A stretch of 64,000 nt of DNA from Lentisphaeria bacterium. Lineage in GTDB: Bacteria; Verrucomicrobiota; Lentisphaeria; Victivallales; Victivallaceae. This document shows, piece by piece, positions 1-64,000 of this stretch. The position numbers and the translations under genes are program-made. The stretch is taken from positions 1 to 64,000 of the forward strand of contig JAFTRX010000071.1 in NCBI GenBank assembly GCA_017462015.1, read 5' to 3'. Positions within the stretch are counted from its first letter, which is position 1. The number at the start of each line of letters is the position of its first letter. A model generated the notes under the pieces. The model saw only the letters and a list, made by a program, of their open reading frames with translations, made no database searches and was not told the DNA's origin.

Positions 1-254
1 AGGAAGCCGAGCAGTAAGCCGCGAGTGAAGCCGATGCAATCGGCTGAACGCAGGCGCTGTAATCGAAGGAAAATACCAGCAAACGTTGCGCGCGACGGGG
101 AACTGGAAAAGAGGGGAGTCCGGCGGGGAGAAAGCCGGAACGGCTGTCTCCCTCCGGCTGGCAAGTTTGAACGCGGTGAAAAGCGTTGCATTGCCTATCG
201 GGTACACCAGCGATTCTGCATGCCAATAGACACACTTTATACCCTCGGGAATAG
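1..254. other. Left-edge region without a recognisable gene, hairpin-rich
   Basis: No frame here gives a convincing protein. It is the 3' flank of the leftward FAD oxidoreductase gene that ends at 255. A 7-bp stem with a 3-base loop lies at 29-45 (AGCCGAT / ATCGGCT). A longer imperfect stem lies near 118-166, pairing a GGGGAGA stretch with TCTCCC. Neither is followed by a T-run on the minus strand, so I do not call a terminator. Confidence 0.4.
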
Positions 255-1976
255 TCAGCGTACTTCAAAGGCAAAGAGTTTTTTACATTCTGCATCCAGC
301 GGGCGGAACTCCACGCGCGTTGCGGTAAAGGGGATTTCGATTTTTACAAAGCGCTGGTAGTTGTTTTCTGTCCGGAACAGCTCTTTGCCATCGGCAAAAA
401 TGGCAAAACTGCGCATGATACTTTCCGGAGGTGTCTGTTCCGGGGCGTTGAGAAAATAGTTCGCCGGTAGGTTCAAGTGCTGGCGCTTGTCTCTCCGGGT
501 GTCCAGATCGCTGTCAAAAATCAGGCGGATGGTGGAGAATTTTTCCGGTTCAGAATAGGAACAAGTCACACTGTCACCGTTTTTGCCGCACCAGAAATTC
601 TGTTGTCCGGGGTAATCGCGGTCGATGCCGTTGCGCAAAACGTCGGCATCTCCGCAAGTTGAGGTGTAGCTTGCCGCTTTGACTTTCGGAGAAATCGTGC
701 GGATCGAGCCGGGGATGGTGCAGTCATTTTCCAGAAGTATCTGCTGGATCTCTGCGTAATCTTCCAACGCGGTATCGCGGATGCTTTTGTTTTTTTGCAA
801 AGCGACCGCTGCCGCAGTTCCGGCGGCTTGTCCCAACAGCATGCAGGTTGCCATCACCCGTGTCGAACTGAGGGCGGTGTGGCTGGCGCTGATATTGCGT
901 CCGGCAAAGAGCAGATTGTTGATGTTGCGTGAATAAAGTGCGCGCAGCGGAATAGTGTACGGTTTTTCCGGAACGATGTTGGTGTTGGCAGTTCCGCGAT
1001 GTTCGATGCCGCCGGGGTGGTGGTCGTCGATGGGCCATCCGCCGTAAGCGATGGCATCGTGGAAGATTTTTCCGGAGGTGACATCGTTCTGATTGAGCAT
1101 GTAATCACCGACATAGCGGCGGCTTTCGCGTTTGCCGGGGAGGAATCCCACCCAGTCTACAGCATAATTTTCCACTCCGTGATCGCCGTGGTTTTTCATG
1201 TGATCCCAGACGCCGAGCATGGTGGCAAGGAGTTCATCGCGCAAAACTTCGGTATCGGCGATGGAGTCTGCCATGCCGCCGAGTTCCACCCACCAGAAGT
1301 TCTGACAGAGCCCCATTTTGTGACCGCGGGCGGGAAAAGATTCTTCGTCGGGGTACTTTTTTGCCCACGTTGGAGGAATAAATTTTTGAGGAGCAGTCAT
1401 CTCCCGAGCCTGAAGCAGACAACTCATGCCCATGGTGCGTTTGTCTGGAGTATCCTGCGCGAGAGATTCAGAAAACTCGGTCTTTGCTTCTCTGCCGATG
1501 CGGACTTCCGCATTGGTAAGCGGAGCCAGAATACTGTCCCCGGAACAGTCGGCAAAGAGTTGGGCTTTTACTTCGTGAAATTGCTGAGTGGTCTGCTGAT
1601 AACCGCGAATGGAGAGGATATTGTTTCCATCCATAGTTGCATCCAGACAGGAACAGTTGAATAAAGTGGTCAAATTTTCCTGCTTTGCGACCATTTCGTA
1701 GGTGATGGAATCCCAGATGGAATAATTCGCACCGGTGTTGCGGTAACGGTTTTCCAACCGCAGTTCCTCGATCAAACCGGTTTCCAGAAGTTGGGGACTG
1801 CCGCAAACCCACATGCGGATTTCTCCGGAAGCGTTGCCGCCGGGGACGGGGCGTTCATGCATAAGAAGGGTTTTTATTCCGCAGCGGGCGGCGGAAATAG
1901 CGGCGCCCATACCGGCAAGCCCGCCGCCGACTACGCAGAACTGAACTTCGTGAAAAACGGTTTTTAAAGCAGACAT
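255..1976 (-). CDS. FAD-dependent oxidoreductase (FAD_oxidored family)
   Basis: This 573-residue flavoprotein has an N-terminal dinucleotide-binding fold: the GGGLAG motif at residues 17-22 follows a beta strand, and an acidic residue (E41) ends the second strand, as expected for FAD. After the FAD part come about 130 residues that look like an extra beta-rich domain. The family (PF12831) is widespread in Lentisphaerae, Planctomycetes and Bacteroidetes, often near carbohydrate genes, and its substrates are mostly unknown. There is no signal peptide, so it is probably cytoplasmic. It has its own promoter at 2016-2044 and is divergent from the tad operon. Substrate and reaction cannot be named from the sequence. 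Confidence 0.85.
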   Translation of the reverse strand: MSALKTVFHEVQFCVVGGGLAGMGAAISAARCGIKTLLMHERPVPGGNASGEIRMWVCGSPQLLETGLIEELRLENRYRNTGANYSIWDSITYEMVAKQENLTTLFNCSCLDATMDGNNILSIRGYQQTTQQFHEVKAQLFADCSGDSILAPLTNAEVRIGREAKTEFSESLAQDTPDKRTMGMSCLLQAREMTAPQKFIPPTWAKKYPDEESFPARGHKMGLCQNFWWVELGGMADSIADTEVLRDELLATMLGVWDHMKNHGDHGVENYAVDWVGFLPGKRESRRYVGDYMLNQNDVTSGKIFHDAIAYGGWPIDDHHPGGIEHRGTANTNIVPEKPYTIPLRALYSRNINNLLFAGRNISASHTALSSTRVMATCMLLGQAAGTAAAVALQKNKSIRDTALEDYAEIQQILLENDCTIPGSIRTISPKVKAASYTSTCGDADVLRNGIDRDYPGQQNFWCGKNGDSVTCSYSEPEKFSTIRLIFDSDLDTRRDKRQHLNLPANYFLNAPEQTPPESIMRSFAIFADGKELFRTENNYQRFVKIEIPFTATRVEFRPLDAECKKLFAFEVR

Positions 1977-2015
1977 ATTGACCTATCCTTGTTTGGAAAA
2001 CTGTAAATGTACTGT

Positions 2016-2044
2016 AATATAATGCTTTGACCGGGGTAAATCAA
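2016..2044 (-). promoter_or_regulatory. Sigma70-type promoter of the FAD oxidoreductase gene
   Basis: On the minus strand a -35 TTGATT (2039-2044) and a -10 TATATT (2016-2021) are separated by 17 bases. The -10 lies about 40 bases upstream of the ATG at 1976. It is divergent from the tad promoter at 2088-2116. Confidence 0.7.
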
Positions 2045-2087
2045 TATAAAGCTGAGGAAAAAGGTATGAATTTTTTACAAATATGGG

Positions 2088-2116
2088 TTGTCAAATCAAT
2101 CAACCTGTACTATATT
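2088..2116 (+). promoter_or_regulatory. Sigma70-type promoter of the tad/FHA/PEGA operon
   Basis: TTGTCA (2088-2093), a 17-base spacer and TATATT (2111-2116) lie 46 bases before the tadB start at 2163. It is the only good promoter seen ahead of the seven closely packed genes to 9843. Confidence 0.7.
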
Positions 2117-2162
2117 TATATTGATGTATTGAAAATATTCAAATATAGGGAGTCGACAGTCT

Positions 2163-3047
2163 ATGTTCAGCAGTTCATTCTGGCCGGGAGCGTGTGCGTT
2201 CGCCGGAGTTGTGCTGGCGGCAATATCTGTTATTGATTTCGTCATGTATGTTGCCAGCCGTTACCGTGAACGTTATTTGCAGGAGACCCGGACTGAGCTG
2301 GATGATGTGCTTATTCAAATCCCTGCCGCCCGGGTGCTGGATATCAGTATCGCGTTCAGTGCCGTCGGAGTGGTGGTTTCCACGTTGGTGATGACTTTTT
2401 CTGCGGAGAATATCTCAGTGGAAACTCTGGTTTTGGTGTCGCTGGTTGCGGCGTGTGTCATGTTTCCCATACCGCGGTTTATTTTGCGCTATCTTAAAGT
2501 GCGGCGGTTGAACAAGTTCAGTGTTCAGCTGGAAGATGCTCTCAATATGATAAACGGCGCGCTGAAAGCCGGATTCAGTATCAACCAGGCTTTGGAAGAG
2601 GTCGCTGAACAGGATATTCATCCGTTGTCAGTGGAGTTCCGGTTGCTGACGAAGGAGATACGTTTGGGGGTTTCTCTGGAACAGGCGTTGGACAATATGT
2701 CGCGCCGGTTGGAGTCAGACGATTTTGAACTGGTCGCCGTGGCGATTTCCACTGCTCGCAAGACCGGTGGTGAATTGACCGGCACTCTTGCCCGGGTGGC
2801 AACGTTGATCCGGGAGCGGGTGCGGATAAATCAGAAGGTTATGGCTTTGACCGCAATGGGCAGATTGCAGGCATTGATGATTGGTGTCATGCCGTTTCTC
2901 TTGTTGTTGGGAATGTATAAAGTCAGTCCTCATCTGATTGACTCCTTTTTTGCCACACCGATCGGTATCATCGTGCTGATTTTTGTCACGATCATGGACG
3001 TGGCGGGATTCCTGTGGATACGCAAAATCACCAAAATCGAGGTTTGA
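2163..3047 (+). CDS. tadB: TadB-like inner-membrane protein, type II secretion F domain
   Basis: 294 residues. Two hydrophobic segments near the N-terminus (about 5-25 and 60-105) and two at the C-terminus (about 240-290) flank a cytoplasmic helical T2SF domain with the typical phrases ALKAGFSINQALEE and GGELTGTLARVATLIRERVR. TadB/TadC form the inner-membrane platform of tight-adherence (Flp) pili. It is first in a seven-gene operon and tadC follows after 3 bases. No TadA ATPase, TadZ, CpaC secretin or Flp pilin is in the window, so the rest of the machine must be elsewhere. The ATG at 2163 fits the promoter, although the ribosome-binding site is weak. Confidence 0.85.
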   Translation: MFSSSFWPGACAFAGVVLAAISVIDFVMYVASRYRERYLQETRTELDDVLIQIPAARVLDISIAFSAVGVVVSTLVMTFSAENISVETLVLVSLVAACVMFPIPRFILRYLKVRRLNKFSVQLEDALNMINGALKAGFSINQALEEVAEQDIHPLSVEFRLLTKEIRLGVSLEQALDNMSRRLESDDFELVAVAISTARKTGGELTGTLARVATLIRERVRINQKVMALTAMGRLQALMIGVMPFLLLLGMYKVSPHLIDSFFATPIGIIVLIFVTIMDVAGFLWIRKITKIEV

Positions 3048-3050
3048 ACG

Positions 3051-3923
3051 ATGAATCCATTGTTAAGTTTTATCACTGCAGCGCTTACCGGAGGATGTGT
3101 CGGCATTTGTTTTTGGCTTTTCTGCCGGATGATGGCGCAAATCAAGTTGGAAAAAAGTCAGGAATTGGCAAAACCCTTGCCCATATTGTTCCGGATGTCG
3201 ATGCCGTTTCTGCCGATGGTGCGGCCGTTGGCGCAGAGACCGCTGTTTGCTCAAATGGTGGAAAGTGACAACAGCCGTTTGCAGATGGCTGGATTTGATG
3301 AAGTCATTCCGGCGCTGGATATGGTCGGGTTGCGGATAATCTTTGTTATCGACGCAGTGGTTCTGCTGTTCATCGGAGCGCTTGGCGGCAATATGATGAT
3401 GTGTCTGATCGTGGCGATGCTCTTTGCATTCTTTCCGACGTTGTGGCTGCGTGGAACGATCAAAAAACGTCATACGGCGATAATGAAAGCCTTGCCCAAT
3501 GTGCTGGACTTGCTGACGTTGTCTGTGGAGTCCGGACGGGATTTGCTGTCCGCGCTCAAGGAGATTCTGGAACGGCGCAAACTTGACCCGCTTGGTGAAG
3601 AATTGCTCAGAACATTTCAGGAAATCCAGCTCGGACGAAAGCGTACTGAAGCATTGCGCGCATTGAGCAAACGGGTGAAACAAGTCGACCTGACAGCTAC
3701 GATAAATGCCATGATACAAGCTGAAGAATATGGCGTAAGTATCGGTCAGCTGCTTCGTATTCAGGGAGATATGCAGCGGGGCAAGCGTTTTGCCATGGCA
3801 GAAAAACTTGCCAATGAATCCAGTGTTAAAATTATTATCCCGGTGGTGATCTGCGTGTTGCCTGCGGTCTTTTTGATATTGATGGGGCCGCTGGTGATGA
3901 ACACATTGCGGATGTTCCGGTGA
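3051..3923 (+). CDS. tadC: TadC-like inner-membrane protein, type II secretion F domain
   Basis: 290 residues, the second T2SF protein and the usual partner of TadB. An N-terminal membrane segment (about 7-25) is followed by two more near 100-140, a cytoplasmic T2SF helical domain (about 155-250) with the phrase SVESGRDLLSALKEI, and a C-terminal membrane helix. The charged linker after the first membrane segment is typical for TadC. It starts 3 bases after tadB and ends 1 base before the DUF192 gene, so all three are surely co-transcribed. It most likely forms a heteromeric platform with TadB that passes pilin subunits. Confidence 0.85.
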   Translation: MNPLLSFITAALTGGCVGICFWLFCRMMAQIKLEKSQELAKPLPILFRMSMPFLPMVRPLAQRPLFAQMVESDNSRLQMAGFDEVIPALDMVGLRIIFVIDAVVLLFIGALGGNMMMCLIVAMLFAFFPTLWLRGTIKKRHTAIMKALPNVLDLLTLSVESGRDLLSALKEILERRKLDPLGEELLRTFQEIQLGRKRTEALRALSKRVKQVDLTATINAMIQAEEYGVSIGQLLRIQGDMQRGKRFAMAEKLANESSVKIIIPVVICVLPAVFLILMGPLVMNTLRMFR

Positions 3924-3924
3924 T

Positions 3925-4293
3925 ATGATAAAAAAAATGAGTATTCTCCCCGGTGGTATTGTTGCCGCGGAGCGGGCATTTTTTGCCCGTTCAGTTTGGG
4001 CGCGGACGCGGGGGATGATCGGACGGCGGTTCAAAACGGCGCCGTTTGAGGCGATGGTGTTTGAAAATTGCAGTGCGGTGCATTGCTGTTGGATGATTGA
4101 AAAGATTGATGTGATCTTTGTTTCTGAGGATTTTGAAGTTGTCAAAGTGTGTCCCCATGTGCGGCCGTGGAGTGTGGTTTGCGGCGGCAAAGGTGCAAAA
4201 CACGCCATTGAGATCGCGGCGGGGCGCGCAGAGAGTTTGAAGTTGAAGCCGGGGGTGAAACTGGCTTTTATGGAAGTTGATGATACACCATGA
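3925..4293 (+). CDS. DUF192 family protein
   Basis: 122 residues matching the small COG1430/DUF192 fold: an early motif (ARTRGMIGRR), a central GAMVFEN-like strand, a polar loop where the family normally has an IHTFFM-like phrase (here AVHCCWM), then IDVIFVSEDFEVVKV and a C-terminal AIEIAAGRAE helix. Many family members carry a signal peptide, but this one does not. The biochemical role of the family is unsettled. It is found here inside a Tad operon, as it is in several other genomes with pilus genes. The ATG at 3925 is 1 base past the tadC stop. Confidence 0.8.
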   Translation: MIKKMSILPGGIVAAERAFFARSVWARTRGMIGRRFKTAPFEAMVFENCSAVHCCWMIEKIDVIFVSEDFEVVKVCPHVRPWSVVCGGKGAKHAIEIAAGRAESLKLKPGVKLAFMEVDDTP

Positions 4294-4335
4294 TATTTGC
4301 ATGGATTTTGAGTTAATACAGGAAAGTATGTTGAT

Positions 4336-5796
4336 ATGAAAATTAAATTTACCAGTGGGGAACATTCCGGAAAGATAATGGAATTTTCGGATGTGGAAAT
4401 TACCATCGGCAGAGAAGACGGTAATTTAATACAGCTTCTTACCGGCGGGGTGTCGCGTTACCATGCTAAAATCGTCCGTTTGGAGCAGGGGAGTTGGATC
4501 ATCACCGACTTGGGAAGCACAAACGGTGTGAAGATCGACGGTAAGCTTATTCAGGGGGAACGGGTGTTGTGTGCCGGAGATGTGGTGACTGTCGGCGAAC
4601 AGAAGTTTGAAATTATTGAGCTTGAAACCTTTGCTCGGGTGAATTTTCAGCCGGTGATGGATGAAAAAAACGTTGCTCCGGCGGGAGATGAAACGCCGGT
4701 TCCGGCAGCTCAGGAAAACCCGGGCGAACCGGAAAAACCCCAGATTTCCGGAGAGAAACTGCTTGCGGATTTGAAGTCTGCCGGAAACAGTCTCTTTAAC
4801 GCCGCGCAGAGCAAAGTCCGCAACAGCAGTAACAACACGGACAGCAGCAAGCTTCCTCCGGCAGAAGGACATGTTGAGCGTAAAAAGTTCAAGCGGATGT
4901 TCAATATAGTCTTTTACAGCTGTATTTCCGTATGTCTGATTTGCGTTTTGAAGTTTGTATTTTTTCCGGATGCTCCGGCAAATAGCACTGCTCCCAAAAG
5001 TATTGACCAGTCCCGTGCGGTCATCTATTTTGAGCGGGTGGAGTATGATGCTGTGAAAAAGAGCGCGTTCCGGGTGGAAGTGCGGATCGAAAATGGAATA
5101 ATGAGTTGCGTGCTGGATGATGTTGCCGGTATGCGCCACTTCAAACGGGAAATCAAAATCACCGGAAATTACGAAAACGAACTGGATATTTTGCTGCAAA
5201 AACTTGAGCGCAGTGGAATATTCAAATCCAAATCAGATAAAGAGATACCCGAAGAAGCTGAAAAAGACCGCTGTCATCTGGTCATCGTTGCCGGTAACCA
5301 ACTCAGCGATTACCGTTGTTCTCCCAACAGTGCCAGTGCGGAGTTTCAGGAGTGCCACTCGGCATTGAAAGAGTTTCTCTTCTGCTTCGGCTTGAGTACC
5401 ATCGCTCAGAACCGCACCGAAGTCGAGGAGGATGCGCGTTCTCATTTGCGTAACGCGATTGAAAAAAAGGAGAATTATCTTGCTGATTTGTCATATCTCC
5501 GCGAGGCGGCAAGAGAGTTTGAAGCGGCCATCAGCTGTTATGAGCAGTTTGTGCCGGCTCCGCCGGAATTGAAGATCGCCAAGAGCGAATTGGCTCAGGT
5601 AAATCAGTTGCGCAAACAGAAGCTGAAAGAGTATCAGGATGAGTTTGAGCGCAGCCGTCGCCGCAACGATTATTCCGGAATGATGACGGCGTGCAAAGCG
5701 ATCATGAAAATCGCCGGAGAACGGTCTATTGCTTATCGTGAGGCAGCAAACATGCTGCTCCGGGTGCGGAAACTTGATTCCCAGAGGAGAAAATGA
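4336..5796 (+). CDS. FHA-domain transmembrane protein
   Basis: 486 residues. A forkhead-associated domain at about 15-95 keeps the phosphothreonine-binding positions: G25-R26, S40 with H43, and N63-G64. A proline- and glutamate-rich linker leads to one membrane helix at about 189-210. The region after it (about 220-480) contains an unrecognised alpha/beta part and then a long charged helical region (about 400-480) that looks TPR-like or coiled-coil. Orientation is likely FHA inside and the C-terminal part outside. It overlaps the PEGA lipoprotein gene by 4 bases. In a Tad operon an FHA protein could read Ser/Thr phosphorylation to control the apparatus (inference); no kinase is in the window. 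Confidence 0.82.
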   Translation: MKIKFTSGEHSGKIMEFSDVEITIGREDGNLIQLLTGGVSRYHAKIVRLEQGSWIITDLGSTNGVKIDGKLIQGERVLCAGDVVTVGEQKFEIIELETFARVNFQPVMDEKNVAPAGDETPVPAAQENPGEPEKPQISGEKLLADLKSAGNSLFNAAQSKVRNSSNNTDSSKLPPAEGHVERKKFKRMFNIVFYSCISVCLICVLKFVFFPDAPANSTAPKSIDQSRAVIYFERVEYDAVKKSAFRVEVRIENGIMSCVLDDVAGMRHFKREIKITGNYENELDILLQKLERSGIFKSKSDKEIPEEAEKDRCHLVIVAGNQLSDYRCSPNSASAEFQECHSALKEFLFCFGLSTIAQNRTEVEEDARSHLRNAIEKKENYLADLSYLREAAREFEAAISCYEQFVPAPPELKIAKSELAQVNQLRKQKLKEYQDEFERSRRRNDYSGMMTACKAIMKIAGERSIAYREAANMLLRVRKLDSQRRK

Positions 5797-7157
5797 AGAT
5801 GTGGTGTAAAATTAACAATATGTGGAAGTCCTGCTGTTGTGCATTGCCGGTGATTTGCGTATTGCTCTTCTCCGGCTGTGGACAGGATAAGGGTAATAAA
5901 AAGGTCACCGTCCATTTTTCCGGACCGGCAGGCATGGTGATGAGCTTCAACGGCAAAGAGCTTTCCGGTGTGACCAGAAAAATGTATCCCGGAGTCTATT
6001 TGTTCAAATTCACTGCGCCGGGACACAAGCCGCTGTGGAAGCAGTTCAAAATAAGTGCTGCCAGCAATAATTCCACGGAAAAAGTCCGCATGGAAGTTGA
6101 GCGTTCAGCTGTCATCATAACCTGTTTTGTCGATGGTAAAAAAGGCGATCCCGGTGCAAAAGTGTTTTTCAACGGGAATGAATACGGCACTACGCCGTGT
6201 TTGATCCCGTCGCTGGAACCGGGGTTGCACGAGGTGGTGTTGTCGCATCCGGGATACGCGTCTAAAACGCTGAAACTCCGGGTCGCTGACGGTCGTCCGC
6301 TTCCGTTGATCCGGGAGAAATTGACCAGTATCATCGGCACGCTGCAGGTGGAAGGTTTTCCGGAAGGTGCGCAACTTTTCATCGGTGGCAAATTTGTCGG
6401 AAAGGTTCCGCTTCAGGAGAAATTCGATGCCGGAAAATATCTGTTGGAACTGCGCGCGCCGGGGTTTGTTACCAAAACGCAGGAGGTGACGGTCGTTCCG
6501 GAGAAAACGGTGAGAAGCAGGATACGGCTGAATCCGGTTCCAAGCTCGCTTGAGATCATATCATCCCCGGAAAATGCGGTGTGCTTTGTCGATGGCAGGA
6601 AGTACGGAACGACTCCGTGCAAAGTGGATAACCTTGCACCCGGTAATCACCGGGTGGAACTCCGTCTGCTGGGATTCCCCAATCACATCGAGATGGTCGA
6701 TGTCAAGCCCGGAAGTCACGAGAAGCTGAAGATCACCATGGAAAGCGGTTTCGGCACGGCGCGGTTGAATATCCGTCCGGCAGGCGTGGATGTGCTGGTT
6801 GACGGCAAGCTGGTCGGCAAGACGGTTCCGGATCCGCGTTTCCCCAAAGATACGGTGCCGATCGTGGTGAAAAATCTGGAGCCGGGAAGACATACATGTG
6901 AACTTTCCCACCCCCGGGGAAAACCGAAAACGATAAAGAAGTTTTACTTTAACGTGGTCAAAGGTAAGTTGACCGAGTGTCCGGTCATGGAGATTTGGGT
7001 GGCAAATGCCGAAATCACCCATGTCGCCAATGGATTGAAAGATGAAGTTAGAATCATTCGCATTGATGAGGTTGAAGTGGAATATTCTCCGCAGCCCGGG
7101 GTCAGTGTTACGGAGAAGTTGAAGAATGTCAGGGTGCGCAAACTTGAAAACAGGTAA
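5793..7157 (+). CDS. PEGA-repeat lipoprotein
   Basis: 454 residues. A lipobox (LFSGC) places the lipidated cysteine at residue 29, so it should be membrane-anchored in the periplasm. The mature part is a string of beta-sandwich PEGA repeats at about 36-98 (divergent), 105-170, 181-247, 250-317 and 320-390. The characteristic VDGxxxGTTPC and LEPGxHxVELxxPGY phrases are seen at least twice. PEGA domains are linked to surface layers and cell-envelope polysaccharide binding. It starts inside the FHA stop (ATGA overlap), so the two are translationally coupled and may act together across the membrane. The downstream GT-C gene begins within its last 32 bases. Confidence 0.87.
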   Translation: MKMWCKINNMWKSCCCALPVICVLLFSGCGQDKGNKKVTVHFSGPAGMVMSFNGKELSGVTRKMYPGVYLFKFTAPGHKPLWKQFKISAASNNSTEKVRMEVERSAVIITCFVDGKKGDPGAKVFFNGNEYGTTPCLIPSLEPGLHEVVLSHPGYASKTLKLRVADGRPLPLIREKLTSIIGTLQVEGFPEGAQLFIGGKFVGKVPLQEKFDAGKYLLELRAPGFVTKTQEVTVVPEKTVRSRIRLNPVPSSLEIISSPENAVCFVDGRKYGTTPCKVDNLAPGNHRVELRLLGFPNHIEMVDVKPGSHEKLKITMESGFGTARLNIRPAGVDVLVDGKLVGKTVPDPRFPKDTVPIVVKNLEPGRHTCELSHPRGKPKTIKKFYFNVVKGKLTECPVMEIWVANAEITHVANGLKDEVRIIRIDEVEVEYSPQPGVSVTEKLKNVRVRKLENR

Positions 7158-8808
7158 AACGCTTCCGGCATCGTTGATTGCTGAAAACAGCCGGGGCAAC
7201 CTGGGGTCGATCATCAGTATTGTTATCTTTTTTCTGCTGGTCTTTGCCTGGTGGACTTTTTCCGGCAGAGAACTGTTGCGGCAGGAGGGATTTTTTGCCA
7301 CCTGTGCGCAGGAGTGCCGGTTCGGTTTGCAAACCAGTGCGCACGGAGTTGTGCGGCAGGATGTCCAGCCGCTCTATCCGGCACTGACGGCGTTGTTGTA
7401 TCGCGCCGGGATACCGATGGAGATGGCGTTGCGGCTGATTTCTATTGTGATGATGGCGGCGTGGGCACTGCTTGCCGGAATTGCAGTTGCCATGCGGCGC
7501 AACTTCCGTGCCGGAGTGGTCACGGTTTGCTGTTGTGTCGGGTCGATTCTGGCGATGGATAAAGGTATTGACGGGTCGCCTGCGGCAATGACGGCATTCT
7601 TTTTACTGGCGGCACAGCTGGTGTTTTTCCATTACGGAAGCCGCTTTGCCAACTGGAATAAGGCGTGGCTGGGCGCGGCGGCATTGTGGATATTGGCATT
7701 TTTGTCCGGCGGTCCGGTGACGATATGGTATTTTGTGCTTCCGCTGTTGTTTCTGCGCCGTCCGCTTTCGGTTGGAAGCAAATTCAATGCGCCGGGATTC
7801 TTTATCGGCGGCGCGGCGATGGTGATTACGGTGATTGCCTGGGGAGTTGCCGCAGGAATCAGCGTGAACAGTGATTTTATCACCGTGAGTGACTTTTCTA
7901 CGTTGGATTATCTCCAACAGCTGATATCGTTACCGGCGGTGTTTGCGGTGCGGATGATGCCGTGGACATTGTTGTGCTGGCTGCCGTTCTGCGCGGCATT
8001 GCAGCAGTTGGATGTCACGCCGGTATTCAGCAAATATTTACGGACGCTGTTCTTTTCCACATTCATATTTTTCTGGTTGATGCCGGAACGTCCGGGGAGT
8101 GAATTGTTCATCATCGTTGGACCGCTGGCAATGCTGACCGGACTCTATTATGAGCTGGGCATAAGGAGATATTGGAAGTGGTTCCGGCAGAGTTTCGTTT
8201 TCGGAGAAGTGTTCATTGCCGGCGTTGCTGTTGCGATGGCAGTGCTGAGCTTTTTCCCGGATGCGTGGTTGAATGAAATTCCGTTTGTTCAGGCGCAATG
8301 GTGGCGTTTCCGCAGCGTGCCATCTTATATGCCGGTCGTGTATGCGGCAATTGCCGTTGTGCTGCTGCTCCTGATCGGATTCCATCTTCGCAAGCGGGTG
8401 GCTCCGGTGTGGTATATGCTGCTGAATGTGGCATTTGTGCTGGCGGTATTTTTCAACGCGCTGCTGTTGCCGAACTACACTGCGGAAACCCGGTGGCGGA
8501 CTCTGGGGGCGGATATTGCCGCGGCAATACCGAAAACGGAAGAGGTCGGTGTTTTGCATAAACTTGATATTGACGGCATGTTTTGCGGACTCTTCTACTC
8601 CGGCGTGCCGGTGAAGAAAATCCGTACACTTGATGAACTGCCGACATCGGAAACGGTATATCTTATATCGTCAAGTTTCCCCCGGCACTTCGGCTGGCGC
8701 TGGGCGCCTTTACTGCCGCCGGGGTATACGTTTGAAGACAAACAGCTTTTTATGTGGCGCGGTGTGCCGGTTCCGCCGGTCGATGAAGACGAAGTGGAGG
8801 CACAGTAA
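7126..8808 (+). CDS. GT-C type membrane glycosyltransferase (PMT/ArnT-like)
   Basis: 560 residues with about 11-12 hydrophobic helices and an early acidic phrase after the first membrane segment (GRELLRQEGFF), where GT-C enzymes carry their catalytic acidic residue. The family transfers sugars from polyprenyl-phosphate carriers on the periplasmic side. The last 100 residues form a soluble domain. The ATG at 7126 overlaps the PEGA gene by 32 bases and has a GAGAAG-type site upstream; a later start is possible. The operon position suggests it glycosylates or decorates a product of the Tad/FHA/PEGA module (inference). The sugar and acceptor are unknown. Confidence 0.7.
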   Translation: MSGCANLKTGKTLPASLIAENSRGNLGSIISIVIFFLLVFAWWTFSGRELLRQEGFFATCAQECRFGLQTSAHGVVRQDVQPLYPALTALLYRAGIPMEMALRLISIVMMAAWALLAGIAVAMRRNFRAGVVTVCCCVGSILAMDKGIDGSPAAMTAFFLLAAQLVFFHYGSRFANWNKAWLGAAALWILAFLSGGPVTIWYFVLPLLFLRRPLSVGSKFNAPGFFIGGAAMVITVIAWGVAAGISVNSDFITVSDFSTLDYLQQLISLPAVFAVRMMPWTLLCWLPFCAALQQLDVTPVFSKYLRTLFFSTFIFFWLMPERPGSELFIIVGPLAMLTGLYYELGIRRYWKWFRQSFVFGEVFIAGVAVAMAVLSFFPDAWLNEIPFVQAQWWRFRSVPSYMPVVYAAIAVVLLLLIGFHLRKRVAPVWYMLLNVAFVLAVFFNALLLPNYTAETRWRTLGADIAAAIPKTEEVGVLHKLDIDGMFCGLFYSGVPVKKIRTLDELPTSETVYLISSSFPRHFGWRWAPLLPPGYTFEDKQLFMWRGVPVPPVDEDEVEAQ

Positions 8809-8811
8809 GTT

Positions 8812-9843
8812 ATGAAGGTGCTGGTTGCCATGTCCGGCGGTGTCGACTCTTCGGTTGCCGCATTGCTCATGCAGCGAGCCGGGTACGATGTTGTCGGATT
8901 GAATCTGCTTCTTTCGGAAGGCGCAGAAATTGATGCATCGCTGAAGAGTTGCTGTCAGCAGTTGAATATTCCGCTGATTGTCCGCGATTGTGCAGAAGCT
9001 TTTCATCAGCGGGTACTGGTTGCCAGCGCCCGGGAGTATGCATCCGGCAGGACGCCCAACCCTTGCTGCGACTGCAATGCGGTATTGAAGTTCCGGGAAC
9101 TTTTTGCCGCCGCTGACGAATTGGGCATAGAGCAGGTGGTGACCGGGCATTATGTCAATCTTCGCAAGTGTGACGGCCATGCGGAAATCATTCCGGCGGC
9201 AGACCGCAACAAGGATCAGAGTTATTTTTTGTACCGGCTCCGGCAGGAGGAGTTGCAGCGCTGTTGTTTCCCGTTGGGAACATTGTGCAAAGATGAGGTG
9301 AGGGATATCGCTCAGAAAAACGGCTTGATTTGTGCATCCCGTCCGGACAGTCAGGATGCGTGTTTTCAGATCCCCGGTGAGTGTTGCGGCGATACCTTGA
9401 GCCGGTTGTGCCGGATATGCGGCAAGCGCGGACGTTTTATCTATCAGGGAAAGAGTGTCGGGCGGCACAATGGAGTCCACCGTTACACCATCGGACAGCG
9501 GCAGGGATTGGGGGTCGCGTTGGGAGTTCCGGCGTATGTGAAAAAAATCGATCCGGCAAAGGGTGATATTTTTCTGTGTACCGACCCGAAGGAGCTGCTT
9601 TGTGACTTGTTTTATATTGACAATGTGGTGTGGCAGAGCGGCAAAGTTCCGGACATCGGTACATTGCTGCAGGTGAAAGTGCGCTACCGGAGCCGCAGTG
9701 CCGGGTGCTATTATGCCGGAGATGCCGGTTTCGGTGTGGTCGATTTGAATGAGCCGCAGCGGGCGGTAACCCCGGGGCAGGCGGCGGTGTTTTACGATGC
9801 TGACGGAGTGTTGCTCGGCGGCGGCGTTATTTCGTTGCTCTGA
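8812..9843 (+). CDS. mnmA: tRNA-specific 2-thiouridylase MnmA
   Basis: 343 residues, close to the usual 350-370. MnmA activates U34 of Lys, Glu and Gln tRNAs with ATP and replaces O2 by sulfur. The PP-loop SGGVDSS is at residues 8-14. The two catalytic cysteines are seen as C88 (NPCCDCN context) and C184 (DSQDACF). The C-terminal part has the RYTIGQRQGLG phrase and the beta-barrel domain. It follows the GT-C gene by 3 bases and is last in the tad operon, a housekeeping gene riding on an envelope operon. Its final 52 bases overlap the convergent queH gene. Confidence 0.95.
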   Translation: MKVLVAMSGGVDSSVAALLMQRAGYDVVGLNLLLSEGAEIDASLKSCCQQLNIPLIVRDCAEAFHQRVLVASAREYASGRTPNPCCDCNAVLKFRELFAAADELGIEQVVTGHYVNLRKCDGHAEIIPAADRNKDQSYFLYRLRQEELQRCCFPLGTLCKDEVRDIAQKNGLICASRPDSQDACFQIPGECCGDTLSRLCRICGKRGRFIYQGKSVGRHNGVHRYTIGQRQGLGVALGVPAYVKKIDPAKGDIFLCTDPKELLCDLFYIDNVVWQSGKVPDIGTLLQVKVRYRSRSAGCYYAGDAGFGVVDLNEPQRAVTPGQAAVFYDADGVLLGGGVISLL

Positions 9844-10373
9844 ACGGGAAGTGAATATTCACAGCCGCAGTAGTTCTGCCGGTAAAACTCCAATTCTCTG
9901 GCGCGGCGGGTCCCGTTGAGATAACCGTTTTGTTTTTTGAAATCCAGCGGAATAAAGTTGTTATATGTTGAGGCAGTTGCAAAGATGATTTTACTGGACT
10001 TGCGCGGGCTGACCGTCAGCGTTGTGGCAAAGTAAAGTCCCAGAGCAGCGGCGCGGACAGCGGTGCGGGATAAAGAGTAATCAAAACAGCGGCGGCAGCG
10101 GTCACCGCCCTCCGGACATGATTCATAGCCGCAGGTGTATTTCTTCCATTGAGAGTGGTCGTAGGGATCGACTTCAACAGGTATGCCGTAAAGCTCTCCC
10201 AGTTGCAGAACATAGTGCAAACGGAGGTCAAATTCCGCTTGGGTGTTGAGATTGCTGTTGGAGAAAAAGAGTTTGGCGATGGCAATATTGTTTTGCTCCA
10301 GAAAAGGGTGTTCCATGCATCCGGCGCCGCAAGGCGCACAGCATATATGCAGTAAAAGAAGTTTTTTTTCCAT
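9792..10373 (-). CDS. queH: Epoxyqueuosine reductase QueH (DUF208)
   Basis: 193 residues from the chosen ATG. QueH reduces epoxyqueuosine to queuosine at tRNA position 34 and is unrelated to QueG. Seen: an N-terminal LLLHICCAPCG motif with paired cysteines, a central CGYESCPEGGDRCRRC cluster, and a late YCGCEYS phrase; these match the Fe-S and second metal ligands of the family. The start at 10373 (MEKKLLL) is preferred to one nine codons upstream because it begins directly at the conserved strand. A strong promoter lies at 10416-10444. Tail-to-tail overlap with mnmA is 52 bases. Confidence 0.92.
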   Translation of the reverse strand: MEKKLLLLHICCAPCGAGCMEHPFLEQNNIAIAKLFFSNSNLNTQAEFDLRLHYVLQLGELYGIPVEVDPYDHSQWKKYTCGYESCPEGGDRCRRCFDYSLSRTAVRAAALGLYFATTLTVSPRKSSKIIFATASTYNNFIPLDFKKQNGYLNGTRRARELEFYRQNYCGCEYSLPVQSNEITPPPSNTPSAS

Positions 10374-10415
10374 AGATGTTCCTGTTGTCCTGAAAAACAA
10401 GTGTGACGTGCAGAT

Positions 10416-10444
10416 AAGATACCATTTTTTTCTGTTTTTGTCAA
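10416..10444 (-). promoter_or_regulatory. Sigma70-type promoter of queH
   Basis: On the minus strand, a perfect TTGACA (10439-10444), a 17-base spacer and TATCTT (10416-10421) lie 43 bases ahead of the ATG at 10373. Confidence 0.72.
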
Positions 10445-10478
10445 AGTATACAGGGGAAATAGTTTGAAAAAATTTTTT

Positions 10479-10508
10479 TTGAGACTATTTTATTAAACGA
10501 TCCATAAT
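10479..10508 (+). promoter_or_regulatory. Possible promoter of the MarR-DUF177 operon
   Basis: TTGAGA (10479-10484) is followed after 18 bases by CATAAT (10503-10508), 11 bases before the ATG at 10519. An alternative TTGAAA/TATTTT pair lies a little upstream. The -10 is so close to the coding start that the leader would be almost absent, so this is a weak call. Confidence 0.35.
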
Positions 10509-10518
10509 TATAAGGGAG

Positions 10519-10992
10519 ATGAGGAATAATATGGAAGAAAAATTTCTGACGGATCTGATGGGAGTCGGAGACTGGATCCGGGATTTGTGTGTGGCTCGTT
10601 TGCCCCGGAAAATGGCCGGTTTTACCAGCAGTCAACTGCGGATGATAAAGTGTATTTATGAGCTGACCCGTCACCAGCGGGAGGGTATCCAGTTGAAAAC
10701 ACTTGCCCGGGTTCTGGCGATCACCCCGGCTGCGACGTCGGAGATGGTGGAGAATCTGGTTCGCCGCGGGGCGTTGGAGCGGAGGGTGGATACCCGCGAC
10801 CGGCGGGCAATGGCGTTGCGTTTAACTTCGGAGCTGGAAGAACATTTTATCCAGTCGGAAAAGTATGTGGACGCTCTTATTGAAAAGTTTTTTTCCAGCT
10901 GTGAGCCGGAGGAGCGGCATGTCGCGGCGGATGTTGTGTTCAAACTCAATGCGTTTTTGAGAGCAATTGATTTGCAAGAGGGTACAAAATGA
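10519..10992 (+). CDS. MarR-family winged-helix transcriptional regulator
   Basis: 157 residues with a MarR/HTH arrangement: a helical N-terminus for dimerisation, a winged-helix DNA-binding domain at about 45-105 (recognition region around ATSEMVENLVRRGALERR, then the DTRDRRAMALRLT wing), and C-terminal dimerisation helices. A good GGGAGATGAGG site precedes the ATG at 10519. The gene overlaps the DUF177 gene by 4 bases (ATGA). Its ligand and target are not evident; by position it may control its own operon or the convergent pflX/DUF2079 operon. Confidence 0.8.
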   Translation: MRNNMEEKFLTDLMGVGDWIRDLCVARLPRKMAGFTSSQLRMIKCIYELTRHQREGIQLKTLARVLAITPAATSEMVENLVRRGALERRVDTRDRRAMALRLTSELEEHFIQSEKYVDALIEKFFSSCEPEERHVAADVVFKLNAFLRAIDLQEGTK

Positions 10993-11456
10993 TAATATTT
11001 TCTGTTTCTGCGTTGGATAAGTCACCGGTAACTTTGACCGGATATGAAGATGTGGAATTTTTTGAACTTGGAGAAGATGATCCGCTTCGTGTTTGTGAGA
11101 AGCTGAATTATTCTCTTACTGCGGCGAAAGTTTCCGGAGGTGTGCTGGTTTCCGGCAGCTGCACCACGGCGGTGTGCGGCATTTGCGGACGTTGTCTGGA
11201 GGATGTCACATCCCCGGTGGAAGCTGATATCGAACTCTTTTTTGAGGTCGGAGAAAATCAGGAGGAACTTGATGTCAGCGAAGATATCCGGGAAGAGGTA
11301 GTGCTGGCGTTCCCGATGAATTTGCTGTGCAGCAGCGAGTGCGCCGGATTGTGCCGCAACTGCGGCGCCAATCTGAACCGCAATGAGTGCGTGTGCGGTA
11401 AATCCGGCGCATCCGGAGATTTCCGCTGGGGCGCATTGGATGATCTTAAGCTGTAA
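10989..11456 (+). CDS. DUF177 (YceD-like) protein
   Basis: 155 residues fitting the YceD/DUF177 family. Its middle has a CGICGRCLEDV motif, an acidic stretch (FEVGENQEELDVSEDIREEV) typical of the family, and a C-terminal CxxxCxGLCRNCGANLN zinc-like cluster. In most bacteria this gene sits beside rpmF (ribosomal protein L32) and is linked to 23S rRNA accumulation. Here there is no rpmF or plsX. Instead it is coupled to a MarR gene upstream and ends 2 bases from the convergent pflX stop. Confidence 0.8.
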   Translation: MIIFSVSALDKSPVTLTGYEDVEFFELGEDDPLRVCEKLNYSLTAAKVSGGVLVSGSCTTAVCGICGRCLEDVTSPVEADIELFFEVGENQEELDVSEDIREEVVLAFPMNLLCSSECAGLCRNCGANLNRNECVCGKSGASGDFRWGALDDLKL

Positions 11457-11458
11457 GT

Positions 11459-12343
11459 TCAAACGCCGCTGTTGTCAAAATCCGGGATATATTGTTTTGA
11501 GGCGGATTCTTTATCCTGAACATAACCATCTTCGATATTGGATGCAAAGAGATGATCTTCAACGATCTTGTATTCTTCGTCGGTAATGGGACGGTTGAGT
11601 TCCGGAAATTTCTCATTTGAGACGATTCCGCATGGCGTATATTGCCGCATCAAACCAAAGAGAATGTCGCCCGGAGAAAAGTGCGAACTGATATGATCGA
11701 TCACCCGCAGACTGTTTTCTACCTGTCCGGGCAGGATGAGGTGACGGACGATGACACCGCGTTTCAACATTCCGTCGCTGTCGAATTCAAACTTTCCGGT
11801 TTGGCGGAACATCTCATCAATGGCACTGCATGCGCGTTCAAAATAGTCAGGTGCAGCGCTGTATTTCATGGCAATGGCATTGTCGGCATACTTCAGATCC
11901 GGCAGATATATCTGGACTTTTCCTTCGAGCTGTTTCAGATTTTCCACGTTTTCGTAACCGTTTGAGTTCCAGACCACGGGAACGGGGAGGGGGGCAGATA
12001 AACTTTCACATATTTGCTTGAGATAATGTGTGGGTGTTACCAGATTGATGTTGTGCGCGCCCTGAGCGATCAACTCCTGATATATTTCCTGCAAACGGGC
12101 GACGGAGACCGCTTTGCCGCTGCCGCCGGTGCTGATGGAATAATTCTGGCAAAAAACACAGCGCAGATTGCATCCGGAAAAGAATACGGTTCCCGAACCG
12201 CGTTCGCCGCTGATGACCGGTTCTTCCCACATGTGCAATCCGGCGCGGGCGATACGGATTTCATCGCTCATGCCGCAATATCCCGGCATACGGCTGCGGT
12301 CAATATTGCATTGCCGCGGACAAAGATCACATACTGTTTTCAT
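11459..12343 (-). CDS. PflX-like radical SAM protein (COG1313)
   Basis: 294 residues. It starts with a four-cysteine knuckle (CDLCPRQC then GYCG), then the radical SAM motif CNLRCVFC that binds the 4Fe-4S cluster and SAM, followed by the NINLVTPTHY and VRHLILPG phrases that define the PflX group. These are related to pyruvate-formate-lyase activases, but the substrate is unknown. The ATG at 12343 overlaps the DUF2079 stop as ATGA, which favours it over a start nine codons upstream. Last gene of the cstA-lptF operon. The enzyme should need anoxic conditions. Confidence 0.85.
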   Translation of the reverse strand: MKTVCDLCPRQCNIDRSRMPGYCGMSDEIRIARAGLHMWEEPVISGERGSGTVFFSGCNLRCVFCQNYSISTGGSGKAVSVARLQEIYQELIAQGAHNINLVTPTHYLKQICESLSAPLPVPVVWNSNGYENVENLKQLEGKVQIYLPDLKYADNAIAMKYSAAPDYFERACSAIDEMFRQTGKFEFDSDGMLKRGVIVRHLILPGQVENSLRVIDHISSHFSPGDILFGLMRQYTPCGIVSNEKFPELNRPITDEEYKIVEDHLFASNIEDGYVQDKESASKQYIPDFDNSGV

Positions 12344-14481
12344 TTTAACACAACGATATCCACTTTGCATTGTTTTGGCTGACCGTCCAGCTTGATTTCA
12401 AACATATAATAGTCTCCGCGCCGGGAAAGATATGCCGGGTGTGCCCCATCCCCGAAGCTGGTGAAAAAATTGACTTTATCTCCGTTCTGATAGCATATTT
12501 CAGTAGAAAATCCAATGTCAAAGGAGACACTTTTTTTCAAACGTGCCCCGATAAGCAGGGTGTGACCGGGGGTGAATGTCCCGCGAAGTGAAACTGTTTT
12601 GCCGGATGCCGGTATGGAAAAACCAAACTTCTCCCAATCAGCATCGCTGCATGAGCGTACTGTTTGCACTCTTTCCGGCTGTTTTTTACCGGGGGTGTTT
12701 TTGAAGAGTTGCAGCAAACGCTCGTCCAGATACTCCTGATGAAGCAGTTGCCATTCCGGAGATGTCAACAGTTCTTTTCTGAGACGCGATTCCCTGCCGG
12801 AGTTGAAACTTTCTATGAAGACGTATTCTTTCAACGGTTCGTCCGGGTTGCCGAAATCATCGCACAAATAGATATCGTTGCGGCCAACCAGTTGAGCTGC
12901 GATCCTGGCTCCGGCTGAAACTTCAGCCCTCTCCGGAAGGTGTCGGACAAAATTTTTCATAACATTGTCCGCGCGGCTCCACTGCAGCATACGGCTGTCA
13001 CTCGCCGGGAAACCGGGGATCTGGGTGAAGCACCAGCAGCTTAATACAGAGGCACCGAGCATTGCTCCGGTGATCGCATTGCAATATTTTCTGGTCTTTT
13101 TATTCCGGCGGATAGCGAATAATCCTTCCAGTGCCGCGATTATCAGTACGATGTACGGTGTCATCTGATAGTGGCGCAGCAGATTTTGTGAATCTATACG
13201 ATTATCTAACGATACCATTATCAAATCAGGCAGCATGGGCAATAGCAACAATGGCTTTTTCCATATTGCCCAGATGAACGGAAGCAGCAATGAAATCCAA
13301 AAATACCAATTTCCGGTTTTGAACAATCCACCCCAGAATACTTCCGGTTTTTCAATGGGAGACAACACGATTTCCCGGATGGAGTTACCCAGATGCGGAA
13401 ACCAGACAACATGGTCGTAGGTGGATTTGCCACTCAAATACGGCATGAAAAATTTAAGCAAAAACCATAACATAAAAATTGATACCGCCAACAGAATAAG
13501 ACCATCCCGAAAACGCTTCTGCGTCAGAAGCACGACCGCATACCCAGCCCACATGAATCCCACAGTTTCCCGGGTGCAGAATGTGAACAACACCAGGACC
13601 GCTGCCCAATTCCGGTGTCCGTTGCGGTAGCAGTACCATGCCCCCAGGGTGGCAGGAAGCAGCAGAAATACTTCATGAAAACCATCCAGCATCGGCAGCA
13701 GCAAATTGCACGTTATCGGCAATGTTATAAACCATATTGCCAAAATGATGGCACTGCTGTTTGAAAAACGGTTTTTGCGTGCCGCTGTTGAACAGAATAA
13801 TGCTCCGGAGGCAAGAGAAAGTGTTCCCGTTAATAAAAAGAGTTTCGGCGATTGCAGCATCACAACCGGGAGTAATATAAGCAAAGACAGACAAAAACGT
13901 GAACTCAAGTAACACCCTTGCACCAGATTCAAGTGAAAAAATCTGCCATCAAGCGTGTTGTTCAACGCTTCATAAAAGTGTCCCCAATCCAGCCATTGCA
14001 TTATCATCTTGTCCAGAACGTAACATTGCATATACCAACCGCCGGCAGCTGCCAGTAACGCGGTTGTCCACACCACTATCCGCCGTTGCTGTTCCGTCGG
14101 ATGCCAATGGTAATTTTTATGGAAAAAAAACAGCATGCCGCAACTTGCGGCACCGCCGGTTATTATGAGCAGCAATCCGGAAAAGTCCGGTCGGATGAAC
14201 CAGAATGGAACCCAAAAAAGGAGAGGCGCTTGACACTTGAGCAACGGCTTTAGTTCTGTTCCTTGCGGAAAGTCTGTTTGCAACAACCGGCGCGCGAAAA
14301 AAGTCAGCAGTGCCATCACCAGAATACCTGTTGATATCGTCTGCCAGGAGAGCGCATTATGCACTACGGTTTTATAACGCATGTCAACAGCGTTGACAGC
14401 GGCAAGACGGGCGACCGCACCGGCGCCGGTCAATATTGATGTAAAAAAAGGAATTCCCTGCAGAAGTGTTGATGATTTCAT
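12340..14481 (-). CDS. DUF2079-like polytopic membrane protein
   Basis: 713 residues with about 12-13 hydrophobic helices and a C-terminal soluble part of about 150 residues. The order of motifs (HFYEALNNTLDG, then GFHEVFLLLPA, then LLRHYQMTPYIVL) fits DUF2079, a GT-C-like family of predicted polyprenyl-sugar-dependent transferases. The ATG at 14481 is chosen because it overlaps the upstream stop (ATGA); a longer open frame continues for 57 more codons within the upstream gene and is unlikely. Donor and acceptor are unknown. Confidence 0.72.
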   Translation of the reverse strand: MKSSTLLQGIPFFTSILTGAGAVARLAAVNAVDMRYKTVVHNALSWQTISTGILVMALLTFFARRLLQTDFPQGTELKPLLKCQAPLLFWVPFWFIRPDFSGLLLIITGGAASCGMLFFFHKNYHWHPTEQQRRIVVWTTALLAAAGGWYMQCYVLDKMIMQWLDWGHFYEALNNTLDGRFFHLNLVQGCYLSSRFCLSLLILLPVVMLQSPKLFLLTGTLSLASGALFCSTAARKNRFSNSSAIILAIWFITLPITCNLLLPMLDGFHEVFLLLPATLGAWYCYRNGHRNWAAVLVLFTFCTRETVGFMWAGYAVVLLTQKRFRDGLILLAVSIFMLWFLLKFFMPYLSGKSTYDHVVWFPHLGNSIREIVLSPIEKPEVFWGGLFKTGNWYFWISLLLPFIWAIWKKPLLLLPMLPDLIMVSLDNRIDSQNLLRHYQMTPYIVLIIAALEGLFAIRRNKKTRKYCNAITGAMLGASVLSCWCFTQIPGFPASDSRMLQWSRADNVMKNFVRHLPERAEVSAGARIAAQLVGRNDIYLCDDFGNPDEPLKEYVFIESFNSGRESRLRKELLTSPEWQLLHQEYLDERLLQLFKNTPGKKQPERVQTVRSCSDADWEKFGFSIPASGKTVSLRGTFTPGHTLLIGARLKKSVSFDIGFSTEICYQNGDKVNFFTSFGDGAHPAYLSRRGDYYMFEIKLDGQPKQCKVDIVVLK

Positions 14482-15041
14482 CGTGAGCAGATGATTCCGG
14501 TTATTATGGTGAAAAGATAGATGGCAGCGACCACCAGTGCTGCCCAGCCCATGAGGTTTGCATATAACGGTTTGCGCGCGGCAAGGCGGAAGCTGTCCCG
14601 CAATGCACACGGCTTGCCCGAGCCCCATATCCCGCCGAAACCGGATATCCACGCAACAATTGTTATCACTGCCGCGCCGGGAAGCTGACAGTCGTAGGCA
14701 TAATGGATGATATCGTAGGAGAGTATGATCACCGCTCCGGAGATTGCCCGCGCAGTAAAAAAATCAATATAAAAATATGACAGCACCGGTATTGTTATTG
14801 CCAATGCCCACAACACCACCGGATTCTGCAATATGCCCGGAGCCACGATTTGTGCATGCGGAACACACGCCGCCAGCGCGGGCAGGGCGATGAGCAGACC
14901 GATAATCCGGTTGCGGGTCAACTTTTCCAGTTTGGCAATATTTTTTTCAGAGGCGGAAAAATGCGCCGCCGCCAGAAAAACAAAGATTCCGCCACCGCAA
15001 ACCATCTCAAAAATAAAACGGCAGTATTCCATAAACTTCAT
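14478..15041 (-). CDS. Uncharacterised polytopic membrane protein
   Basis: 187 residues with about 5 hydrophobic segments (about 10-27, 45-65, 75-95, 98-115 and 160-182) and a short cytoplasmic loop. I do not recognise a family. It overlaps the DUF2079 gene by 4 bases and starts 4 bases after tatD ends, so it is a member of the same operon. It might assist the DUF2079 protein, since they are translationally coupled. It has no cysteine pairs, catalytic-looking motif or signal peptide. Confidence 0.6.
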   Translation of the reverse strand: MKFMEYCRFIFEMVCGGGIFVFLAAAHFSASEKNIAKLEKLTRNRIIGLLIALPALAACVPHAQIVAPGILQNPVVLWALAITIPVLSYFYIDFFTARAISGAVIILSYDIIHYAYDCQLPGAAVITIVAWISGFGGIWGSGKPCALRDSFRLAARKPLYANLMGWAALVVAAIYLFTIITGIICSR

Positions 15042-15045
15042 TATA

Positions 15046-15879
15046 TTATCCCTTCAAATGTGAAAGATAAAAGCGTTCCGCGTTTTCTGTCGTTACGCGA
15101 CACAACTCTTTTAGACTCATATCCCGTTCTACCGCCAGCGCCTGTGCCGCAAGCGGAAGCAGCCCCGGAGTGTTCTCTTTGCCCCGGAACGGAACCGGTG
15201 CAAGGTATGGGGAATCGGTTTCCAGTATCAATTTTTCAAGCGGAACCCGCTTCAGCATGGCGCGGATATTCTCCGCCCGCTTGAAGGTCACCATACCGGT
15301 GACACCAATCATGGCTCCAAGTTCCAGAAAACGGTCGATTTTGTCTTCCGGAATCGTGCAGCAATGGATGACAAATCTGCCGCCGGCAGCGGCAAAGGCG
15401 GTCAAGCGTTCCAGCGCATCACATCCAGCATCAAAGGAATCTTCTTTGTCGCGGATATGAAGCATTGCCGGAAGGTTCCACTTCAATGCCAGTTCCAGAA
15501 ACTCATCAAAAACCTGCCGCTGTTCCCGGATCGGCGACTCTTCGTAAAAGTAATCCAGTCCGATTTCACCGATCGCAACCAGATTTTTTTCTCCGCGGAA
15601 AATAGAAAAATCTTCCCGTTTTTGCAAATATTCCGCCGCCTGATGCGGATGGACTCCGCAGGAAAAATATGCATTCTCCCGGCTTTGGGCATATTCCATC
15701 GCCCGGCGGCTGTCGGAAAAATCTCCGCCTGCCGCCAATCGGGATATTTCAACTGCAGTATTGCCCAGCGCCAGTTTTTCCATTGCCAAACTCAAATGCT
15801 CATGCATAGCTTTGTCGAAATCGGCAAAGCTGCTTTCGTTTTCCGCCGGCAGATGAAAATGTGTATCAAATATTTTCAC
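15046..15879 (-). CDS. TatD-family metal-dependent hydrolase
   Basis: 277 residues from a GTG start. TatD proteins are two-metal TIM-barrel hydrolases with DNase activity. Seen in order: the DTHFHL metal motif at the N-terminus, GEIGLDYF with its glutamate ligand, MLHIRDK, FVIHCC and the ETDSPYL aspartate. The GTG at 15879 sits 8 bases after an AAGGAG site and 11 bases after the lptF stop; an ATG further upstream would lie inside lptF. Also plausible as a 3'-5' exonuclease in stress repair. Confidence 0.88.
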   Translation of the reverse strand: MKIFDTHFHLPAENESSFADFDKAMHEHLSLAMEKLALGNTAVEISRLAAGGDFSDSRRAMEYAQSRENAYFSCGVHPHQAAEYLQKREDFSIFRGEKNLVAIGEIGLDYFYEESPIREQRQVFDEFLELALKWNLPAMLHIRDKEDSFDAGCDALERLTAFAAAGGRFVIHCCTIPEDKIDRFLELGAMIGVTGMVTFKRAENIRAMLKRVPLEKLILETDSPYLAPVPFRGKENTPGLLPLAAQALAVERDMSLKELCRVTTENAERFYLSHLKG

Positions 15880-15890
15880 CGCAAAACTCC

Positions 15891-17204
15891 TTAATTCCGG
15901 TCCGCGAGCAATCGCCACGCCCCGGCGGCGATAAACGCGATCGTCGGCGCCAGTCCGGCAAAGACCGGGTTGACACTTCCGGCTTTGCCCAACATCAGAA
16001 ATATCTGCGCAACGATAATGTAAATAACAATCAATATGATGGCTGATATTATCGCCAGCATACTGCCGGTTCGCTCATTCTTTGCCGCCAGCGGTATTCC
16101 GAGGAATACTGCCAGAAAACTTGCCCACGGGAACGCGATACGGTAGAAAAATACCGTTTCATAGATACAGCGCGCCCGGTGCGGCATGTTGGGATTCCGT
16201 TTAAGGACACTCCAGATGACCGGTGTCGAAAGATCATCTTTTTCCTTTATGGCATTGATGATATCCTGCGGACTTTCCGGGATGCTTTTTTCTGAAAACA
16301 CCAGATTCTCAAAGTTTATCTCATCGTGCATGGCTGTTGTGCCGCTGCTTGCTTTAAAGCGGGTTTCATCGTTGTTGTCATAACTGAGGAAACTGCCGTT
16401 TTTGAAAATCCATGTGTTTTTTTTGTAATCGTAAGTTGCACGTTTGACAAAAAAGTCGATTTTTCTGCCATTCATCAGTTTACTCAACTGTTCACTCTGC
16501 TGTTTCAACGGGAGTTTCTGCAGTTCGCTGAAACGTTTCTCCCCGATAATTGCTTTCAGATTACGGGCATATTTTTCACTGCCGACAGTTCCGGTAAGCT
16601 GGCGGAACATATCGTCGTTCCACGTTGTTTTCAACGTGATGTTTTCATAGTCATTGCCTCCGGCAAAGAGCTGGAAAAGCCAGCGCCGCTTGCCGTCATC
16701 ACTGCGGAAGGTGAGAAGAGAGTGGCTGTAACGGCGTTTATCGGCAATTTCATCATAGAGCCGTTCCGCTTTGGTACTGGTTTCCGGAACCAGTTTTTCG
16801 TTAAAGTAAATATTCACTCCGCTTACCAGCAATCCCACAAATAATATCGCCCATCCGCAACGGAAGAGTGACAAGCCGCTGGCGCGCATTGCTGTGACTT
16901 CAAGGTTTTTTCCGAATGTCGCCATCGTCCACATACATCCCAACAGCATGGATATCGGCAGGATGAAGCGGATGTTGCCCGGTGTTTTGTAAACCAGATA
17001 GGTCAGAATGTCGCGCCAATCAGCTTTGGCATCGAAGAAGTCAGCGATATCCCGGTAAACATCGCTCAGCACGAAGAGTATGACAAATACCAACAGCAAA
17101 ATGCTGTACTTTATCATAAATTCTTTGAAAATATATCCGTCAAGTTTCCACAACGGAAACCAGCGGCGGCGGATCTTTGGTTCAGCTGAGCTTGTGTTTT
17201 TCAT
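15891..17204 (-). CDS. LptF/LptG-family permease
   Basis: 437 residues. The fold is visible: two membrane helices near the N-terminus (about 33-52 and 78-96), another near 113-130, a large periplasmic jelly-roll domain (about 135-330) and three C-terminal helices (about 353-432). LptF/G partners with LptB2 to lift LPS out of the inner membrane. One copy is present here; a second gene (lptG) and lptB are not in the window. It follows cstA by 5 bases. Supports a Gram-negative, LPS-bearing envelope. Confidence 0.87.
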   Translation of the reverse strand: MKNTSSAEPKIRRRWFPLWKLDGYIFKEFMIKYSILLLVFVILFVLSDVYRDIADFFDAKADWRDILTYLVYKTPGNIRFILPISMLLGCMWTMATFGKNLEVTAMRASGLSLFRCGWAILFVGLLVSGVNIYFNEKLVPETSTKAERLYDEIADKRRYSHSLLTFRSDDGKRRWLFQLFAGGNDYENITLKTTWNDDMFRQLTGTVGSEKYARNLKAIIGEKRFSELQKLPLKQQSEQLSKLMNGRKIDFFVKRATYDYKKNTWIFKNGSFLSYDNNDETRFKASSGTTAMHDEINFENLVFSEKSIPESPQDIINAIKEKDDLSTPVIWSVLKRNPNMPHRARCIYETVFFYRIAFPWASFLAVFLGIPLAAKNERTGSMLAIISAIILIVIYIIVAQIFLMLGKAGSVNPVFAGLAPTIAFIAAGAWRLLADRN

Positions 17205-17209
17205 CGTTA

Positions 17210-18661
17210 TTACTGTTCTTCAAATTTGCCAATGTTTTCCCGTCCCCGCATAATCGCCCAGGTGAAGAGCAGCACTGACACGAAACCTGCAATCATGTAC
17301 GCATCGAACAAGTCAAGTCCGAAGCCGAGCGGTCCGCCGTGCGCGGGGGATATCCACAAAATATAACTGGTCACCACAAAGGTGATAAACATTCCGGGAA
17401 GCGCGGTGACGATGACCGGTTTTTCTCTGGAGGCAAGGTAAACTGTCCCGCAGAGGAAGGTAAAGACTGCCATCACCTGATTGCTCCAGGCAAAATAGTT
17501 CCACAACATCTGGAAGCTCTTGCTGTCAACGTTGCTCCAGATCAGCAAGCCGGTAACGATAACGATCAGCGGAAACACTATCAGCAACCGTTTTATGATC
17601 GGTTTCTGGTCAACGTTGAACATCTCTGCCAGACTGAGCCGCAGACTGCGCATTGCCGTGTCACCGCTGGTAACGGCAAGCACGATTACGCTGACTACGA
17701 CAACGAGTGACAAGCCGCTTCCGAGAAATTCACCGGTGATGCGGTGGAGGACTGATGTGGCATTTTTGCCCATGAATTCCGGCGCATAATTGTAGACCGC
17801 GAGTGCGCCCGCCGCCCAGACCATAGCGATAAATCCTTCCAGTACCATCATGCCGAAAAAGACCCCGCGGGCCTGATGTTCGCTGGACATCGTCCGGGCA
17901 ACGATCGGCGCCTGAGTGGCATGGAACCCGGACAATATTCCGCACGCGATTGTGACAAAGAGCATCGGAATGATGGGAGCTGTGAACTTTCCGGCGGCGA
18001 ATCCTGCGCTTTCGCTGAGAATCTCAGGCGCACTGATGCCGCGCCAGAGCAGACTGCCAAAGAGTGCCAGTGTCCCCAAAAGCAGCAATCCGCCGAAAAT
18101 CGGATATATTCTGCCGATAATCTTGTCGACCGGGAAGAGAGTCGCCGCAACGTAATAGATGAAAATGGCAATAACTCCCACCCAAAGTGAGTGTTTGAAT
18201 TGCATCAATCCGGCGAGCAGCTGTGCCGGCGTGGTGATGAATACTGCCACAACCAGAAGCAGCGCGATGCAGAGGAAAATGGAAAAAAACACATAAACTT
18301 TTTTTCCGGCTGTGAGCTTTACTAATCCGGTCAGGTTTGCACCCTTGTTGCGCAAAGACATCATCCCGGCAGTGAAATCGTGTACTGCTCCGGCAAGAAT
18401 ACAGCCGATCGGAATGAGCAGGAATACAATGTCACCGAATTTTATACCGATAATAACACCGATCACTGGACCCACTCCCGCGATATTCAGCAACTGGATC
18501 AGCTTGTTTTTCCAATCCGGCAACACCAGATAATCCAGATCGTCGCGATACTTTTTCGCCGGGACTTCGCGGTCATCCGGGGCAAAAATCTTTTCAATGA
18601 TTTTTCCGTAAATGAAGTATCCGATAAGCAAAATCAACAATCCGATAATAAACAGTTTCAT
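17210..18661 (-). CDS. cstA: Carbon starvation protein CstA family transporter
   Basis: 483 residues with about 13-14 hydrophobic helices. Family phrases include the N-terminal GYFIYGKIIEKIF, the IAGVGPVIGVIIGIKFGD region, VHDFTAGMMSLRNKG and GFHATQAPIVARTM. CstA/BtsT-type proteins import peptides or pyruvate. It is shorter than E. coli CstA (about 700) and resembles the compact anaerobe-type version. First gene of the leftward operon with its own promoter at 18699-18727. Confidence 0.9.
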   Translation of the reverse strand: MKLFIIGLLILLIGYFIYGKIIEKIFAPDDREVPAKKYRDDLDYLVLPDWKNKLIQLLNIAGVGPVIGVIIGIKFGDIVFLLIPIGCILAGAVHDFTAGMMSLRNKGANLTGLVKLTAGKKVYVFFSIFLCIALLLVVAVFITTPAQLLAGLMQFKHSLWVGVIAIFIYYVAATLFPVDKIIGRIYPIFGGLLLLGTLALFGSLLWRGISAPEILSESAGFAAGKFTAPIIPMLFVTIACGILSGFHATQAPIVARTMSSEHQARGVFFGMMVLEGFIAMVWAAGALAVYNYAPEFMGKNATSVLHRITGEFLGSGLSLVVVVSVIVLAVTSGDTAMRSLRLSLAEMFNVDQKPIIKRLLIVFPLIVIVTGLLIWSNVDSKSFQMLWNYFAWSNQVMAVFTFLCGTVYLASREKPVIVTALPGMFITFVVTSYILWISPAHGGPLGFGLDLFDAYMIAGFVSVLLFTWAIMRGRENIGKFEEQ

Positions 18662-18698
18662 TTTTTTCTTCTCCCCTTATGGTTAACTGTTTTTACAT

Positions 18699-18727
18699 AA
18701 TATATCATTGAAAGCTGTGTCCTGCAA
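18699..18727 (-). promoter_or_regulatory. Sigma70-type promoter of the cstA-lptF operon
   Basis: On the minus strand, TTGCAG (18722-18727), a 17-base spacer and TATATT (18699-18704) lie 38 bases ahead of the cstA ATG. The site also overlaps the region just past the recX stop at 18737. Confidence 0.65.
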
Positions 18728-18736
18728 GATGTTTTG

Positions 18737-19216
18737 TCAACAATCTTCCGATTCCGGCAGATTATTCAACAGCTCAAAGATCAGCCCCGGCGAAAATCCT
18801 CTTCCGGCAAGGAAACGGAACGCTTTCTCCCGTTTTTTTCTGGGATCGCTCTCCCGCGACAACAAGCGCCACTTGTAATCCAGTGCCCGCATTGCCGCTT
18901 CCCGCTCCTGCTGAGCGCTGTCCTCTTCAGGAAGCACTCCATTTTCGCCAAGTTCCGCACCCAATCCCCGGCGCTGCAATTTTTGCCGGATGACCCGGCT
19001 GCCGGAGTTCCGGGCGCGGAGCAAACTGGTGTAATCCTCTGCCAGCATGGTATCGTCGATAAAGTGCCGCCGGCAACATTCGCTTACGGCATTTTCAACT
19101 TCCTCTTCCGGAAATCCGGCACGGAACAACTTTTCGGTCAGCTCCTTTCGGGACAGCGCACGGCGGCTGAGCAATTTCATCGCCTTTTCCAGCGCAGATA
19201 ACGGTACTGCCGGCAT
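18737..19216 (-). CDS. recX: RecX-like regulatory protein
   Basis: 159 residues, typical for RecX (about 150-160). RecX binds and modulates RecA filaments. Seen: the SRRALSRKELTEKLFRAGF helix-pair motif, a second repeat with DDTMLAEDYTSL and RVIRQKLQRRGL, and a third near the C-terminus (REKAFRFLAGRGFSPGLIFELL). The gene follows apgM by 7 bases at the end of the ftsH operon. recA is not nearby, whereas recX commonly follows recA. Confidence 0.8.
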   Translation of the reverse strand: MPAVPLSALEKAMKLLSRRALSRKELTEKLFRAGFPEEEVENAVSECCRRHFIDDTMLAEDYTSLLRARNSGSRVIRQKLQRRGLGAELGENGVLPEEDSAQQEREAAMRALDYKWRLLSRESDPRKKREKAFRFLAGRGFSPGLIFELLNNLPESEDC

Positions 19217-19223
19217 CGGAGTA

Positions 19224-20441
19224 TCAAAGTCCCAGCAGTTTGCGGATCAGCTCTTCTTTGCGCAGTAAACCGAGTTTGCCGCCGGGGGCAAGCTGTTCAC
19301 TGAAAGATTTGACGTCATCCGCTTCAAAATCAGGTCCGCAAATCGCCAACGGTACCGGTGTGGTGGTGTGCTGGCGCAATTTTATCGGAACCGGATGATC
19401 CGGCAGGACGGCAAAGTTGACATTTTTGTCCCGTAACGCATTGAGTACCGGAACAACGATCTTTGCATCAAAGTCGGTGATCGCCTGCAACTTTTTGTCC
19501 AAATCGCCAAGGTGTGAACACTCATCAATGGCTTCGACATGGATGTAGACCAGATCGTGTTCTTCTATCGCTTTCAGCGCGGCATCGACTTTTCCCTGAT
19601 AGTTGGTGTCGAGGAATCCGGTAGCTCCGGGAACATCGATCACCTCCATTTTGCTGCACTTGCCCAGTCCTTTTATCACGTCGACCGCGCTGATGACTGC
19701 GCCGGAACGTCCCTGATAACGTTCCGAAAAACTTTGAAGCGCCGGTGCATGTCCCGGACTCCAGGGCCAGATCCGGTTTGCCGGAGCCTGACGGTCTTTG
19801 TTCAACGGATGTTCTGCCAGAAACGCCGCAGTACGCTCTTCGAGGTCGCGGAGAAATTCCACGGTGTACCGGGCTTCAACTGAATCGTCGGCAGGTGACA
19901 AACGCAGTTCCGCCAGCGGCAGATCCTGCGATGAATCCGGCTTGAAATAATTGACTTTATCGGAGAACATTTTTCCGTGGAGAACCAGCAGATTCCGGTA
20001 ACTTACTCCGCTGTGGAAAGTCAGCTGCGGGGAGTCGAATTCCTCTTTCAATGCCGCAATAAGCTTTGCCGCATCGTCATTTTCAATGTGACCGGCAGAG
20101 AAGTCACGAAGTACATCATCGTCTGAAACGTAGACCAGATTGCATCTCCATGCCACATCATCGGGACCGAGTTCAATTCCCTGACTGACCGCTTCGATCG
20201 GACCGCGTCCGGGGTAGTTGTGTTCCGGCTGGAAGCCGAGGACGGACATGTTTGCCACATCCGATGAGGTCGGCAGATTCGGGGGCAGGGTGAGGAATGA
20301 ACCGTTTACACCACGGGAGGCGATTTCATCCATTCCCGGAGTATGAGCATATTCCAGCGGAGTTTTTCCGCCGAGCGATTCCTGCGGATCATCGGCCATG
20401 CCGTCTGCAAGAAAAATCACAGCTTTTTTCTTCATATTCAT
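19224..20441 (-). CDS. apgM: 2,3-bisphosphoglycerate-independent phosphoglycerate mutase (ApgM type)
   Basis: 405 residues, the usual size for the archaeal-type cofactor-independent mutase. It converts 3-phosphoglycerate to 2-phosphoglycerate in glycolysis. Seen: the N-terminal metal-binding DGMADD, the nucleophile region LPTSSDVANMSVLGF, YPGRGPIE, and a C-terminal LPDHPVPI with metal ligands. The ATG overlaps the DUF167 stop by 4 bases; a second ATG two codons later is equally possible. The gene sits in the ftsH-DUF167-apgM-recX operon. Confidence 0.92.
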   Translation of the reverse strand: MNMKKKAVIFLADGMADDPQESLGGKTPLEYAHTPGMDEIASRGVNGSFLTLPPNLPTSSDVANMSVLGFQPEHNYPGRGPIEAVSQGIELGPDDVAWRCNLVYVSDDDVLRDFSAGHIENDDAAKLIAALKEEFDSPQLTFHSGVSYRNLLVLHGKMFSDKVNYFKPDSSQDLPLAELRLSPADDSVEARYTVEFLRDLEERTAAFLAEHPLNKDRQAPANRIWPWSPGHAPALQSFSERYQGRSGAVISAVDVIKGLGKCSKMEVIDVPGATGFLDTNYQGKVDAALKAIEEHDLVYIHVEAIDECSHLGDLDKKLQAITDFDAKIVVPVLNALRDKNVNFAVLPDHPVPIKLRQHTTTPVPLAICGPDFEADDVKSFSEQLAPGGKLGLLRKEELIRKLLGL

Positions 20442-20740
20442 AATGTACTTTTATTTAAAATGGTTAAAATGGTGTTTTTGTCAATATTCTTTACTTCCAG
20501 CACCTTGTCCCGGGAACATTCTCCGGAGGTGATGGCGAGGTCACTGCGTGAAAGACCAAAGAGTTTTGCCATGAATTTCAGCAGCGCCGCATTGGCTTTG
20601 CCGTCGACCGGCGGTGTTTGAAGGTCTATTTTTACAGATTCTCCAAATACTCCGTTGACGGCATTGCGCTTGGCGCCGGGGTGAACATGGAGTTTTATCC
20701 TGACGGCCCCGGGCCTTTCCATAGCGCATAACTCAAACAT
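20438..20740 (-). CDS. DUF167 (YggU-like) protein
   Basis: 100 residues. The DUF167 core is clear: IKLHVHPGAKRNAV, then IDLQTPPVDGKAN, ALLKFMAKLFGL and TSGECSRDKVLEV. Family function is unknown. The ATG at 20740 overlaps the end of ftsH by 8 bases, and an alternative lies six codons later; I prefer the first because it gives a standard overlap. Translational coupling to both ftsH and apgM. Confidence 0.85.
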   Translation of the reverse strand: MFELCAMERPGAVRIKLHVHPGAKRNAVNGVFGESVKIDLQTPPVDGKANAALLKFMAKLFGLSRSDLAITSGECSRDKVLEVKNIDKNTILTILNKSTL

Positions 20741-22748
20741 CGCCGCAAGTTCCGTTGTTGTCGGGGATGACGTACGGAGTCGGAGTTTCGGCGGCATCGC
20801 CGGAATCTTCCTGCGCTGCGGAATCGGTCGTTGCGGTTTCAACATCGGTTCCGGAAGCAGTTTCTTCCCGGTTCAAACCCAGCAGCTCGTTGATTTCGGC
20901 GATGGAGAGGGTCTCTTTTTCCAACAGCGTTTCCGCCAGTGTTTTCAACTGGTCGATGTGTTCGCTGAGAATGGCGCGTGCTTCGTTGGTCGCATTGTTG
21001 ATCAGAGTGCGAACTTCAAGGTCGATCTCCCGCTCAGTTTCGTTGGAGATGCCTTCCGGGGGCGGACCGTCGATGCGCAAATGAGGATGATTGGTGAAAT
21101 CACCGAGTTTGACGTTGCCGAGTTTTTCACTCATACCGAACATGCAGACCATCCGGCGGGCAACGGCAGTCATGTGCTGGATATCCGCAGATGCTCCGGT
21201 TGAAATATCCTGGAAGATCAGCTCTTCTGCCACGCGTCCGCCGATGCTCATTGCCATATCGGCGAGCAGTTCTTTGCGGGTACGCAAGTAGGTGTCCTCT
21301 TTGGGCATCATGAAGGTTGCGCCCAGCGCCGCCTGACCCCGGGGGATGATGGTGACTTTATGCACCGGAACGCAGAACTCATTGTGCAGAGCAACGAGGG
21401 TGTGACCGGCTTCATGGTAAGCCGTGACCCGGCGTTCCCGGTCGCTGATTTTGCGGCTGCGGCGTTCCGTACCGTAGCTGACTTTATCACGAGCCTCTTC
21501 CAGATCGCTCTGGGAAACTTCTTCGTGGCCGCGGCGGGCGGCAAGAAGTGCCGCTTCGTTGCACAAATTCGCCAGTTCCGCGCCGCTGAATCCCGGCGTG
21601 GTGCGGGCGATGACATCGAGGTCGATGTTTTCGGCGGTCTTGATTTTTTTGACATGCACATCCAGGATCTGACGGCGACCGCGGATGTCGGGAAGATCCA
21701 TCACCACCTGACGGTCAAAACGACCGGGACGCAACAATGCCGGGTCAAGCACATCCGGACGGTTGGTCGCGGCAAGAACGATGACACCGTTACTGCTTTC
21801 CAGACCGTCCATCTCCACCAGCATGGCGTTCAACGTCTGTTCGCGTTCATCATGTCCGCCGCCCCATCCGGAAAAGCGTGATCTGCCGACGGCATCGATT
21901 TCGTCGATAAAGATAAGACAGGGGACGTTTTTGCGCGCCTGCTCAAACATGTCGCGGACACGGCTGGCGCCGACACCGACAAACATTTCCACGAAGTCGG
22001 AACCGCTGATGGAAAAGAACGGGACACCGGCTTCACAGGCGACCGCTTTGGCCATAAGAGTTTTACCGGTACCCGGATCGCCGACCAGCAGACATCCTTT
22101 GGGGATCTTGCCGCCGACCAGCTGAAAGCGCAACGGGTCACGCAGATATTCAACTATTTCCTCGATCTCTTCTTTGGCTTCTTCTGCTCCGGCAACATCG
22201 TCAAAGTGAACGTTGAGTTCATTTGGCGGAATCATCCGCGCCTTGCTTTTGCCGAAATCCATCGCTCCGCGCCCGTTCATGCGCATCTGGCGCATGGAGA
22301 TGAAGTAGATGACCGCAATAATCAGTATTACCGGGAGCAAACTTGCCAGCAGGAAGTTCCAGAATCCGGAGTTGTCTGTTTTTATTTCCATATCGCAACC
22401 ATTGGCGATTTTAGTTGAGAGCTGGTCGTTCATCAGCACCCGGGTGGTGTAGGTTTCCGGCTGTACTTGATTGCCGTTCACCTTCAATTCGCCTTCAATA
22501 AGGAATATTCCGTCTCCTTCGGCGGTAAGTTTGGCGCTGGCAAGTTTGTCACTGAGCAAAAGTTTTTCAAATGCGGATTGATGAAGCTCGCGGTTGCTGC
22601 TGTCTTTGTGGTCCTTGAAAAAGAGCAGTCCAGCCAGAACAGCGAAAATCACTATCCAGATGATAACATAGGTGTTGCTGCGCGGAGGTTCTTTGCGCTT
22701 GCCCGGTTGGGGCGGCATTTCCTGTTTGTTGTTTTTTTCCTGTTTCAT
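20733..22748 (-). CDS. ftsH: ATP-dependent zinc metalloprotease FtsH
   Basis: 671 residues. FtsH degrades misfolded and regulatory membrane and cytosolic proteins as a hexamer. Two membrane helices at about 26-44 and 131-150 flank a periplasmic domain. The AAA domain has Walker A GDPGTGKT (223-230), Walker B LIFIDEID (278-285) and the second region of homology around 325-345. The zinc motif HEAGH is at 445-449. The C-terminal tail after about 625 is acidic and proline/threonine rich. It leads a four-gene operon. Confidence 0.97.
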
Positions 22749-22861
22749 AATATTGTTTCGGATAAGCGTAATTTTTGATTTTGCAAACTTTTTTCAGACG
22801 GACAATTCCTCCGTTGCCGGTATTCCGGGGGGGAGGAGATTTTGTACCGTACTGCTGTTGA

Positions 22862-23413
22862 TCAGTGGGTGGCAAGGGTGATAAATACGATGATTGCCAG
22901 TCCCAGAAGAACAGCTCCGCCGAGGATGAAAGTCAGCAGAATACCCTTCTGGATACGGGCTTTATTCTGCGCTTCCTTGATCGTGCGGGGGTTGAAGTTT
23001 GTCAAAGTCTGGGGGGCAGAGGTCTTCTCTTCCAGCGAACTGATGTCGATGGTGTGGGTCAGATTGGAAAAATCTCCGGTGGCACTGCTGTCGCCGGAAT
23101 CTCCGTCAAAGAGGACTTCCACGTTACCGAAGGTGATCAAATCTGAGTTTTTGAGAACATGTTCGGTGACCGGGGTGTTATTGACCCGGGTACCGTTGGT
23201 ACTGTCGTTGTCGCGGAGGATGAACGTCACGTCGCCGTTTTCATTCTCGGAGCGGATGATATCTGCATGATGACCGCTGACGCTGCCGTCTTTAAGAACG
23301 ATATCCATACCGTCTTTGCGACCGACAGAGATCGTCTCTTTATCCAAGTTGAAAGTTTGTCCGCGGAGCTTTTCAAAAAGAACGGTCAATTTCGGAGTCT
23401 TTGCCATAATCAA
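22862..23413 (-). CDS. FHA-domain protein with C-terminal membrane anchor
   Basis: 183 residues. FHA domain at about 8-105 with G31-R32, S46 and H49, and N73-G74 in place, so phosphothreonine binding is expected. A linker of about 45 residues leads to a single membrane helix at 158-180, making it a tail-anchored cytoplasmic FHA protein. It has its own promoter at 23459-23487. The lack of a kinase or phosphatase nearby leaves its partner unknown. It differs from the FHA protein at 4336, which has the anchor in its middle. Confidence 0.85.
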   Translation of the reverse strand: MIMAKTPKLTVLFEKLRGQTFNLDKETISVGRKDGMDIVLKDGSVSGHHADIIRSENENGDVTFILRDNDSTNGTRVNNTPVTEHVLKNSDLITFGNVEVLFDGDSGDSSATGDFSNLTHTIDISSLEEKTSAPQTLTNFNPRTIKEAQNKARIQKGILLTFILGGAVLLGLAIIVFITLATH

Positions 23414-23458
23414 ACCTGTATAGTTATATTTTTATTGAACTTATATTTACATCCGAAG

Positions 23459-23487
23459 AATATAACACAACATCGCTTCTTTTGCAA
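23459..23487 (-). promoter_or_regulatory. Sigma70-type promoter of the tail-anchored FHA gene
   Basis: On the minus strand, TTGCAA (23482-23487), a 17-base spacer and TATATT (23459-23464) lie 46 bases ahead of the ATG at 23413. The -35 sits 30 bases from the left end of the repeat element at 23518. Confidence 0.68.
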
Positions 23488-23517
23488 GGTTTGCAATAGG
23501 AAAAATTCAGCTTTTTA

Positions 23518-23841
23518 TCACAGATATCCCATAAAACCAGAAAAAGTTTGTTTTTTTTAATTTTTTCAGCGGCAGAAAATTGGATCTTGAAAAAGTGATT
23601 TTGTCAGATTTTGTTTTGCATAAGCAAAACGCGCGTGCGCTATGCGCCGCGCCACCAGTGACACTGCGTTCAAGATGGTCTGTCGCGACCGGCGGATGGA
23701 TCGTGGAGCAAGGTTGCGGGTAAATCAAGGCGACAACGAAGGAGTGGACTACTGTCCATGACTGAGTGGGCGTCCGCCGATTTGCCCGCAAGATTGCCCG
23801 CGAGGCGCCGCCGCAGGTTGTTTCTTATGGGACAGCTGTGA
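23518..23841 (+). repeat. Intergenic repeat element, copy A, with imperfect terminal inverted repeats
   Basis: The 538-base gap between the FHA gene and uppS is largely filled by this element. Its ends are inverted copies: TCACAGATATCCCATAAAA (23518-23536) and TCTTATGGGACAGCTGTGA (23823-23841), 16 of 19 matching when inverted. Inside, 23652-23719 is clearly homologous to 31974-32043 (about 45 of 51 over the best part). 23791-23821 is homologous to the inverse complement of 60392-60422 (26 of 31). A small non-autonomous element or processed intergenic repeat is likely. It carries no protein gene that I accept. The uppS promoter begins 40 bases beyond its right end. Confidence 0.6.
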
Positions 23842-23880
23842 GTTGTTGTGCAAAAAAACGTGCCGAAGGCAAGATTGTTC

Positions 23881-23909
23881 TTGACAAAAACGGATTTCTG
23901 TGGTACTTT
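23881..23909 (+). promoter_or_regulatory. Sigma70-type promoter of uppS-dxs
   Basis: A perfect TTGACA (23881-23886), a 17-base spacer and TACTTT (23904-23909) lie 42 bases ahead of the uppS ATG. The surrounding sequence, including a shared CACGATGTT/CAACGATGTT block after the -10, resembles the promoter at 32114-32142. Confidence 0.72.
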
Positions 23910-23951
23910 ACAACGATGTTATCTTTACGAATTGCAGGAAAGGGATTTTTT

Positions 23952-24647
23952 ATGCCGGTAGAACATTTGGCAATTATCATGGATGGAAACGGTCGTTGGG
24001 CAACTGAACGCGGTCTCAGCCGCAGTGACGGTCATCGCGCCGGAGCAAAGCAGATCGCCCGGGTGGTGGAAGCTGCCCGGGAGTTCGGGGTCAAGTACAT
24101 GACCGTTTACGCATTCAGCACCGAGAACTGGAAGCGTCCGCAGGATGAAGTCCGGGTGCTGATGGAGCTTATCGGAGAGTTTTCCACCAGGATGCTTCCG
24201 GATATGATGAAGAACAACGTCCGTTTGCGTACCATCGGCAGAACTTCCGATTTGCCGCTTCTTGCCCGTACAGCTTTGCTCAAAGCGATTGACATGACGG
24301 CGAAAAATGATGGTTTTACTTTGACGATTGCCCTGAGTTACGGCGGCCGCGCCGAGATGATAGATGCGATGAACAAGATGCTTTCAGAGCGCAAGAGTGA
24401 TGCTCCTTTGACGGAAGATGAGTTCCGCAACTACCTTTATGCTCCGGATCTTCCGGACCCGGATCTGCTGATCCGTACCGGCGGAGAAATGCGTATCAGC
24501 AACTTCCTGCTCTGGCAGCTTTCCTACTCCGAATTGTATGTGACTCCGGTTTTCTGGCCGGATTTTGACCGGGAGGATTTGAAAGCCGCGCTGGAAAGTT
24601 TCTCATCCCGAGACCGCCGTTTCGGTGGATTGTCGGATAAAAAGTGA
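23952..24647 (+). CDS. uppS: Undecaprenyl diphosphate synthase (cis-prenyltransferase)
   Basis: 231 residues from the ATG at 23952. It extends farnesyl diphosphate with isopentenyl units to the C55 carrier for peptidoglycan and surface polysaccharide. Seen: the catalytic MDGNGRWA motif at 10-17, YAFSTENWKRP, and the C-terminal RTGGEMRISNFLLWQ. A GGAAAGGG site precedes this start; upstream in-frame ATGs fall in the repeat element and are not credible. dxs overlaps its end, linking the start and the end of the isoprenoid route in one operon. Confidence 0.95.
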   Translation: MPVEHLAIIMDGNGRWATERGLSRSDGHRAGAKQIARVVEAAREFGVKYMTVYAFSTENWKRPQDEVRVLMELIGEFSTRMLPDMMKNNVRLRTIGRTSDLPLLARTALLKAIDMTAKNDGFTLTIALSYGGRAEMIDAMNKMLSERKSDAPLTEDEFRNYLYAPDLPDPDLLIRTGGEMRISNFLLWQLSYSELYVTPVFWPDFDREDLKAALESFSSRDRRFGGLSDKK

Positions 24648-26505
24648 TTTTTCCGTGATTGAAAAAATCCATACTCCTGCGGACTTGAATCAGCTTGAAA
24701 CTCCGGAGCTTTCTGCCCTTGCTGATGAGTTGCGCCGGATCATAATCCGCCGGGTCGCGGAAAATGGCGGGCATCTTGCATCCAACTGCGGCTCTGTTGA
24801 GTTGACCGTAGCCTTGCACCGGGTTTTCAACGCCCCCGGTGACCGGGTGTTTTTTGATGTCGGCCACCAGTCTTATGCTCATAAACTCCTCACCGGAAGA
24901 GCGGAGTCGTTTGAAAAACTCCGCCGCTATGACGGTATTTCCGGTTTTCCGCACCCGGAGGAGTCCGGCTTTGACCCGGCTCCCGCCGGACATGCCGGAA
25001 GCGCTTTGCCGGTAGCCTCCGGCTTTGCCGCCGCTGAACCGGATGCCGACGGGCGTTTGATCGTGGTCATCGGTGACGGCAGTATCGGTTGCGGTGTGAA
25101 TTTTGAAGCGCTCAACCATCTCTCCCATAATCCGGGGAAGCGACGTATAGTTCTGATTATAAACGATAATCAAATGTCGATATCCCGCAACGTCGGCGGT
25201 TTGTCGACCTATTTGAACCGGGTGATTTCCGGAACGTTTTACAACCGGGTCCGCTATGGGGTAAAGCGGGGACTTCGCCGTTTGCCGAAGGTCTTCAGTT
25301 TGCTCCGTTCTCTGGTTATTTCCGCCAAAGGAGCGTTGCTTCCGCGCGGTAATTTTTTTGAACTTCTGGGACTGCGTTATCTGGGGCCGGTTGACGGGCA
25401 TGATCTGCCGAATCTGGTTCGGGTGCTGGAGCGTATCAAAGCGTTTGATGCGCCGGTGGTTCTCCACGTTGTAACTCAAAAGGGGTACGGCTGCTCTTAT
25501 GCCGAAGATGATCCCACCCGCTATCACGGTATTGCCGGATGCGATGCCGAAACCGGAAAACTTCCTGCCGGGAGCAGGGGATTTTCCCGGGCGCTGGGGG
25601 ATGCATTGCTGAAACTTGCTGAAGATGATCCGCGTGTGGTCGCTGTTACTCCGGCGATGATCGAAGGCACTGGACTGTCTGAATTTTCCCGGAGTTATCC
25701 GGAACGGTGTTTTGATGTGGGGATCGCCGAAGAGCATGCGTTGAGTTTCTGTTGCGGACTTGCCGCTGCCGGAAAGATACCGGTGTGTACTTTTTATGAC
25801 ACTTTTTTACAGCGTGCGCTTGATCAGATCTACCATGACGGTGTGTTGGCAAAAGTGCCGTTGATCCTGGCAGTTGACCGTGCCGGTGTGGTGGAGGATG
25901 GACCTACGCACCACGGTATCTATAACTGCGGTTTTTTGCGCAGTTTACCGGGAATAACCATCTGCGCCCCGGCGCGCTGTAAAGATGTGGAACGCTTTTT
26001 GAAGATGGCAATAAAAGAAAATCATCCGGTCGTTATCCGTTATCCCAGGGGGAGTTCGCCTGATGTTGAACTGCCGGAGCTGGATATTCCGGTCGTTCCC
26101 GGCAAGGCGGCGGTGATCCGGAAGAGCCCGGCAGATCGTGCCGTCATTTGGAGTATCGGCAGAGAATTGTTTACTGCGCTTGCATGTGCCGACATCCTTG
26201 CCGGAGCCGGTATCGCGGTGACGGTGGTCGATGCCCGTTTCCTCAAGCCGTTTGATCGTGCGCTGGCGTTGGAATTGGCGATGCTGCCGCATTTTACCAT
26301 TGAAGATCATTGTGTGGTCGGCGGACTGTTTTCCGCATTGAATGAAGCTCTTTCCGGCGTGCCGCACGGTGTGGTGCGCGGTTTCGGTTGGAGCGACGAA
26401 GAGCTGACCGGTCACGGCGAGATCCCCAAACTGCGCGCCCATGCCGGAATGACACCGGAGCAGATCGCCGGAGTTATTTCCGGAGCGCTTGGAGAAACGC
26501 TTTGA
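24625..26505 (+). CDS. dxs: 1-deoxy-D-xylulose-5-phosphate synthase
   Basis: 626 residues, close to the family norm of about 620. It condenses pyruvate and glyceraldehyde-3-phosphate on thiamine diphosphate, first step of the MEP pathway. Seen: VGHQSYAHKLLTG, GDGS (Mg-ThDP motif), NDNQMSIS, GIAEEHA containing the catalytic glutamate, and DGPTHHG. Some motifs differ from the common form: GHAGSAL where GHSSTS is usual, and GIAEEHA for GIAEQHA. The ATG at 24625 overlaps uppS by 23 bases; a GTG at 24655 just after the uppS stop is also possible. Its end overlaps the convergent GHL10 gene by 32 bases. Confidence 0.88.
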   Translation: MDCRIKSDFSVIEKIHTPADLNQLETPELSALADELRRIIIRRVAENGGHLASNCGSVELTVALHRVFNAPGDRVFFDVGHQSYAHKLLTGRAESFEKLRRYDGISGFPHPEESGFDPAPAGHAGSALPVASGFAAAEPDADGRLIVVIGDGSIGCGVNFEALNHLSHNPGKRRIVLIINDNQMSISRNVGGLSTYLNRVISGTFYNRVRYGVKRGLRRLPKVFSLLRSLVISAKGALLPRGNFFELLGLRYLGPVDGHDLPNLVRVLERIKAFDAPVVLHVVTQKGYGCSYAEDDPTRYHGIAGCDAETGKLPAGSRGFSRALGDALLKLAEDDPRVVAVTPAMIEGTGLSEFSRSYPERCFDVGIAEEHALSFCCGLAAAGKIPVCTFYDTFLQRALDQIYHDGVLAKVPLILAVDRAGVVEDGPTHHGIYNCGFLRSLPGITICAPARCKDVERFLKMAIKENHPVVIRYPRGSSPDVELPELDIPVVPGKAAVIRKSPADRAVIWSIGRELFTALACADILAGAGIAVTVVDARFLKPFDRALALELAMLPHFTIEDHCVVGGLFSALNEALSGVPHGVVRGFGWSDEELTGHGEIPKLRAHAGMTPEQIAGVISGALGETL

Positions 26506-27766
26506 CCCCGGCGTGTGTTTTGTTTCCAAAGAGATGGCGGTAGGAAAAACAGCACATCCCGGCAACTTCCGGATGCATCCGGTTGAAGTAAAGCTGATTT
26601 ACCAGCTCATATCTTCCCCATCCCGGAGCGCCGAGACGGTACGGCGCCATGCCGATGTAGAGTTTTACACCGGTGTTGCGGACGGTGCTGCTCCACCATG
26701 AGGTCAGTGCTGCATAGGCGGCAGTCTCATGGGCAAAGTGCCAGTAGATTTGCGGTACGATATAGTCAACGTAACGCTTCTGCACCCATTTTCTGGTATC
26801 TGCGTACAAGTTGAAATAGGTTTGTTTCCCTCCGGTGGCGGAACCGCCGCGGATATCCTTGGCGTTGCCCCAGATGCCGAAGGGACTTACTCCGAAACGT
26901 ATCTTCCGGTGACGGCGGAGATTGATACGGTCGATGGTGAGCTTTACATTGTAAATCAGAGTTTCGGTGTTCCGTCTCCGCCAATCCGCTTTGCTCAAAC
27001 GGTACGGGTTGTTGCGGGCAAAGGTGTGATTGTCGATGGCGCCGATCTCATCGTAAGGGTAAAAATAGTCATCAAAATGGATGCCGTCGATGTCGTAACG
27101 GCTGGCAACTTCACTCACGATTTTGCAGATGTGCGAGACCACCTCTTTTCTGCCGGGATCAAAAAACAGTGAACGGCTTTTGCCATTGTGAAAATCCAGC
27201 ACCAAATGCGGATTTTTTCTGGCAAAATTCTTGGGGTGAAGTTTTTTCAAATACGCATTTTTGCTGATTTGTATGCCATTTATCACCCGGTAAGGGTTGA
27301 ACCAGGCGTGGAACTCCAATCTTCTTGCATGCGCTTCAGTGACCATGAATTGCAGCATGTCGAAGTTCAGACCGCGCCCTTCCACTCCGGTCAACCAGGA
27401 TGAATAGGGAACCAGTTGCGACGGATAAAAGGCATCCGCATTGGGACGGACTTGAAAAATAATGGCGTTGAATCCGGCAGCGGCTATCCGGTTGACCATG
27501 GCAATGTAGCGGGAACGGAACTCGGCGGCACTTTTAACTCGCGGGAAATCCAGATTTTCCACCGTACACACCCATACCCCCCGGAACTCTCCGCGCCGCG
27601 CCCGCATTGGGATGATATTCACCTGACGGGGATCATACTTGCCGCCCCGGCGTACCGGACGGTTGTTGCCGTCGCGCAACACTGCTGCAAAAGCAAGTTG
27701 CGGCATGGATACTCCGAGGGCGAGTATGCAGTAAAATAACTTTTTTATTCCCGCAGTCAAACTCAT
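26474..27766 (-). CDS. Family 10-like glycosylhydrolase (DUF187, GHL10), secreted
   Basis: 430 residues. A signal peptide (about 1-27, ending AFA) implies export. The TIM-barrel GHL10 pattern is clear: FRGVWVCTVENLDFP, a QVRPNADAFYPS strand, FHAWFNPYRV, DGIHFDDYFYPY and VDYIVPQIYWHF. Family members act on surface or environmental polysaccharides; a lipoprotein form is common, but no lipobox is seen here. The ATG at 27766 overlaps the pcnB stop (ATGA), so I prefer it to one four codons upstream. Substrate unknown. Confidence 0.88.
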   Translation of the reverse strand: MSLTAGIKKLFYCILALGVSMPQLAFAAVLRDGNNRPVRRGGKYDPRQVNIIPMRARRGEFRGVWVCTVENLDFPRVKSAAEFRSRYIAMVNRIAAAGFNAIIFQVRPNADAFYPSQLVPYSSWLTGVEGRGLNFDMLQFMVTEAHARRLEFHAWFNPYRVINGIQISKNAYLKKLHPKNFARKNPHLVLDFHNGKSRSLFFDPGRKEVVSHICKIVSEVASRYDIDGIHFDDYFYPYDEIGAIDNHTFARNNPYRLSKADWRRRNTETLIYNVKLTIDRINLRRHRKIRFGVSPFGIWGNAKDIRGGSATGGKQTYFNLYADTRKWVQKRYVDYIVPQIYWHFAHETAAYAALTSWWSSTVRNTGVKLYIGMAPYRLGAPGWGRYELVNQLYFNRMHPEVAGMCCFSYRHLFGNKTHAGVKAFLQALRK

Positions 27767-29025
27767 TCTCTGTTCCAATTTTGTTCCGGTTTTTTCTTGG
27801 AAAAATGGCGTTTTTTAGGACGTTTCTTTGCCGGGGCTTTGGCGTGTTGGTTCCGGGCGCGATCGATACCGCGCGGCCAGGCTTTTTCCAGAGTTTCAGC
27901 ATCCGGCAGTCCGGCGTGGCGGATGAGCATCAACTCTCTGGCGTGGGCGTAGGCGTGCTGCTGAATGATTTCTCCGCGCCGGGGATCATCCGGATTTTCC
28001 AGCAGAGGCTGCAAGGTCAAAATCCGGCACGCCGCTTCACGCATCCGCACCATAAGGTTTTGAGGTTTGAAAATATTGTCCACGGTATCCGCGATGACAG
28101 CACCGCATCCCGGCGTGCGCGGGTCCCACAACGAACCGGGGGCATTGCCGAATGCGCGTTCCACAAAGGGAAGCGCCGCCGCCGCAATGGCAAGAGAAAC
28201 GCTGTCCCGGTATAATCCGGCATCGACCCGGCAGTTGCGTTCATAAAGCAGATCGGAGAGCCGCTGTTGCAGCGGTGAACCCCATTCGGCTGAAAGTTCC
28301 GGCAGGAAGTAGGGCAAAAGACCGTAGTCGTGAAATACTTCAAAATGGCGGTCGCAAAAACTTGATTTCAAGATTTTTTCCAATTCCAGTGTCAGTCGGG
28401 AAGGGGAAACCAGTTTCAACAGCGGCAGACACTCAAACAGCGCATTTTCAGTCGGATTATCCAGTTCAAAATCAAATTGAGCAACCATCTTTAAAGCCCG
28501 GAGCATCCGCACCGGATCTTCTTCAAAGCGGAGTTTCGGTTCGCCGATGGCGCGCACGATCTGGTTGGCTATATCTTCCACCCCCATCCCGGTCAGGTCG
28601 AGGACTTCCTCGCGTGACGGGTCGTAAAAGAGGGCGTTCATGGTGAAATCCCGCCGCCAGGCATCCTCTTCTGCGCTGCCGTAATCATTGTCCGAAAGAA
28701 TGAGATGTTCGGCGGAGGCAAATTTTTTGTTTTCCGCCCCATGGGAACGCGGAGCCTGCCGGAAGGTTGATATTTCGTAAATATCTCCGTCGGCATAAAG
28801 GTGTACCAGCCGGAAACGTTTGCCGATGATGCGCGCCTTGCGTCTGCCGAAGACGGCGCGGATCTCTTCGGGAGTCGCGGAGGTGGAAATGTCAAAATCT
28901 TTCGGCGTACGGTTCAGGAGCAGGTCACGGACTGCGCCTCCGACAACGTACGTTTCAAAATTGGCCTCCTGAAGTGTTTTTACAATGGAACATGCGGTAT
29001 CGCTTATCGCCAGAGGTCGTTTCAT
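27763..29025 (-). CDS. pcnB: Poly(A) polymerase / CCA-adding-like nucleotidyltransferase (PcnB)
   Basis: 420 residues. The class II nucleotidyltransferase head is intact: GGAVRDLLL, the DFDIST catalytic aspartates, RRDFTMNAL, and the neck RFEEDPVRMLRALKM. The C-terminal about 20 residues are Lys/Arg-rich (KAPAKKRPKKRHFSKKK). The PcnB-type sequence (RIIGKRFRLVHLY, and the arginine-rich tail as in PcnB) argues for polyadenylation of RNA, although a CCA-adding role cannot be excluded. Linked to nadB and the GHL10 gene by ATGA overlaps. Confidence 0.87.
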   Translation of the reverse strand: MKRPLAISDTACSIVKTLQEANFETYVVGGAVRDLLLNRTPKDFDISTSATPEEIRAVFGRRKARIIGKRFRLVHLYADGDIYEISTFRQAPRSHGAENKKFASAEHLILSDNDYGSAEEDAWRRDFTMNALFYDPSREEVLDLTGMGVEDIANQIVRAIGEPKLRFEEDPVRMLRALKMVAQFDFELDNPTENALFECLPLLKLVSPSRLTLELEKILKSSFCDRHFEVFHDYGLLPYFLPELSAEWGSPLQQRLSDLLYERNCRVDAGLYRDSVSLAIAAAALPFVERAFGNAPGSLWDPRTPGCGAVIADTVDNIFKPQNLMVRMREAACRILTLQPLLENPDDPRRGEIIQQHAYAHARELMLIRHAGLPDAETLEKAWPRGIDRARNQHAKAPAKKRPKKRHFSKKKPEQNWNRE

Positions 29026-30686
29026 CGGTGTCCCCCCATCTCCCGCTGGATAATGGTGTCAACGCACTCCAGTTCCGGATCGAGAAAGGGATAATCGGCG
29101 TTGTAATGCAGTCCGCGGCTCTCTTTGCGTTTGAGGGAGCTGTCGATAACCAGTTCTGCGACCGTGGCGATATTGCGCAGTTCCACGAGGTCGGGGGTGA
29201 CGGTGAAGTCCCAGTAATATTTTTCGATCTCTTTGCGGATAAGTTTGATCCGGTTTTTAGCGCGTTCCAGACGTTTGTTGGTCCGGTAAATGCCGACATA
29301 ATCCCACATGAAGCGGCGGATCTCATCCCAGTTGTGGGCAATGAGAACCAGTTCGTCCGAATCGGTGGCGTTGCCGGTAGTCCAGTTCAAAGCGGCTTTT
29401 TCATCGGGCAGGGTCGATTTGTAATGATGCATTTTTTCTTCAATATCCTGCGCGGCAAAACGGGATACGACCATCGCTTCGAGCAAACTGTTGGAGGCAA
29501 GACGGTTTGCACCGTGAAGTCCGGTACAGCCACATTCACCGACTGCGTAAAGTCCGGCGATGGAAGTGTTGCCGGCAACGTCGGTTTTGATTCCGCCGCA
29601 GACAAAGTGAGCTGCCGGAACGACCGGAATCAGATCTTTTGCCATGTTGACACCGGCTTCCAGGCATTTGGCAAAAATGTTGGGGAAACGGCGGCGGAGA
29701 GTCTCTTCACTGTGGTGACGGATATCCAGATAAACACACTCTTCTCCGGTACGTTTCATCTCCGAGTCGATGGCGCGGGCGACAACGTCACGGGGGGCAA
29801 GGCTCTTCATGGGATGGTATTTCTGCATGAATTCCACCGGTTCTGCACCCGGACGGGGACGGCATTTGAGGACGGCACCTTCACCGCGCAGAGCTTCGCT
29901 GATCAAAAATGAGCGGATCGTCGGATGGTAAAGCACCGTAGGATGGAACTGTATGAACTCCATGTTGGCAATTTTTGCTCCGGCACGGTAGCCCATGGCA
30001 ACACCGGAACCGCAGGCAATATCCGGATTGCTGGTGTAGAGATAAACTTTTCCGGCACCGCCGCAGGCAACCACGGTGGTCGCGGCAAGAGCAGTGAATA
30101 TTTCTCCGGTGGCGGAGTTGAGGATGTAGGCGCCGAAACAGCGGTTTTTGCCGGGAAGGGCGAGACGGGCGCTGACGACCAGATCGATGGCGATGTGGTC
30201 TTCAAAGATGGTGATGTTGGGACAGTTTTTGACCGATTGCACCATGACCCGTTCCAATTCAGCTCCGGTGATGTCACCGGCGTGCAGTACGCGGCGTTTG
30301 TGGTGTCCGCCCTCCCGTCCCAGGTCGAACTCTTCGGGTTTGTCGGTGTGGCCGAGTTCGCCGCGGGTGGTGAATTTTGCGCCGAGGGCGATGATTTCTC
30401 TGATGGCATCGGGACCGGCTTCAACGATAGTGCGGACGGCGGCTTCATCGCACATTCCGGCACCGGCGGTAAGAGTATCTTTGACGTGTTCTTCAAAGGT
30501 GTCTTGCGAATCCATCACACAGGCGACACCGCCCTGGGCGCATCTGCTGTTACATTCGTCGATCGCGCGTTTGGTAAAGACGGCAATGTGTCGTCCGCTT
30601 TTGGCAAGATGCCACGCGCAGGTCAAACCTGCCAATCCGCTGCCGATAACGATATGGTCAAAATGCTTGATTTCGCTGAGTTTCAT
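29022..30686 (-). CDS. nadB: L-aspartate oxidase NadB
   Basis: 554 residues. NadB oxidises L-aspartate to iminoaspartate, first step of de novo NAD synthesis, using O2 or fumarate. Seen: the FAD motif GSGLAGL near the N-terminus, NSRCAQGGVACV, ECGCTGLHGANRLASNSLLEA, and the C-terminal helical domain. The ATG at 30686 (MKLSEIKHFDH) follows a GGAG site; a longer version of 19 more codons lacks support. nadA and nadC are not in the window. Head of the nadB-pcnB-GHL10 operon. Confidence 0.94.
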   Translation of the reverse strand: MKLSEIKHFDHIVIGSGLAGLTCAWHLAKSGRHIAVFTKRAIDECNSRCAQGGVACVMDSQDTFEEHVKDTLTAGAGMCDEAAVRTIVEAGPDAIREIIALGAKFTTRGELGHTDKPEEFDLGREGGHHKRRVLHAGDITGAELERVMVQSVKNCPNITIFEDHIAIDLVVSARLALPGKNRCFGAYILNSATGEIFTALAATTVVACGGAGKVYLYTSNPDIACGSGVAMGYRAGAKIANMEFIQFHPTVLYHPTIRSFLISEALRGEGAVLKCRPRPGAEPVEFMQKYHPMKSLAPRDVVARAIDSEMKRTGEECVYLDIRHHSEETLRRRFPNIFAKCLEAGVNMAKDLIPVVPAAHFVCGGIKTDVAGNTSIAGLYAVGECGCTGLHGANRLASNSLLEAMVVSRFAAQDIEEKMHHYKSTLPDEKAALNWTTGNATDSDELVLIAHNWDEIRRFMWDYVGIYRTNKRLERAKNRIKLIRKEIEKYYWDFTVTPDLVELRNIATVAELVIDSSLKRKESRGLHYNADYPFLDPELECVDTIIQREMGGHR

Positions 30687-30832
30687 ATCTGAATAATCTC
30701 CATGATTACTTCCGGAAATAATAAACTTTTGGATAATATACATCTAAAGATGCAGAAAAACCAGAAAAAAAAGAGATTTTTTCACAAATCTTGCATCTTT
30801 TTATCACCTTTAATTTTTTGACAAGCCTTTTA

Positions 30833-31855
30833 TCATACCATGCCCATGCACCACTCAACGAAAATTGCCACCACTACCACAAGCAACGAAATAATAAAGC
30901 CGTGCAACATGGGGTTGATTCCAGCTTTCTTCATATCTTTAAAACTGGTTCCAAGTCCAATCGCCGCCAGTGCGGAAACCATCAGGAACTTACTGGCTTC
31001 TTTGGCGATTTTGGAAATTTCTGCCGGAATGATTCCGGTGCTGTTGATGGCTGCCAAGGTCAAAAATCCAAGAATGAACCAGGGAAATAATCCCCAGACA
31101 TTGACTTTTGCTCCGGATGTTTTCAGTTGTTTCTTTCTTGCAAGTCTGACATTGACGAAGGCAAAAACCAATACGGTCGGAATGATTGCCAGTGTCCGTG
31201 TCAATTTGACCATGGTGGCAAAATCACCGCCGCCCTCGCTGAAAGCATAACCTGCGGCAACTACACTTGATGTATCGTTGACCGCCGTTCCCGCCCAGAG
31301 TCCGTAGGCTTTATCTGAAAGCCCCAGTGCGTGTCCCATGATGGGAAAAAGCACGATCATTGCCATATCAAAGAGAAATGTCGCGGACATGGCGTAGGCG
31401 ATATCTTTATCTTCCGCATCAATGACCGGAGCGATCGCGGCAATCGCACTGCCGCCGCAGATCCCGGTTCCGGCGGAGATGAGATTAGACAGTTTCCAAT
31501 TCAATCCGAGCAGTCTGCCGATGAAATATCCGCCGCCGAAGCAGGTGAGAAGCGTGAAGAACATAACCAGCAGAGAGAGCCTTCCTACAGAGAGGATCAC
31601 ATTCACGCTGAGCGATGCGCCAAGAAGTATGATCGCAAATTTCAGCACCTTTTTGGAGGTGAACTTCAATCCGGGCACAGCCCATGCCGGACGCCAGAAG
31701 CTGTTGATGATCATTCCGGAGAACAAAGCAATAACCGAGGCGCCGACAACATGCATCGGCAGCAAACTTTCCGCCGTTTTGGCAACAGCGGCAATACAAA
31801 GAGCCAGAAAAAATCCCGGAATCAGTCCGGCAATATTCAAAAGTTTGGTTTTCAT
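30833..31855 (-). CDS. YeiH-family putative sulfate/anion exporter
   Basis: 340 residues with about 10 hydrophobic helices. The family (UPF0324, YeiH) motif block is present: FAIILLGASLSVNVI, SAGTGICGGSAIAAIAPVI, LWAGTAVNDTSSVVAAGYAFS and VKLTRTLAIIP. YeiH members are predicted anion exporters, with a TauZ-type sulfate role suggested for some. The ATG at 31855 follows an AAAGGAG site at ideal spacing; a 60-codon upstream extension runs through the repeat and is rejected. Promoter at 31909-31938. Confidence 0.9.
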   Translation of the reverse strand: MKTKLLNIAGLIPGFFLALCIAAVAKTAESLLPMHVVGASVIALFSGMIINSFWRPAWAVPGLKFTSKKVLKFAIILLGASLSVNVILSVGRLSLLVMFFTLLTCFGGGYFIGRLLGLNWKLSNLISAGTGICGGSAIAAIAPVIDAEDKDIAYAMSATFLFDMAMIVLFPIMGHALGLSDKAYGLWAGTAVNDTSSVVAAGYAFSEGGGDFATMVKLTRTLAIIPTVLVFAFVNVRLARKKQLKTSGAKVNVWGLFPWFILGFLTLAAINSTGIIPAEISKIAKEASKFLMVSALAAIGLGTSFKDMKKAGINPMLHGFIISLLVVVVAIFVEWCMGMV

Positions 31856-31908
31856 CTCATTCTCCTTTGGAATAATTAAAAAATGTTTTGTTAAATGATA
31901 TGGTATAT

Positions 31909-31938
31909 AATATACACCATGAATCGATTTTTTGCCAA
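31909..31938 (-). promoter_or_regulatory. Sigma70-type promoter of the YeiH gene
   Basis: On the minus strand, TTGGCA (31933-31938), an 18-base spacer and TATATT (31909-31914) lie 54 bases ahead of the ATG. Divergent from the GT2 promoter at 32114-32142, with repeat copy B between them. Confidence 0.65.
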
Positions 31939-31973
31939 CACACACGCCTTGAAACGGGCTTCGGACAGTCACA

Positions 31974-32063
31974 CCACCAGTTGGGGATGTGCTCAAAATG
32001 GTCTGTTCGCGACCGGTGGATGCATCGTGCGGCAAGGTTGCGGATTTTACGGGATATCTGTGA
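31974..32063 (+). repeat. Intergenic repeat element, copy B
   Basis: This is the second copy of the element at 23518, lying between the divergent YeiH and GT2 promoters in a 332-base gap. 31974-32043 matches 23652-23719, including a shared ATGGTCTGT, CGCGACCGG and GGCAAGGTTGCGG. It is followed at once by the end repeat TTTTACGGGATATCTGTGA (32045-32063), which is 18 of 19 identical to the inverse complement of 23518-23536. About 100 bases present in copy A between these two blocks are absent here. The left terminal repeat was not found. Confidence 0.6.
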
Positions 32064-32113
32064 AAATATTCGTGTGAGTGTCTGTAAAGAGGGAAATCCG
32101 CACTCCCCTGAGC

Positions 32114-32142
32114 TTGACAAAAAATCGCTTCTATGCTATATT
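32114..32142 (+). promoter_or_regulatory. Sigma70-type promoter of the GT2-DUF2304 operon
   Basis: A perfect TTGACA (32114-32119), a 17-base spacer and TATATT (32137-32142) lie 45 bases ahead of the GT2 ATG at 32188. Closely resembles the uppS promoter at 23881. Confidence 0.78.
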
Positions 32143-32187
32143 ACCACGATGTTTTATATATATCGTATCGGATTAAAGGAAATAAAA

Positions 32188-32919
32188 ATGAGTGGATCAC
32201 GCGATTTATGCATAGTCATTCCATGCTACAACGAGAGTGAGTCGATTGTTGCTTTGTTGAACGGGCTGCATCAACTCTATCCGGAGGCGGCATTGGCGGT
32301 GATAGATGATTCATCTAAAGATAATTCAGTTGAATTGGTGCGGGAGCTGACCAAGGAGATCCCGCAGGTGCGGCTGATCCCGCTTCCGGTCAATCTTGGT
32401 ATCGGTGGAGCGATGCAGGCGGGATTTAAGTTCGCTTGCCGGAATGGGTTCAAGTATGCAGTCAAATGTGATGGTGACGGACAACATCCGGCGGAGCAGA
32501 TAAAAGATTTGCTTGAACCGTTGAAAAATGGAGAAGCTGATGTGGTTATCGGGTCGAGATTTTTGCAGAAAAGGGGGTTTCAATCCACCTTTGCGCGCAG
32601 AATCGGTATCGCTTTTTTCCGGGTTCTTTGTAAAGTGTTGACTGGGAAAAAAATCACAGACAATACCTCCGGGTTCAGAGCATATAATCAAAAGTCGTTG
32701 AGTTTTGTGGCGGATCACTATCCGAGTTTTGATTATCCGGAACCGGAAGAGGTCATTTTGCTTTTCAGGAATCGTTTCCGGGTTCAGGAATTACCGGTGG
32801 AAATGAGCAGCCGCACCGGAGGAACTTCGTCAATAAATCTGATGCGCTCATGTTATTACATGTGTAAGGTTACGTTTGCTTCAATCATAGCTGCAATCCG
32901 TCCGAGGGAGGTTGAATAA
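32188..32919 (+). CDS. Glycosyltransferase family 2, polyprenyl-phosphate-sugar synthase type
   Basis: 243 residues. A GT-A fold is visible: VIPCYNESESI at the N-terminus, DDSSKDNS, NLGIGGAMQAGF, the DGDGQHP DxD motif and TDNTSGFRAYN. The short, soluble form without C-terminal helices resembles dolichol-phosphate-mannose synthase-like enzymes that charge undecaprenyl phosphate. It may supply the GT-C membrane enzymes of this genome (inference). The ATG at 32188 follows an AAAGGAAA site; earlier ATGs lie in the repeat. First gene in a four-gene glycan cluster; the DUF2304 gene follows after 1 base. Confidence 0.88.
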   Translation: MSGSRDLCIVIPCYNESESIVALLNGLHQLYPEAALAVIDDSSKDNSVELVRELTKEIPQVRLIPLPVNLGIGGAMQAGFKFACRNGFKYAVKCDGDGQHPAEQIKDLLEPLKNGEADVVIGSRFLQKRGFQSTFARRIGIAFFRVLCKVLTGKKITDNTSGFRAYNQKSLSFVADHYPSFDYPEPEEVILLFRNRFRVQELPVEMSSRTGGTSSINLMRSCYYMCKVTFASIIAAIRPREVE

Positions 32920-32920
32920 T

Positions 32921-33310
32921 ATGCAAAGAGTACAAATTATTTCGCTTGTCGGCGGGACGCTTTTTTTGCTGGTGATACTTTACAATGTCTGGCGTAAAAG
33001 AATCAGAGAAGCGTATGCGTTGCTGTGGGTGATGATCTGCGTTGCGATGATAGTTTTGTCTGTCTGGGGAAAGATTTTGGACAAAATGGCAGCGCTCGTT
33101 GGAATATTTGCCCCGGTGAATATGTTGTTTGTCGGGTTTATTTTCGGAATATTGTTGCTGTTGTTCCAATATTTGATATTGTTGTCGCGCAATCAGGAGA
33201 AATTCAGTAAACTGGTGCAGGAAACCGCATTGTTGAAAGAGGAAGTTGAACGATTGAAAGCGCAGATTTCCGGAAAAGAGAAGTCGGAAAGTGTTGAGGA
33301 TAAAAAATGA
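32921..33310 (+). CDS. DUF2304 membrane protein
   Basis: 129 residues with three hydrophobic helices (about 5-22, 35-52 and 65-92) and a charged, coiled-coil-like tail rich in Glu and Lys (about 95-129). This is the DUF2304 layout, a family regularly placed beside small family 2 glycosyltransferases in surface polysaccharide loci. It may anchor the soluble GT2 or act as a flippase part (inference). The ATG at 32921 follows GAGGGAGG. It overlaps the next gene by 4 bases (ATGA). Confidence 0.85.
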   Translation: MQRVQIISLVGGTLFLLVILYNVWRKRIREAYALLWVMICVAMIVLSVWGKILDKMAALVGIFAPVNMLFVGFIFGILLLLFQYLILLSRNQEKFSKLVQETALLKEEVERLKAQISGKEKSESVEDKK

Positions 33311-34119
33311 GTCCGGTTGACGGAAAAATGCAGCACGATTTTACATTTGCCATTTGTGCTTACAAAGACAGTCCGTATCTGGAAGAAGCGGTTTTGTCTG
33401 CAAAAAAACAGAGTGTGCCGGTGGATATTTTTATTGCCACCTCCACGCCATCGGATTATATCCGTAATATCGCGCAGAAATATGATATTCCCTGCTATGA
33501 AAACCCGAAGAAAGAGGGGATCGCTGCCGATTGGAGTTTTGCGGCATCGCACATAAAAACTCCGTATGGAGCGATAATGCATCAGGATGATGTTTATTTT
33601 CCTGAGTATGCGGAACGTGTCGTATCCGGAATGAAGAAGTCTCCGGAAACACTGATTGCATTCACAGATTACTGCGATTTGATGAGCGATGGAAAATACC
33701 ACAAACATCGGATGTATCTGTACATAAAGCGGATTTTGTTGTGGGCATTTTACTTGAAAAAAGTCCATCGCAGCCGGTTCTGGAAGCGTTCTGCTTTGAT
33801 TTTGGGAAATGCTATTTGCTGCCCGGCAGTGAGCTACAATATGGAAAAACTGAAAGAGTTGACTTTTGACACCTCATACAGTGTTAATCTGGATTGGGCG
33901 AAATGGTTGTCGTTGGCGAACACGCCGGGGGCATTTGTGTTTATTCCGTCAGTTTTGATGGCGCACCGGATAGCGGATTCGATGGAGACGGCATCTGCAA
34001 TCGCAGATAACCGGAGATACAACGAAGATAAAAGAATTTTCGAGAGTATCTGGGGAAAGAAAATCGCCTGGTTTTTGATGCATTTTTATAAGAAAGCTTA
34101 TGCTTCCAATGGGAATTGA
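33307..34119 (+). CDS. Family 2-like glycosyltransferase
   Basis: 270 residues with a GT-A-like N-terminal region (TFAICAYKDSPYLEEAV), a central acidic DDV motif (MHQDDVYF) as the metal-binding site, and a C-terminal helical part. It resembles glycosyltransferases of O-antigen or exopolysaccharide loci but the sugar is not inferable. The ATG overlaps the DUF2304 stop (ATGA). The acyltransferase gene begins close behind its stop, and three ATGs in that region overlap or abut it. Confidence 0.78.
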   Translation: MSPVDGKMQHDFTFAICAYKDSPYLEEAVLSAKKQSVPVDIFIATSTPSDYIRNIAQKYDIPCYENPKKEGIAADWSFAASHIKTPYGAIMHQDDVYFPEYAERVVSGMKKSPETLIAFTDYCDLMSDGKYHKHRMYLYIKRILLWAFYLKKVHRSRFWKRSALILGNAICCPAVSYNMEKLKELTFDTSYSVNLDWAKWLSLANTPGAFVFIPSVLMAHRIADSMETASAIADNRRYNEDKRIFESIWGKKIAWFLMHFYKKAYASNGN

Positions 34120-34129
34120 GGGAAAGTCT

Positions 34130-35203
34130 ATGGGAACGGCTCCAAAAGGTAAAGACCGTTCTTTATCAAATTTGAAGGCGGTGATGTTGTTGGGAATCGC
34201 TGCAGCGCACAGTGTTTCCTGTTTCCGTTATGTGCATACGGAGCAGGTCATATCGGTGAAATGGTATGGGCTGTCGATGTATTTTCTAACCAGTTGCCTG
34301 GGGGCGTTCTTTTTTCTTTCCGGATATTTTTGCCGTATGCCGGAAGGAAAGGGTGGATACCGCGGAATGCTGAAGAAAAAACTGAAGGCTATTGCAGTGC
34401 CGTATTTGTTGTGGAATGTTGCGTATATTGCTGTATTTATTGCCGGAGGATATTTTTCTCCCGCTGTAAAAAACTGGGGGAAAGAATTGGAATTAGACTC
34501 GGCATGGGGTATAATCAACACGCTGTTGGGAATAACCCATCATCCGGCGGACGGACCGTTGTGGTATTTGAGAAATCTGTTTTTACTGACGGTATTATAT
34601 CCGGTGATCCGATATGTTGGACGTAAAGCGGGATGGTGGTGTCCTGTTGCGATATTCGCGTTGTTGATGTGGCTATGTGAATATTTTAAATTGCCTGTAT
34701 ATGTAAAGAACTACTATCTTATGCCATATTCGACAACGGCATTTTGTTTGGGCATTGTTTTTCGGGAAAAAATTATAGAAGTGAGTTTTTTTCAAAAAAA
34801 TATTTTATGGTGGATATTTCCGGGAATAGCCGTCATTGCAGGATATTGCATAATGAAAGCGTTTGGGCGATTGAGTATAGTGTCATGGAGTTCGTATCAC
34901 AATATTATTTGTATGATGGCATTGCCTGCTTGGATCGTGATTGCCAAATATTTGAATTTTCCGGAAGGTGGACGCTTTGAAAAATATTGTGCAAATCCGG
35001 CATTTTTTATATATGCCGCACATTTTTTCTGTTATTCGGTGTTTATCCACCTTTTGGCTCCGTATGTGCCGGATAACCGGTGGCAATTGCTGATATTGCT
35101 GGCGATATACTTCATGGGAGGTATTTCGCTGATGACGGCGGGATATTTGCTGTTGAAAAAAAGTGTGCCGTGGCTGTTCCGTTTGTTGACCGGTAATCGG
35201 TAA
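34130..35203 (+). CDS. Acyltransferase-3 family membrane protein
   Basis: 357 residues with about 10 hydrophobic helices. The early phrase LKAVMLLGIAAAHS carries the histidine expected at the first membrane helix of the family; LGAFFFLSGYF and DGPLWYLRNLFLLTVLYP follow. Members O-acetylate sugars of surface polysaccharides. The ATG at 34130 is chosen because GAGGGAAA lies 7 bases before it, although ATGs at 34100 and 34109 are in frame. Last gene of the cluster at 32188-35203. Confidence 0.85.
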   Translation: MGTAPKGKDRSLSNLKAVMLLGIAAAHSVSCFRYVHTEQVISVKWYGLSMYFLTSCLGAFFFLSGYFCRMPEGKGGYRGMLKKKLKAIAVPYLLWNVAYIAVFIAGGYFSPAVKNWGKELELDSAWGIINTLLGITHHPADGPLWYLRNLFLLTVLYPVIRYVGRKAGWWCPVAIFALLMWLCEYFKLPVYVKNYYLMPYSTTAFCLGIVFREKIIEVSFFQKNILWWIFPGIAVIAGYCIMKAFGRLSIVSWSSYHNIICMMALPAWIVIAKYLNFPEGGRFEKYCANPAFFIYAAHFFCYSVFIHLLAPYVPDNRWQLLILLAIYFMGGISLMTAGYLLLKKSVPWLFRLLTGNR

Positions 35204-35259
35204 AAGTGGGGCTGGCGACATAAAATGCAGAAATTTTTGCAAAAAAGGCAGAAATAAGC

Positions 35260-35287
35260 TTGAAAAAACCAAAAGAAGTGATATATT
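35260..35287 (+). promoter_or_regulatory. Sigma70-type promoter of tRNA-Asn
   Basis: TTGAAA (35260-35265), a 16-base spacer and TATATT (35282-35287) end 17 bases before the tRNA's first base at 35305. Confidence 0.65.
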
Positions 35288-35304
35288 AAGGACCATTACG
35301 ACGC

Positions 35305-35379
35305 TCCGGCATAGCTCAGCGGTAGAGTAGGTGGCTGTTAACCACTTGGTCCTTGGTTCGAATCCAAGTGCCGGAGCCA
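35305..35379 (+). tRNA. tRNA-Asn (anticodon GTT)
   Basis: A 75-base cloverleaf: acceptor stem TCCGGCA pairs with TGCCGGA, the D-arm is GCTCAGCGGTAGAGT, the anticodon stem-loop is GGTGG-CTGTTAA-CCACT with GTT at 35337-35339, and the T-arm has GGTTCGAATCC. The discriminator is G and CCA is encoded (35377-35379). It is a single-gene unit with its own promoter, downstream of the acyltransferase. Confidence 0.97.
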
Positions 35380-35678
35380 TTTTTGTGCCTTCAGCACAAA
35401 AAAACGAAGCCGCAAGGCTTCTCTTCGCGCTTTTGTGCAACAAAAGCTCTTCACTTAAAAGGCACAGCCTTTTCTTCATATCTTCACCCACTCCCGAGAA
35501 GCCTTGCTTGTTAAGGCGTTTCATTCCGCTGACGCGTCATTGCACTTGTGAAGAGGTCGGCGTGCGCCGCCCGTGAAGTTGCCGCCTGTCGGCGGTGTGG
35601 ATGTGTTGATTGGATAATGAAGAGTTTTTCCCCCGTCAGGGATGGTTCGATGGCGCGCCAGCGACGTGCCAGTTTTTG
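35380..35678. other. Hairpin-rich tract between tRNA-Asn and the four-helix-bundle gene
   Basis: This 299-base stretch has no credible protein. It contains adjacent stem-loops: 35380-35402 (9-bp stem TTTTTGTGC/GCACAAAAA), 35406-35421 (GAAGCC-GCAA-GGCTTC), 35429-35447 (8-bp stem GCTTTTGT/ACAAAAGC), 35457-35473 (AAAAGGC/GCCTTTT) and 35501-35517. A longer perfect 12-bp inverted repeat, GCAAGGCTTCTC (35412-35423) with GAGAAGCCTTGC (35496-35507), encloses two of them. None is a standard terminator. It is 3' of the leftward gene at 35679. Confidence 0.5.
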
Positions 35679-36317
35679 TTAATCTGAGATGTCTGATTTT
35701 CTCTTTTGTGAACGTATACGGTAGAGCCGTTCAGTAAAACCGCCTTCTTCGATGAAATTGTCCAGCTTTTGAGCAATGAGTTTTTTCAACCAGAATGATG
35801 CAACATTGATAAGCAGGATTGCGGAGTTTGCAACAATAACGGATTTTAACGGTAACGAACTGTAACAAACGGTGTTTTGCAAAGATTGTTCAGTCGAGGC
35901 AACAAACTCTCTGAATTCTTTTTTAGAAGCGATTCGCGATGATATAAATTTTTGTGTAAGCGGATTATCTTTTTGCCAGATTTCCGCCCCATGCTGCCGC
36001 AAATAATCCTGATAATCGATTTTAAGCTCTTCCAGGGAGCCGCGTGCAACGTTATACAGATTGATTTCCAGTTTTGCCGAGGTTGCGGCATCGACAGAAC
36101 CTTCGGCAATATTTTGTCTGCCGCTGCGAGCAGCTTGTACCATTTGGTCACGAGTGCGTGAATTGGCGGGAATATACAGTTCAACAAACCGCACAGTTAT
36201 ATCGTAAATCAGAGTCGTGAGATTATACACTTTCAAATTTTTATAACCGCCAGCCGGGCGCAAATTTTCCATAGTATCTGTTTGTTCCCGTTTGTTTCCG
36301 TTCTTAAGGTTGTTCAT
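35679..36317 (-). CDS. Four-helix-bundle (S23/IVS-like) protein with suffix domain
   Basis: 212 residues. The first about 130 fit the S23/IVS four-helix bundle: YNLTTLIYDITVRF, SRTRDQMVQAARSGRQNIAEGSVD and LEINLYNVARGSLEELKIDY. The C-terminal about 60 fit the known suffix domain with ANSAILLINVASFWLKKLIAQ and FIEEGGFTERLYRIR. Homologues are encoded in 23S rRNA intervening sequences, and relatives (Avd) are accessory to diversity-generating retroelements, but no reverse transcriptase or rRNA is nearby. An AGGAG site lies 13 bases before the ATG. Isolated, without an operon partner. Confidence 0.85.
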   Translation of the reverse strand: MNNLKNGNKREQTDTMENLRPAGGYKNLKVYNLTTLIYDITVRFVELYIPANSRTRDQMVQAARSGRQNIAEGSVDAATSAKLEINLYNVARGSLEELKIDYQDYLRQHGAEIWQKDNPLTQKFISSRIASKKEFREFVASTEQSLQNTVCYSSLPLKSVIVANSAILLINVASFWLKKLIAQKLDNFIEEGGFTERLYRIRSQKRKSDISD

Positions 36318-36374
36318 TTCCCAGCCAACTCCTGATAGCGTTTCATCAAATGATATGCCGTAAACGCGGTAAGT

Positions 36375-38762
36375 TTATTCGTGCTTGAAGATCAAATCTC
36401 CGAAGCTGTCTGCATTGTGCAAGTCGCCGCCATCCCAGACGCTGTGAACGTTTTTCTGTTCGCCGGCGCGTTTCGGGCGGCACCGGTAGAACATAGCACC
36501 AACGCGATTGTTGCGCTCAATGTTGATATTGACCGACTTGAACGGGATGGCAATAACCGCGCGCCATTCACCTTTGGTAAGCTGAGTTCTCACCTCCCAT
36601 TTGGTGTTCCACGTTCCATCGGTGGTTCGTCCGTCGTAGATGCCGTTTCTGCCTTGAGAACGGCATCCGAAGCGCAGATGATAGTACCCGTCTTTGCTGT
36701 TGGCGATAAAGATCTGTCCGTGGTCACCGGACGGAACGCGATCATAGGGGAGGTCGGCTTGTCCGACCGCCTCGCCAGGGAAGGGGCAGCGGTACGCAAC
36801 GTAGAAAGTTTCGCCGTTGTGGATGAGTTTGACATCGGTCGGTTCCGGCGGTACGAGGTTGGCATTTTTCAACATGGTCATCGGCGGCATTTTTGCCGCT
36901 TTTTTCCAGATTCCGGAATCAAAGTCAAATCCGGGGAATTCGCGGATGTCGGCGCGGGGAACGATCTGTTCTTTGACCACGCGGGCATTGCCTAAAGTGA
37001 TCCAGCGTTCAAATGTGGCGCTCAATCTGGCGAGCTGTTTTTTTGCAACCGGATCTTTGACCGCGAGGGCGGCTTTTGCCAGCGCGGCGCGGCACTTGCC
37101 GGTCAGATTTTTGTAGATGATGTAACGGCCGGTGGTACGGCGGAAATCATCGTTGAACGAACTTGGAGAGGGATCAAGATACCAGCTGTCGCGCAAGATC
37201 TGATAAAATTCCTGCACGCCGGGCGCGGCTTCTTTGTAGGTACGTTTGACATATTCGTTGCGAAGTTTATCCGGATCTTGTTCAGGGTCCCACAGCAGTT
37301 GGTTGATAACCCAGAATTCAGCACCGGTGATGTCGAAAAATTCAAGTTCCGGAAGGGCACGGGGCGGACGGGCGAATGCCGGACGGTCTCCCCAGGAGGC
37401 TTCGCAGTAGAACATCTTGATGCCGAGTTTGTTGATCCAGCGCAAATCGGTTGCGATAACATTCGCCTGAGCGCGGGGGAATCCCGCCTGAGAGAAGTAA
37501 TATTCCCGCCACATGACACTGGGGCTCATTTTTGCATACTTGATTGTTCTGGCGTGCCATTTGGTGTTGGAGGCATCGGTGATGGGGCGCTTGTCATTGC
37601 GGACGTAGGGACAGAAACTCACGCAGATGGTCGGGAAAATTTTGACTTCCGGCGGAACGCTGGTGAAGTAGTAGCCGAAGCTCTTGATCTGCATTTTGGG
37701 ATTGACCGCATAGACCGCTTTGGCAGCATCGTTCAAAAAGATGAAGAACTGCGTGGAACGGAATGCTTCATGAGTTTTGTCAATGGTTCTGCCGTCGGGC
37801 AGTTTGATCGGAGCTTCGCAGTTTTTGCACTGGCAATTACTGGAAACGTCATCGATCATAATATTGATACGGGTGTAGATGGGATCAAGAGTTTTCAGTT
37901 GTGCAAGAACATTTTTGATAAACTCTTTTTTCATTTCGGGATTGGTCCAGCAGAGGTGGACTGGACCTTCGGTTTTCCGTTCACCGTTGATCAGCATGTA
38001 ATATTCCGGATTGGTCTTGGCATACTTCTTTTTGGGCAGCCAGAGGGTGCTGATGTTGTGACCGCCTCCGAATTCCATGGCAAAGGCGTGATCCATGCGG
38101 CGGCCCATCGCGGCCTTGTACATTGAGGTGGTGAAATTGTTGCTCAACCGGGAGGCGAAAAGTTCAAATTCTTCACTCAAAAAGGCGATGTTCCGGTTGG
38201 GAGCCCAGCCGCGCATGGTGAATTTGGGGATATCGATGTACTCTTTGACATCCAATTTCAAATCAGGATCAAAAGTGAAGTTTGCCGCTTCGTTGCGGGG
38301 ACGGAACCAGATGAAGTCGGTGTGTTTGTGGATGAAACGGTGAACGCCGTTGATGACACCGCGGGGCTGGTTGGCGACGATCAGAATTTTGTTGCCGCCG
38401 CGGATGAAAACGGCATAACCGTCGGTATCGCCGATTTTTTTGAGAGCAGCTTTGATCTTTTTGTCCATGTATTTTTTTACATAGACGCTGTCTGGAGTGC
38501 CGGGGATGAAGTAAACCATATCTTTACAGGTTATTCTTTTCGGAAGCGTGACCGGGCTCTGGTAGATCGAAATCCGGGCATTGGAGAGAAGTTTGAAATA
38601 GTTCTGCAACTCTCTGGCCGCGTGCTGTATCGGACGCGGGGCATTCAGATCGACCACGATACCGGCGAGTCCTTCACTTTCTCTTGATATCTGGAAGGTT
38701 TTTGCTGATGCCGCTGGAAGGAGGACGGCAGTCAGGAGGAGGAGAGCCAAAAAACGTTTCAT
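36375..38762 (-). CDS. Secreted DUF4838 protein
   Basis: 795 residues with a signal peptide (about 1-20, ending ASA). An N-terminal beta-alpha domain resembles the alpha-glucuronidase N-terminal fold (PIQHAARELQNYFKLLS), followed by the DUF4838 TIM-barrel region (about 250-480; WTNPEMKKEFIKNVLAQL, MIDDVSSNCQCKNCEAP, TDLRWINKLGIKMFY) and a C-terminal beta-sandwich (about 650-795) like CBM9/DOMON sugar-binding modules. The family is abundant in Lentisphaerae and related to GH67/GH20-like enzymes. It is last in the long leftward operon and starts at the stop of the DUF4349 gene (TAATG). Confidence 0.88.
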   Translation of the reverse strand: MKRFLALLLLTAVLLPAASAKTFQISRESEGLAGIVVDLNAPRPIQHAARELQNYFKLLSNARISIYQSPVTLPKRITCKDMVYFIPGTPDSVYVKKYMDKKIKAALKKIGDTDGYAVFIRGGNKILIVANQPRGVINGVHRFIHKHTDFIWFRPRNEAANFTFDPDLKLDVKEYIDIPKFTMRGWAPNRNIAFLSEEFELFASRLSNNFTTSMYKAAMGRRMDHAFAMEFGGGHNISTLWLPKKKYAKTNPEYYMLINGERKTEGPVHLCWTNPEMKKEFIKNVLAQLKTLDPIYTRINIMIDDVSSNCQCKNCEAPIKLPDGRTIDKTHEAFRSTQFFIFLNDAAKAVYAVNPKMQIKSFGYYFTSVPPEVKIFPTICVSFCPYVRNDKRPITDASNTKWHARTIKYAKMSPSVMWREYYFSQAGFPRAQANVIATDLRWINKLGIKMFYCEASWGDRPAFARPPRALPELEFFDITGAEFWVINQLLWDPEQDPDKLRNEYVKRTYKEAAPGVQEFYQILRDSWYLDPSPSSFNDDFRRTTGRYIIYKNLTGKCRAALAKAALAVKDPVAKKQLARLSATFERWITLGNARVVKEQIVPRADIREFPGFDFDSGIWKKAAKMPPMTMLKNANLVPPEPTDVKLIHNGETFYVAYRCPFPGEAVGQADLPYDRVPSGDHGQIFIANSKDGYYHLRFGCRSQGRNGIYDGRTTDGTWNTKWEVRTQLTKGEWRAVIAIPFKSVNINIERNNRVGAMFYRCRPKRAGEQKNVHSVWDGGDLHNADSFGDLIFKHE

Positions 38763-39934
38763 TAAAATTCAAAACTCCTGTAAAATTTGTTCAAATCAAT
38801 TTCTTTCATAGCATCGGCAGGACCGTACATCTCCGTTACGGCGACTTTTTCATCTTTGCACAGCCATCCATCCTGATAAAGCGCAACCATGACAGCAAGG
38901 CGGTAAGCGCCGGATACGGCGGTGACGGAAAGGAACTCGGTTCCGTTGGCAGTCTTGTCTTTCTTGAAGACGACTCCGGTGTAGCCGGCATATTTGAGCT
39001 GTCTTTTTATCAAGTTCTGATAGAAAAGCAGATCGGCTCCGGAAAGATTGTTGAAAGGCGCGACTTCGACAACGATGTTGTCAGAGTTTGCCGCCTGAAG
39101 CGAATGTTTGGTCGAGTGGGTCACTGCAAAGCCGGAAGGCAGGGCAATGTTACGAAGCGGAGTATCATCATTGAAGCCGGTCTCCGTAAACTGCTGTTTC
39201 CGGATGTCAATCCCGAGCTTGCGCACCCATGCCACCGGAATGATGCTGCGGGGAATTTCGTTCGGAGTGACTATGGCATTGAAACTCAAATTGAAATCGA
39301 CCATCTCCACCTGGTTGGTGAGAACATTCATCCGCGCCTGATAGCGTTCCAGATCGGTGGTTACCCGGGAAAGTTCCCGTTCAATGCGGATGATCTCATC
39401 GACTTTCGTCGCGCGGGAAAGCAGTTCACTCAACCGTTTCTGCAAGCGCCGGAGGTTATCCAGACGCACTTGCGTATCGGTGTAGTGATCGGTGATGTCA
39501 TTGGCGGTGATGGTTTTGGAAGTGATGGAACCGATACTTTCAAACTCCTTCAACGCAGCGAGAGCTTTGGCGACCGGGATTTTTACATTGGCGGTCGAAT
39601 TGTCGCTGTAAACGACGTAACCGGTGTGTTTTTCTGCTATGGAAGAGGCTTTTCTGACTCCCTTGACCGTGTCGGGCACGTTGATGACCAGGCGGGTGCT
39701 GTAAGTCATTTTCCGTCCGGCAGGTGCTTTGAATGTGTTGTTGTCAGCGGAGTTTTCTCTCCGCAGTCCAGCAGAAACGCGAGAAACGCTGTTCTTCGCC
39801 TTGAACGATTTCGGTCTCGAAACATCAGCAGTTTCTGCAGCCGGAGAAACATCATAGGAGGAATCGAGTGATCCCGTTGAGGTACATCCGGCAAAAATCA
39901 GCAGAACAGGAAGCAAAAAAGCACTCTTTTTCAT
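38762..39934 (-). CDS. DUF4349 lipoprotein
   Basis: 390 residues. The lipobox IFAGC gives a lipidated C17. After a low-complexity linker, the DUF4349 domain is at about 75-235, with RLVINVPDTVKGVRKA, NVKIPVAKALAALKEFESIG, the ITDHYTDTQVRLDNLRRLQKRL coiled coil and VEMVDFNLSFNA. DUF4349 proteins are membrane-anchored, of unknown role. The last about 130 residues form an extra domain. Starts 13 bases after mrp and abuts the DUF4838 gene. Confidence 0.87.
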   Translation of the reverse strand: MKKSAFLLPVLLIFAGCTSTGSLDSSYDVSPAAETADVSRPKSFKAKNSVSRVSAGLRRENSADNNTFKAPAGRKMTYSTRLVINVPDTVKGVRKASSIAEKHTGYVVYSDNSTANVKIPVAKALAALKEFESIGSITSKTITANDITDHYTDTQVRLDNLRRLQKRLSELLSRATKVDEIIRIERELSRVTTDLERYQARMNVLTNQVEMVDFNLSFNAIVTPNEIPRSIIPVAWVRKLGIDIRKQQFTETGFNDDTPLRNIALPSGFAVTHSTKHSLQAANSDNIVVEVAPFNNLSGADLLFYQNLIKRQLKYAGYTGVVFKKDKTANGTEFLSVTAVSGAYRLAVMVALYQDGWLCKDEKVAVTEMYGPADAMKEIDLNKFYRSFEF

Positions 39935-39947
39935 AGCGGAAAATCCT

Positions 39948-40799
39948 TTACTTTACAATATTGTCAAACTGCGGAAAGTTGTCGATTTCCTGCGGCAAGG
40001 TGCCGTAGTCGCACGCCTCCATGAATTTGGGATCGAGCGGCAGTTTGGCAAGCAGGGGCAGGTTGTATTTTGCCGCCAGCTTTTCGCCGCCGCCGGAGGC
40101 AAAGAGCGCGTGAGCTTTACCGCAATCCGGGCAGACGAAAGAGCTCATGTTTTCCACGATACCGAGGACGTTGAGTTCAACTTTCTGACAGAAGTCGATG
40201 CACTTGCGGCAGTCGGCAAGAGAAACTTCCTGCGGCGTGGTGACGACGATGGCGTTCTTTTCGCCGGGAATGAGCTGACAGGCAGAGAGGATTTCATCGC
40301 CGGTTCCCGGGGGGAAGTCCAGCACGAGGTCATCAAGTTCGCCGTAATCAACATCTTCGAGGAGCTGTTTGACGACACCCATCTTTGCCGGTCCCCGCCA
40401 GACGACGGCGGAATCGTTATCGCCGAGCAGAAGTCCGAGGGACATGAGTTTTACGCCGCCAAGTTCAATGGGGATGATGCCGTCAACTTCATCGTAGGAT
40501 GCCTGAAATTCTGATGCTCCGAAGATGGTCGGCTGACTGGGACCGTGGAAGTCGAGGTCGAGGAGAGCGACTTTCCGTCCTGCTTTGGCAAGTTTAAGTG
40601 CGATGGCGGCGGCGACACTGCTTTTGCCCACGCCGCCCTTGCCGGACATAACGATGATCTTACGTCCGATCTTTGCCATTTTGTTTTCCAGTTTATGATC
40701 TCCGCAGCCGGAACAGCTGGAGCAGCTGCCGGAACATCCGCCGGCGCTGGAGCATCCGCCTTCAGCGGAACAGGAGGTGTTTTTTTCTTCTTCGTTCAT
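39948..40799 (-). CDS. mrp: Mrp/NBP35-family P-loop Fe-S carrier ATPase
   Basis: 283 residues. Walker A GKGGVGKSS (about 54-62), DFHGPSQP switch region, DFPPGTGDE and a C-terminal CPDCG pair that holds the bridging Fe-S cluster. The N-terminal about 35 residues are exceptionally rich in Cys, Gly and Ser (at least seven cysteines), as in eukaryotic NBP35, and may hold another Fe-S cluster. It assembles or transfers Fe-S clusters, plausibly to the neighbouring PyrK. The operon lies between pyrD and the DUF4349 gene. Confidence 0.9.
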   Translation of the reverse strand: MNEEEKNTSCSAEGGCSSAGGCSGSCSSCSGCGDHKLENKMAKIGRKIIVMSGKGGVGKSSVAAAIALKLAKAGRKVALLDLDFHGPSQPTIFGASEFQASYDEVDGIIPIELGGVKLMSLGLLLGDNDSAVVWRGPAKMGVVKQLLEDVDYGELDDLVLDFPPGTGDEILSACQLIPGEKNAIVVTTPQEVSLADCRKCIDFCQKVELNVLGIVENMSSFVCPDCGKAHALFASGGGEKLAAKYNLPLLAKLPLDPKFMEACDYGTLPQEIDNFPQFDNIVK

Positions 40800-40816
40800 G
40801 ATATATTTCCTTTCTG

Positions 40817-41737
40817 TTAAACGATAAGTGCATTTTTAAGTTCGGATACGCTCTTGAAGCCGTTGTTGTCGAGGTATTCATTGATAAAATGGATCACCTT
40901 CAAGGGCGCAAAGGGATCGACAAAGTTCGCTGTACCAACTGCCACGGCATCGGCACCGGCGAGCAGGAACTCAACCGCGTCCGCGCCGTTGGAAATTCCA
41001 CCCATGCCGATCACGGGGATTTTTACCGCGCGGGAAACTTCATAAACCATGCGCACTGCGACCGGCTTGACCGCAGGACCGGAGAAACCGGCAAACTTGT
41101 TGGCGATTTTCGGTTTTCTGGTGTTGATGTCGATTGCCATTGCGGAAAGGGTATTGATGAGGGAGACGGCATCACTTCCGGCATCTTCCACGGCGCGGGC
41201 AAAGTCAGCGATGTTGCCGACATTGGGGCTGAGTTTGGTGATGATGGGAAGTTTGGTTGCGTTGCGCACAGCGGAAACGACTTCGTGAGCAAGTTTCAAG
41301 TCGGTGCCGAAAGCCGCGCCGCCAGCCTTGACGTTGGGGCAGGAGATGTTGACTTCCAGAGCGGTGATGCCGTCGGATTCAGCATCAAGTTTTGCGGCAA
41401 CTTCGGCATACTCTTCAATGGTAACGCCCCACATGTTGACGATGACGGTCGCGCCGGTCTTTTTGAGTCCGGGGAGGTAGTGTTCATCGTGGAGAAATTT
41501 ATCCACGCCGGGGCCCTGCAGACCGATGGCATTGAGCATGCCTCCTGTGACTTCGGCGATACGCGGGGTGGGGTTGCCGTGCGAGGGGATACTGCGGATA
41601 CCTTTGACTACCACCGCACCGAGGCGGGAAAGGTCGTAAAATTCAGCATATTCCATACCGTAACCAAAGGTTCCGGAAGCGGTCATAACCGGGTTTTTTA
41701 GGGTGAATTTCCCAAAATCTACAGATAAATCAGCCAT
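40817..41737 (-). CDS. pyrD: Dihydroorotate dehydrogenase B, catalytic subunit PyrD
   Basis: 306 residues, class 1B size. It oxidises dihydroorotate to orotate in pyrimidine synthesis with FMN, passing electrons to PyrK and NAD. Seen: GTFGYGMEYAEF, the active-site loop with catalytic cysteine in EVNISCPNVK, PIITKLSPN and GMGGISNGADAVEFLLAGA. It is 12 bases downstream of pyrK, as is usual for the NAD-dependent B-type enzyme. Confidence 0.95.
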   Translation of the reverse strand: MADLSVDFGKFTLKNPVMTASGTFGYGMEYAEFYDLSRLGAVVVKGIRSIPSHGNPTPRIAEVTGGMLNAIGLQGPGVDKFLHDEHYLPGLKKTGATVIVNMWGVTIEEYAEVAAKLDAESDGITALEVNISCPNVKAGGAAFGTDLKLAHEVVSAVRNATKLPIITKLSPNVGNIADFARAVEDAGSDAVSLINTLSAMAIDINTRKPKIANKFAGFSGPAVKPVAVRMVYEVSRAVKIPVIGMGGISNGADAVEFLLAGADAVAVGTANFVDPFAPLKVIHFINEYLDNNGFKSVSELKNALIV

Positions 41738-41749
41738 TTTTACAACTCC

Positions 41750-42526
41750 TTATTCAGCGTAAATATCGGAAAGTTTGAAGACCGGGCCATCGACACAGGA
41801 GCGCTTGTAAACCCAGCCGTCGGCAGTTTCCGGGGCGGTGATTTTGACCACACAGCCGAAGCAGGCGCCGACACCGCAGCACATAAAGTGGTCGATACTC
41901 AATTCGCCATCAAGATTGCGTTCTTTGAGAATTTTTGCCAGAGCCATCAGCATCGGGTGCGGGCCGCAGCCGTAGAAGAAGAACTTCCTGCCCGGTTTTT
42001 CAGCGAGCAGCTGGTCGATAAGTTCGGTGACACGGCCTTTGTGTCCCATTGAACCATCATCAGTGGCGACTTTGACTTCAAAACCGCGTTCTTCATAGTC
42101 GCGGGTCAAAATAATATCGGCGGCACTGCGCGCACCCAAGAGCAGAACTCCCGGCTGTTTGGAGCGCTGAGTGAGCATAAAGGTCGCCGCCGCACCGTAA
42201 CCGCCGCAGACGGCAACGGGGATGACATCATCTTCCGGCGTGGAGAAGCCGACACCGACGGGACCGATGAGGTCGCAGGAGTCGCCGGGAAGTTTTTCTT
42301 TGAGCCGTTCCGTACCGGTTCCGACCACTTTATAAACTACGGTTATCATGCCGTTTTCAGCGTTGTGGATGCTGAACGGCCGGCGGAGGATGTTGTCGTT
42401 GCGCTCGTCGATACGGACGTGGACGAACTGACCGGGGCCGGACTTTGCCGCCATTTCTCTGGCATCAAAGCGTATGCGGTAGTAGTCATTCTGCAACTGT
42501 TCGTTGCTGACGATAAAAGCTTTCAT
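41750..42526 (-). CDS. pyrK: Dihydroorotate dehydrogenase electron-transfer subunit PyrK
   Basis: 258 residues. FAD domain with RPFSIHNAE and TVVYKVVGTGTERL; NAD-binding domain with VCGGYGAAATFMLT; and a C-terminal 2Fe-2S cluster with CCGVGACFGCVVK plus a later cysteine (RSCVDGPVF). It couples PyrD oxidation to NAD. Followed by pyrD after 12 bases and preceded by the MBL hydrolase gene after 15. Confidence 0.94.
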   Translation of the reverse strand: MKAFIVSNEQLQNDYYRIRFDAREMAAKSGPGQFVHVRIDERNDNILRRPFSIHNAENGMITVVYKVVGTGTERLKEKLPGDSCDLIGPVGVGFSTPEDDVIPVAVCGGYGAAATFMLTQRSKQPGVLLLGARSAADIILTRDYEERGFEVKVATDDGSMGHKGRVTELIDQLLAEKPGRKFFFYGCGPHPMLMALAKILKERNLDGELSIDHFMCCGVGACFGCVVKITAPETADGWVYKRSCVDGPVFKLSDIYAE

Positions 42527-42541
42527 GTATGTTATCCCTTT

Positions 42542-43156
42542 TTAATTTAAGTATGGATTATGTTTGCGTTCAAAGCCGACGGTGGTACTGCCGCCGTGAC
42601 CGGAAATTATTTCGACCTCATCAGGGAGAGTCAGAATTTCGGTTTTGATCGAATTTATCAGCGTTTCGTAATCGCCGCCGGGGAGGTCGGTGCGCCCGAT
42701 GGAACCGCAGAAAATGGTGTCTCCGGCGATAAGGATTTTTCTTTTGCCGTCATCAAGGAGAAATCCGCTTCCCCCCATGGTGTGTCCGGGAAGATTCAAA
42801 ATTTTTCCGCAGGGCAGGGGCGAAAAGTCGGCGGCTGGCGGCAGATCTTTTGCCGGAGGAAAGTAGGGGAAAAAGCAGTTTTCAGGACTATTATACATTG
42901 CCGCATCGGCGGGGGCAACTTCAACGTGTGCCACATTGAGAGCACGTGCCACTTCGCCACAAGCAGAGATGTGGTCAACATGAGCGTGTGTGAGCAATAT
43001 ACGCGCCTTTTCAAAGGGGAAACTCTTACTGGCGGCGATTATCTCATCGGCATCAGCGCCGGGGTCGATGACGAGAAGCAGTTTCTCTGCTTCAAAAAAT
43101 ACGAGTGAACAGTTGGTGGCAATGGAGCCGACCGGAAACGTTTTTACAGTAAACAT
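42542..43156 (-). CDS. MBL-fold hydrolase (YcbL/glyoxalase II-like)
   Basis: 204 residues of the compact metallo-beta-lactamase type. The metal ligands are all visible: THAHVDH, the LPGHTMGG histidine, GDTIFCGSIGRTDLPGG aspartate and ISGHGGSTTVGFERKHNPYL. YcbL-type enzymes are often type II glyoxalases but the substrate is not fixed by sequence. Second gene of the operon, 2 bases after the DUF3857 protein and ahead of pyrK. Confidence 0.88.
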   Translation of the reverse strand: MFTVKTFPVGSIATNCSLVFFEAEKLLLVIDPGADADEIIAASKSFPFEKARILLTHAHVDHISACGEVARALNVAHVEVAPADAAMYNSPENCFFPYFPPAKDLPPAADFSPLPCGKILNLPGHTMGGSGFLLDDGKRKILIAGDTIFCGSIGRTDLPGGDYETLINSIKTEILTLPDEVEIISGHGGSTTVGFERKHNPYLN

Positions 43157-43158
43157 TA

Positions 43159-46100
43159 TTATTTCCTTTCTTCGAGGATAACTTGACGCAATGACGGATC
43201 ATTCAGCAGTTTATTCAACTTGAACAAGTTCTGGAATTCTTGCGGTTGTAAAGTTTCAAACGGCAGGGACAACATGTATGCGATTGTGATTTTTTGACCG
43301 TAACCGGTTATCCATTTGACAAATTCGCTGCCCGGAGGCAGTTCGGCGGAGGTGAAACTCCGTCGGTTTGGTGAGCATGCCGCAGGGGATATATATTTCA
43401 AATTTTTCGGCAAAGTAAGTGAATATTGGACGGAATAGCTGTCATTGATATTGCGCTGATAAGGCAGGGTGCGTTTCTCTCCTGACAACCGGAGCATGGA
43501 GGCAAAATTCTTTGCCAGCGGCAGTTCAAAGGTGTGATATTTGCCGCTTTTTATCAGAAATCCGGGGATGGTGAACTGATATTTTATCGTCGCATATTTT
43601 GCATCAAATGAGAAATCTTTCAAAGTTGCCGACTGACTTATTGCCGCGACTTTTGATTGGAAAAATTGTTTCAATTCTTCGGGTGTGGATGTGGATAATT
43701 TGCGGTTCAACGCCGGGAAATATATACCGCAATGGCGTTCCGTTATCGCTATCGCGGCACTGGAATCATCCTTGACTGCAATGTTACACTCTATGGTCCG
43801 GTCATTGCTGTTTTCGTAAAGTGACAAACTCTCCAACCATTTTCGATTTGTTATATCACAACATATTTTGTTATATCCATACAAATTGCCTGGCTGGTCG
43901 TAACGGTCAGAGGCGTTGAGGTAGCCGCCGAGATCAATTTTTAAAATGATACTTGAAAAACTTGATTTGTCAAAAAATGTCAGTTCCGGATTCAAACGGA
44001 ACGGCATAGTGGAAACTGCAATAAAACTGTATTTGATTTTAAGTGCTTTACACAACGCCGCATAGAGGATGGCGCGGTCGGCGGAGTTGCCGACACCTGA
44101 TTTCAAAGTCTCTTCAGGAGTGGAGAAAATCGACCAGGGAGCTTCATTTAAAGCAGGCCCCGCTTCAACGATATTTTCAGTGACAAACTTGTGGAGCGCG
44201 TCAACGTCATTTCGGGAATTTTGTTTGATTTTTTCGGCAAGTTCCCTGATTTTCGGAGTGACGATGATTTTTTTACGCAGAGTTGCGTCAAGTTTTTTGG
44301 CAAAATCTCCGGCTTTTCCATAAAATACTTTAAAGGTCGGAACGACCAGATCCATTGGCGGCGTACTCGCTTCTGCCGCAAGAGCAGGGCAGTTTTCTAC
44401 GGTCGCAATCAATGGATCATCCGAAGGGCTGACTTGGATTTCAGCCGGGCGGGTATAGCTCAATACCATTCGGCGGGCAGGCGTTATTGTCATTTTGCGG
44501 AGCAGTGCCGGTTCGGTGGTGCGGGAGTGCATTTCCGCGTAAAAGTACGGTTTATCTTTAACTTTGCGCGTGATGGTATAAGTAACGGTGCTTCCCGGTT
44601 CAACGCCGGGGAAGGCGGCAGTGAGGATCTTTCCTGCCGGGTAACGTTTTGCCGCCGCCGCCCACGGTGCGTCAAGATGATTGATCTCTTTGCTTGAAAG
44701 AGTGTGTTTTTTGCCGTCCGGAGTGATGAATTCACCGGAAATCTCCACATCCTCCATCAATGGGTGGTAGGGGATGTTGACCGTGGAGTGTTCAACTGCT
44801 CCGCCGTAGGTGAAAATTTTCCGCTTGATGGTGCGGACATCATCCCAACTGTTGGGGGTGTGGAACTTTATGGTACGGATGTCGGAGATGATAAGTGAAT
44901 CTGCCCCCGGATAATCGGCGGCACTTAAACTCTTTTTTGCCGGGGGCAATGCGGTTTCAATCAGCGGCAGAGAGTGGGAAGCGCTTTCAAACTTTGCCAG
45001 AGCCGCTTTGGCTTTGAGATAATCTGCCGGAGTGAATTCTGCCGTGTCGATGGCAAAATAGTTTTTCCCGGAAAGAATATTGCCGTTTTTCGTTATTTCC
45101 CGGCTCAAGCGCAGTACATGGGGAATGGATACGTCCACCTTTTCCGGAATGGATTTGATGGAAATTCCAGGGGCAAGTTTCAAGGTGAATTTTTCCGTAA
45201 CGGCGCGGGGCAACGCTTCAAGCGGGAAGCGGCGTTTTTCCAGTTTGAGTGCGTTGTACAAGTTGCGGATGGTACCGAAACGCGAAGCAAATTCCGGCAG
45301 CGCAAGCGGCGCAAGTTTGCTTTCAGCGATGAAGTCCGGTGCTGTATATTCCAGAACCACCTGCAATGGTTCTGCCATGTTGCGGATGTTGGCAGGGGTG
45401 ACGGTGCATTTTTTAAGTTCTGCTCCTGGGATAATGTCGCGCAAAGCTCCGGCAAAATAACGGCGCACTTCTTCCGGCTTCCACTCCGAAAAGGTGGCGC
45501 GGTACATCTGGTCGTGGATGCCTTTGAAATCCATTTCCACTTTTCCGGAGAGGGTGCTGCCGGAGATTTCCGCAACGTTGTCAATGTCAAGCAAATTGTT
45601 TTCTGCCGGGATGACCGGACTGCGCTTCAGTGTGGTCGGCTTCTTTGTCGCCACAAGGTAACTGCAGTTTCCCAGATACGCCGGAAGCAAGTCGGTGGTG
45701 GTTTCAAAGGTCGGGTCCATTAAAATATCTTTGCCGTCTTTGCCTTTCACTCCGACGATGGCATGATTGAAGTAGATATTGGGGACATCATCGTCCTTGG
45801 GGTAACCGGACATGAAAAGTACCGGATATGCTTCAAAGCCGGCAAGTTTTAATAGCGATACCAGCAATGCCGCCTTGTCTCTACAAACGCCGTGACCGCG
45901 TTCAAAGGTGCGGGAAACATCGTGCGGTTCGTAACCGGGGGCAGTCTCTTCATCGGTGATGCCGGTGTAGCGGATGCGCTGGGAGACGTATTGAAAGAGC
46001 GAGGTGATTTTTTCCATATCGCTCTTTTTTCCGGCGATGGTTTTTTGAACAAAATTTTTCATTTCCGGAGTGACCGCCGCCAGACGCGGGGCGCACAAGT

Positions 46101-46890
46101 CGGCATACCACGAAGCGATCTCGCTCCAGTTTTGAGCCGTACTGGTCAAAACGCGCATGGCGCAGCGGTATAAGGGCGGCATCCCCGGTTCCGGGATGAG
46201 CTGCGGAACATTTCTGGCTTGCCAGCGGTAAATCATCCGGTCGCCGCTTTGCGTTTTGGTAAAGGTCAACGCGCCTTTAACTTCATCCTTTACCGCGATG
46301 GAACGCAACGGACGGCTTGCCGGAGCATCTATGGTGTAAGTGTAATTCTCTACAGGACAATCTGATTGCAGTACGGCAAAGCCGCTCCACTGTCCGGGAA
46401 TACGGGATTTGAAGGTCTCCTCTTTTCTGGTGATGTTGAGCGTATCCCCCACTTCCAGATCGGGGATGGTGAATGAGAGCTGTTTGCTGTTGGGATCATA
46501 GATGCGTGCGCTCATCTGGCTGTGGTCGATGGAAACGACTGCCAGTTTTGCCGGGTCAAGGATGATTTTTCTGCCGTCCGGCTTGGTCACACTCAAATGA
46601 GTGACTGAAATTTTTTCATAATTGGTGTGGAAACGGAAGAGCAGGGTCCGCAGTTCGTCGCGCCCTTTGGTGGTCAGCACCCGGTAGGAAAATGTATCTG
46701 TGGAGACGGACGTTCCGTCGGGATTGTAACGGATGAACTCGTCATCCGAGAGCAAAATGGCATTGGCATTGGGGTATTTTTTATCCAAAGAGCAGGAGCG
46801 GACCGCCCGGGATGGTTCAGCCGCATGCGGTGTCCGGCAGCCGGATAGCACCAGCGCGGTCAGAAAAAGTATATAAAAAATCTGTTTCAT
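43159..46890 (-). CDS. Fused tandem DUF3857/transglutaminase-like lipoprotein
   Basis: 1243 residues. The lipobox LSGC puts lipid on C18. Two copies of the DUF3857 plus transglutaminase-core arrangement are fused. The first (about 45-620) has an intact Cys336 (GHGVCRDKA), His376 (FNHAIVGV) and Asp392 (LMDPTF). The second (about 665-1225) matches the layout but has Ser936 (GVGNSADRA), Ser for His (FSSIILKI) and Asn for Asp. So one active and one probably inactive catalytic core. DUF3857 is a periplasmic domain of unknown role. First of a seven-gene operon; only a weak TTCACA/TATATA promoter was seen near 46910-46950. Confidence 0.85.
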   Translation of the reverse strand: MKQIFYILFLTALVLSGCRTPHAAEPSRAVRSCSLDKKYPNANAILLSDDEFIRYNPDGTSVSTDTFSYRVLTTKGRDELRTLLFRFHTNYEKISVTHLSVTKPDGRKIILDPAKLAVVSIDHSQMSARIYDPNSKQLSFTIPDLEVGDTLNITRKEETFKSRIPGQWSGFAVLQSDCPVENYTYTIDAPASRPLRSIAVKDEVKGALTFTKTQSGDRMIYRWQARNVPQLIPEPGMPPLYRCAMRVLTSTAQNWSEIASWYADLCAPRLAAVTPEMKNFVQKTIAGKKSDMEKITSLFQYVSQRIRYTGITDEETAPGYEPHDVSRTFERGHGVCRDKAALLVSLLKLAGFEAYPVLFMSGYPKDDDVPNIYFNHAIVGVKGKDGKDILMDPTFETTTDLLPAYLGNCSYLVATKKPTTLKRSPVIPAENNLLDIDNVAEISGSTLSGKVEMDFKGIHDQMYRATFSEWKPEEVRRYFAGALRDIIPGAELKKCTVTPANIRNMAEPLQVVLEYTAPDFIAESKLAPLALPEFASRFGTIRNLYNALKLEKRRFPLEALPRAVTEKFTLKLAPGISIKSIPEKVDVSIPHVLRLSREITKNGNILSGKNYFAIDTAEFTPADYLKAKAALAKFESASHSLPLIETALPPAKKSLSAADYPGADSLIISDIRTIKFHTPNSWDDVRTIKRKIFTYGGAVEHSTVNIPYHPLMEDVEISGEFITPDGKKHTLSSKEINHLDAPWAAAAKRYPAGKILTAAFPGVEPGSTVTYTITRKVKDKPYFYAEMHSRTTEPALLRKMTITPARRMVLSYTRPAEIQVSPSDDPLIATVENCPALAAEASTPPMDLVVPTFKVFYGKAGDFAKKLDATLRKKIIVTPKIRELAEKIKQNSRNDVDALHKFVTENIVEAGPALNEAPWSIFSTPEETLKSGVGNSADRAILYAALCKALKIKYSFIAVSTMPFRLNPELTFFDKSSFSSIILKIDLGGYLNASDRYDQPGNLYGYNKICCDITNRKWLESLSLYENSNDRTIECNIAVKDDSSAAIAITERHCGIYFPALNRKLSTSTPEELKQFFQSKVAAISQSATLKDFSFDAKYATIKYQFTIPGFLIKSGKYHTFELPLAKNFASMLRLSGEKRTLPYQRNINDSYSVQYSLTLPKNLKYISPAACSPNRRSFTSAELPPGSEFVKWITGYGQKITIAYMLSLPFETLQPQEFQNLFKLNKLLNDPSLRQVILEERK

Positions 46891-46964
46891 AGCAAAAATT
46901 CCTTATGTTCTATATAAAATATACATTAATTTTGTGAAAAAATAAAATGATTTTCAAGAAAAAT

Positions 46965-46993
46965 TTGAAAAATCATACTTTTGCGGTTATATT
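46965..46993 (+). promoter_or_regulatory. Sigma70-type promoter of the 32-residue basic protein
   Basis: TTGAAA (46965-46970), a 17-base spacer and TATATT (46988-46993) lie 51 bases ahead of the ATG at 47045. Confidence 0.7.
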
Positions 46994-47044
46994 TAATAAA
47001 ACGCATGAGTTTTTGTTGTTTTTTTAACGAAAGGAATTATTGTC

Positions 47045-47143
47045 ATGGGACAGCAACTCAACAAGATCATCAAACGTCGTCGCCGCAAAGCTTACCTGGA
47101 ACGCATTCGTGAGCGTGTCAAAGCTCAGATTGCCGCCAAGTAA
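47045..47143 (+). CDS. Very small, strongly basic protein (32 residues)
   Basis: This gene encodes 32 residues with seven Arg and five Lys against two Glu. Residues 1-14 carry the MGQQLNKIIKRRRR core, and the rest has helical repeats (RIRERVK). It has a strong promoter (46965-46993), an AAAGGA ribosome-binding site at ideal distance, and a terminator hairpin at 47174-47211. All three make it a very probable real gene. It looks like an RNA-binding or ribosome-associated peptide; I seem to recall similar short proteins in Verrucomicrobia/Lentisphaerae but cannot confirm. No known enzyme or toxin family. Confidence 0.68.
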   Translation: MGQQLNKIIKRRRRKAYLERIRERVKAQIAAK

Positions 47144-47173
47144 CTGTCGGCAGCGTCAAGCTGTGTGATTGTA

Positions 47174-47222
47174 AGCCGGAGACAACCGCCAAATCGCGGA
47201 GGTGTCCGGCTCAATCTTTTTT
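47174..47222 (+). terminator. Rho-independent terminator (or attenuator) before ispF
   Basis: A 7-bp outer stem AGCCGGA (47174-47180) with TCCGGCT (47205-47211), plus an inner stem near 47186-47199, is followed by a T-run at 47216-47222. It ends the small-protein transcript only a few bases before the ispF ribosome-binding site (47223-47229), so read-through would drive ispF. Confidence 0.72.
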
Positions 47223-47234
47223 AAGGAGGTGCAA

Positions 47235-47711
47235 ATGGATATCCGTATCGGTCAGGGTTTTGATGTTCACAAATTTGCAGAAAACCGGGAGCTGGTTCTC
47301 TGCGGAGTGCATGTGCCGTGTGAAGCTGGTTTACTCGGACACAGCGATGCTGATGTGGCAACTCATGCGTTGATGGATGCTCTGCTTGGAGCGCTTGCTT
47401 TGTCAGATATAGGGAGCCATTTCCCGGACAACGATGACGCTTTCAAAGATATCGACAGCACCTTGCTGTTGAAAAAAGTTCTTGAACTGCCGGAGTTCGC
47501 CCCGTGGCAAATCGGCAATCTGGATGTGACCATCATCGCCCAGAAGCCGAAATTGGCTCCCTACCGGGAGGCGATGCGGATGCGTTTGGCACAAGTTTGC
47601 AATATCGGTATCGACCGGGTGTCGGTCAAGTTTACCACGACAGAAAAACTGGGCTTTACCGGGCGCGGCGAAGGCATCGCTGCGAGCGCGGTCGTGTTGT
47701 TGAGCAAATAA
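47235..47711 (+). CDS. ispF: 2-C-methyl-D-erythritol 2,4-cyclodiphosphate synthase
   Basis: 158 residues, standard for IspF. It cyclises CDP-methylerythritol 2-phosphate in the MEP pathway. Seen: the zinc site [34 protein letters not shown], and [21 protein letters not shown]. The ATG follows AAGGAGG with 5 bases of space, overlapping the T-run of the upstream terminator. A GT-C gene follows after 14 bases. Confidence 0.97.
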
Positions 47712-47725
47712 AACCGGAGTAAAAG

Positions 47726-49090
47726 ATGAACCGGAAAAAGCTGTATGGAATTTACGGCGGATTATTTCTGCTGGCGCTGTTGCTGAGAATGACGATGGCA
47801 ATCTTTGCCAACTGCGAAAGTGAAGTGAGAACAGTACGCCCCGATACTGCCGGATACCTGACTCCGGCACGCTCGCTGGTCGAAGATGGTTCGTACAATT
47901 CCACGCGGCGCCCGCCCGGATTGCCGGTGCTGGCGGCGGCGGTATTCAAGTGCGGCGGGGGGATTCGGGTATTGAGTTTTATTCTTGCCGGAGTGTCGGC
48001 GCTGACGGTTCTTGCGGTCGCGCGGGCAGGATTTTTATATAAAGGTCACGCTGGAGGCGTGATCGCAGGAACGCTTTACGCACTTAATCCCACGGTGTTG
48101 GGGAACGCTCCGCTGTTGTTGACTGATACGCTTGCCGGAGTGTTTGCGGCGTTGCAATATATGTTTTTTCTGGAATTTTACCGGAGCAAACAGTGGTGGG
48201 GATTTTTTGCCTGTGCCGGAGTCGCAGCTCTGGGAACACTTATCCGTCCGGTGAATATGCTTTTTATTTTGCCGCTGATATTCCTTTTATTGTGTATGAG
48301 GGGAATCAGTTGGAAAAAGAAAATTACCGCAGCTGTGACCGGTTTTCTGCTCTTTGCATCCATAATTTTTCCGTGGATGCTGCGCAATGCGATGTGCGGT
48401 GCCGGTTTTTGCGTTGATACCAATACCGGCGCGATGTATCACCAGAATGGAGCAATGCTTCTGGGCGAAGTTTCCGGGCGCGGTTATGAGTTTGAAAAAC
48501 AGCGTATCATTTGGGAACAGGAGGAACTCTTCCGGGATACGGCCCGTTTTCCCGATGAAAAGAGCCGGGAGGAGTATCGGATAAGCGCTTATAAAAAATT
48601 GGTAAAAGAGCATTTTTTCATCTGGCTCAAGCAGCAGATGAACTATCAGATACTTTTTCCGGATATCCCATCGTTTCTGGAGTGTCTGGGCGTGACCTCT
48701 TCCGACCGGGGTACGATGGCAGTCTTGAAAGAGCAGGGGGTAATGGCTGCCGTGAAACACTACTTCGGCAAAAATTGGTTCCTTGTGATCGTGACAGTTC
48801 TGCCGCTGATACTGGTTGCCGCAGTGAGCTATGCCGGAGCGCTGGGAAAATTGGTGCTGGATATAAAGGACATCAAAAACAAATATATGGAAATTTTTGT
48901 CTTTGGAGCATTTGTTTACTATTATCTGTTTTTGCCCGGAGCGATCACGGCTCCGCGTTATCAGATACCGGCACTGCCGTGTCTGTGTGTGATGGCGGCG
49001 CAAATGCTGCTGGCTATGTTGAAGTATTTCCGGAACAGGGGAACTGGGAGAACCGGGGATGACGAACCTGAAAAAGCGGTTGTCAGTTGA
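47726..49090 (+). CDS. GT-C type membrane glycosyltransferase (family 39-like)
   Basis: 454 residues with about 10-11 hydrophobic helices. The first periplasmic loop has an acidic motif (VRPDTAGYLTPARSLVEDGSY), then RRPPGLPVLAA, the family 39 pattern. A soluble central region (about 215-315) follows. It belongs to the group using polyprenyl-phosphate sugars on the periplasmic face. It overlaps comEC by 32 bases. Acceptor unknown. Confidence 0.78.
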   Translation: MNRKKLYGIYGGLFLLALLLRMTMAIFANCESEVRTVRPDTAGYLTPARSLVEDGSYNSTRRPPGLPVLAAAVFKCGGGIRVLSFILAGVSALTVLAVARAGFLYKGHAGGVIAGTLYALNPTVLGNAPLLLTDTLAGVFAALQYMFFLEFYRSKQWWGFFACAGVAALGTLIRPVNMLFILPLIFLLLCMRGISWKKKITAAVTGFLLFASIIFPWMLRNAMCGAGFCVDTNTGAMYHQNGAMLLGEVSGRGYEFEKQRIIWEQEELFRDTARFPDEKSREEYRISAYKKLVKEHFFIWLKQQMNYQILFPDIPSFLECLGVTSSDRGTMAVLKEQGVMAAVKHYFGKNWFLVIVTVLPLILVAAVSYAGALGKLVLDIKDIKNKYMEIFVFGAFVYYYLFLPGAITAPRYQIPALPCLCVMAAQMLLAMLKYFRNRGTGRTGDDEPEKAVVS

Positions 49091-51176
49091 TTTCAAGATT
49101 CCTTTGATTCTGGCTTTGGGCGGCGGCTTCGGTGCCGCTGCCGGGTGTGGTTTTATCTCATTTTACTGGTTGCTGTTTCCGGCGGTATTCGGGATTTTTC
49201 TTCCGGCACGGGGACGTATTGCATTGATACTTTCTCTTGTTGCGGCAACTCTTTCAGGAGGATTATGGCGCCGGGAACAAAACAATATCCGCAAAGAATA
49301 TTTTCGTTCAGGTCAGGTCGAAGGAGTGGTGGTCATTCGCGACAACCGGGCAAGCCGTCAACGGGATACTGCTTTAACTTCCCGTATCCGCGGCGAGTTC
49401 AAAGCACACGGCAGCAAGCGGACGGTTCCGGTATTGCTGCGTTTTCCCCAATGGAAGCGCGGTATACCTCTGCTTTATGGAGACCGCTTTGAAGTAACGG
49501 GGGCTTTGCGTGTGCCGGATGCCGCCGGATTTTACTGTGATCGCGATGGAATAATAGAGGCGATACCTCCACCTTATGGTGATGATTTTATGCTCACCGT
49601 AAGAGAATATCGGGAAATCGAAGCGGAAAACAGTTTCAAGCGCTGGTGCTTTTATCTGCGGGAAGCGGCGTTGAAGCGTCTGCTTTGTCATCTGGAAACT
49701 CCGGAAATCAGAAAGATGGCGGCGCGTTTGCTGTTGGGCGCATCGGATGGTGCGGCTCCGGAAGTGAAACGCAACTTTGTTTTATCAGGAATAATCCACT
49801 TGTTTGCCGTTTCCGGAATGCATGTCGGAATATTGGCGCTGGTTGCCGGAATTTTGATCAGGCCGTTGCCGGTAAGGGTGCGCTATTGGCTGCTGACGGT
49901 CATAACCGTATTTTATGTTGCCGCCAGCGGAATGGCAATACCGGCGTTGCGGGCAGGGATGATGATCGGAGTGTGGGCGGTGTTGCGGGCATATTTACTG
50001 CACACGGATGCGGTGAATATTTTGAGTCTGGCATACTTTATTTTGTGCATTGGAGAACCGGATGCCGTTGGTGATTTGGGGGCACAGTACTCTTATGGTA
50101 TCACTGCGGTGCTGATTATGGGAGTGTCTGCGTTGCGGGAACAGTTGCACTTTTCCCGGTGGAAACTGTTTTTGATGCCGGGGAATGCAAAGCTGACCAT
50201 GGGGTATTTGAAAAAGAGCCGGAACCGGAACAGTGTTATTACTGCGGTTGCAGTTCCCGCGCTGGCATTTACCGCTTCTTCAATGCTTACGATGCGGTAC
50301 AGCAAACTCTTTCTGCCGGGAAGCATAATGACCAATTTACTGGTGACATTTATCACTCCGCTGATATTTGTGATTTTTCTCTTCAAGATGATTTTCGGGT
50401 GGATATGGAGCGGCGTGGATCATTTTTCCGGAATAATGCTTGACGGATGTTTCCAACTGCTGAAGTGGTGTTCGGAAATTTCCCTTGCTGTTTTTGGAGA
50501 GCTTCCGGTGATAAAACCTGCATGGTATTTGTGTGCGATATTTTATATATTGCTGTTGACCGGAATATGGCTGAAAGATTTCCGGTACAGATTCGGTATG
50601 TTTCTTGCATGTATTGCAATATTGATGATTCCGGCAGGTCTGGCGGTGCATCGTCCGGCAGAAGTGATCGTTGTTTCCGGCAGTTCCGGGCATCCGCCGC
50701 TGTTGGCGTATTTACCGGAGGGGGAACGCCGGGCGCAGGTGTGCAATATCCCGGACAGTTGGAGCGGCGTTATCGCTGCCGATGAGCTGCTGAGGCGCGG
50801 ATGTAATGAAGCTGAAATTTTCTTTTCCGGAACTTACAATCGCCACAACAGCGGCATGAAAGCTTTTGCCTCCAGAATAAAAGTGGTTGCAATTCATCTG
50901 CCGGAGGGTAAAACTTCGCACTTTTTTGATCGGAATTTACAGTTGGATAAGGGAAAATTCCTGCCGCTCTGCCGTTGCCCCGGAGCGTCGAATGTACAAA
51001 CTTCCGGAGACGGTTCTCTTTCATGGCGCGTTTCCCCGGAACTTAAACTCTGCATTGCAGACGGAGATGATGGCAGGACGGTGACGTGGAGGTTAAAGTC
51101 GCAAATTGAGAAAACGGTAACGATACCGTGGAGCAATCATTTGCTGTTGTGGAGAAGTGCTGTTTTTGAAAAATAA
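49059..51176 (+). CDS. comEC: ComEC/Rec2-family protein lacking an intact nuclease domain
   Basis: 705 residues. N-terminal membrane helices and OB-like domain (about 85-185) are followed by the competence domain (about 220-500) with its HLFAVSGMHVG motif, GASDGAAPEVKRNFVLSGI, and the DLGAQYSYGITAVLIMG phrase. The last about 170 residues resemble a residual metallo-beta-lactamase domain but lack the HxHxDH metal motif; FSGTYNRHNSGM lies where it should be. ComEC forms the channel for single-stranded DNA uptake. The ATG overlaps the upstream gene by 32 bases. Confidence 0.85.
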   Translation: MTNLKKRLSVDFKIPLILALGGGFGAAAGCGFISFYWLLFPAVFGIFLPARGRIALILSLVAATLSGGLWRREQNNIRKEYFRSGQVEGVVVIRDNRASRQRDTALTSRIRGEFKAHGSKRTVPVLLRFPQWKRGIPLLYGDRFEVTGALRVPDAAGFYCDRDGIIEAIPPPYGDDFMLTVREYREIEAENSFKRWCFYLREAALKRLLCHLETPEIRKMAARLLLGASDGAAPEVKRNFVLSGIIHLFAVSGMHVGILALVAGILIRPLPVRVRYWLLTVITVFYVAASGMAIPALRAGMMIGVWAVLRAYLLHTDAVNILSLAYFILCIGEPDAVGDLGAQYSYGITAVLIMGVSALREQLHFSRWKLFLMPGNAKLTMGYLKKSRNRNSVITAVAVPALAFTASSMLTMRYSKLFLPGSIMTNLLVTFITPLIFVIFLFKMIFGWIWSGVDHFSGIMLDGCFQLLKWCSEISLAVFGELPVIKPAWYLCAIFYILLLTGIWLKDFRYRFGMFLACIAILMIPAGLAVHRPAEVIVVSGSSGHPPLLAYLPEGERRAQVCNIPDSWSGVIAADELLRRGCNEAEIFFSGTYNRHNSGMKAFASRIKVVAIHLPEGKTSHFFDRNLQLDKGKFLPLCRCPGASNVQTSGDGSLSWRVSPELKLCIADGDDGRTVTWRLKSQIEKTVTIPWSNHLLLWRSAVFEK

Positions 51177-51213
51177 AAAACGGTAAAAAATTGCTTTTTT
51201 CCGGCGAAAATAA

Positions 51214-51242
51214 TTGATTTTTTTTGTCGCAGGATTTATATT
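51214..51242 (+). promoter_or_regulatory. Sigma70-type promoter of the antiporter-cysS operon
   Basis: TTGATT (51214-51219), a 17-base spacer and TATATT (51237-51242) lie 43 bases ahead of the antiporter ATG at 51286. Confidence 0.65.
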
Positions 51243-51285
51243 ATTATTCAACCGTAAATTCAGCGTAAAAATAAGGTTTGTGCAA

Positions 51286-52755
51286 ATGTTTTTTGATACA
51301 GCATTGACAATAGTCGGAGTGTTGCTGCTCGTAGGCGCATTGTCATGCAAAATATCCAGCAGATTCAATCTGCCGACATTGCTGCTCTTTCTGGCAGCAG
51401 GTGCGGTCGCTGAATATTTCATACCGGTCGAAGGCAGCGGATTTGTTGAACAAATAAACCATTTCGGTATAATTTCCATGGCATACATCCTCTATTCCGG
51501 AGGATTGGAGACCGATGTTGCCGCCTTGCGTGGAGTGGGGGTGCGCGGTGGAATACTTGCGGTGTTCGGAGTTGCGCTGACAGCGCTGGTCACCGGGATC
51601 GGGACGTACATTGTCTTTGCCGGAAAATTCCCTTTTCTCTGGTGTTTGCTGCTTGGAGCGTTGATATCGTCCACCGATGCGGCGGCGGTATTTTCGATTT
51701 TGCGCGGCAGAAGTGTCGGGTTGAGGGGAGATTTGCAGCCGCTTCTGGAATTGGAGTCAGGAAGCAACGACCCGATGGCGGCGTTTCTGACGGTTGCTTT
51801 GTGTTCGCTTTGCACCGGAGAAGCTCCCGGCAACCTTTTATTTGAGATACCGATGGTCTTTTACCGTCTCGGCGGCGGAGTGTTGATGGGAATACTTTTC
51901 GGCTGGGGCGGAAAACATCTTTTCCGGGTCCGGTTGGATTTTGAAGGACTTTATTTTGTTCTCAGCGTGGCGCTGGTGCTGTTGTGTTACGGCGCGGCGC
52001 AGCTGGTGCAGACCAACGGTTTTATGGCGTGTTATGTGTGCGGCGTTTACATGAGCGGCGCGGTGTACAATTATAAGCGCGGTTTGGTCAAGTTTCACAA
52101 TGCCGTTGCGTGGCTGATGCAAGTCGGACTCTTTATTCTGCTGGGATTTCTGGCTTCTCCGGAACATCTGGTGGAGCGTGGCGTGTGGGTTCCGGGAGTG
52201 GTGCTGGCGTTGCTTTTGATGTTTGTGGCACGCCCGGTGTCTATCTTTATATGTCTTTCGGCGAGCCGCCACAACTGGCGGGAAAAACTGTTGATCTCCT
52301 GGGTCGGGATCCGTGGCGCGGCACCGATAGTGTTGGCGACCTTCCCGCTGGCGATGGGAGTTGAACACGCTGAAATGATATTCCGTCTGGTCTTCTTTAT
52401 GGTTATTTTGTCCGTGCTTATTCAGGGGTGGACGTTGATGCCGGTCGCCCGGTTGCTGAAGATGGCGAAAAATGTATCCTCCCGTGGGGCGCGGGCTCCG
52501 CTGGAACTGGAGATAATGGATGGTCATTGCGACCAGGAGATGAAGGAGTTTGAAGTTGCCTCCGCATCGGAACTGGTTGGAAAAACTCTTGCGGAAATTT
52601 CCTTCCCGCCCGGCGTTCTGGTGACGATGATACGGCGTGACGGAAAGTTTACTCCGGCACACGGCAACAGTAAAATTGCCGCCGGTGACGGATTGCTGAT
52701 AATGGCAGAAACGCAGTTGTTGACGGCCGTGGAAAAACGATTTTTTAACTTTTAG
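51286..52755 (+). CDS. CPA1-type cation/proton antiporter (CvrA/NhaP2-like)
   Basis: 489 residues with about 12 hydrophobic helices: LLLVGALSCKISSRFNLPTLLLFLAAG, the SSTDAAAVFS ion-binding region, LLELESGSNDPMA with its aspartate, and VGIRGAAPIVLATFPL. The C-terminal about 75 residues form a TrkA-C (RCK-C)-like domain with FEVASASELVGKTLAEI. It exchanges K+ or Na+ for protons. The ATG at 51286 has an AAGG site. cysS follows after 19 bases. Confidence 0.88.
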   Translation: MFFDTALTIVGVLLLVGALSCKISSRFNLPTLLLFLAAGAVAEYFIPVEGSGFVEQINHFGIISMAYILYSGGLETDVAALRGVGVRGGILAVFGVALTALVTGIGTYIVFAGKFPFLWCLLLGALISSTDAAAVFSILRGRSVGLRGDLQPLLELESGSNDPMAAFLTVALCSLCTGEAPGNLLFEIPMVFYRLGGGVLMGILFGWGGKHLFRVRLDFEGLYFVLSVALVLLCYGAAQLVQTNGFMACYVCGVYMSGAVYNYKRGLVKFHNAVAWLMQVGLFILLGFLASPEHLVERGVWVPGVVLALLLMFVARPVSIFICLSASRHNWREKLLISWVGIRGAAPIVLATFPLAMGVEHAEMIFRLVFFMVILSVLIQGWTLMPVARLLKMAKNVSSRGARAPLELEIMDGHCDQEMKEFEVASASELVGKTLAEISFPPGVLVTMIRRDGKFTPAHGNSKIAAGDGLLIMAETQLLTAVEKRFFNF

Positions 52756-52774
52756 ATAATGTAGGAGTATATTT

Positions 52775-54187
52775 ATGGAACTGAAATTTTACAACACTTT
52801 GAGTCGGAATCTGGATACCTTTCAAGCTCTGACACCGGGCTGTGTCCGGATGTACACCTGCGGACCTACGGTGTACAACTTTGCTCATATCGGAAACTTC
52901 CGGGCTTACACCTTTGAAGATATTCTGCGCCGGACGCTGGAATATTTCGGATACACCGTGACTCAGGTGATGAATCTCACCGACGTCGATGATAAAACCA
53001 TCCGCGACTCCCGGGCGGCAAAGCTGCCGCTGCAGGTGTTTACAAGAAAGTACAAAGATGCGTTTTTCGATGACATCAAGACCTTAAACATTGAGTCTGC
53101 GGAGGTTTATCCTGCGGCAACCGACCACATTCAGGAGATGATTGCTCTTATTGAGACGCTCATGGAAAAAGGTTTTGCTTACAAAGCATCGGATGGCTGT
53201 GTTTATTTCTCCATCGCCAAGTTTGAAAAATACGGTCAGCTTGCCCGTATCGACCGGGACAACCAGCGTGACGGCGTGCGTATTTCCAATGATGAATACG
53301 CCAAAGATGCTGTCGGTGACTTTGCCCTCTGGAAAGCATGGGATGAGGTCGACGGCGATGTTGCCTGGGACAGCCCGTGGGGCAAGGGACATCCCGGTTG
53401 GCACATAGAATGCAGTGCCATGTCGATGAAATATCTCGGAGATAGCTTTGACATCCATACCGGCGGCGTGGACAACATGTTCCCGCACCACGAAGACGAA
53501 ATCGCCCAGAGCGAAGCGGTTACCGGCAAAAAATGGGTCAACTACTGGCTCCATTGCGAACACCTTATGGTCGACAATACCAAAATGTCCAAGAGTTTGG
53601 GCAACTTTTTCACCTTGCGTGATTTGCTGGACAAAGGTTGGACCGGACGGGAAATACGCTGGGTGCTTATTGGTGCCCATTACCGCAAAAAGCTCAATTT
53701 TACCTTTGATGCTTTGAAACTTGCCCGGGAAACGCTCAATAAGTTTGATGAATTTTTCAAACGTATGCGTTCAATTAAAAATGAAGGCAACGGTCACTCT
53801 GCTGCTGAAGCGGTTCGCGATGCCAAACTGGCGTTTGCTTCTGCTTTGGCGGATGACCTCAATATCTCTCCGGCACTGGCGGCACTTTTTGATTTGATGC
53901 GCAAAATCAACCGTCTGGCAGACGATGGTCAGCTTGATGCTACCGGCGCAGAGGCGGTATTGGTCACGTTCCGGGATTTTGACCGGGTGATTGGTTGTTT
54001 TGATGTTGACAGCGTGAAAGAGGATGATGCTGTTCCGGCGGAAGTTACCGCGCTTGCCGAAGCTCGCGCCGCTGCCCGCAAGGAAAAGAACTGGGCGGAA
54101 AGCGACCGCTTGCGTGATGAGATCGCCAAACTCGGATATACGATCAAAGATGCTCCGGGCAATGTGTGGCAGATTCAGAAAATTTAA
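52775..54187 (+). CDS. cysS: Cysteinyl-tRNA synthetase
   Basis: 470 residues, standard size. Class I signatures: [22 protein letters not shown] with the HIGN motif, and the [16 protein letters not shown] motif. The zinc-binding Cys and His positions are visible around MYTCGPTVY (C28 of the N-terminal region), HIECSAMS and [11 protein letters not shown]. Attaches cysteine to tRNA-Cys. It has a TAGGAG site and is 19 bases downstream of the antiporter gene. Confidence 0.97.
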
Positions 54188-54209
54188 TCAAATAAGGGGA
54201 TAGAATTTT

Positions 54210-55679
54210 ATGAAACGGATAATTTTGTTGAGTGCGATGCTTGTTGCATTGCAGTTGTGTGCAAAAGTCTCTTTACCGGGGATTTTCTCCGACCATGCGG
54301 TACTGGCTAAAAAAGCTGTTGTTCCGGTGTTCGGCAAAGCTGATCCCGGCGAAAAGATCGTAGTCGAATTCAACAGACAGAAGAAAGAAACCGTCGCCGG
54401 AAAGAATGGCAAATGGCGGGTCAACCTTGATCTTTCCAACTCGCCCGAAGGTCCTTTTGAACTTAAAATCAACGACATCGTTATCAAAGATGTGATCGTC
54501 GGTCAGGTGTGGATTTGTTCCGGTCAATCCAATATGCAGTATGGATTGTCGGCATCCAAAGGTTACAAAGAGGAGGTCGCCAAGTCGGTCGGCACCCGTC
54601 TGCGCTGTTTCAGCGTAAAGCGCAACAGCAGCAAAGTTCCGCTCGATGAAGTGCAGGGGAAATGGTATTGTGCCACCAAGGCTGAAACCAGAGCTTTTGT
54701 TGGAGTAGGATATTTCTTCGGCAAAAAGTTGAATGCTGAACTCAATGTTCCTGTCGGTCTTATTCAGTCCGCTTGGGGCGGAACCGACATCACGGCATGG
54801 ATAAGCTGGGATGCCATCGCTAAAAACAAAGCGGCTCTTGCCCGTTCCAAAAAGAAAGATGCCGCCAATTTGCCCAAGCGGGAACGAGTCAAACCCACAC
54901 GGCTTTACAATGCAATGATTCTGCCGCTTGCGCCCTACGCGGTCAATGGTACGATCTGGTATCAGGGCGAACGCAACGCCCGCAACGCGCATGAATATGC
55001 TGACCTTACCCGCGCGATGGTCGGTTTGTGGAGAAATATTTTTGAATTCCCCCAAATGCCGTTTTACTGGTGCAGTCTGGCGGCTTACCAGAAAAAAACT
55101 TCCGATCCGAATGCGCACTCCAATTGGGCGCTGCTCCGCGAACAGCAGACCATCGCGCTGGATGTGCCTTTTACCGGACAGGCGATTCTGACCGATGCCG
55201 GGGAATCCCGCAATATCCACCCGCGCGACAAAAAGACTCCGGGAGAACGTCTCGCCGCGATCGCGCTTGCCAATGTGTATGGCAAAAAAGTTCCTTTCGC
55301 CGGGCCCGCGATGACCTCGGTCGTCCGCAAGGGCAGCAAGCTGGTCGTGAGCTTCAAAGATGTTGCCGGCGGCTTGGTCGCCCGGCCCCTTCCGGCAGAA
55401 TATGATGTTGACAGCCGGGGCAAAGCCAAAGTCAAAACCGCAAAACTGGTGCGTAACAGTCCGTCAGCGCAAGTTGAAGGTTTCGCTGTTTGCGGCAAGA
55501 ATGGAATATATTTCTGGGCAGACGAAGCGGTTATTGACGGAAACACCGTCGTGGTGTCCTCCAAAAAAGTTGCAGAACCCTGCGGTGTCCGTTTCGCCTG
55601 GGCGCAGAATCCCACGGCGAACTTGTATAACCAGGCCGGTTTCCCGGCGGTTCCGTTTCAGAAAGTCATTAAAAAATAA
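54210..55679 (+). CDS. Sialate O-acetylesterase-like secreted esterase, short form
   Basis: 489 residues with a signal peptide (about 1-18). The family (SASA) starts with the VSLPGIFSDHAVLAKK beta-sandwich and contains CSGQSNM with the serine nucleophile (S107), VPVGLIQSAWGG, GTIWYQGERNA, and the later NIHPRDKKTPGERLA that carries the acidic/histidine residues. It removes O-acetyl groups from sugars. Compared with the next gene it lacks an internal segment of about 150 residues. The two genes are tandem paralogues, separated by 15 bases from stop to start. Confidence 0.88.
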   Translation: MKRIILLSAMLVALQLCAKVSLPGIFSDHAVLAKKAVVPVFGKADPGEKIVVEFNRQKKETVAGKNGKWRVNLDLSNSPEGPFELKINDIVIKDVIVGQVWICSGQSNMQYGLSASKGYKEEVAKSVGTRLRCFSVKRNSSKVPLDEVQGKWYCATKAETRAFVGVGYFFGKKLNAELNVPVGLIQSAWGGTDITAWISWDAIAKNKAALARSKKKDAANLPKRERVKPTRLYNAMILPLAPYAVNGTIWYQGERNARNAHEYADLTRAMVGLWRNIFEFPQMPFYWCSLAAYQKKTSDPNAHSNWALLREQQTIALDVPFTGQAILTDAGESRNIHPRDKKTPGERLAAIALANVYGKKVPFAGPAMTSVVRKGSKLVVSFKDVAGGLVARPLPAEYDVDSRGKAKVKTAKLVRNSPSAQVEGFAVCGKNGIYFWADEAVIDGNTVVVSSKKVAEPCGVRFAWAQNPTANLYNQAGFPAVPFQKVIKK

Positions 55680-55694
55680 CAGGAGAGTATGATA

Positions 55695-57638
55695 ATGGTA
55701 AAACATAGTTTATTGGCAATACTGGCATTCTCCGCATTTGCTGTGAGTGCCAAAGTTACACTGCCGGGAATTTTTTCCGACCATGCTGTGCTGGCGAAGA
55801 AAGCCAAAGTTCCGGTATTCGGCAGCGCTGACCCCGGAGAAAAGGTTACCGTTGTTTTCAACGGTCAGAAAAAAATGGCTATCGCCGACCGCAACGGAAA
55901 GTGGCGGGTCGATCTCAACCTCGCCAACTCCGGTGAAGGTCCTTATGAACTTAAAATCAATGATAAAACGATCAAGGATGTCATCGTCGGCGAAGTGTGG
56001 CTCTGCTCCGGTCAATCCAATATGGCGTGGCTGATGAAAAACACCGAAGGCATCGAAGAAGCCCGGAAAAATCCGGTAGGCAGCCGTTTGCGTACGTTTG
56101 TCGTCAAGTTGAAAAGTGAAGCATCTTCCAGTAGTGCCCTTGACGGCAAGTGGGTGTATGCCGATGCGGCGAATGTCGGTGATTTTTCCGGTGTCGGATA
56201 TTTCTTCGGTAAAAAATTGCTTACCGAACTCAATACTCCAGTCGGTCTTATCCGCAACGCCTGGGGCGGTTCTCCGATTGAAGCATGGATGACCACCGCC
56301 GCTGCCCGCGTCGTCCCGAAGGTCGCTGTGCGTGATGCGGAAACTTCAAAAGCGTTGAAAGAGTATCCCGCCAAGCGCAAACAATATCTGCTTGAGCATG
56401 CCGCATGGGCAAAGAAGAATAAACGCCTGGATACCGAACACAAACTTCCTCCGGCGGATGCCAAATGGAGTAAAAGCAAACAGATCGCCTATTCCAACAG
56501 TATAACCTGGTTCAAAAGAAATATCGTTTCCAATGAAAATGGCAAATTGACTTTTTATATGCAGCGCCAGTCAACGCCGTTCACCGTCTGGGTCGATGGT
56601 AAAAAGGTTTATGATTGGAGTCTGGAAAACGCGGTTCTCTTTAAATATCCCCGTTTTGTCGTTCGCAACATCAAAGGCGGAAAGCATGAGATCATGTTCC
56701 GTACTTACTATCCGCTGAACAATTCCAGACTCCGCTTCAACACCCAGATGACGATCGGCGGAGCCAAACTTGATGGTATGGAGTGGGACGTTTATCAGGA
56801 AGTCGTCTTTAAAAATAAAGTTTCCAAACCGCCGCGTTCAGTCGGAGCCATGCCCCGGGAATTTTTCAACAGCCAACGGTTGTTCAACGGTTGTATCTAT
56901 CCGATGCTGCCCTATGCCATCGACGGGGTGATCTGGTATCAGGGGGAAACCAATGTCGGACGTTACAGAGAGTATGCCGCGCTTCAGCGTGCGCTGATTG
57001 CTGATTGGAGAAAGCATTTTGAAACTCCTGATTTGCCCTTCTACTGGTGCAGTCTTGCCGGTTTCCGCCAAAAAAATGCCAACGCCGATGCCAAAGAGAC
57101 CATCGCTTATCTCCGGGGCGCTCAGACGGATGCACTCGATGTCCCCGGAACCGGGCAGGCGATGTTGACAGATGTCAGCGAAACCAGCGACATCCATCCC
57201 CGGAACAAAATTATTCCCGGAGAACGGTTGGCGGCGATCGCACTTGCCAAAGTTTACGGAAAAAATGTGCCGTACCTCGGCCCGTCAATGGAAAAGGTTG
57301 TCCGGGAAGGCGGCAAACTGCGTGTCTGGTTCAAAGATACTTACGGCGGCTTGGTCGCCCGTCCGGTTCCCTCATTTTACTATGTGGTAAAAAGGAACAA
57401 CAACACTGCGCCTCTGGTGCGCAACTCGCCCAAAACTCAAGTTGAAGGTTTTGCCGTATGCGGCAAAGACGGCAAGTGGCGTTGGGCAGACGAAGCGGTC
57501 ATCGACGGCAATACCGTGGTGGTGTCCTGTAAAAAGATTGCTGAACCTTGCGGGGTCCGTTTCGGCTGGCAGAATAATCCCACGGTCAACTTGTACAACA
57601 CTGCAGGATTCCCGGCGGTACCGTTTATGAAAAAGTAA
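55695..57638 (+). CDS. Sialate O-acetylesterase-like secreted esterase, long form
   Basis: 647 residues with a signal peptide (about 1-19, AVSA). Its nucleophile is S108 in CSGQSNM. It shares the beta-sandwich start, GLIRNAWGGSPIEAW, GVIWYQGETNVG and SDIHPRNKIIPGERLA with its upstream paralogue. A segment at about 215-370 (e.g. FTVWVDGKKVYDW, GKHEIMFRTYYPL) is an inserted beta-sandwich, as in full-length SASA proteins. The ATG at 55695 has AGGAG 9 bases upstream; an ATG 2 codons earlier is only 3 bases from it. Confidence 0.88.
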   Translation: MVKHSLLAILAFSAFAVSAKVTLPGIFSDHAVLAKKAKVPVFGSADPGEKVTVVFNGQKKMAIADRNGKWRVDLNLANSGEGPYELKINDKTIKDVIVGEVWLCSGQSNMAWLMKNTEGIEEARKNPVGSRLRTFVVKLKSEASSSSALDGKWVYADAANVGDFSGVGYFFGKKLLTELNTPVGLIRNAWGGSPIEAWMTTAAARVVPKVAVRDAETSKALKEYPAKRKQYLLEHAAWAKKNKRLDTEHKLPPADAKWSKSKQIAYSNSITWFKRNIVSNENGKLTFYMQRQSTPFTVWVDGKKVYDWSLENAVLFKYPRFVVRNIKGGKHEIMFRTYYPLNNSRLRFNTQMTIGGAKLDGMEWDVYQEVVFKNKVSKPPRSVGAMPREFFNSQRLFNGCIYPMLPYAIDGVIWYQGETNVGRYREYAALQRALIADWRKHFETPDLPFYWCSLAGFRQKNANADAKETIAYLRGAQTDALDVPGTGQAMLTDVSETSDIHPRNKIIPGERLAAIALAKVYGKNVPYLGPSMEKVVREGGKLRVWFKDTYGGLVARPVPSFYYVVKRNNNTAPLVRNSPKTQVEGFAVCGKDGKWRWADEAVIDGNTVVVSCKKIAEPCGVRFGWQNNPTVNLYNTAGFPAVPFMKK

Positions 57639-57660
57639 TGTCCCGGATTTCCGGCATTGC

Positions 57661-57688
57661 TTGAAAAATCATCCGTTCATCGTATATT
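57661..57688 (+). promoter_or_regulatory. Sigma70-type promoter of the lipocalin gene
   Basis: TTGAAA (57661-57666), a 16-base spacer and TATATT (57683-57688) lie 34 bases ahead of the ATG at 57723. Confidence 0.7.
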
Positions 57689-57722
57689 GAGCTTTAGAAA
57701 GTGTAAAGCAGGAGATGGACGG

Positions 57723-58232
57723 ATGAAATTTTTTATGATGATCTTTCCGGTGTTGGGGATGTTGTTTGCCGGATGCCGCAACAGCAGCAAAATGGCTTCG
57801 GCGGTAAGCGGTTTCGATGCGGAGCGGTATTGCGGAACGTGGTATGAAATAGCACGGCTGCCCAACTGGTTCCAACGCGGGATGTATCATGCTTCTGCGG
57901 AGTATACCGCAATGAACGATGGTTCAATCAAAGTGGTCAACCGGGCGATTGATGCCGAAGGAAAGTTGCGGAGTGTGACTGGTACAGCGAAAACAGTCTC
58001 TTCCACGGGGCAGGGGGAATTGAAAGTCTCGTTTTTTAAACCATTTTGGAGTGCTTACCGGGTAATATATCTTACGCCGGATTATTCCATAGCCGCCGTG
58101 TGTGGAAAGTCCCCGGATCTGCTGTGGATACTCGCCAGGCGCCAAGAACTTTCTCCAGCTGAACTTGCGCCCGTTATCGGATTTCTCAAACAGAGCGGTT
58201 TTGCCGTGGAGAAGTTGTTGTTTGTGCAGTGA
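57723..58232 (+). CDS. blc: Lipocalin-family lipoprotein (Blc-like)
   Basis: 169 residues. The lipobox LFAGC puts lipid on C18. The lipocalin motif GTWYEIARLPNWFQRGMYHASAEY-like region, the EGKLRSVTGTA strand and the ILARRQELS C-terminus fit bacterial lipocalin (Blc). It binds fatty acids or lysophospholipids at the outer membrane. The ATG follows AGGAG by 8 bases. It has its own promoter and ends near the shared terminator with metG. Confidence 0.9.
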   Translation: MKFFMMIFPVLGMLFAGCRNSSKMASAVSGFDAERYCGTWYEIARLPNWFQRGMYHASAEYTAMNDGSIKVVNRAIDAEGKLRSVTGTAKTVSSTGQGELKVSFFKPFWSAYRVIYLTPDYSIAAVCGKSPDLLWILARRQELSPAELAPVIGFLKQSGFAVEKLLFVQ

Positions 58233-58293
58233 ATAAAATCACCAGAGGGAATGTTTTCAAAACTGCGATGAACTCGACCGGTGTGAAAAAGGG

Positions 58294-58327
58294 GGGGCTG
58301 TTGCAAAACAAAGTTTGCAACAGCCCC
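58294..58327 (-). terminator. Strong terminator for metG, shared with the lipocalin gene
   Basis: A 14-bp perfect stem GGGGCTGTTGCAAA (58294-58307) with TTTGCAACAGCCCC (58314-58327) and a 6-base loop. On the minus strand it is followed by CCC and then five T (58286-58290). On the plus strand the T-rich stretch behind it is weaker. It sits between the convergent lipocalin and metG genes. Confidence 0.85.
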
Positions 58328-58347
58328 TTGATTCTTTTGAATGAAGT

Positions 58348-60291
58348 TTATCCCACTAACGTACCGGAGGGGATATCCTTATCCGGCATGACCAGTGCCA
58401 GAGTGTCACCGCACTTGGCAGCAAGGAGCATGCCGCAGGATTCGATTCCGCGGATTTTTGCCTTCTGCAAATTGGCGACGATGACGATATTTTTGCCGAC
58501 GAGGTCAGCCGGAGCATACCACGGAGCGATGCCGGAGACGATCTGCCGTGTTTCAGAACCGACTTCAATTTCCAGTTTCAGCAGTTTGTCAGCGCCTTCA
58601 ACCTTCTCCGCTTTGAGAACTTTGGCAGTACGCAGTTCCGTGCGTTTGAAGTCGTCAATGGTGATGACGCCGGGGATTTCAGCCTGCGGGGCAGGGGCGG
58701 TTTTCTTTTCCGCTTTTGCACTCTTTTTGTTCTCCTTTGCCGCAGGGGCTTCTTCAGCTTTTTCTTCCACGATACGCGGGAAAAGCGGGGGGACATCGCT
58801 CATCTGCCAGCCGGAAATACCCGGATGTCCGGCAAGTTCCGTAATCACCGGAAGCGCGGAAGCATTGCCGCCAAGGGCAGTGATCAGTTCGCCCATTTTC
58901 TCCGGCATCACCGGAGCCAGCAGAACGGCAACTTTGAAGATCGCTGTCGCCGCAGATGCCAGAACCGTATGGAGACGTTCCGTTTCGCCGTTTTTGGCAA
59001 GTGTCCACGGGGCGCACTTTTCGAGATAACGGTTGCCGGCACGGACGGCGTTGAGAACGGAAGCTATACCCTGATCGAGCTTATAACTTTCCAGACTGCT
59101 GCTCATCGTGGCGACAGCCGTATCAACGGCGGCAAAGAGTTCTTTGTCATCATCGTTGAGTGCGCCGATGGCGGGGATGGTTCCGCCGGTAGCGCGGATG
59201 GTCAATTTCACTACGCGGGAGAGCAAGTTGCCAAGGTCGTTGGCAAGGTCGCTGTTGTAGCGGTTGATGAACGTTTCTTCGGTAAAGTTGGCATCGTTAC
59301 CCAGAGACATTTCTGCCATCAAAAAGTAACGGAACGCATCGACACCGGCTTTATCGACCATATCCATGGGGTTGACCACGTTGCCAAGAGATTTGCTCAT
59401 CTTCTGATTGCCGGTGAGCCACCAGCCGTGAGCAAAGATGGTTTTGGGCAGCGGCAAACCGATAGCTTTGAGCATGGTGGGCCAGTAGACGGTGTGGGTG
59501 GTGAGGATATCCTTGCCGATAAGTTCGCAGCTTGCGGGCCACCAGCGGTTGAATTTTCCATCATCGGTACGGTAACCGACACCGGAAACGTAGTTCAACA
59601 GCGCGTCAAACCAGACGTAGGTGACATAATCTTTATCAAAGGGCAGTTCGATACCCCAGGAGAGACGGGATTTCGGACGGCTGATACAGAGGTCTGCCAG
59701 CGGTTTCTTCAAAAATCCCAGAGTTTCATTGGCGCGGAACGCGGGCAGGATGAATTCCGGATGGGTCTTGATGTGGTCAATAAGCCAATCCTGATATTTG
59801 CTCATACGGAAGAAGTAGTTGCTCTCGGTGATGGCGGTGACATCTCTGCCGCATTCGGGACACTTGCCGTCAACCAGATCCTTTTCCGTAAAGAAGCGTT
59901 CATCGCCGACGCAGTACCAGCCGGTGTAATCAGCTTTGTAGATTTCGCCGCGATCATAGAGGTCCTGAAGAACTTCGGCAACGACGCGCTTGTGTTCAGC
60001 CTGAGTGGTACGGATGAAGCGGTCGCAGGTGATGCCGAGGCGCTGCCAGAGTTCCTGAAAACGCAAGACCGTTTCATCGCAATGCTGCTGCGGGGGGATG
60101 CCGTGTTTTTCGGCGGCATTCTGTACTTTCTGACCGTGTTCGTCAGTACCGGTGAGAAAGAAGGTATCCTTGCCCAGTGCGCGGTTGTAACGGGCGAGAA
60201 CATCCGCGAGAACGGTGGTGTAAGCGTGACCGATGTGCGGTTTGTCGTTGACGTAATAAATCGGGGTGGTTACGTAAAATTTATTATCCAT
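58348..60291 (-). CDS. metG: Methionyl-tRNA synthetase with C-terminal tRNA-binding domain
   Basis: 647 residues. Class I signatures: TTPIYYVNDKPHIGHAY (HIGH) near the N-terminus and [11 protein letters not shown] (KMSKS). A zinc-type CPECG pair follows the WYCVGDERFF phrase. After a Lys/Ala-rich linker (about 520-545), the C-terminal about 105 residues form the tRNA-binding domain with FKRTELRTAKVLKAEKVEGADKLLKLEIEVG. The ATG at 60291 has AGGAGG with 8 bases of spacing; an ATG 7 codons upstream lies before this site. Confidence 0.97.
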   Translation of the reverse strand: MDNKFYVTTPIYYVNDKPHIGHAYTTVLADVLARYNRALGKDTFFLTGTDEHGQKVQNAAEKHGIPPQQHCDETVLRFQELWQRLGITCDRFIRTTQAEHKRVVAEVLQDLYDRGEIYKADYTGWYCVGDERFFTEKDLVDGKCPECGRDVTAITESNYFFRMSKYQDWLIDHIKTHPEFILPAFRANETLGFLKKPLADLCISRPKSRLSWGIELPFDKDYVTYVWFDALLNYVSGVGYRTDDGKFNRWWPASCELIGKDILTTHTVYWPTMLKAIGLPLPKTIFAHGWWLTGNQKMSKSLGNVVNPMDMVDKAGVDAFRYFLMAEMSLGNDANFTEETFINRYNSDLANDLGNLLSRVVKLTIRATGGTIPAIGALNDDDKELFAAVDTAVATMSSSLESYKLDQGIASVLNAVRAGNRYLEKCAPWTLAKNGETERLHTVLASAATAIFKVAVLLAPVMPEKMGELITALGGNASALPVITELAGHPGISGWQMSDVPPLFPRIVEEKAEEAPAAKENKKSAKAEKKTAPAPQAEIPGVITIDDFKRTELRTAKVLKAEKVEGADKLLKLEIEVGSETRQIVSGIAPWYAPADLVGKNIVIVANLQKAKIRGIESCGMLLAAKCGDTLALVMPDKDIPSGTLVG

Positions 60292-60334
60292 AAAAAAATC
60301 CTCCTGAACCATAAAATTAAAATGTATTCCGGAT

Positions 60335-60363
60335 AATATAACCTCTCAAGGCGTGTTATTCAA
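60335..60363 (-). promoter_or_regulatory. Sigma70-type promoter of metG
   Basis: On the minus strand, TTGAAT (60358-60363), a 17-base spacer and TATATT (60335-60340) lie 44 bases ahead of the ATG at 60291. Repeat copy C lies 29 bases upstream. Confidence 0.68.
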
Positions 60364-60391
60364 TCGTCATTACCTGTATTTTTACAAAAAT

Positions 60392-60422
60392 ACAACCTGC
60401 GGCGGCTTCTATCGGGCAATCC
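60392..60422 (-). repeat. Intergenic repeat element, partial copy C
   Basis: On the minus strand this 31-base block matches 23791-23821 of copy A at 26 positions, both ending GCCGCCGCAGGTTGT. It lies just upstream of the metG promoter, in the same position relative to the gene as copy A is to uppS. The rest of the element is not recognisable here. Confidence 0.5.
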
Positions 60423-60450
60423 TGCAGTATACTTGCCAAAATCAGAAACG

Positions 60451-62106
60451 TCACCGATTCAATGGAATCTGTTGTTTTTTAATGAATCTTTCCGCATCCG
60501 CTTTGACCCGGAAATAAAATTGCTGCAAATCCGGCGGCAGTTCTTCCGGACGGATTGGGGCAAAGGCACGCAGAACATTTACCGGTTCCTGACGGGCAAC
60601 GAAATAAAGTCCTTCAAAGTAGGCTATTTTCGAGCGGTTCACTGTTTCGCCGAGTTTAGCTTCTTTTATCACTTGCAGGGCGATGTCGTAACGTTGGGCG
60701 CGCATGGCGGCGGCCGCCATGGAGCAGAACGCCAGATCGTTCCGGAAAAAGCTCCGCTTCCAGCAATCGTAATACGCTTCCAGAGTTGCTTGGTCATTGC
60801 TTCCGTAAACCGATTCCGTCGCCAGCGCCCAGGCATGGAAGTCGGCGCTGCGCAAGCCGCGGATTTGGCAGGAGTCATACGCCACAGCAACAATGCTCAG
60901 CAGCAAGGAGACGATAACGATGATACGGCGCGGACGGGGGATGAGAGTAAATAGAGCGTTTCCATTGAAAAATCTCTTTTTGTCGCCGTGTGCGGGAATC
61001 AGTTTGATAGCGGTTATTCCTTGAGCCGCCAGAATGATGAAGAATGGGCACAGCAGCAGCCGGTAACGTCCGATCGGGTCTCTTCCGCACAGGGGGACCG
61101 CCAACAGCAGAATCACCCAGAGGAGCAAGCCTTCTTTCTTTTTCCATCTGCCGGATAACAAAATGAGTGCCAGAGCAAAAATCGCCAGAGACAACAACAC
61201 TTCCGGACCCGGCAGCAGCGCACATTCCGGAATCTTCTCCCGCCAGAAGTAGAGGTTCTGGTTTTCCGGAAGTTCCCGGATGCTGAACATCTGCGGTGTC
61301 CTTTTTACCATTTTGACGGCGGTTGTCAGCAGCAGATTGGTTTTTTCATTTCCGGCGGCATCAAGCTTTTTGCCGGTGTTGAACTCTACTGTATACGGCA
61401 GAACATTGTAGAACGGTGAAAATCTGCCGTTGGTGACCTTGTTGAAAGTTGAGGCTCCAAGAAGCAAAATCAATGCGGCAGCAAAAGTTGGAAGCGTCCG
61501 GAGAGTGTAATGTTTTTTCTTTGAGTATAAAATGATCCCCGCTGCTGCCGCCAGTGCCAAAAGCAGAGCAGCCGGCCGTCCGGAAAGAACCAGTCCCCAG
61601 GCGATTCCGCAAGCAATGGAAAGCCCGATGGGAAACTTTCTGCTCCGGCATTTAAAGAGAGACCATACTGCAAAGATAAGAAGATTTACGCTCAATGATT
61701 CCTGCAAAACAGAGAATTCATAAATCAGAAACGGCAGATAAAGTGCCGCCAGCAGTCCGGCGCACAGAGCCGCTTTCCGTCTTCCGGTCAGCATGAGAAC
61801 CAGATCTGCTATCCCCAGCGCGCCGAAAATCCCGGCAACGCTTTGTACCAGAAAAATCAAATCTACCGAATGGACGTTGCCGTTGAGTTTCCATATCAGA
61901 TAAATCAGAACCCGGTGCAAAGTGAAAAACGGCGGGATGACATTATCCTTGCCCCATTCGGAAAAACGGAGCAGTGTCTGCATGTCCAGTCCGGACACCT
62001 GATGATAGTAACGGAACATCGTTCCGGCAAACAGTGCGTAAAAAACGATACGCACAGCCACGGCGACAACTGCGGTTACGGGAAAAATGTGTTTTTTGCT
62101 CAACAT
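60451..62106 (-). CDS. GT-C type membrane glycosyltransferase with C-terminal helical domain
   Basis: 551 residues with about 11 hydrophobic helices. The first periplasmic loop after helix 1 has FRYYHQVSGLDMQTLL, with D as the expected catalytic acid, and PPFFTLHRVLIY. The C-terminal about 120 residues are soluble and TPR-like (LEAYYDCWKRSFFRNDLAFC, MRAQRYDIALQVIKEAKLG). It is likely a polyprenyl-sugar-dependent transferase. Starts 8 bases after the VOC stop, so both share a promoter. Confidence 0.75.
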   Translation of the reverse strand: MLSKKHIFPVTAVVAVAVRIVFYALFAGTMFRYYHQVSGLDMQTLLRFSEWGKDNVIPPFFTLHRVLIYLIWKLNGNVHSVDLIFLVQSVAGIFGALGIADLVLMLTGRRKAALCAGLLAALYLPFLIYEFSVLQESLSVNLLIFAVWSLFKCRSRKFPIGLSIACGIAWGLVLSGRPAALLLALAAAAGIILYSKKKHYTLRTLPTFAAALILLLGASTFNKVTNGRFSPFYNVLPYTVEFNTGKKLDAAGNEKTNLLLTTAVKMVKRTPQMFSIRELPENQNLYFWREKIPECALLPGPEVLLSLAIFALALILLSGRWKKKEGLLLWVILLLAVPLCGRDPIGRYRLLLCPFFIILAAQGITAIKLIPAHGDKKRFFNGNALFTLIPRPRRIIVIVSLLLSIVAVAYDSCQIRGLRSADFHAWALATESVYGSNDQATLEAYYDCWKRSFFRNDLAFCSMAAAAMRAQRYDIALQVIKEAKLGETVNRSKIAYFEGLYFVARQEPVNVLRAFAPIRPEELPPDLQQFYFRVKADAERFIKKQQIPLNR

Positions 62107-62114
62107 GATACGCT

Positions 62115-62468
62115 TTATTCTCCGGGGTTGCTCCGGGCAAGGATCAGTACGTTTTCTTCCGGGTCCAGAACGTAACGGGCGCGGAGTCCGAAGTGGCGGA
62201 ACTCCTCTCCTGACAAGTGACCGTGCGCTTCCAGTTCTGCACAGAGCTTGTCAAAATCTCCGGTAACAAGAGTCCAGCTGACGGCGCTTGAGGTGTGTTC
62301 CAGATAGCGGGCGCAGCTCTTTTTCAACACCAGAGTGGTTTCCGGCGACACTTGAAACACCGCCGTTTCGCAACTGTCGATCACCGGTTCGCCGAGAGCG
62401 AGCATTTCCCGGTAAAAGTAACGGCATTGTTCCAGATCGTTTACTTGTATTACGATTTCGCAGACCAT
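62115..62468 (-). CDS. VOC-superfamily (glyoxalase/dioxygenase-like) protein
   Basis: 117 residues, a single VOC module pair: EIVIQVNDLEQCRYFYREMLALGEPV at the N-terminus and RYVLDPEENVLILAR at the end. Metal positions are not securely identified, so it may be a binding rather than catalytic protein. The ATG at 62468 follows AGAGGAA. First gene of the VOC-GT-C operon with a near-perfect promoter. Confidence 0.78.
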   Translation of the reverse strand: MVCEIVIQVNDLEQCRYFYREMLALGEPVIDSCETAVFQVSPETTLVLKKSCARYLEHTSSAVSWTLVTGDFDKLCAELEAHGHLSGEEFRHFGLRARYVLDPEENVLILARSNPGE

Positions 62469-62497
62469 TTTTCATTCCTCTTTGACAATTCCTGTTG

Positions 62498-62526
62498 AAT
62501 ATAAACTCAAAAATTGCCGCTGTCAA
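62498..62526 (-). promoter_or_regulatory. Sigma70-type promoter of the VOC-GT-C operon
   Basis: On the minus strand, a perfect TTGACA (62521-62526), a 17-base spacer and TATATT (62498-62503) lie 30 bases ahead of the ATG at 62468. Confidence 0.78.
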
Positions 62527-62568
62527 GCTTATAATGACGGAAAAATCGGATTTTGTGAAGAAAATTAC

Positions 62569-62597
62569 TTGCTAAAATCACTTTGACACCGTAAATT
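62569..62597 (+). promoter_or_regulatory. Probable promoter of purB
   Basis: TTGCTA (62569-62574), a 17-base spacer and TAAATT (62592-62597) lie 77 bases ahead of the GTG at 62675. A TTGACA at 62583-62588 offers an alternative -35, but its matching -10 (GTCATT) is poor. Confidence 0.45.
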
Positions 62598-62674
62598 ATA
62601 AGAGTGTCATTGTAAATTTAAGATTTTGCCGGCAAATGTCGGCAGAAGATAACCAAAATTTAAGGAAAGAGATC

Positions 62675-64000
62675 GTGGAAAAGAATCCGGCAAACGCCAC
62701 ATACCGTAATCCGCTGACCGACCGGTACGCGGGAAAAGAAATGAGTTTCATCTGGTCACCCCAGCACAAACACTCCACCTGGCGGCGGTTGTGGCTGACT
62801 CTGGCGACTTGCGAAAAAGAGTTGGGCATCCCTATCAGCGATGAACAGCTTTCAGAACTTGCCGCTCATCTGGATGATATTGACTTCGACCGCGTTGCGC
62901 AGTTTGAAAAAGATTTGCGCCACGACGTGATGAGCCATATCCGCGCTTACGCCGAACAGTGCCCGAAAGCTGCCCCCATTATCCACCTGGGTGCGACCAG
63001 TTGCTTTGTCACTGACAATACTGAGCTTATCCAGACCCGGGAAGCGCTCAAAGTCGTCCGGGGAAAAATGCTTAAACTTATCTCCAATCTGGAAAAGTTC
63101 TGCGACAAGTACAAAGATATGTCCATGCTGGGCTTCACCCACTTCCAGCCGGCACAGCTGACCACACTGGGCAAACGTTTTGCCCTTTACCTTCAGGATT
63201 TCGTGTTGGACTTTGAACGTCTGGAACGGGAGATGAATGAACTTCCCTTCCGCAGTGTCAAAGGTACGACCGGAACTCAGGCGAGCTTCCTCGAACTTTT
63301 TAACGGCGACCACGACAAGTGCCGCAAGTTGGAAAAGAACGTGGCGAGCGCCATGGGATTTGATAACGTTATCGCGCTTTCCGGACAGACTTACACCCGT
63401 AAGGTCGACTACTTCGTCCTTGCCGTGTTGTCCGGTATCGCCCAGAGCGCGGCGAAGATCGCCACCGACATCCGTCTGCTTGCCAGCATGAAAGAGGTCG
63501 AAGAACCCTTCAACGCCAAACAGGTCGGTTCCAGCGCCATGGCGTACAAACGCAACCCCATGCGCAGTGAACGCATCACCTCGCTTGCCCGCTATGTGAT
63601 GAACCTTCCCGGTAACGCCGCCATGACCGCTGCCACCCAGTGGTTTGAACGTACCCTCGATGACTCCGCCAACCGCCGCATCGTACTTCCGGAAGCGTTC
63701 CTCGCCACGGACGTTATTCTGTCCATTCTTATCAACGTCACTGACGGACTTCAGGTGTGGCCCAAAGTCATTGCCAAACATATCAACGCGGAACTTCCCT
63801 TTATGGCAACCGAAAATCTGCTCATGGAAACAGTGAAACGCGGCGGCGACCGTCAGGAACTGCACGAAGTTATCCGCGAACACTCCATGGCGGCAGGACG
63901 CCGGGTCAAAGAGGAAGGTCTGGACAACGATCTGCTCGACCGGTTGCGCAACGATCCGGCGTTTGCCGCGATCAAGGATGACTTTGACAGCTTTATCGAT
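62675..64000 (+). CDS. purB: Adenylosuccinate lyase, 3' end beyond the window
   Basis: 442 codons are visible and the frame is open to the edge; about 30 more are expected. PurB acts twice in purine synthesis, releasing fumarate from SAICAR and adenylosuccinate. Seen: STWRRLWLTLATCEKELG, HLGATSCFVTDNTELI, FTHFQPAQLTTLGKR, the TGTQASFLELF region, and the fumarase/ASL signature SSAMAYKRNPMRSER, where the residue after M is Ala instead of the usual Pro. The overall look is of the human-like ADSL clade. It starts at a GTG preceded by AAGGAAAG. A large reverse-strand frame over the same bases is a shadow. Confidence 0.95.
   Translation, partial: MEKNPANATYRNPLTDRYAGKEMSFIWSPQHKHSTWRRLWLTLATCEKELGIPISDEQLSELAAHLDDIDFDRVAQFEKDLRHDVMSHIRAYAEQCPKAAPIIHLGATSCFVTDNTELIQTREALKVVRGKMLKLISNLEKFCDKYKDMSMLGFTHFQPAQLTTLGKRFALYLQDFVLDFERLEREMNELPFRSVKGTTGTQASFLELFNGDHDKCRKLEKNVASAMGFDNVIALSGQTYTRKVDYFVLAVLSGIAQSAAKIATDIRLLASMKEVEEPFNAKQVGSSAMAYKRNPMRSERITSLARYVMNLPGNAAMTAATQWFERTLDDSANRRIVLPEAFLATDVILSILINVTDGLQVWPKVIAKHINAELPFMATENLLMETVKRGGDRQELHEVIREHSMAAGRRVKEEGLDNDLLDRLRNDPAFAAIKDDFDSFID

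Follow-up and report, generated by a model that had tools for sequence, protein, structure and literature searches.

The locus analysed here raises the question why a single predicted lipoprotein carries two copies of the same module, of which only one has an intact catalytic triad. The protein is encoded in the window, i.e., the whole stretch of 64,000 nucleotides that was analysed, and is composed of a signal peptide with a lipobox followed twice by a DUF3857 domain, a transglutaminase core and a beta-rich C-terminal domain. The features are as follows, with the basis of each in brackets:

43159..46890, reverse strand: gene of the fused double DUF3857/transglutaminase lipoprotein, 1,243 aa (single open frame)
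46837..46890, reverse strand: signal peptide with the lipobox LSGC at its end, residues 1-18, Cys18 (sequence, pattern check)
46204..46722, reverse strand: DUF3857 domain of module 1, residues 57-229 (Pfam, six-frame search)
45715..46056, reverse strand: transglutaminase core 1, residues 279-392, triad intact (Pfam)
45883..45885, reverse strand: Cys336, the predicted nucleophile in core 1, located at a helix N-terminus (136/136 relatives; model)
45763..45765, reverse strand: His376 of core 1 (136/136 relatives)
45715..45717, reverse strand: Asp392 of core 1 (136/136 relatives)
44971..45660, reverse strand: beta-rich C-terminal region of module 1, residues 411-640 (model; profile alignment)
44530..44826, reverse strand: DUF3857 domain of module 2, the part that reaches the Pfam model (six-frame search)
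44032..44244, reverse strand: transglutaminase core 2, the part that reaches the Pfam model, predicted catalytically dead (Pfam)
44083..44085, reverse strand: Ser936 at the nucleophile position, N-terminus of the equivalent helix (138 relatives without Cys; models)
43951..43956, reverse strand: Ser979-Ser980 at the position of His376 (alignments)
43912..43914, reverse strand: Ala993 at the position of Asp392, Asp in 96/138 relatives (alignments)
43162..43833, reverse strand: beta-rich C-terminal region of module 2, residues 1020-1243, evolving faster than the other parts (models; identity blocks)

An earlier reading of the sequence only had described the protein as a lipoprotein with two copies of the module, and both statements were confirmed. 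A signal peptide with LSGC18 is predicted from the sequence; the strict lipobox pattern matched no more than 15 of 126 relatives, and lipidation is thus not general in the family. DUF3857 (PF12969) was detected twice with a total of 139.3 bits (cut-off 24.6), each copy being above the cut-off. Transglut_core (PF01841) exceeds its cut-off in module 1, where the Cys-His-Asp triad is present, and reaches 23.7 bits in module 2 (cut-off 23), which belongs to the family by fold and sequence similarity. Since one half finds the other by BLASTP with E=2e-9 and the profiles of the two module families align over 555 columns with E=4e-49, the repeat is not due to chance. A six-frame search of the genome (2.8 Mb, 131 contigs), whose closest named relatives are MAGs of Lentisphaeria/Victivallales, revealed no further DUF3857 or Transglut_core match, and no NCBIfam family covers either module. 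For DUF3858 (PF12970), no Pfam row was obtained in the protein up to E=10; the C-terminal region of the module 2 model does align to the DUF3858 region of the solved structure 3KD4, described below.

The residues Cys336, His376 and Asp392 of core 1 are exactly those named in the earlier reading, and the 136 distinct relatives that cover core 1 have C-H-D there without exception. For core 2, three replacements had been claimed. Ser936 and the serine at the histidine position were verified, His376 facing Ser980 in the profile alignment and Ser979 in the MAFFT alignment. The claimed Asn was not, as Ala993 faces Asp392 in the profile alignment; Asn992, one residue ahead, was presumably meant. Among about 138 distinct relatives (drawn from 60 closely related genomes, 80 named records and distant members of the phylum, counted as distinct if their core regions are not identical, with some loci being near copies and the counts not independent), core 2 has the Cys in 0/138, the His in 7/138 and the Asp in 96/138. 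The retained Asp at position 993 sits in the motif LND[TS]...YA and is missing in the window protein and its closest relative. Because residue 993 is Asp in most relatives, the third replacement is a local one. Asp938, the equivalent of Asp338 beside the active Cys in core 1, is kept in 135 of 138. The loss is therefore conserved in part, family-wide for the Cys and locally, not as a family trait, for the Asp. As judged from these relatives, the whole family has lost the nucleophile, and this loss has gone on to that of the full triad only locally.

Two findings had been named in advance as arguments against an inactive second core, a relative with an intact one and a different Cys-His-Asp set at this place. 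The former was found in 0 of about 138 relatives, and no set of the latter kind is conserved among them. As candidates for an alternative set, the Cys and His columns of module 2 were inspected and rejected; they reach at most about one third of the relatives, and those lie outside the site. With Ser936, Ser979/980 and Ala993 in place of the triad, module 2 is predicted to be a member of the same fold family and no enzyme by the Cys-His-Asp route.

Structure prediction agrees with this assignment. Module 2 alone was modelled by AlphaFold2 from 47 sequences as a full, confident fold (pLDDT 89.5, pTM 0.86), and the full-length model places Cys336 and Ser936, which are exactly 600 residues from each other, at the start of helices preceded by the same elements. 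As the two begin equivalent helices, nothing in the models points to a displaced site in core 2. The sole close structure to module 2, far above the rest in the Foldseek and VIA-align comparisons, is 3KD4 (TM 0.64/0.76; Z 26.6 over 482 aligned residues); 3isr is also matched (Z 8.2). In a search of the PDB with the whole-family profile only 3KD4 was found, with E=8e-32 and aligned to module 2. At the expected Cys site, 3KD4 reads AYGTPLEIA and contains no Cys. Since it falls on module 2 and lacks the Cys, the structure that defines DUF3857 is that of a dead module. Its description as a 'putative protease' is thus misleading as to activity, because 3KD4 represents the non-catalytic half.

The 3KD4 gene does not stand alone. 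In Parabacteroides distasonis, a spacer of 13 bp separates it from a preceding 652-aa gene whose product combines DUF3857 and Transglut_core with an intact C-H-D triad; each partner of this pair (WP_211744397.1 with WP_008780583.1) has a signal peptide. The dead partner scores 111 bits with the module 2 profile vs. 47 with that of module 1, the active partner 270 bits with the module 1 profile vs. 79 with that of module 2. The record is listed as a plasmid and is perhaps chromosomal, as menaquinone genes are located on it. This was the single Bacteroidota pair found in the plasmid records searched, and on viral contigs no Bacteroidota pair was found.

A search of Planctomycetota with the family profile revealed further adjacent pairs (L244-L249 and L257-L260), each made up of a C-H-D partner and one without the Cys, in varying order. 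The pairs L257-L260 are long and bear TPR repeats, the dead partner of L245 has the His and no Cys, and L228 is a fused pair of a C-H-D and a dead module. By eye, a small domain that follows the signal peptide and precedes DUF3857 (e.g., IFLQNGEEIEGEIASFENGKFKLKDGRSVKVDNVKSVKF) looks similar in both partners of L245, L247 and L248. The stand-alone Planctomycetota DUF3857 proteins L250, L253 and L254 form a separate subfamily with C-H and N in place of D (NPTDP motif).

In G039, a draft genome from the window's own order, the two modules are separate genes on different contigs with unrelated neighbours, and both are kept. Its module 1 has a lipoprotein signal and C-H-D; its module 2 has its own export signal and reads GYGNSADCA, with neither Cys nor His. 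Each pair found, fused or separate, has exactly one core with an intact triad, and an intact and a dead paralogue that are paired are what genetically defines an enzyme-pseudoenzyme pair. In Armatimonadota, the module usually occurs singly and intact, and no second one lies within about 4 kb of it, so that the active module does not always depend on a dead neighbour.

The history of the pair was reconstructed from a tree of 58 modules, from which the active-site columns were excluded. In it, fused module 2 forms a group (93/86) with the P. distasonis dead partner and those of Planctomycetota class I. A tree of four groups separates fused module 1 and active partners from fused module 2 and dead partners with a support of 100/99.9, and with 97/96 after removal of the two longest dead rows. 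Duplication within the lineage, with both fused modules in one clade, was rejected by the AU test for all rows of the four-group set (p=0.011), and was not rejected with all classes (p=0.30) or without the two longest dead rows (p=0.16). Taken together, the trees favour an origin of the pair before the fusion, without proving it. The dead partners of classes II and III are placed elsewhere in the tree, which implies up to three origins of dead partners; a single clade of all dead partners was not rejected either (p=0.22).

These mixed results bear on the view that each phylum duplicated the module and let one copy decay independently, in which case the pairs would be convergent and the fusion would say little about an ancient complex. 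The two non-significant AU tests would fit such a history, as would the accessory domains that the partners of classes II and III have in common, with TPR in both. We nevertheless regard it as rather doubtful, since the dead partners of other phyla are the ones with which fused module 2 groups, with and without the long branches, the four-group test with all rows rejects it and the profile scores of the P. distasonis partners agree with the split into module 1 and module 2. If convergence were true, it would itself argue for the usefulness of a dead partner.

Two further explanations concern module 2 itself. As a passive spacer or arm, it would anchor, space or oligomerise module 1 and neither bind a substrate nor regulate. 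Its faster evolution in nearly all pairs, the many residue types that fill its lost site and the TPR repeats of the class III partners, a scaffold element, are what such a role would predict. We consider it unlikely, as it leaves unexplained why the entire DUF3857-transglutaminase-C-domain module is retained, why a dead chain is exported separately in Bacteroidota, Planctomycetota and G039, and why Asp938 and the LND[TS]...YA motif are nearly invariant. If the chemistry had been swapped, the residue at the Cys position, which is Ser, Asn or Thr in 109/138, would form a new catalytic or ligand site with Asp938 and the LND Asp, and the retention of these aspartates in 135 and 96 of 138 relatives, respectively, would be in its favour. 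This is very improbable: R, A, G, P, Y, K and other residues also occur at the Cys position, a conserved His is lacking, position 993 is Ala in the window protein, and Asp938 may be structural because Asp338 of the intact core is its counterpart.

The rates of evolution were compared between the modules. With a dN/dS of about 0.1 for module 1 and about 0.2-0.3 for module 2, the latter is under purifying selection, more weakly than the former. In almost all pairs compared, module 2 was the less conserved of the two, with the sole exception of the helix block at residues 901-960, at the former active site, where conservation remains high. Furthermore, a mosaic pattern was observed in 43162-44550, which corresponds to residues about 781-1243 of module 2. 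Relative to L004/L057, the nucleotide identity of the window is 75-88% over most of module 1 and 87-98% across this stretch; relative to L005/L058, it is 78-92% and 39-63%, respectively, except for residues 901-960 (86%). It looks as if the module 2 stretch had been swapped for a divergent allele common to L004.

The genomic neighbourhood was examined in 80 related loci. In the window, the gene is followed within a few bases by genes for an MBL-fold hydrolase, pyrK and pyrD (40817-43156, reverse strand), an order kept in about 23-24 of the 80 loci and confined to the part of the tree in which the window lies. No other widely recurring neighbour family was found among the 80 loci. As neighbour families recur only partly, the context gives no functional clue. 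Divergent to the gene, a very basic open frame of 32 aa (MGQQLNKIIKRRRRKAYLERIRERVKAQIAAK) is located at 47045-47143 on the forward strand; it adjoins the gene in 20/80 loci and has no NCBIfam match. Further downstream on the gene's own strand, a DUF4349 lipoprotein (38762-39934) and a DUF4838 protein (36375-38762) are encoded.

Every pair found has one working core, and for this reason the window protein is probably a fused two-subunit enzyme. We consider it reasonably probable that it is the single-chain form of an exported enzyme, in which module 2 is the binding or regulatory half. That a working and a dead module recur as a pair in several phyla, fused or neighbouring, suggests that the halves work together. 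The C-H-D papain-like arrangement is typical of transglutaminases, cysteine proteases and acyltransferases, and module 1 would act as a cysteine hydrolase or acyltransferase of the papain/transglutaminase fold via Cys336-His376-Asp392, presumably outside the cytoplasm on a protein or peptide. Module 2 would descend from the same fold and have lost its active site, with the fold and not catalysis under selection. From the genetic pairing, we infer that the two halves are in physical contact; most likely, module 2 would hold the substrate or set the conformation or activity of module 1. The earlier proposal of a binding or regulatory partner is thus strengthened by the recurring pairing and by the absence of an intact second core, while binding or regulating itself is what we infer. 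Against this explanation stand the intact single modules of Armatimonadota, the single pair seen in Bacteroidota and an origin of the adjacent gene pairs that could be plain tandem duplication. A wider generalisation is tentative and rather less than probable: DUF3857 enzymes might be obligate pairs of a live and a dead half that arose in several independent lines in at least four phylum-level groups, with a fast-diversifying dead half that picks the substrate and a constant half that cuts or links, both fused in Verrucomicrobiota.

An enzyme with a pseudoenzyme partner is a known kind of system, and the DUF3857 case, in a family without assigned function, is new. In the literature searched, no paper on an intact-plus-dead DUF3857 pair was found, DUF3857 was mentioned in one paper and DUF3858 was absent. 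DUF3857 hereby becomes a testable two-component system, and the missing active partner of 3KD4 is supplied by the gene next door. Furthermore, natural fused, adjacent and unlinked versions of one pair are good material on how dead paralogues become partners.

The closest known systems include the DUF3857 and Transglut_core proteins (PF12969, PF01841) of Bacteroidota, Armatimonadota and Proteobacteria. Module 1 is an ordinary C-H-D member of these, which have single modules, whereas a live and a dead module are present in the window protein. 3KD4 (BDI_1141, P. distasonis, DUF3857 and DUF3858) has the three-part layout in common with module 2, as well as a residue other than Cys at the Cys position, and differs in being encoded by a separate gene adjoining its intact partner, not fused, and in its identity of 16%. 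Erythrocyte protein 4.2 is a catalytically dead transglutaminase. Like module 2, it has the same fold minus the catalytic Cys, with a weak match (7uzs, Z 7.9); unlike the window protein, it is eukaryotic and cytoskeletal and has no active copy in the same chain. In trypanosomes, AdoMetDC with its prozyme and the deoxyhypusine synthase pair were found by experiment to be enzymes complexed with a dead paralogue (PMC5201418, PMC3663545). These pairs are of unrelated folds and are separate chains; what they share with the model proposed for the window protein is that the enzyme works as a complex with a catalytically dead paralogue.
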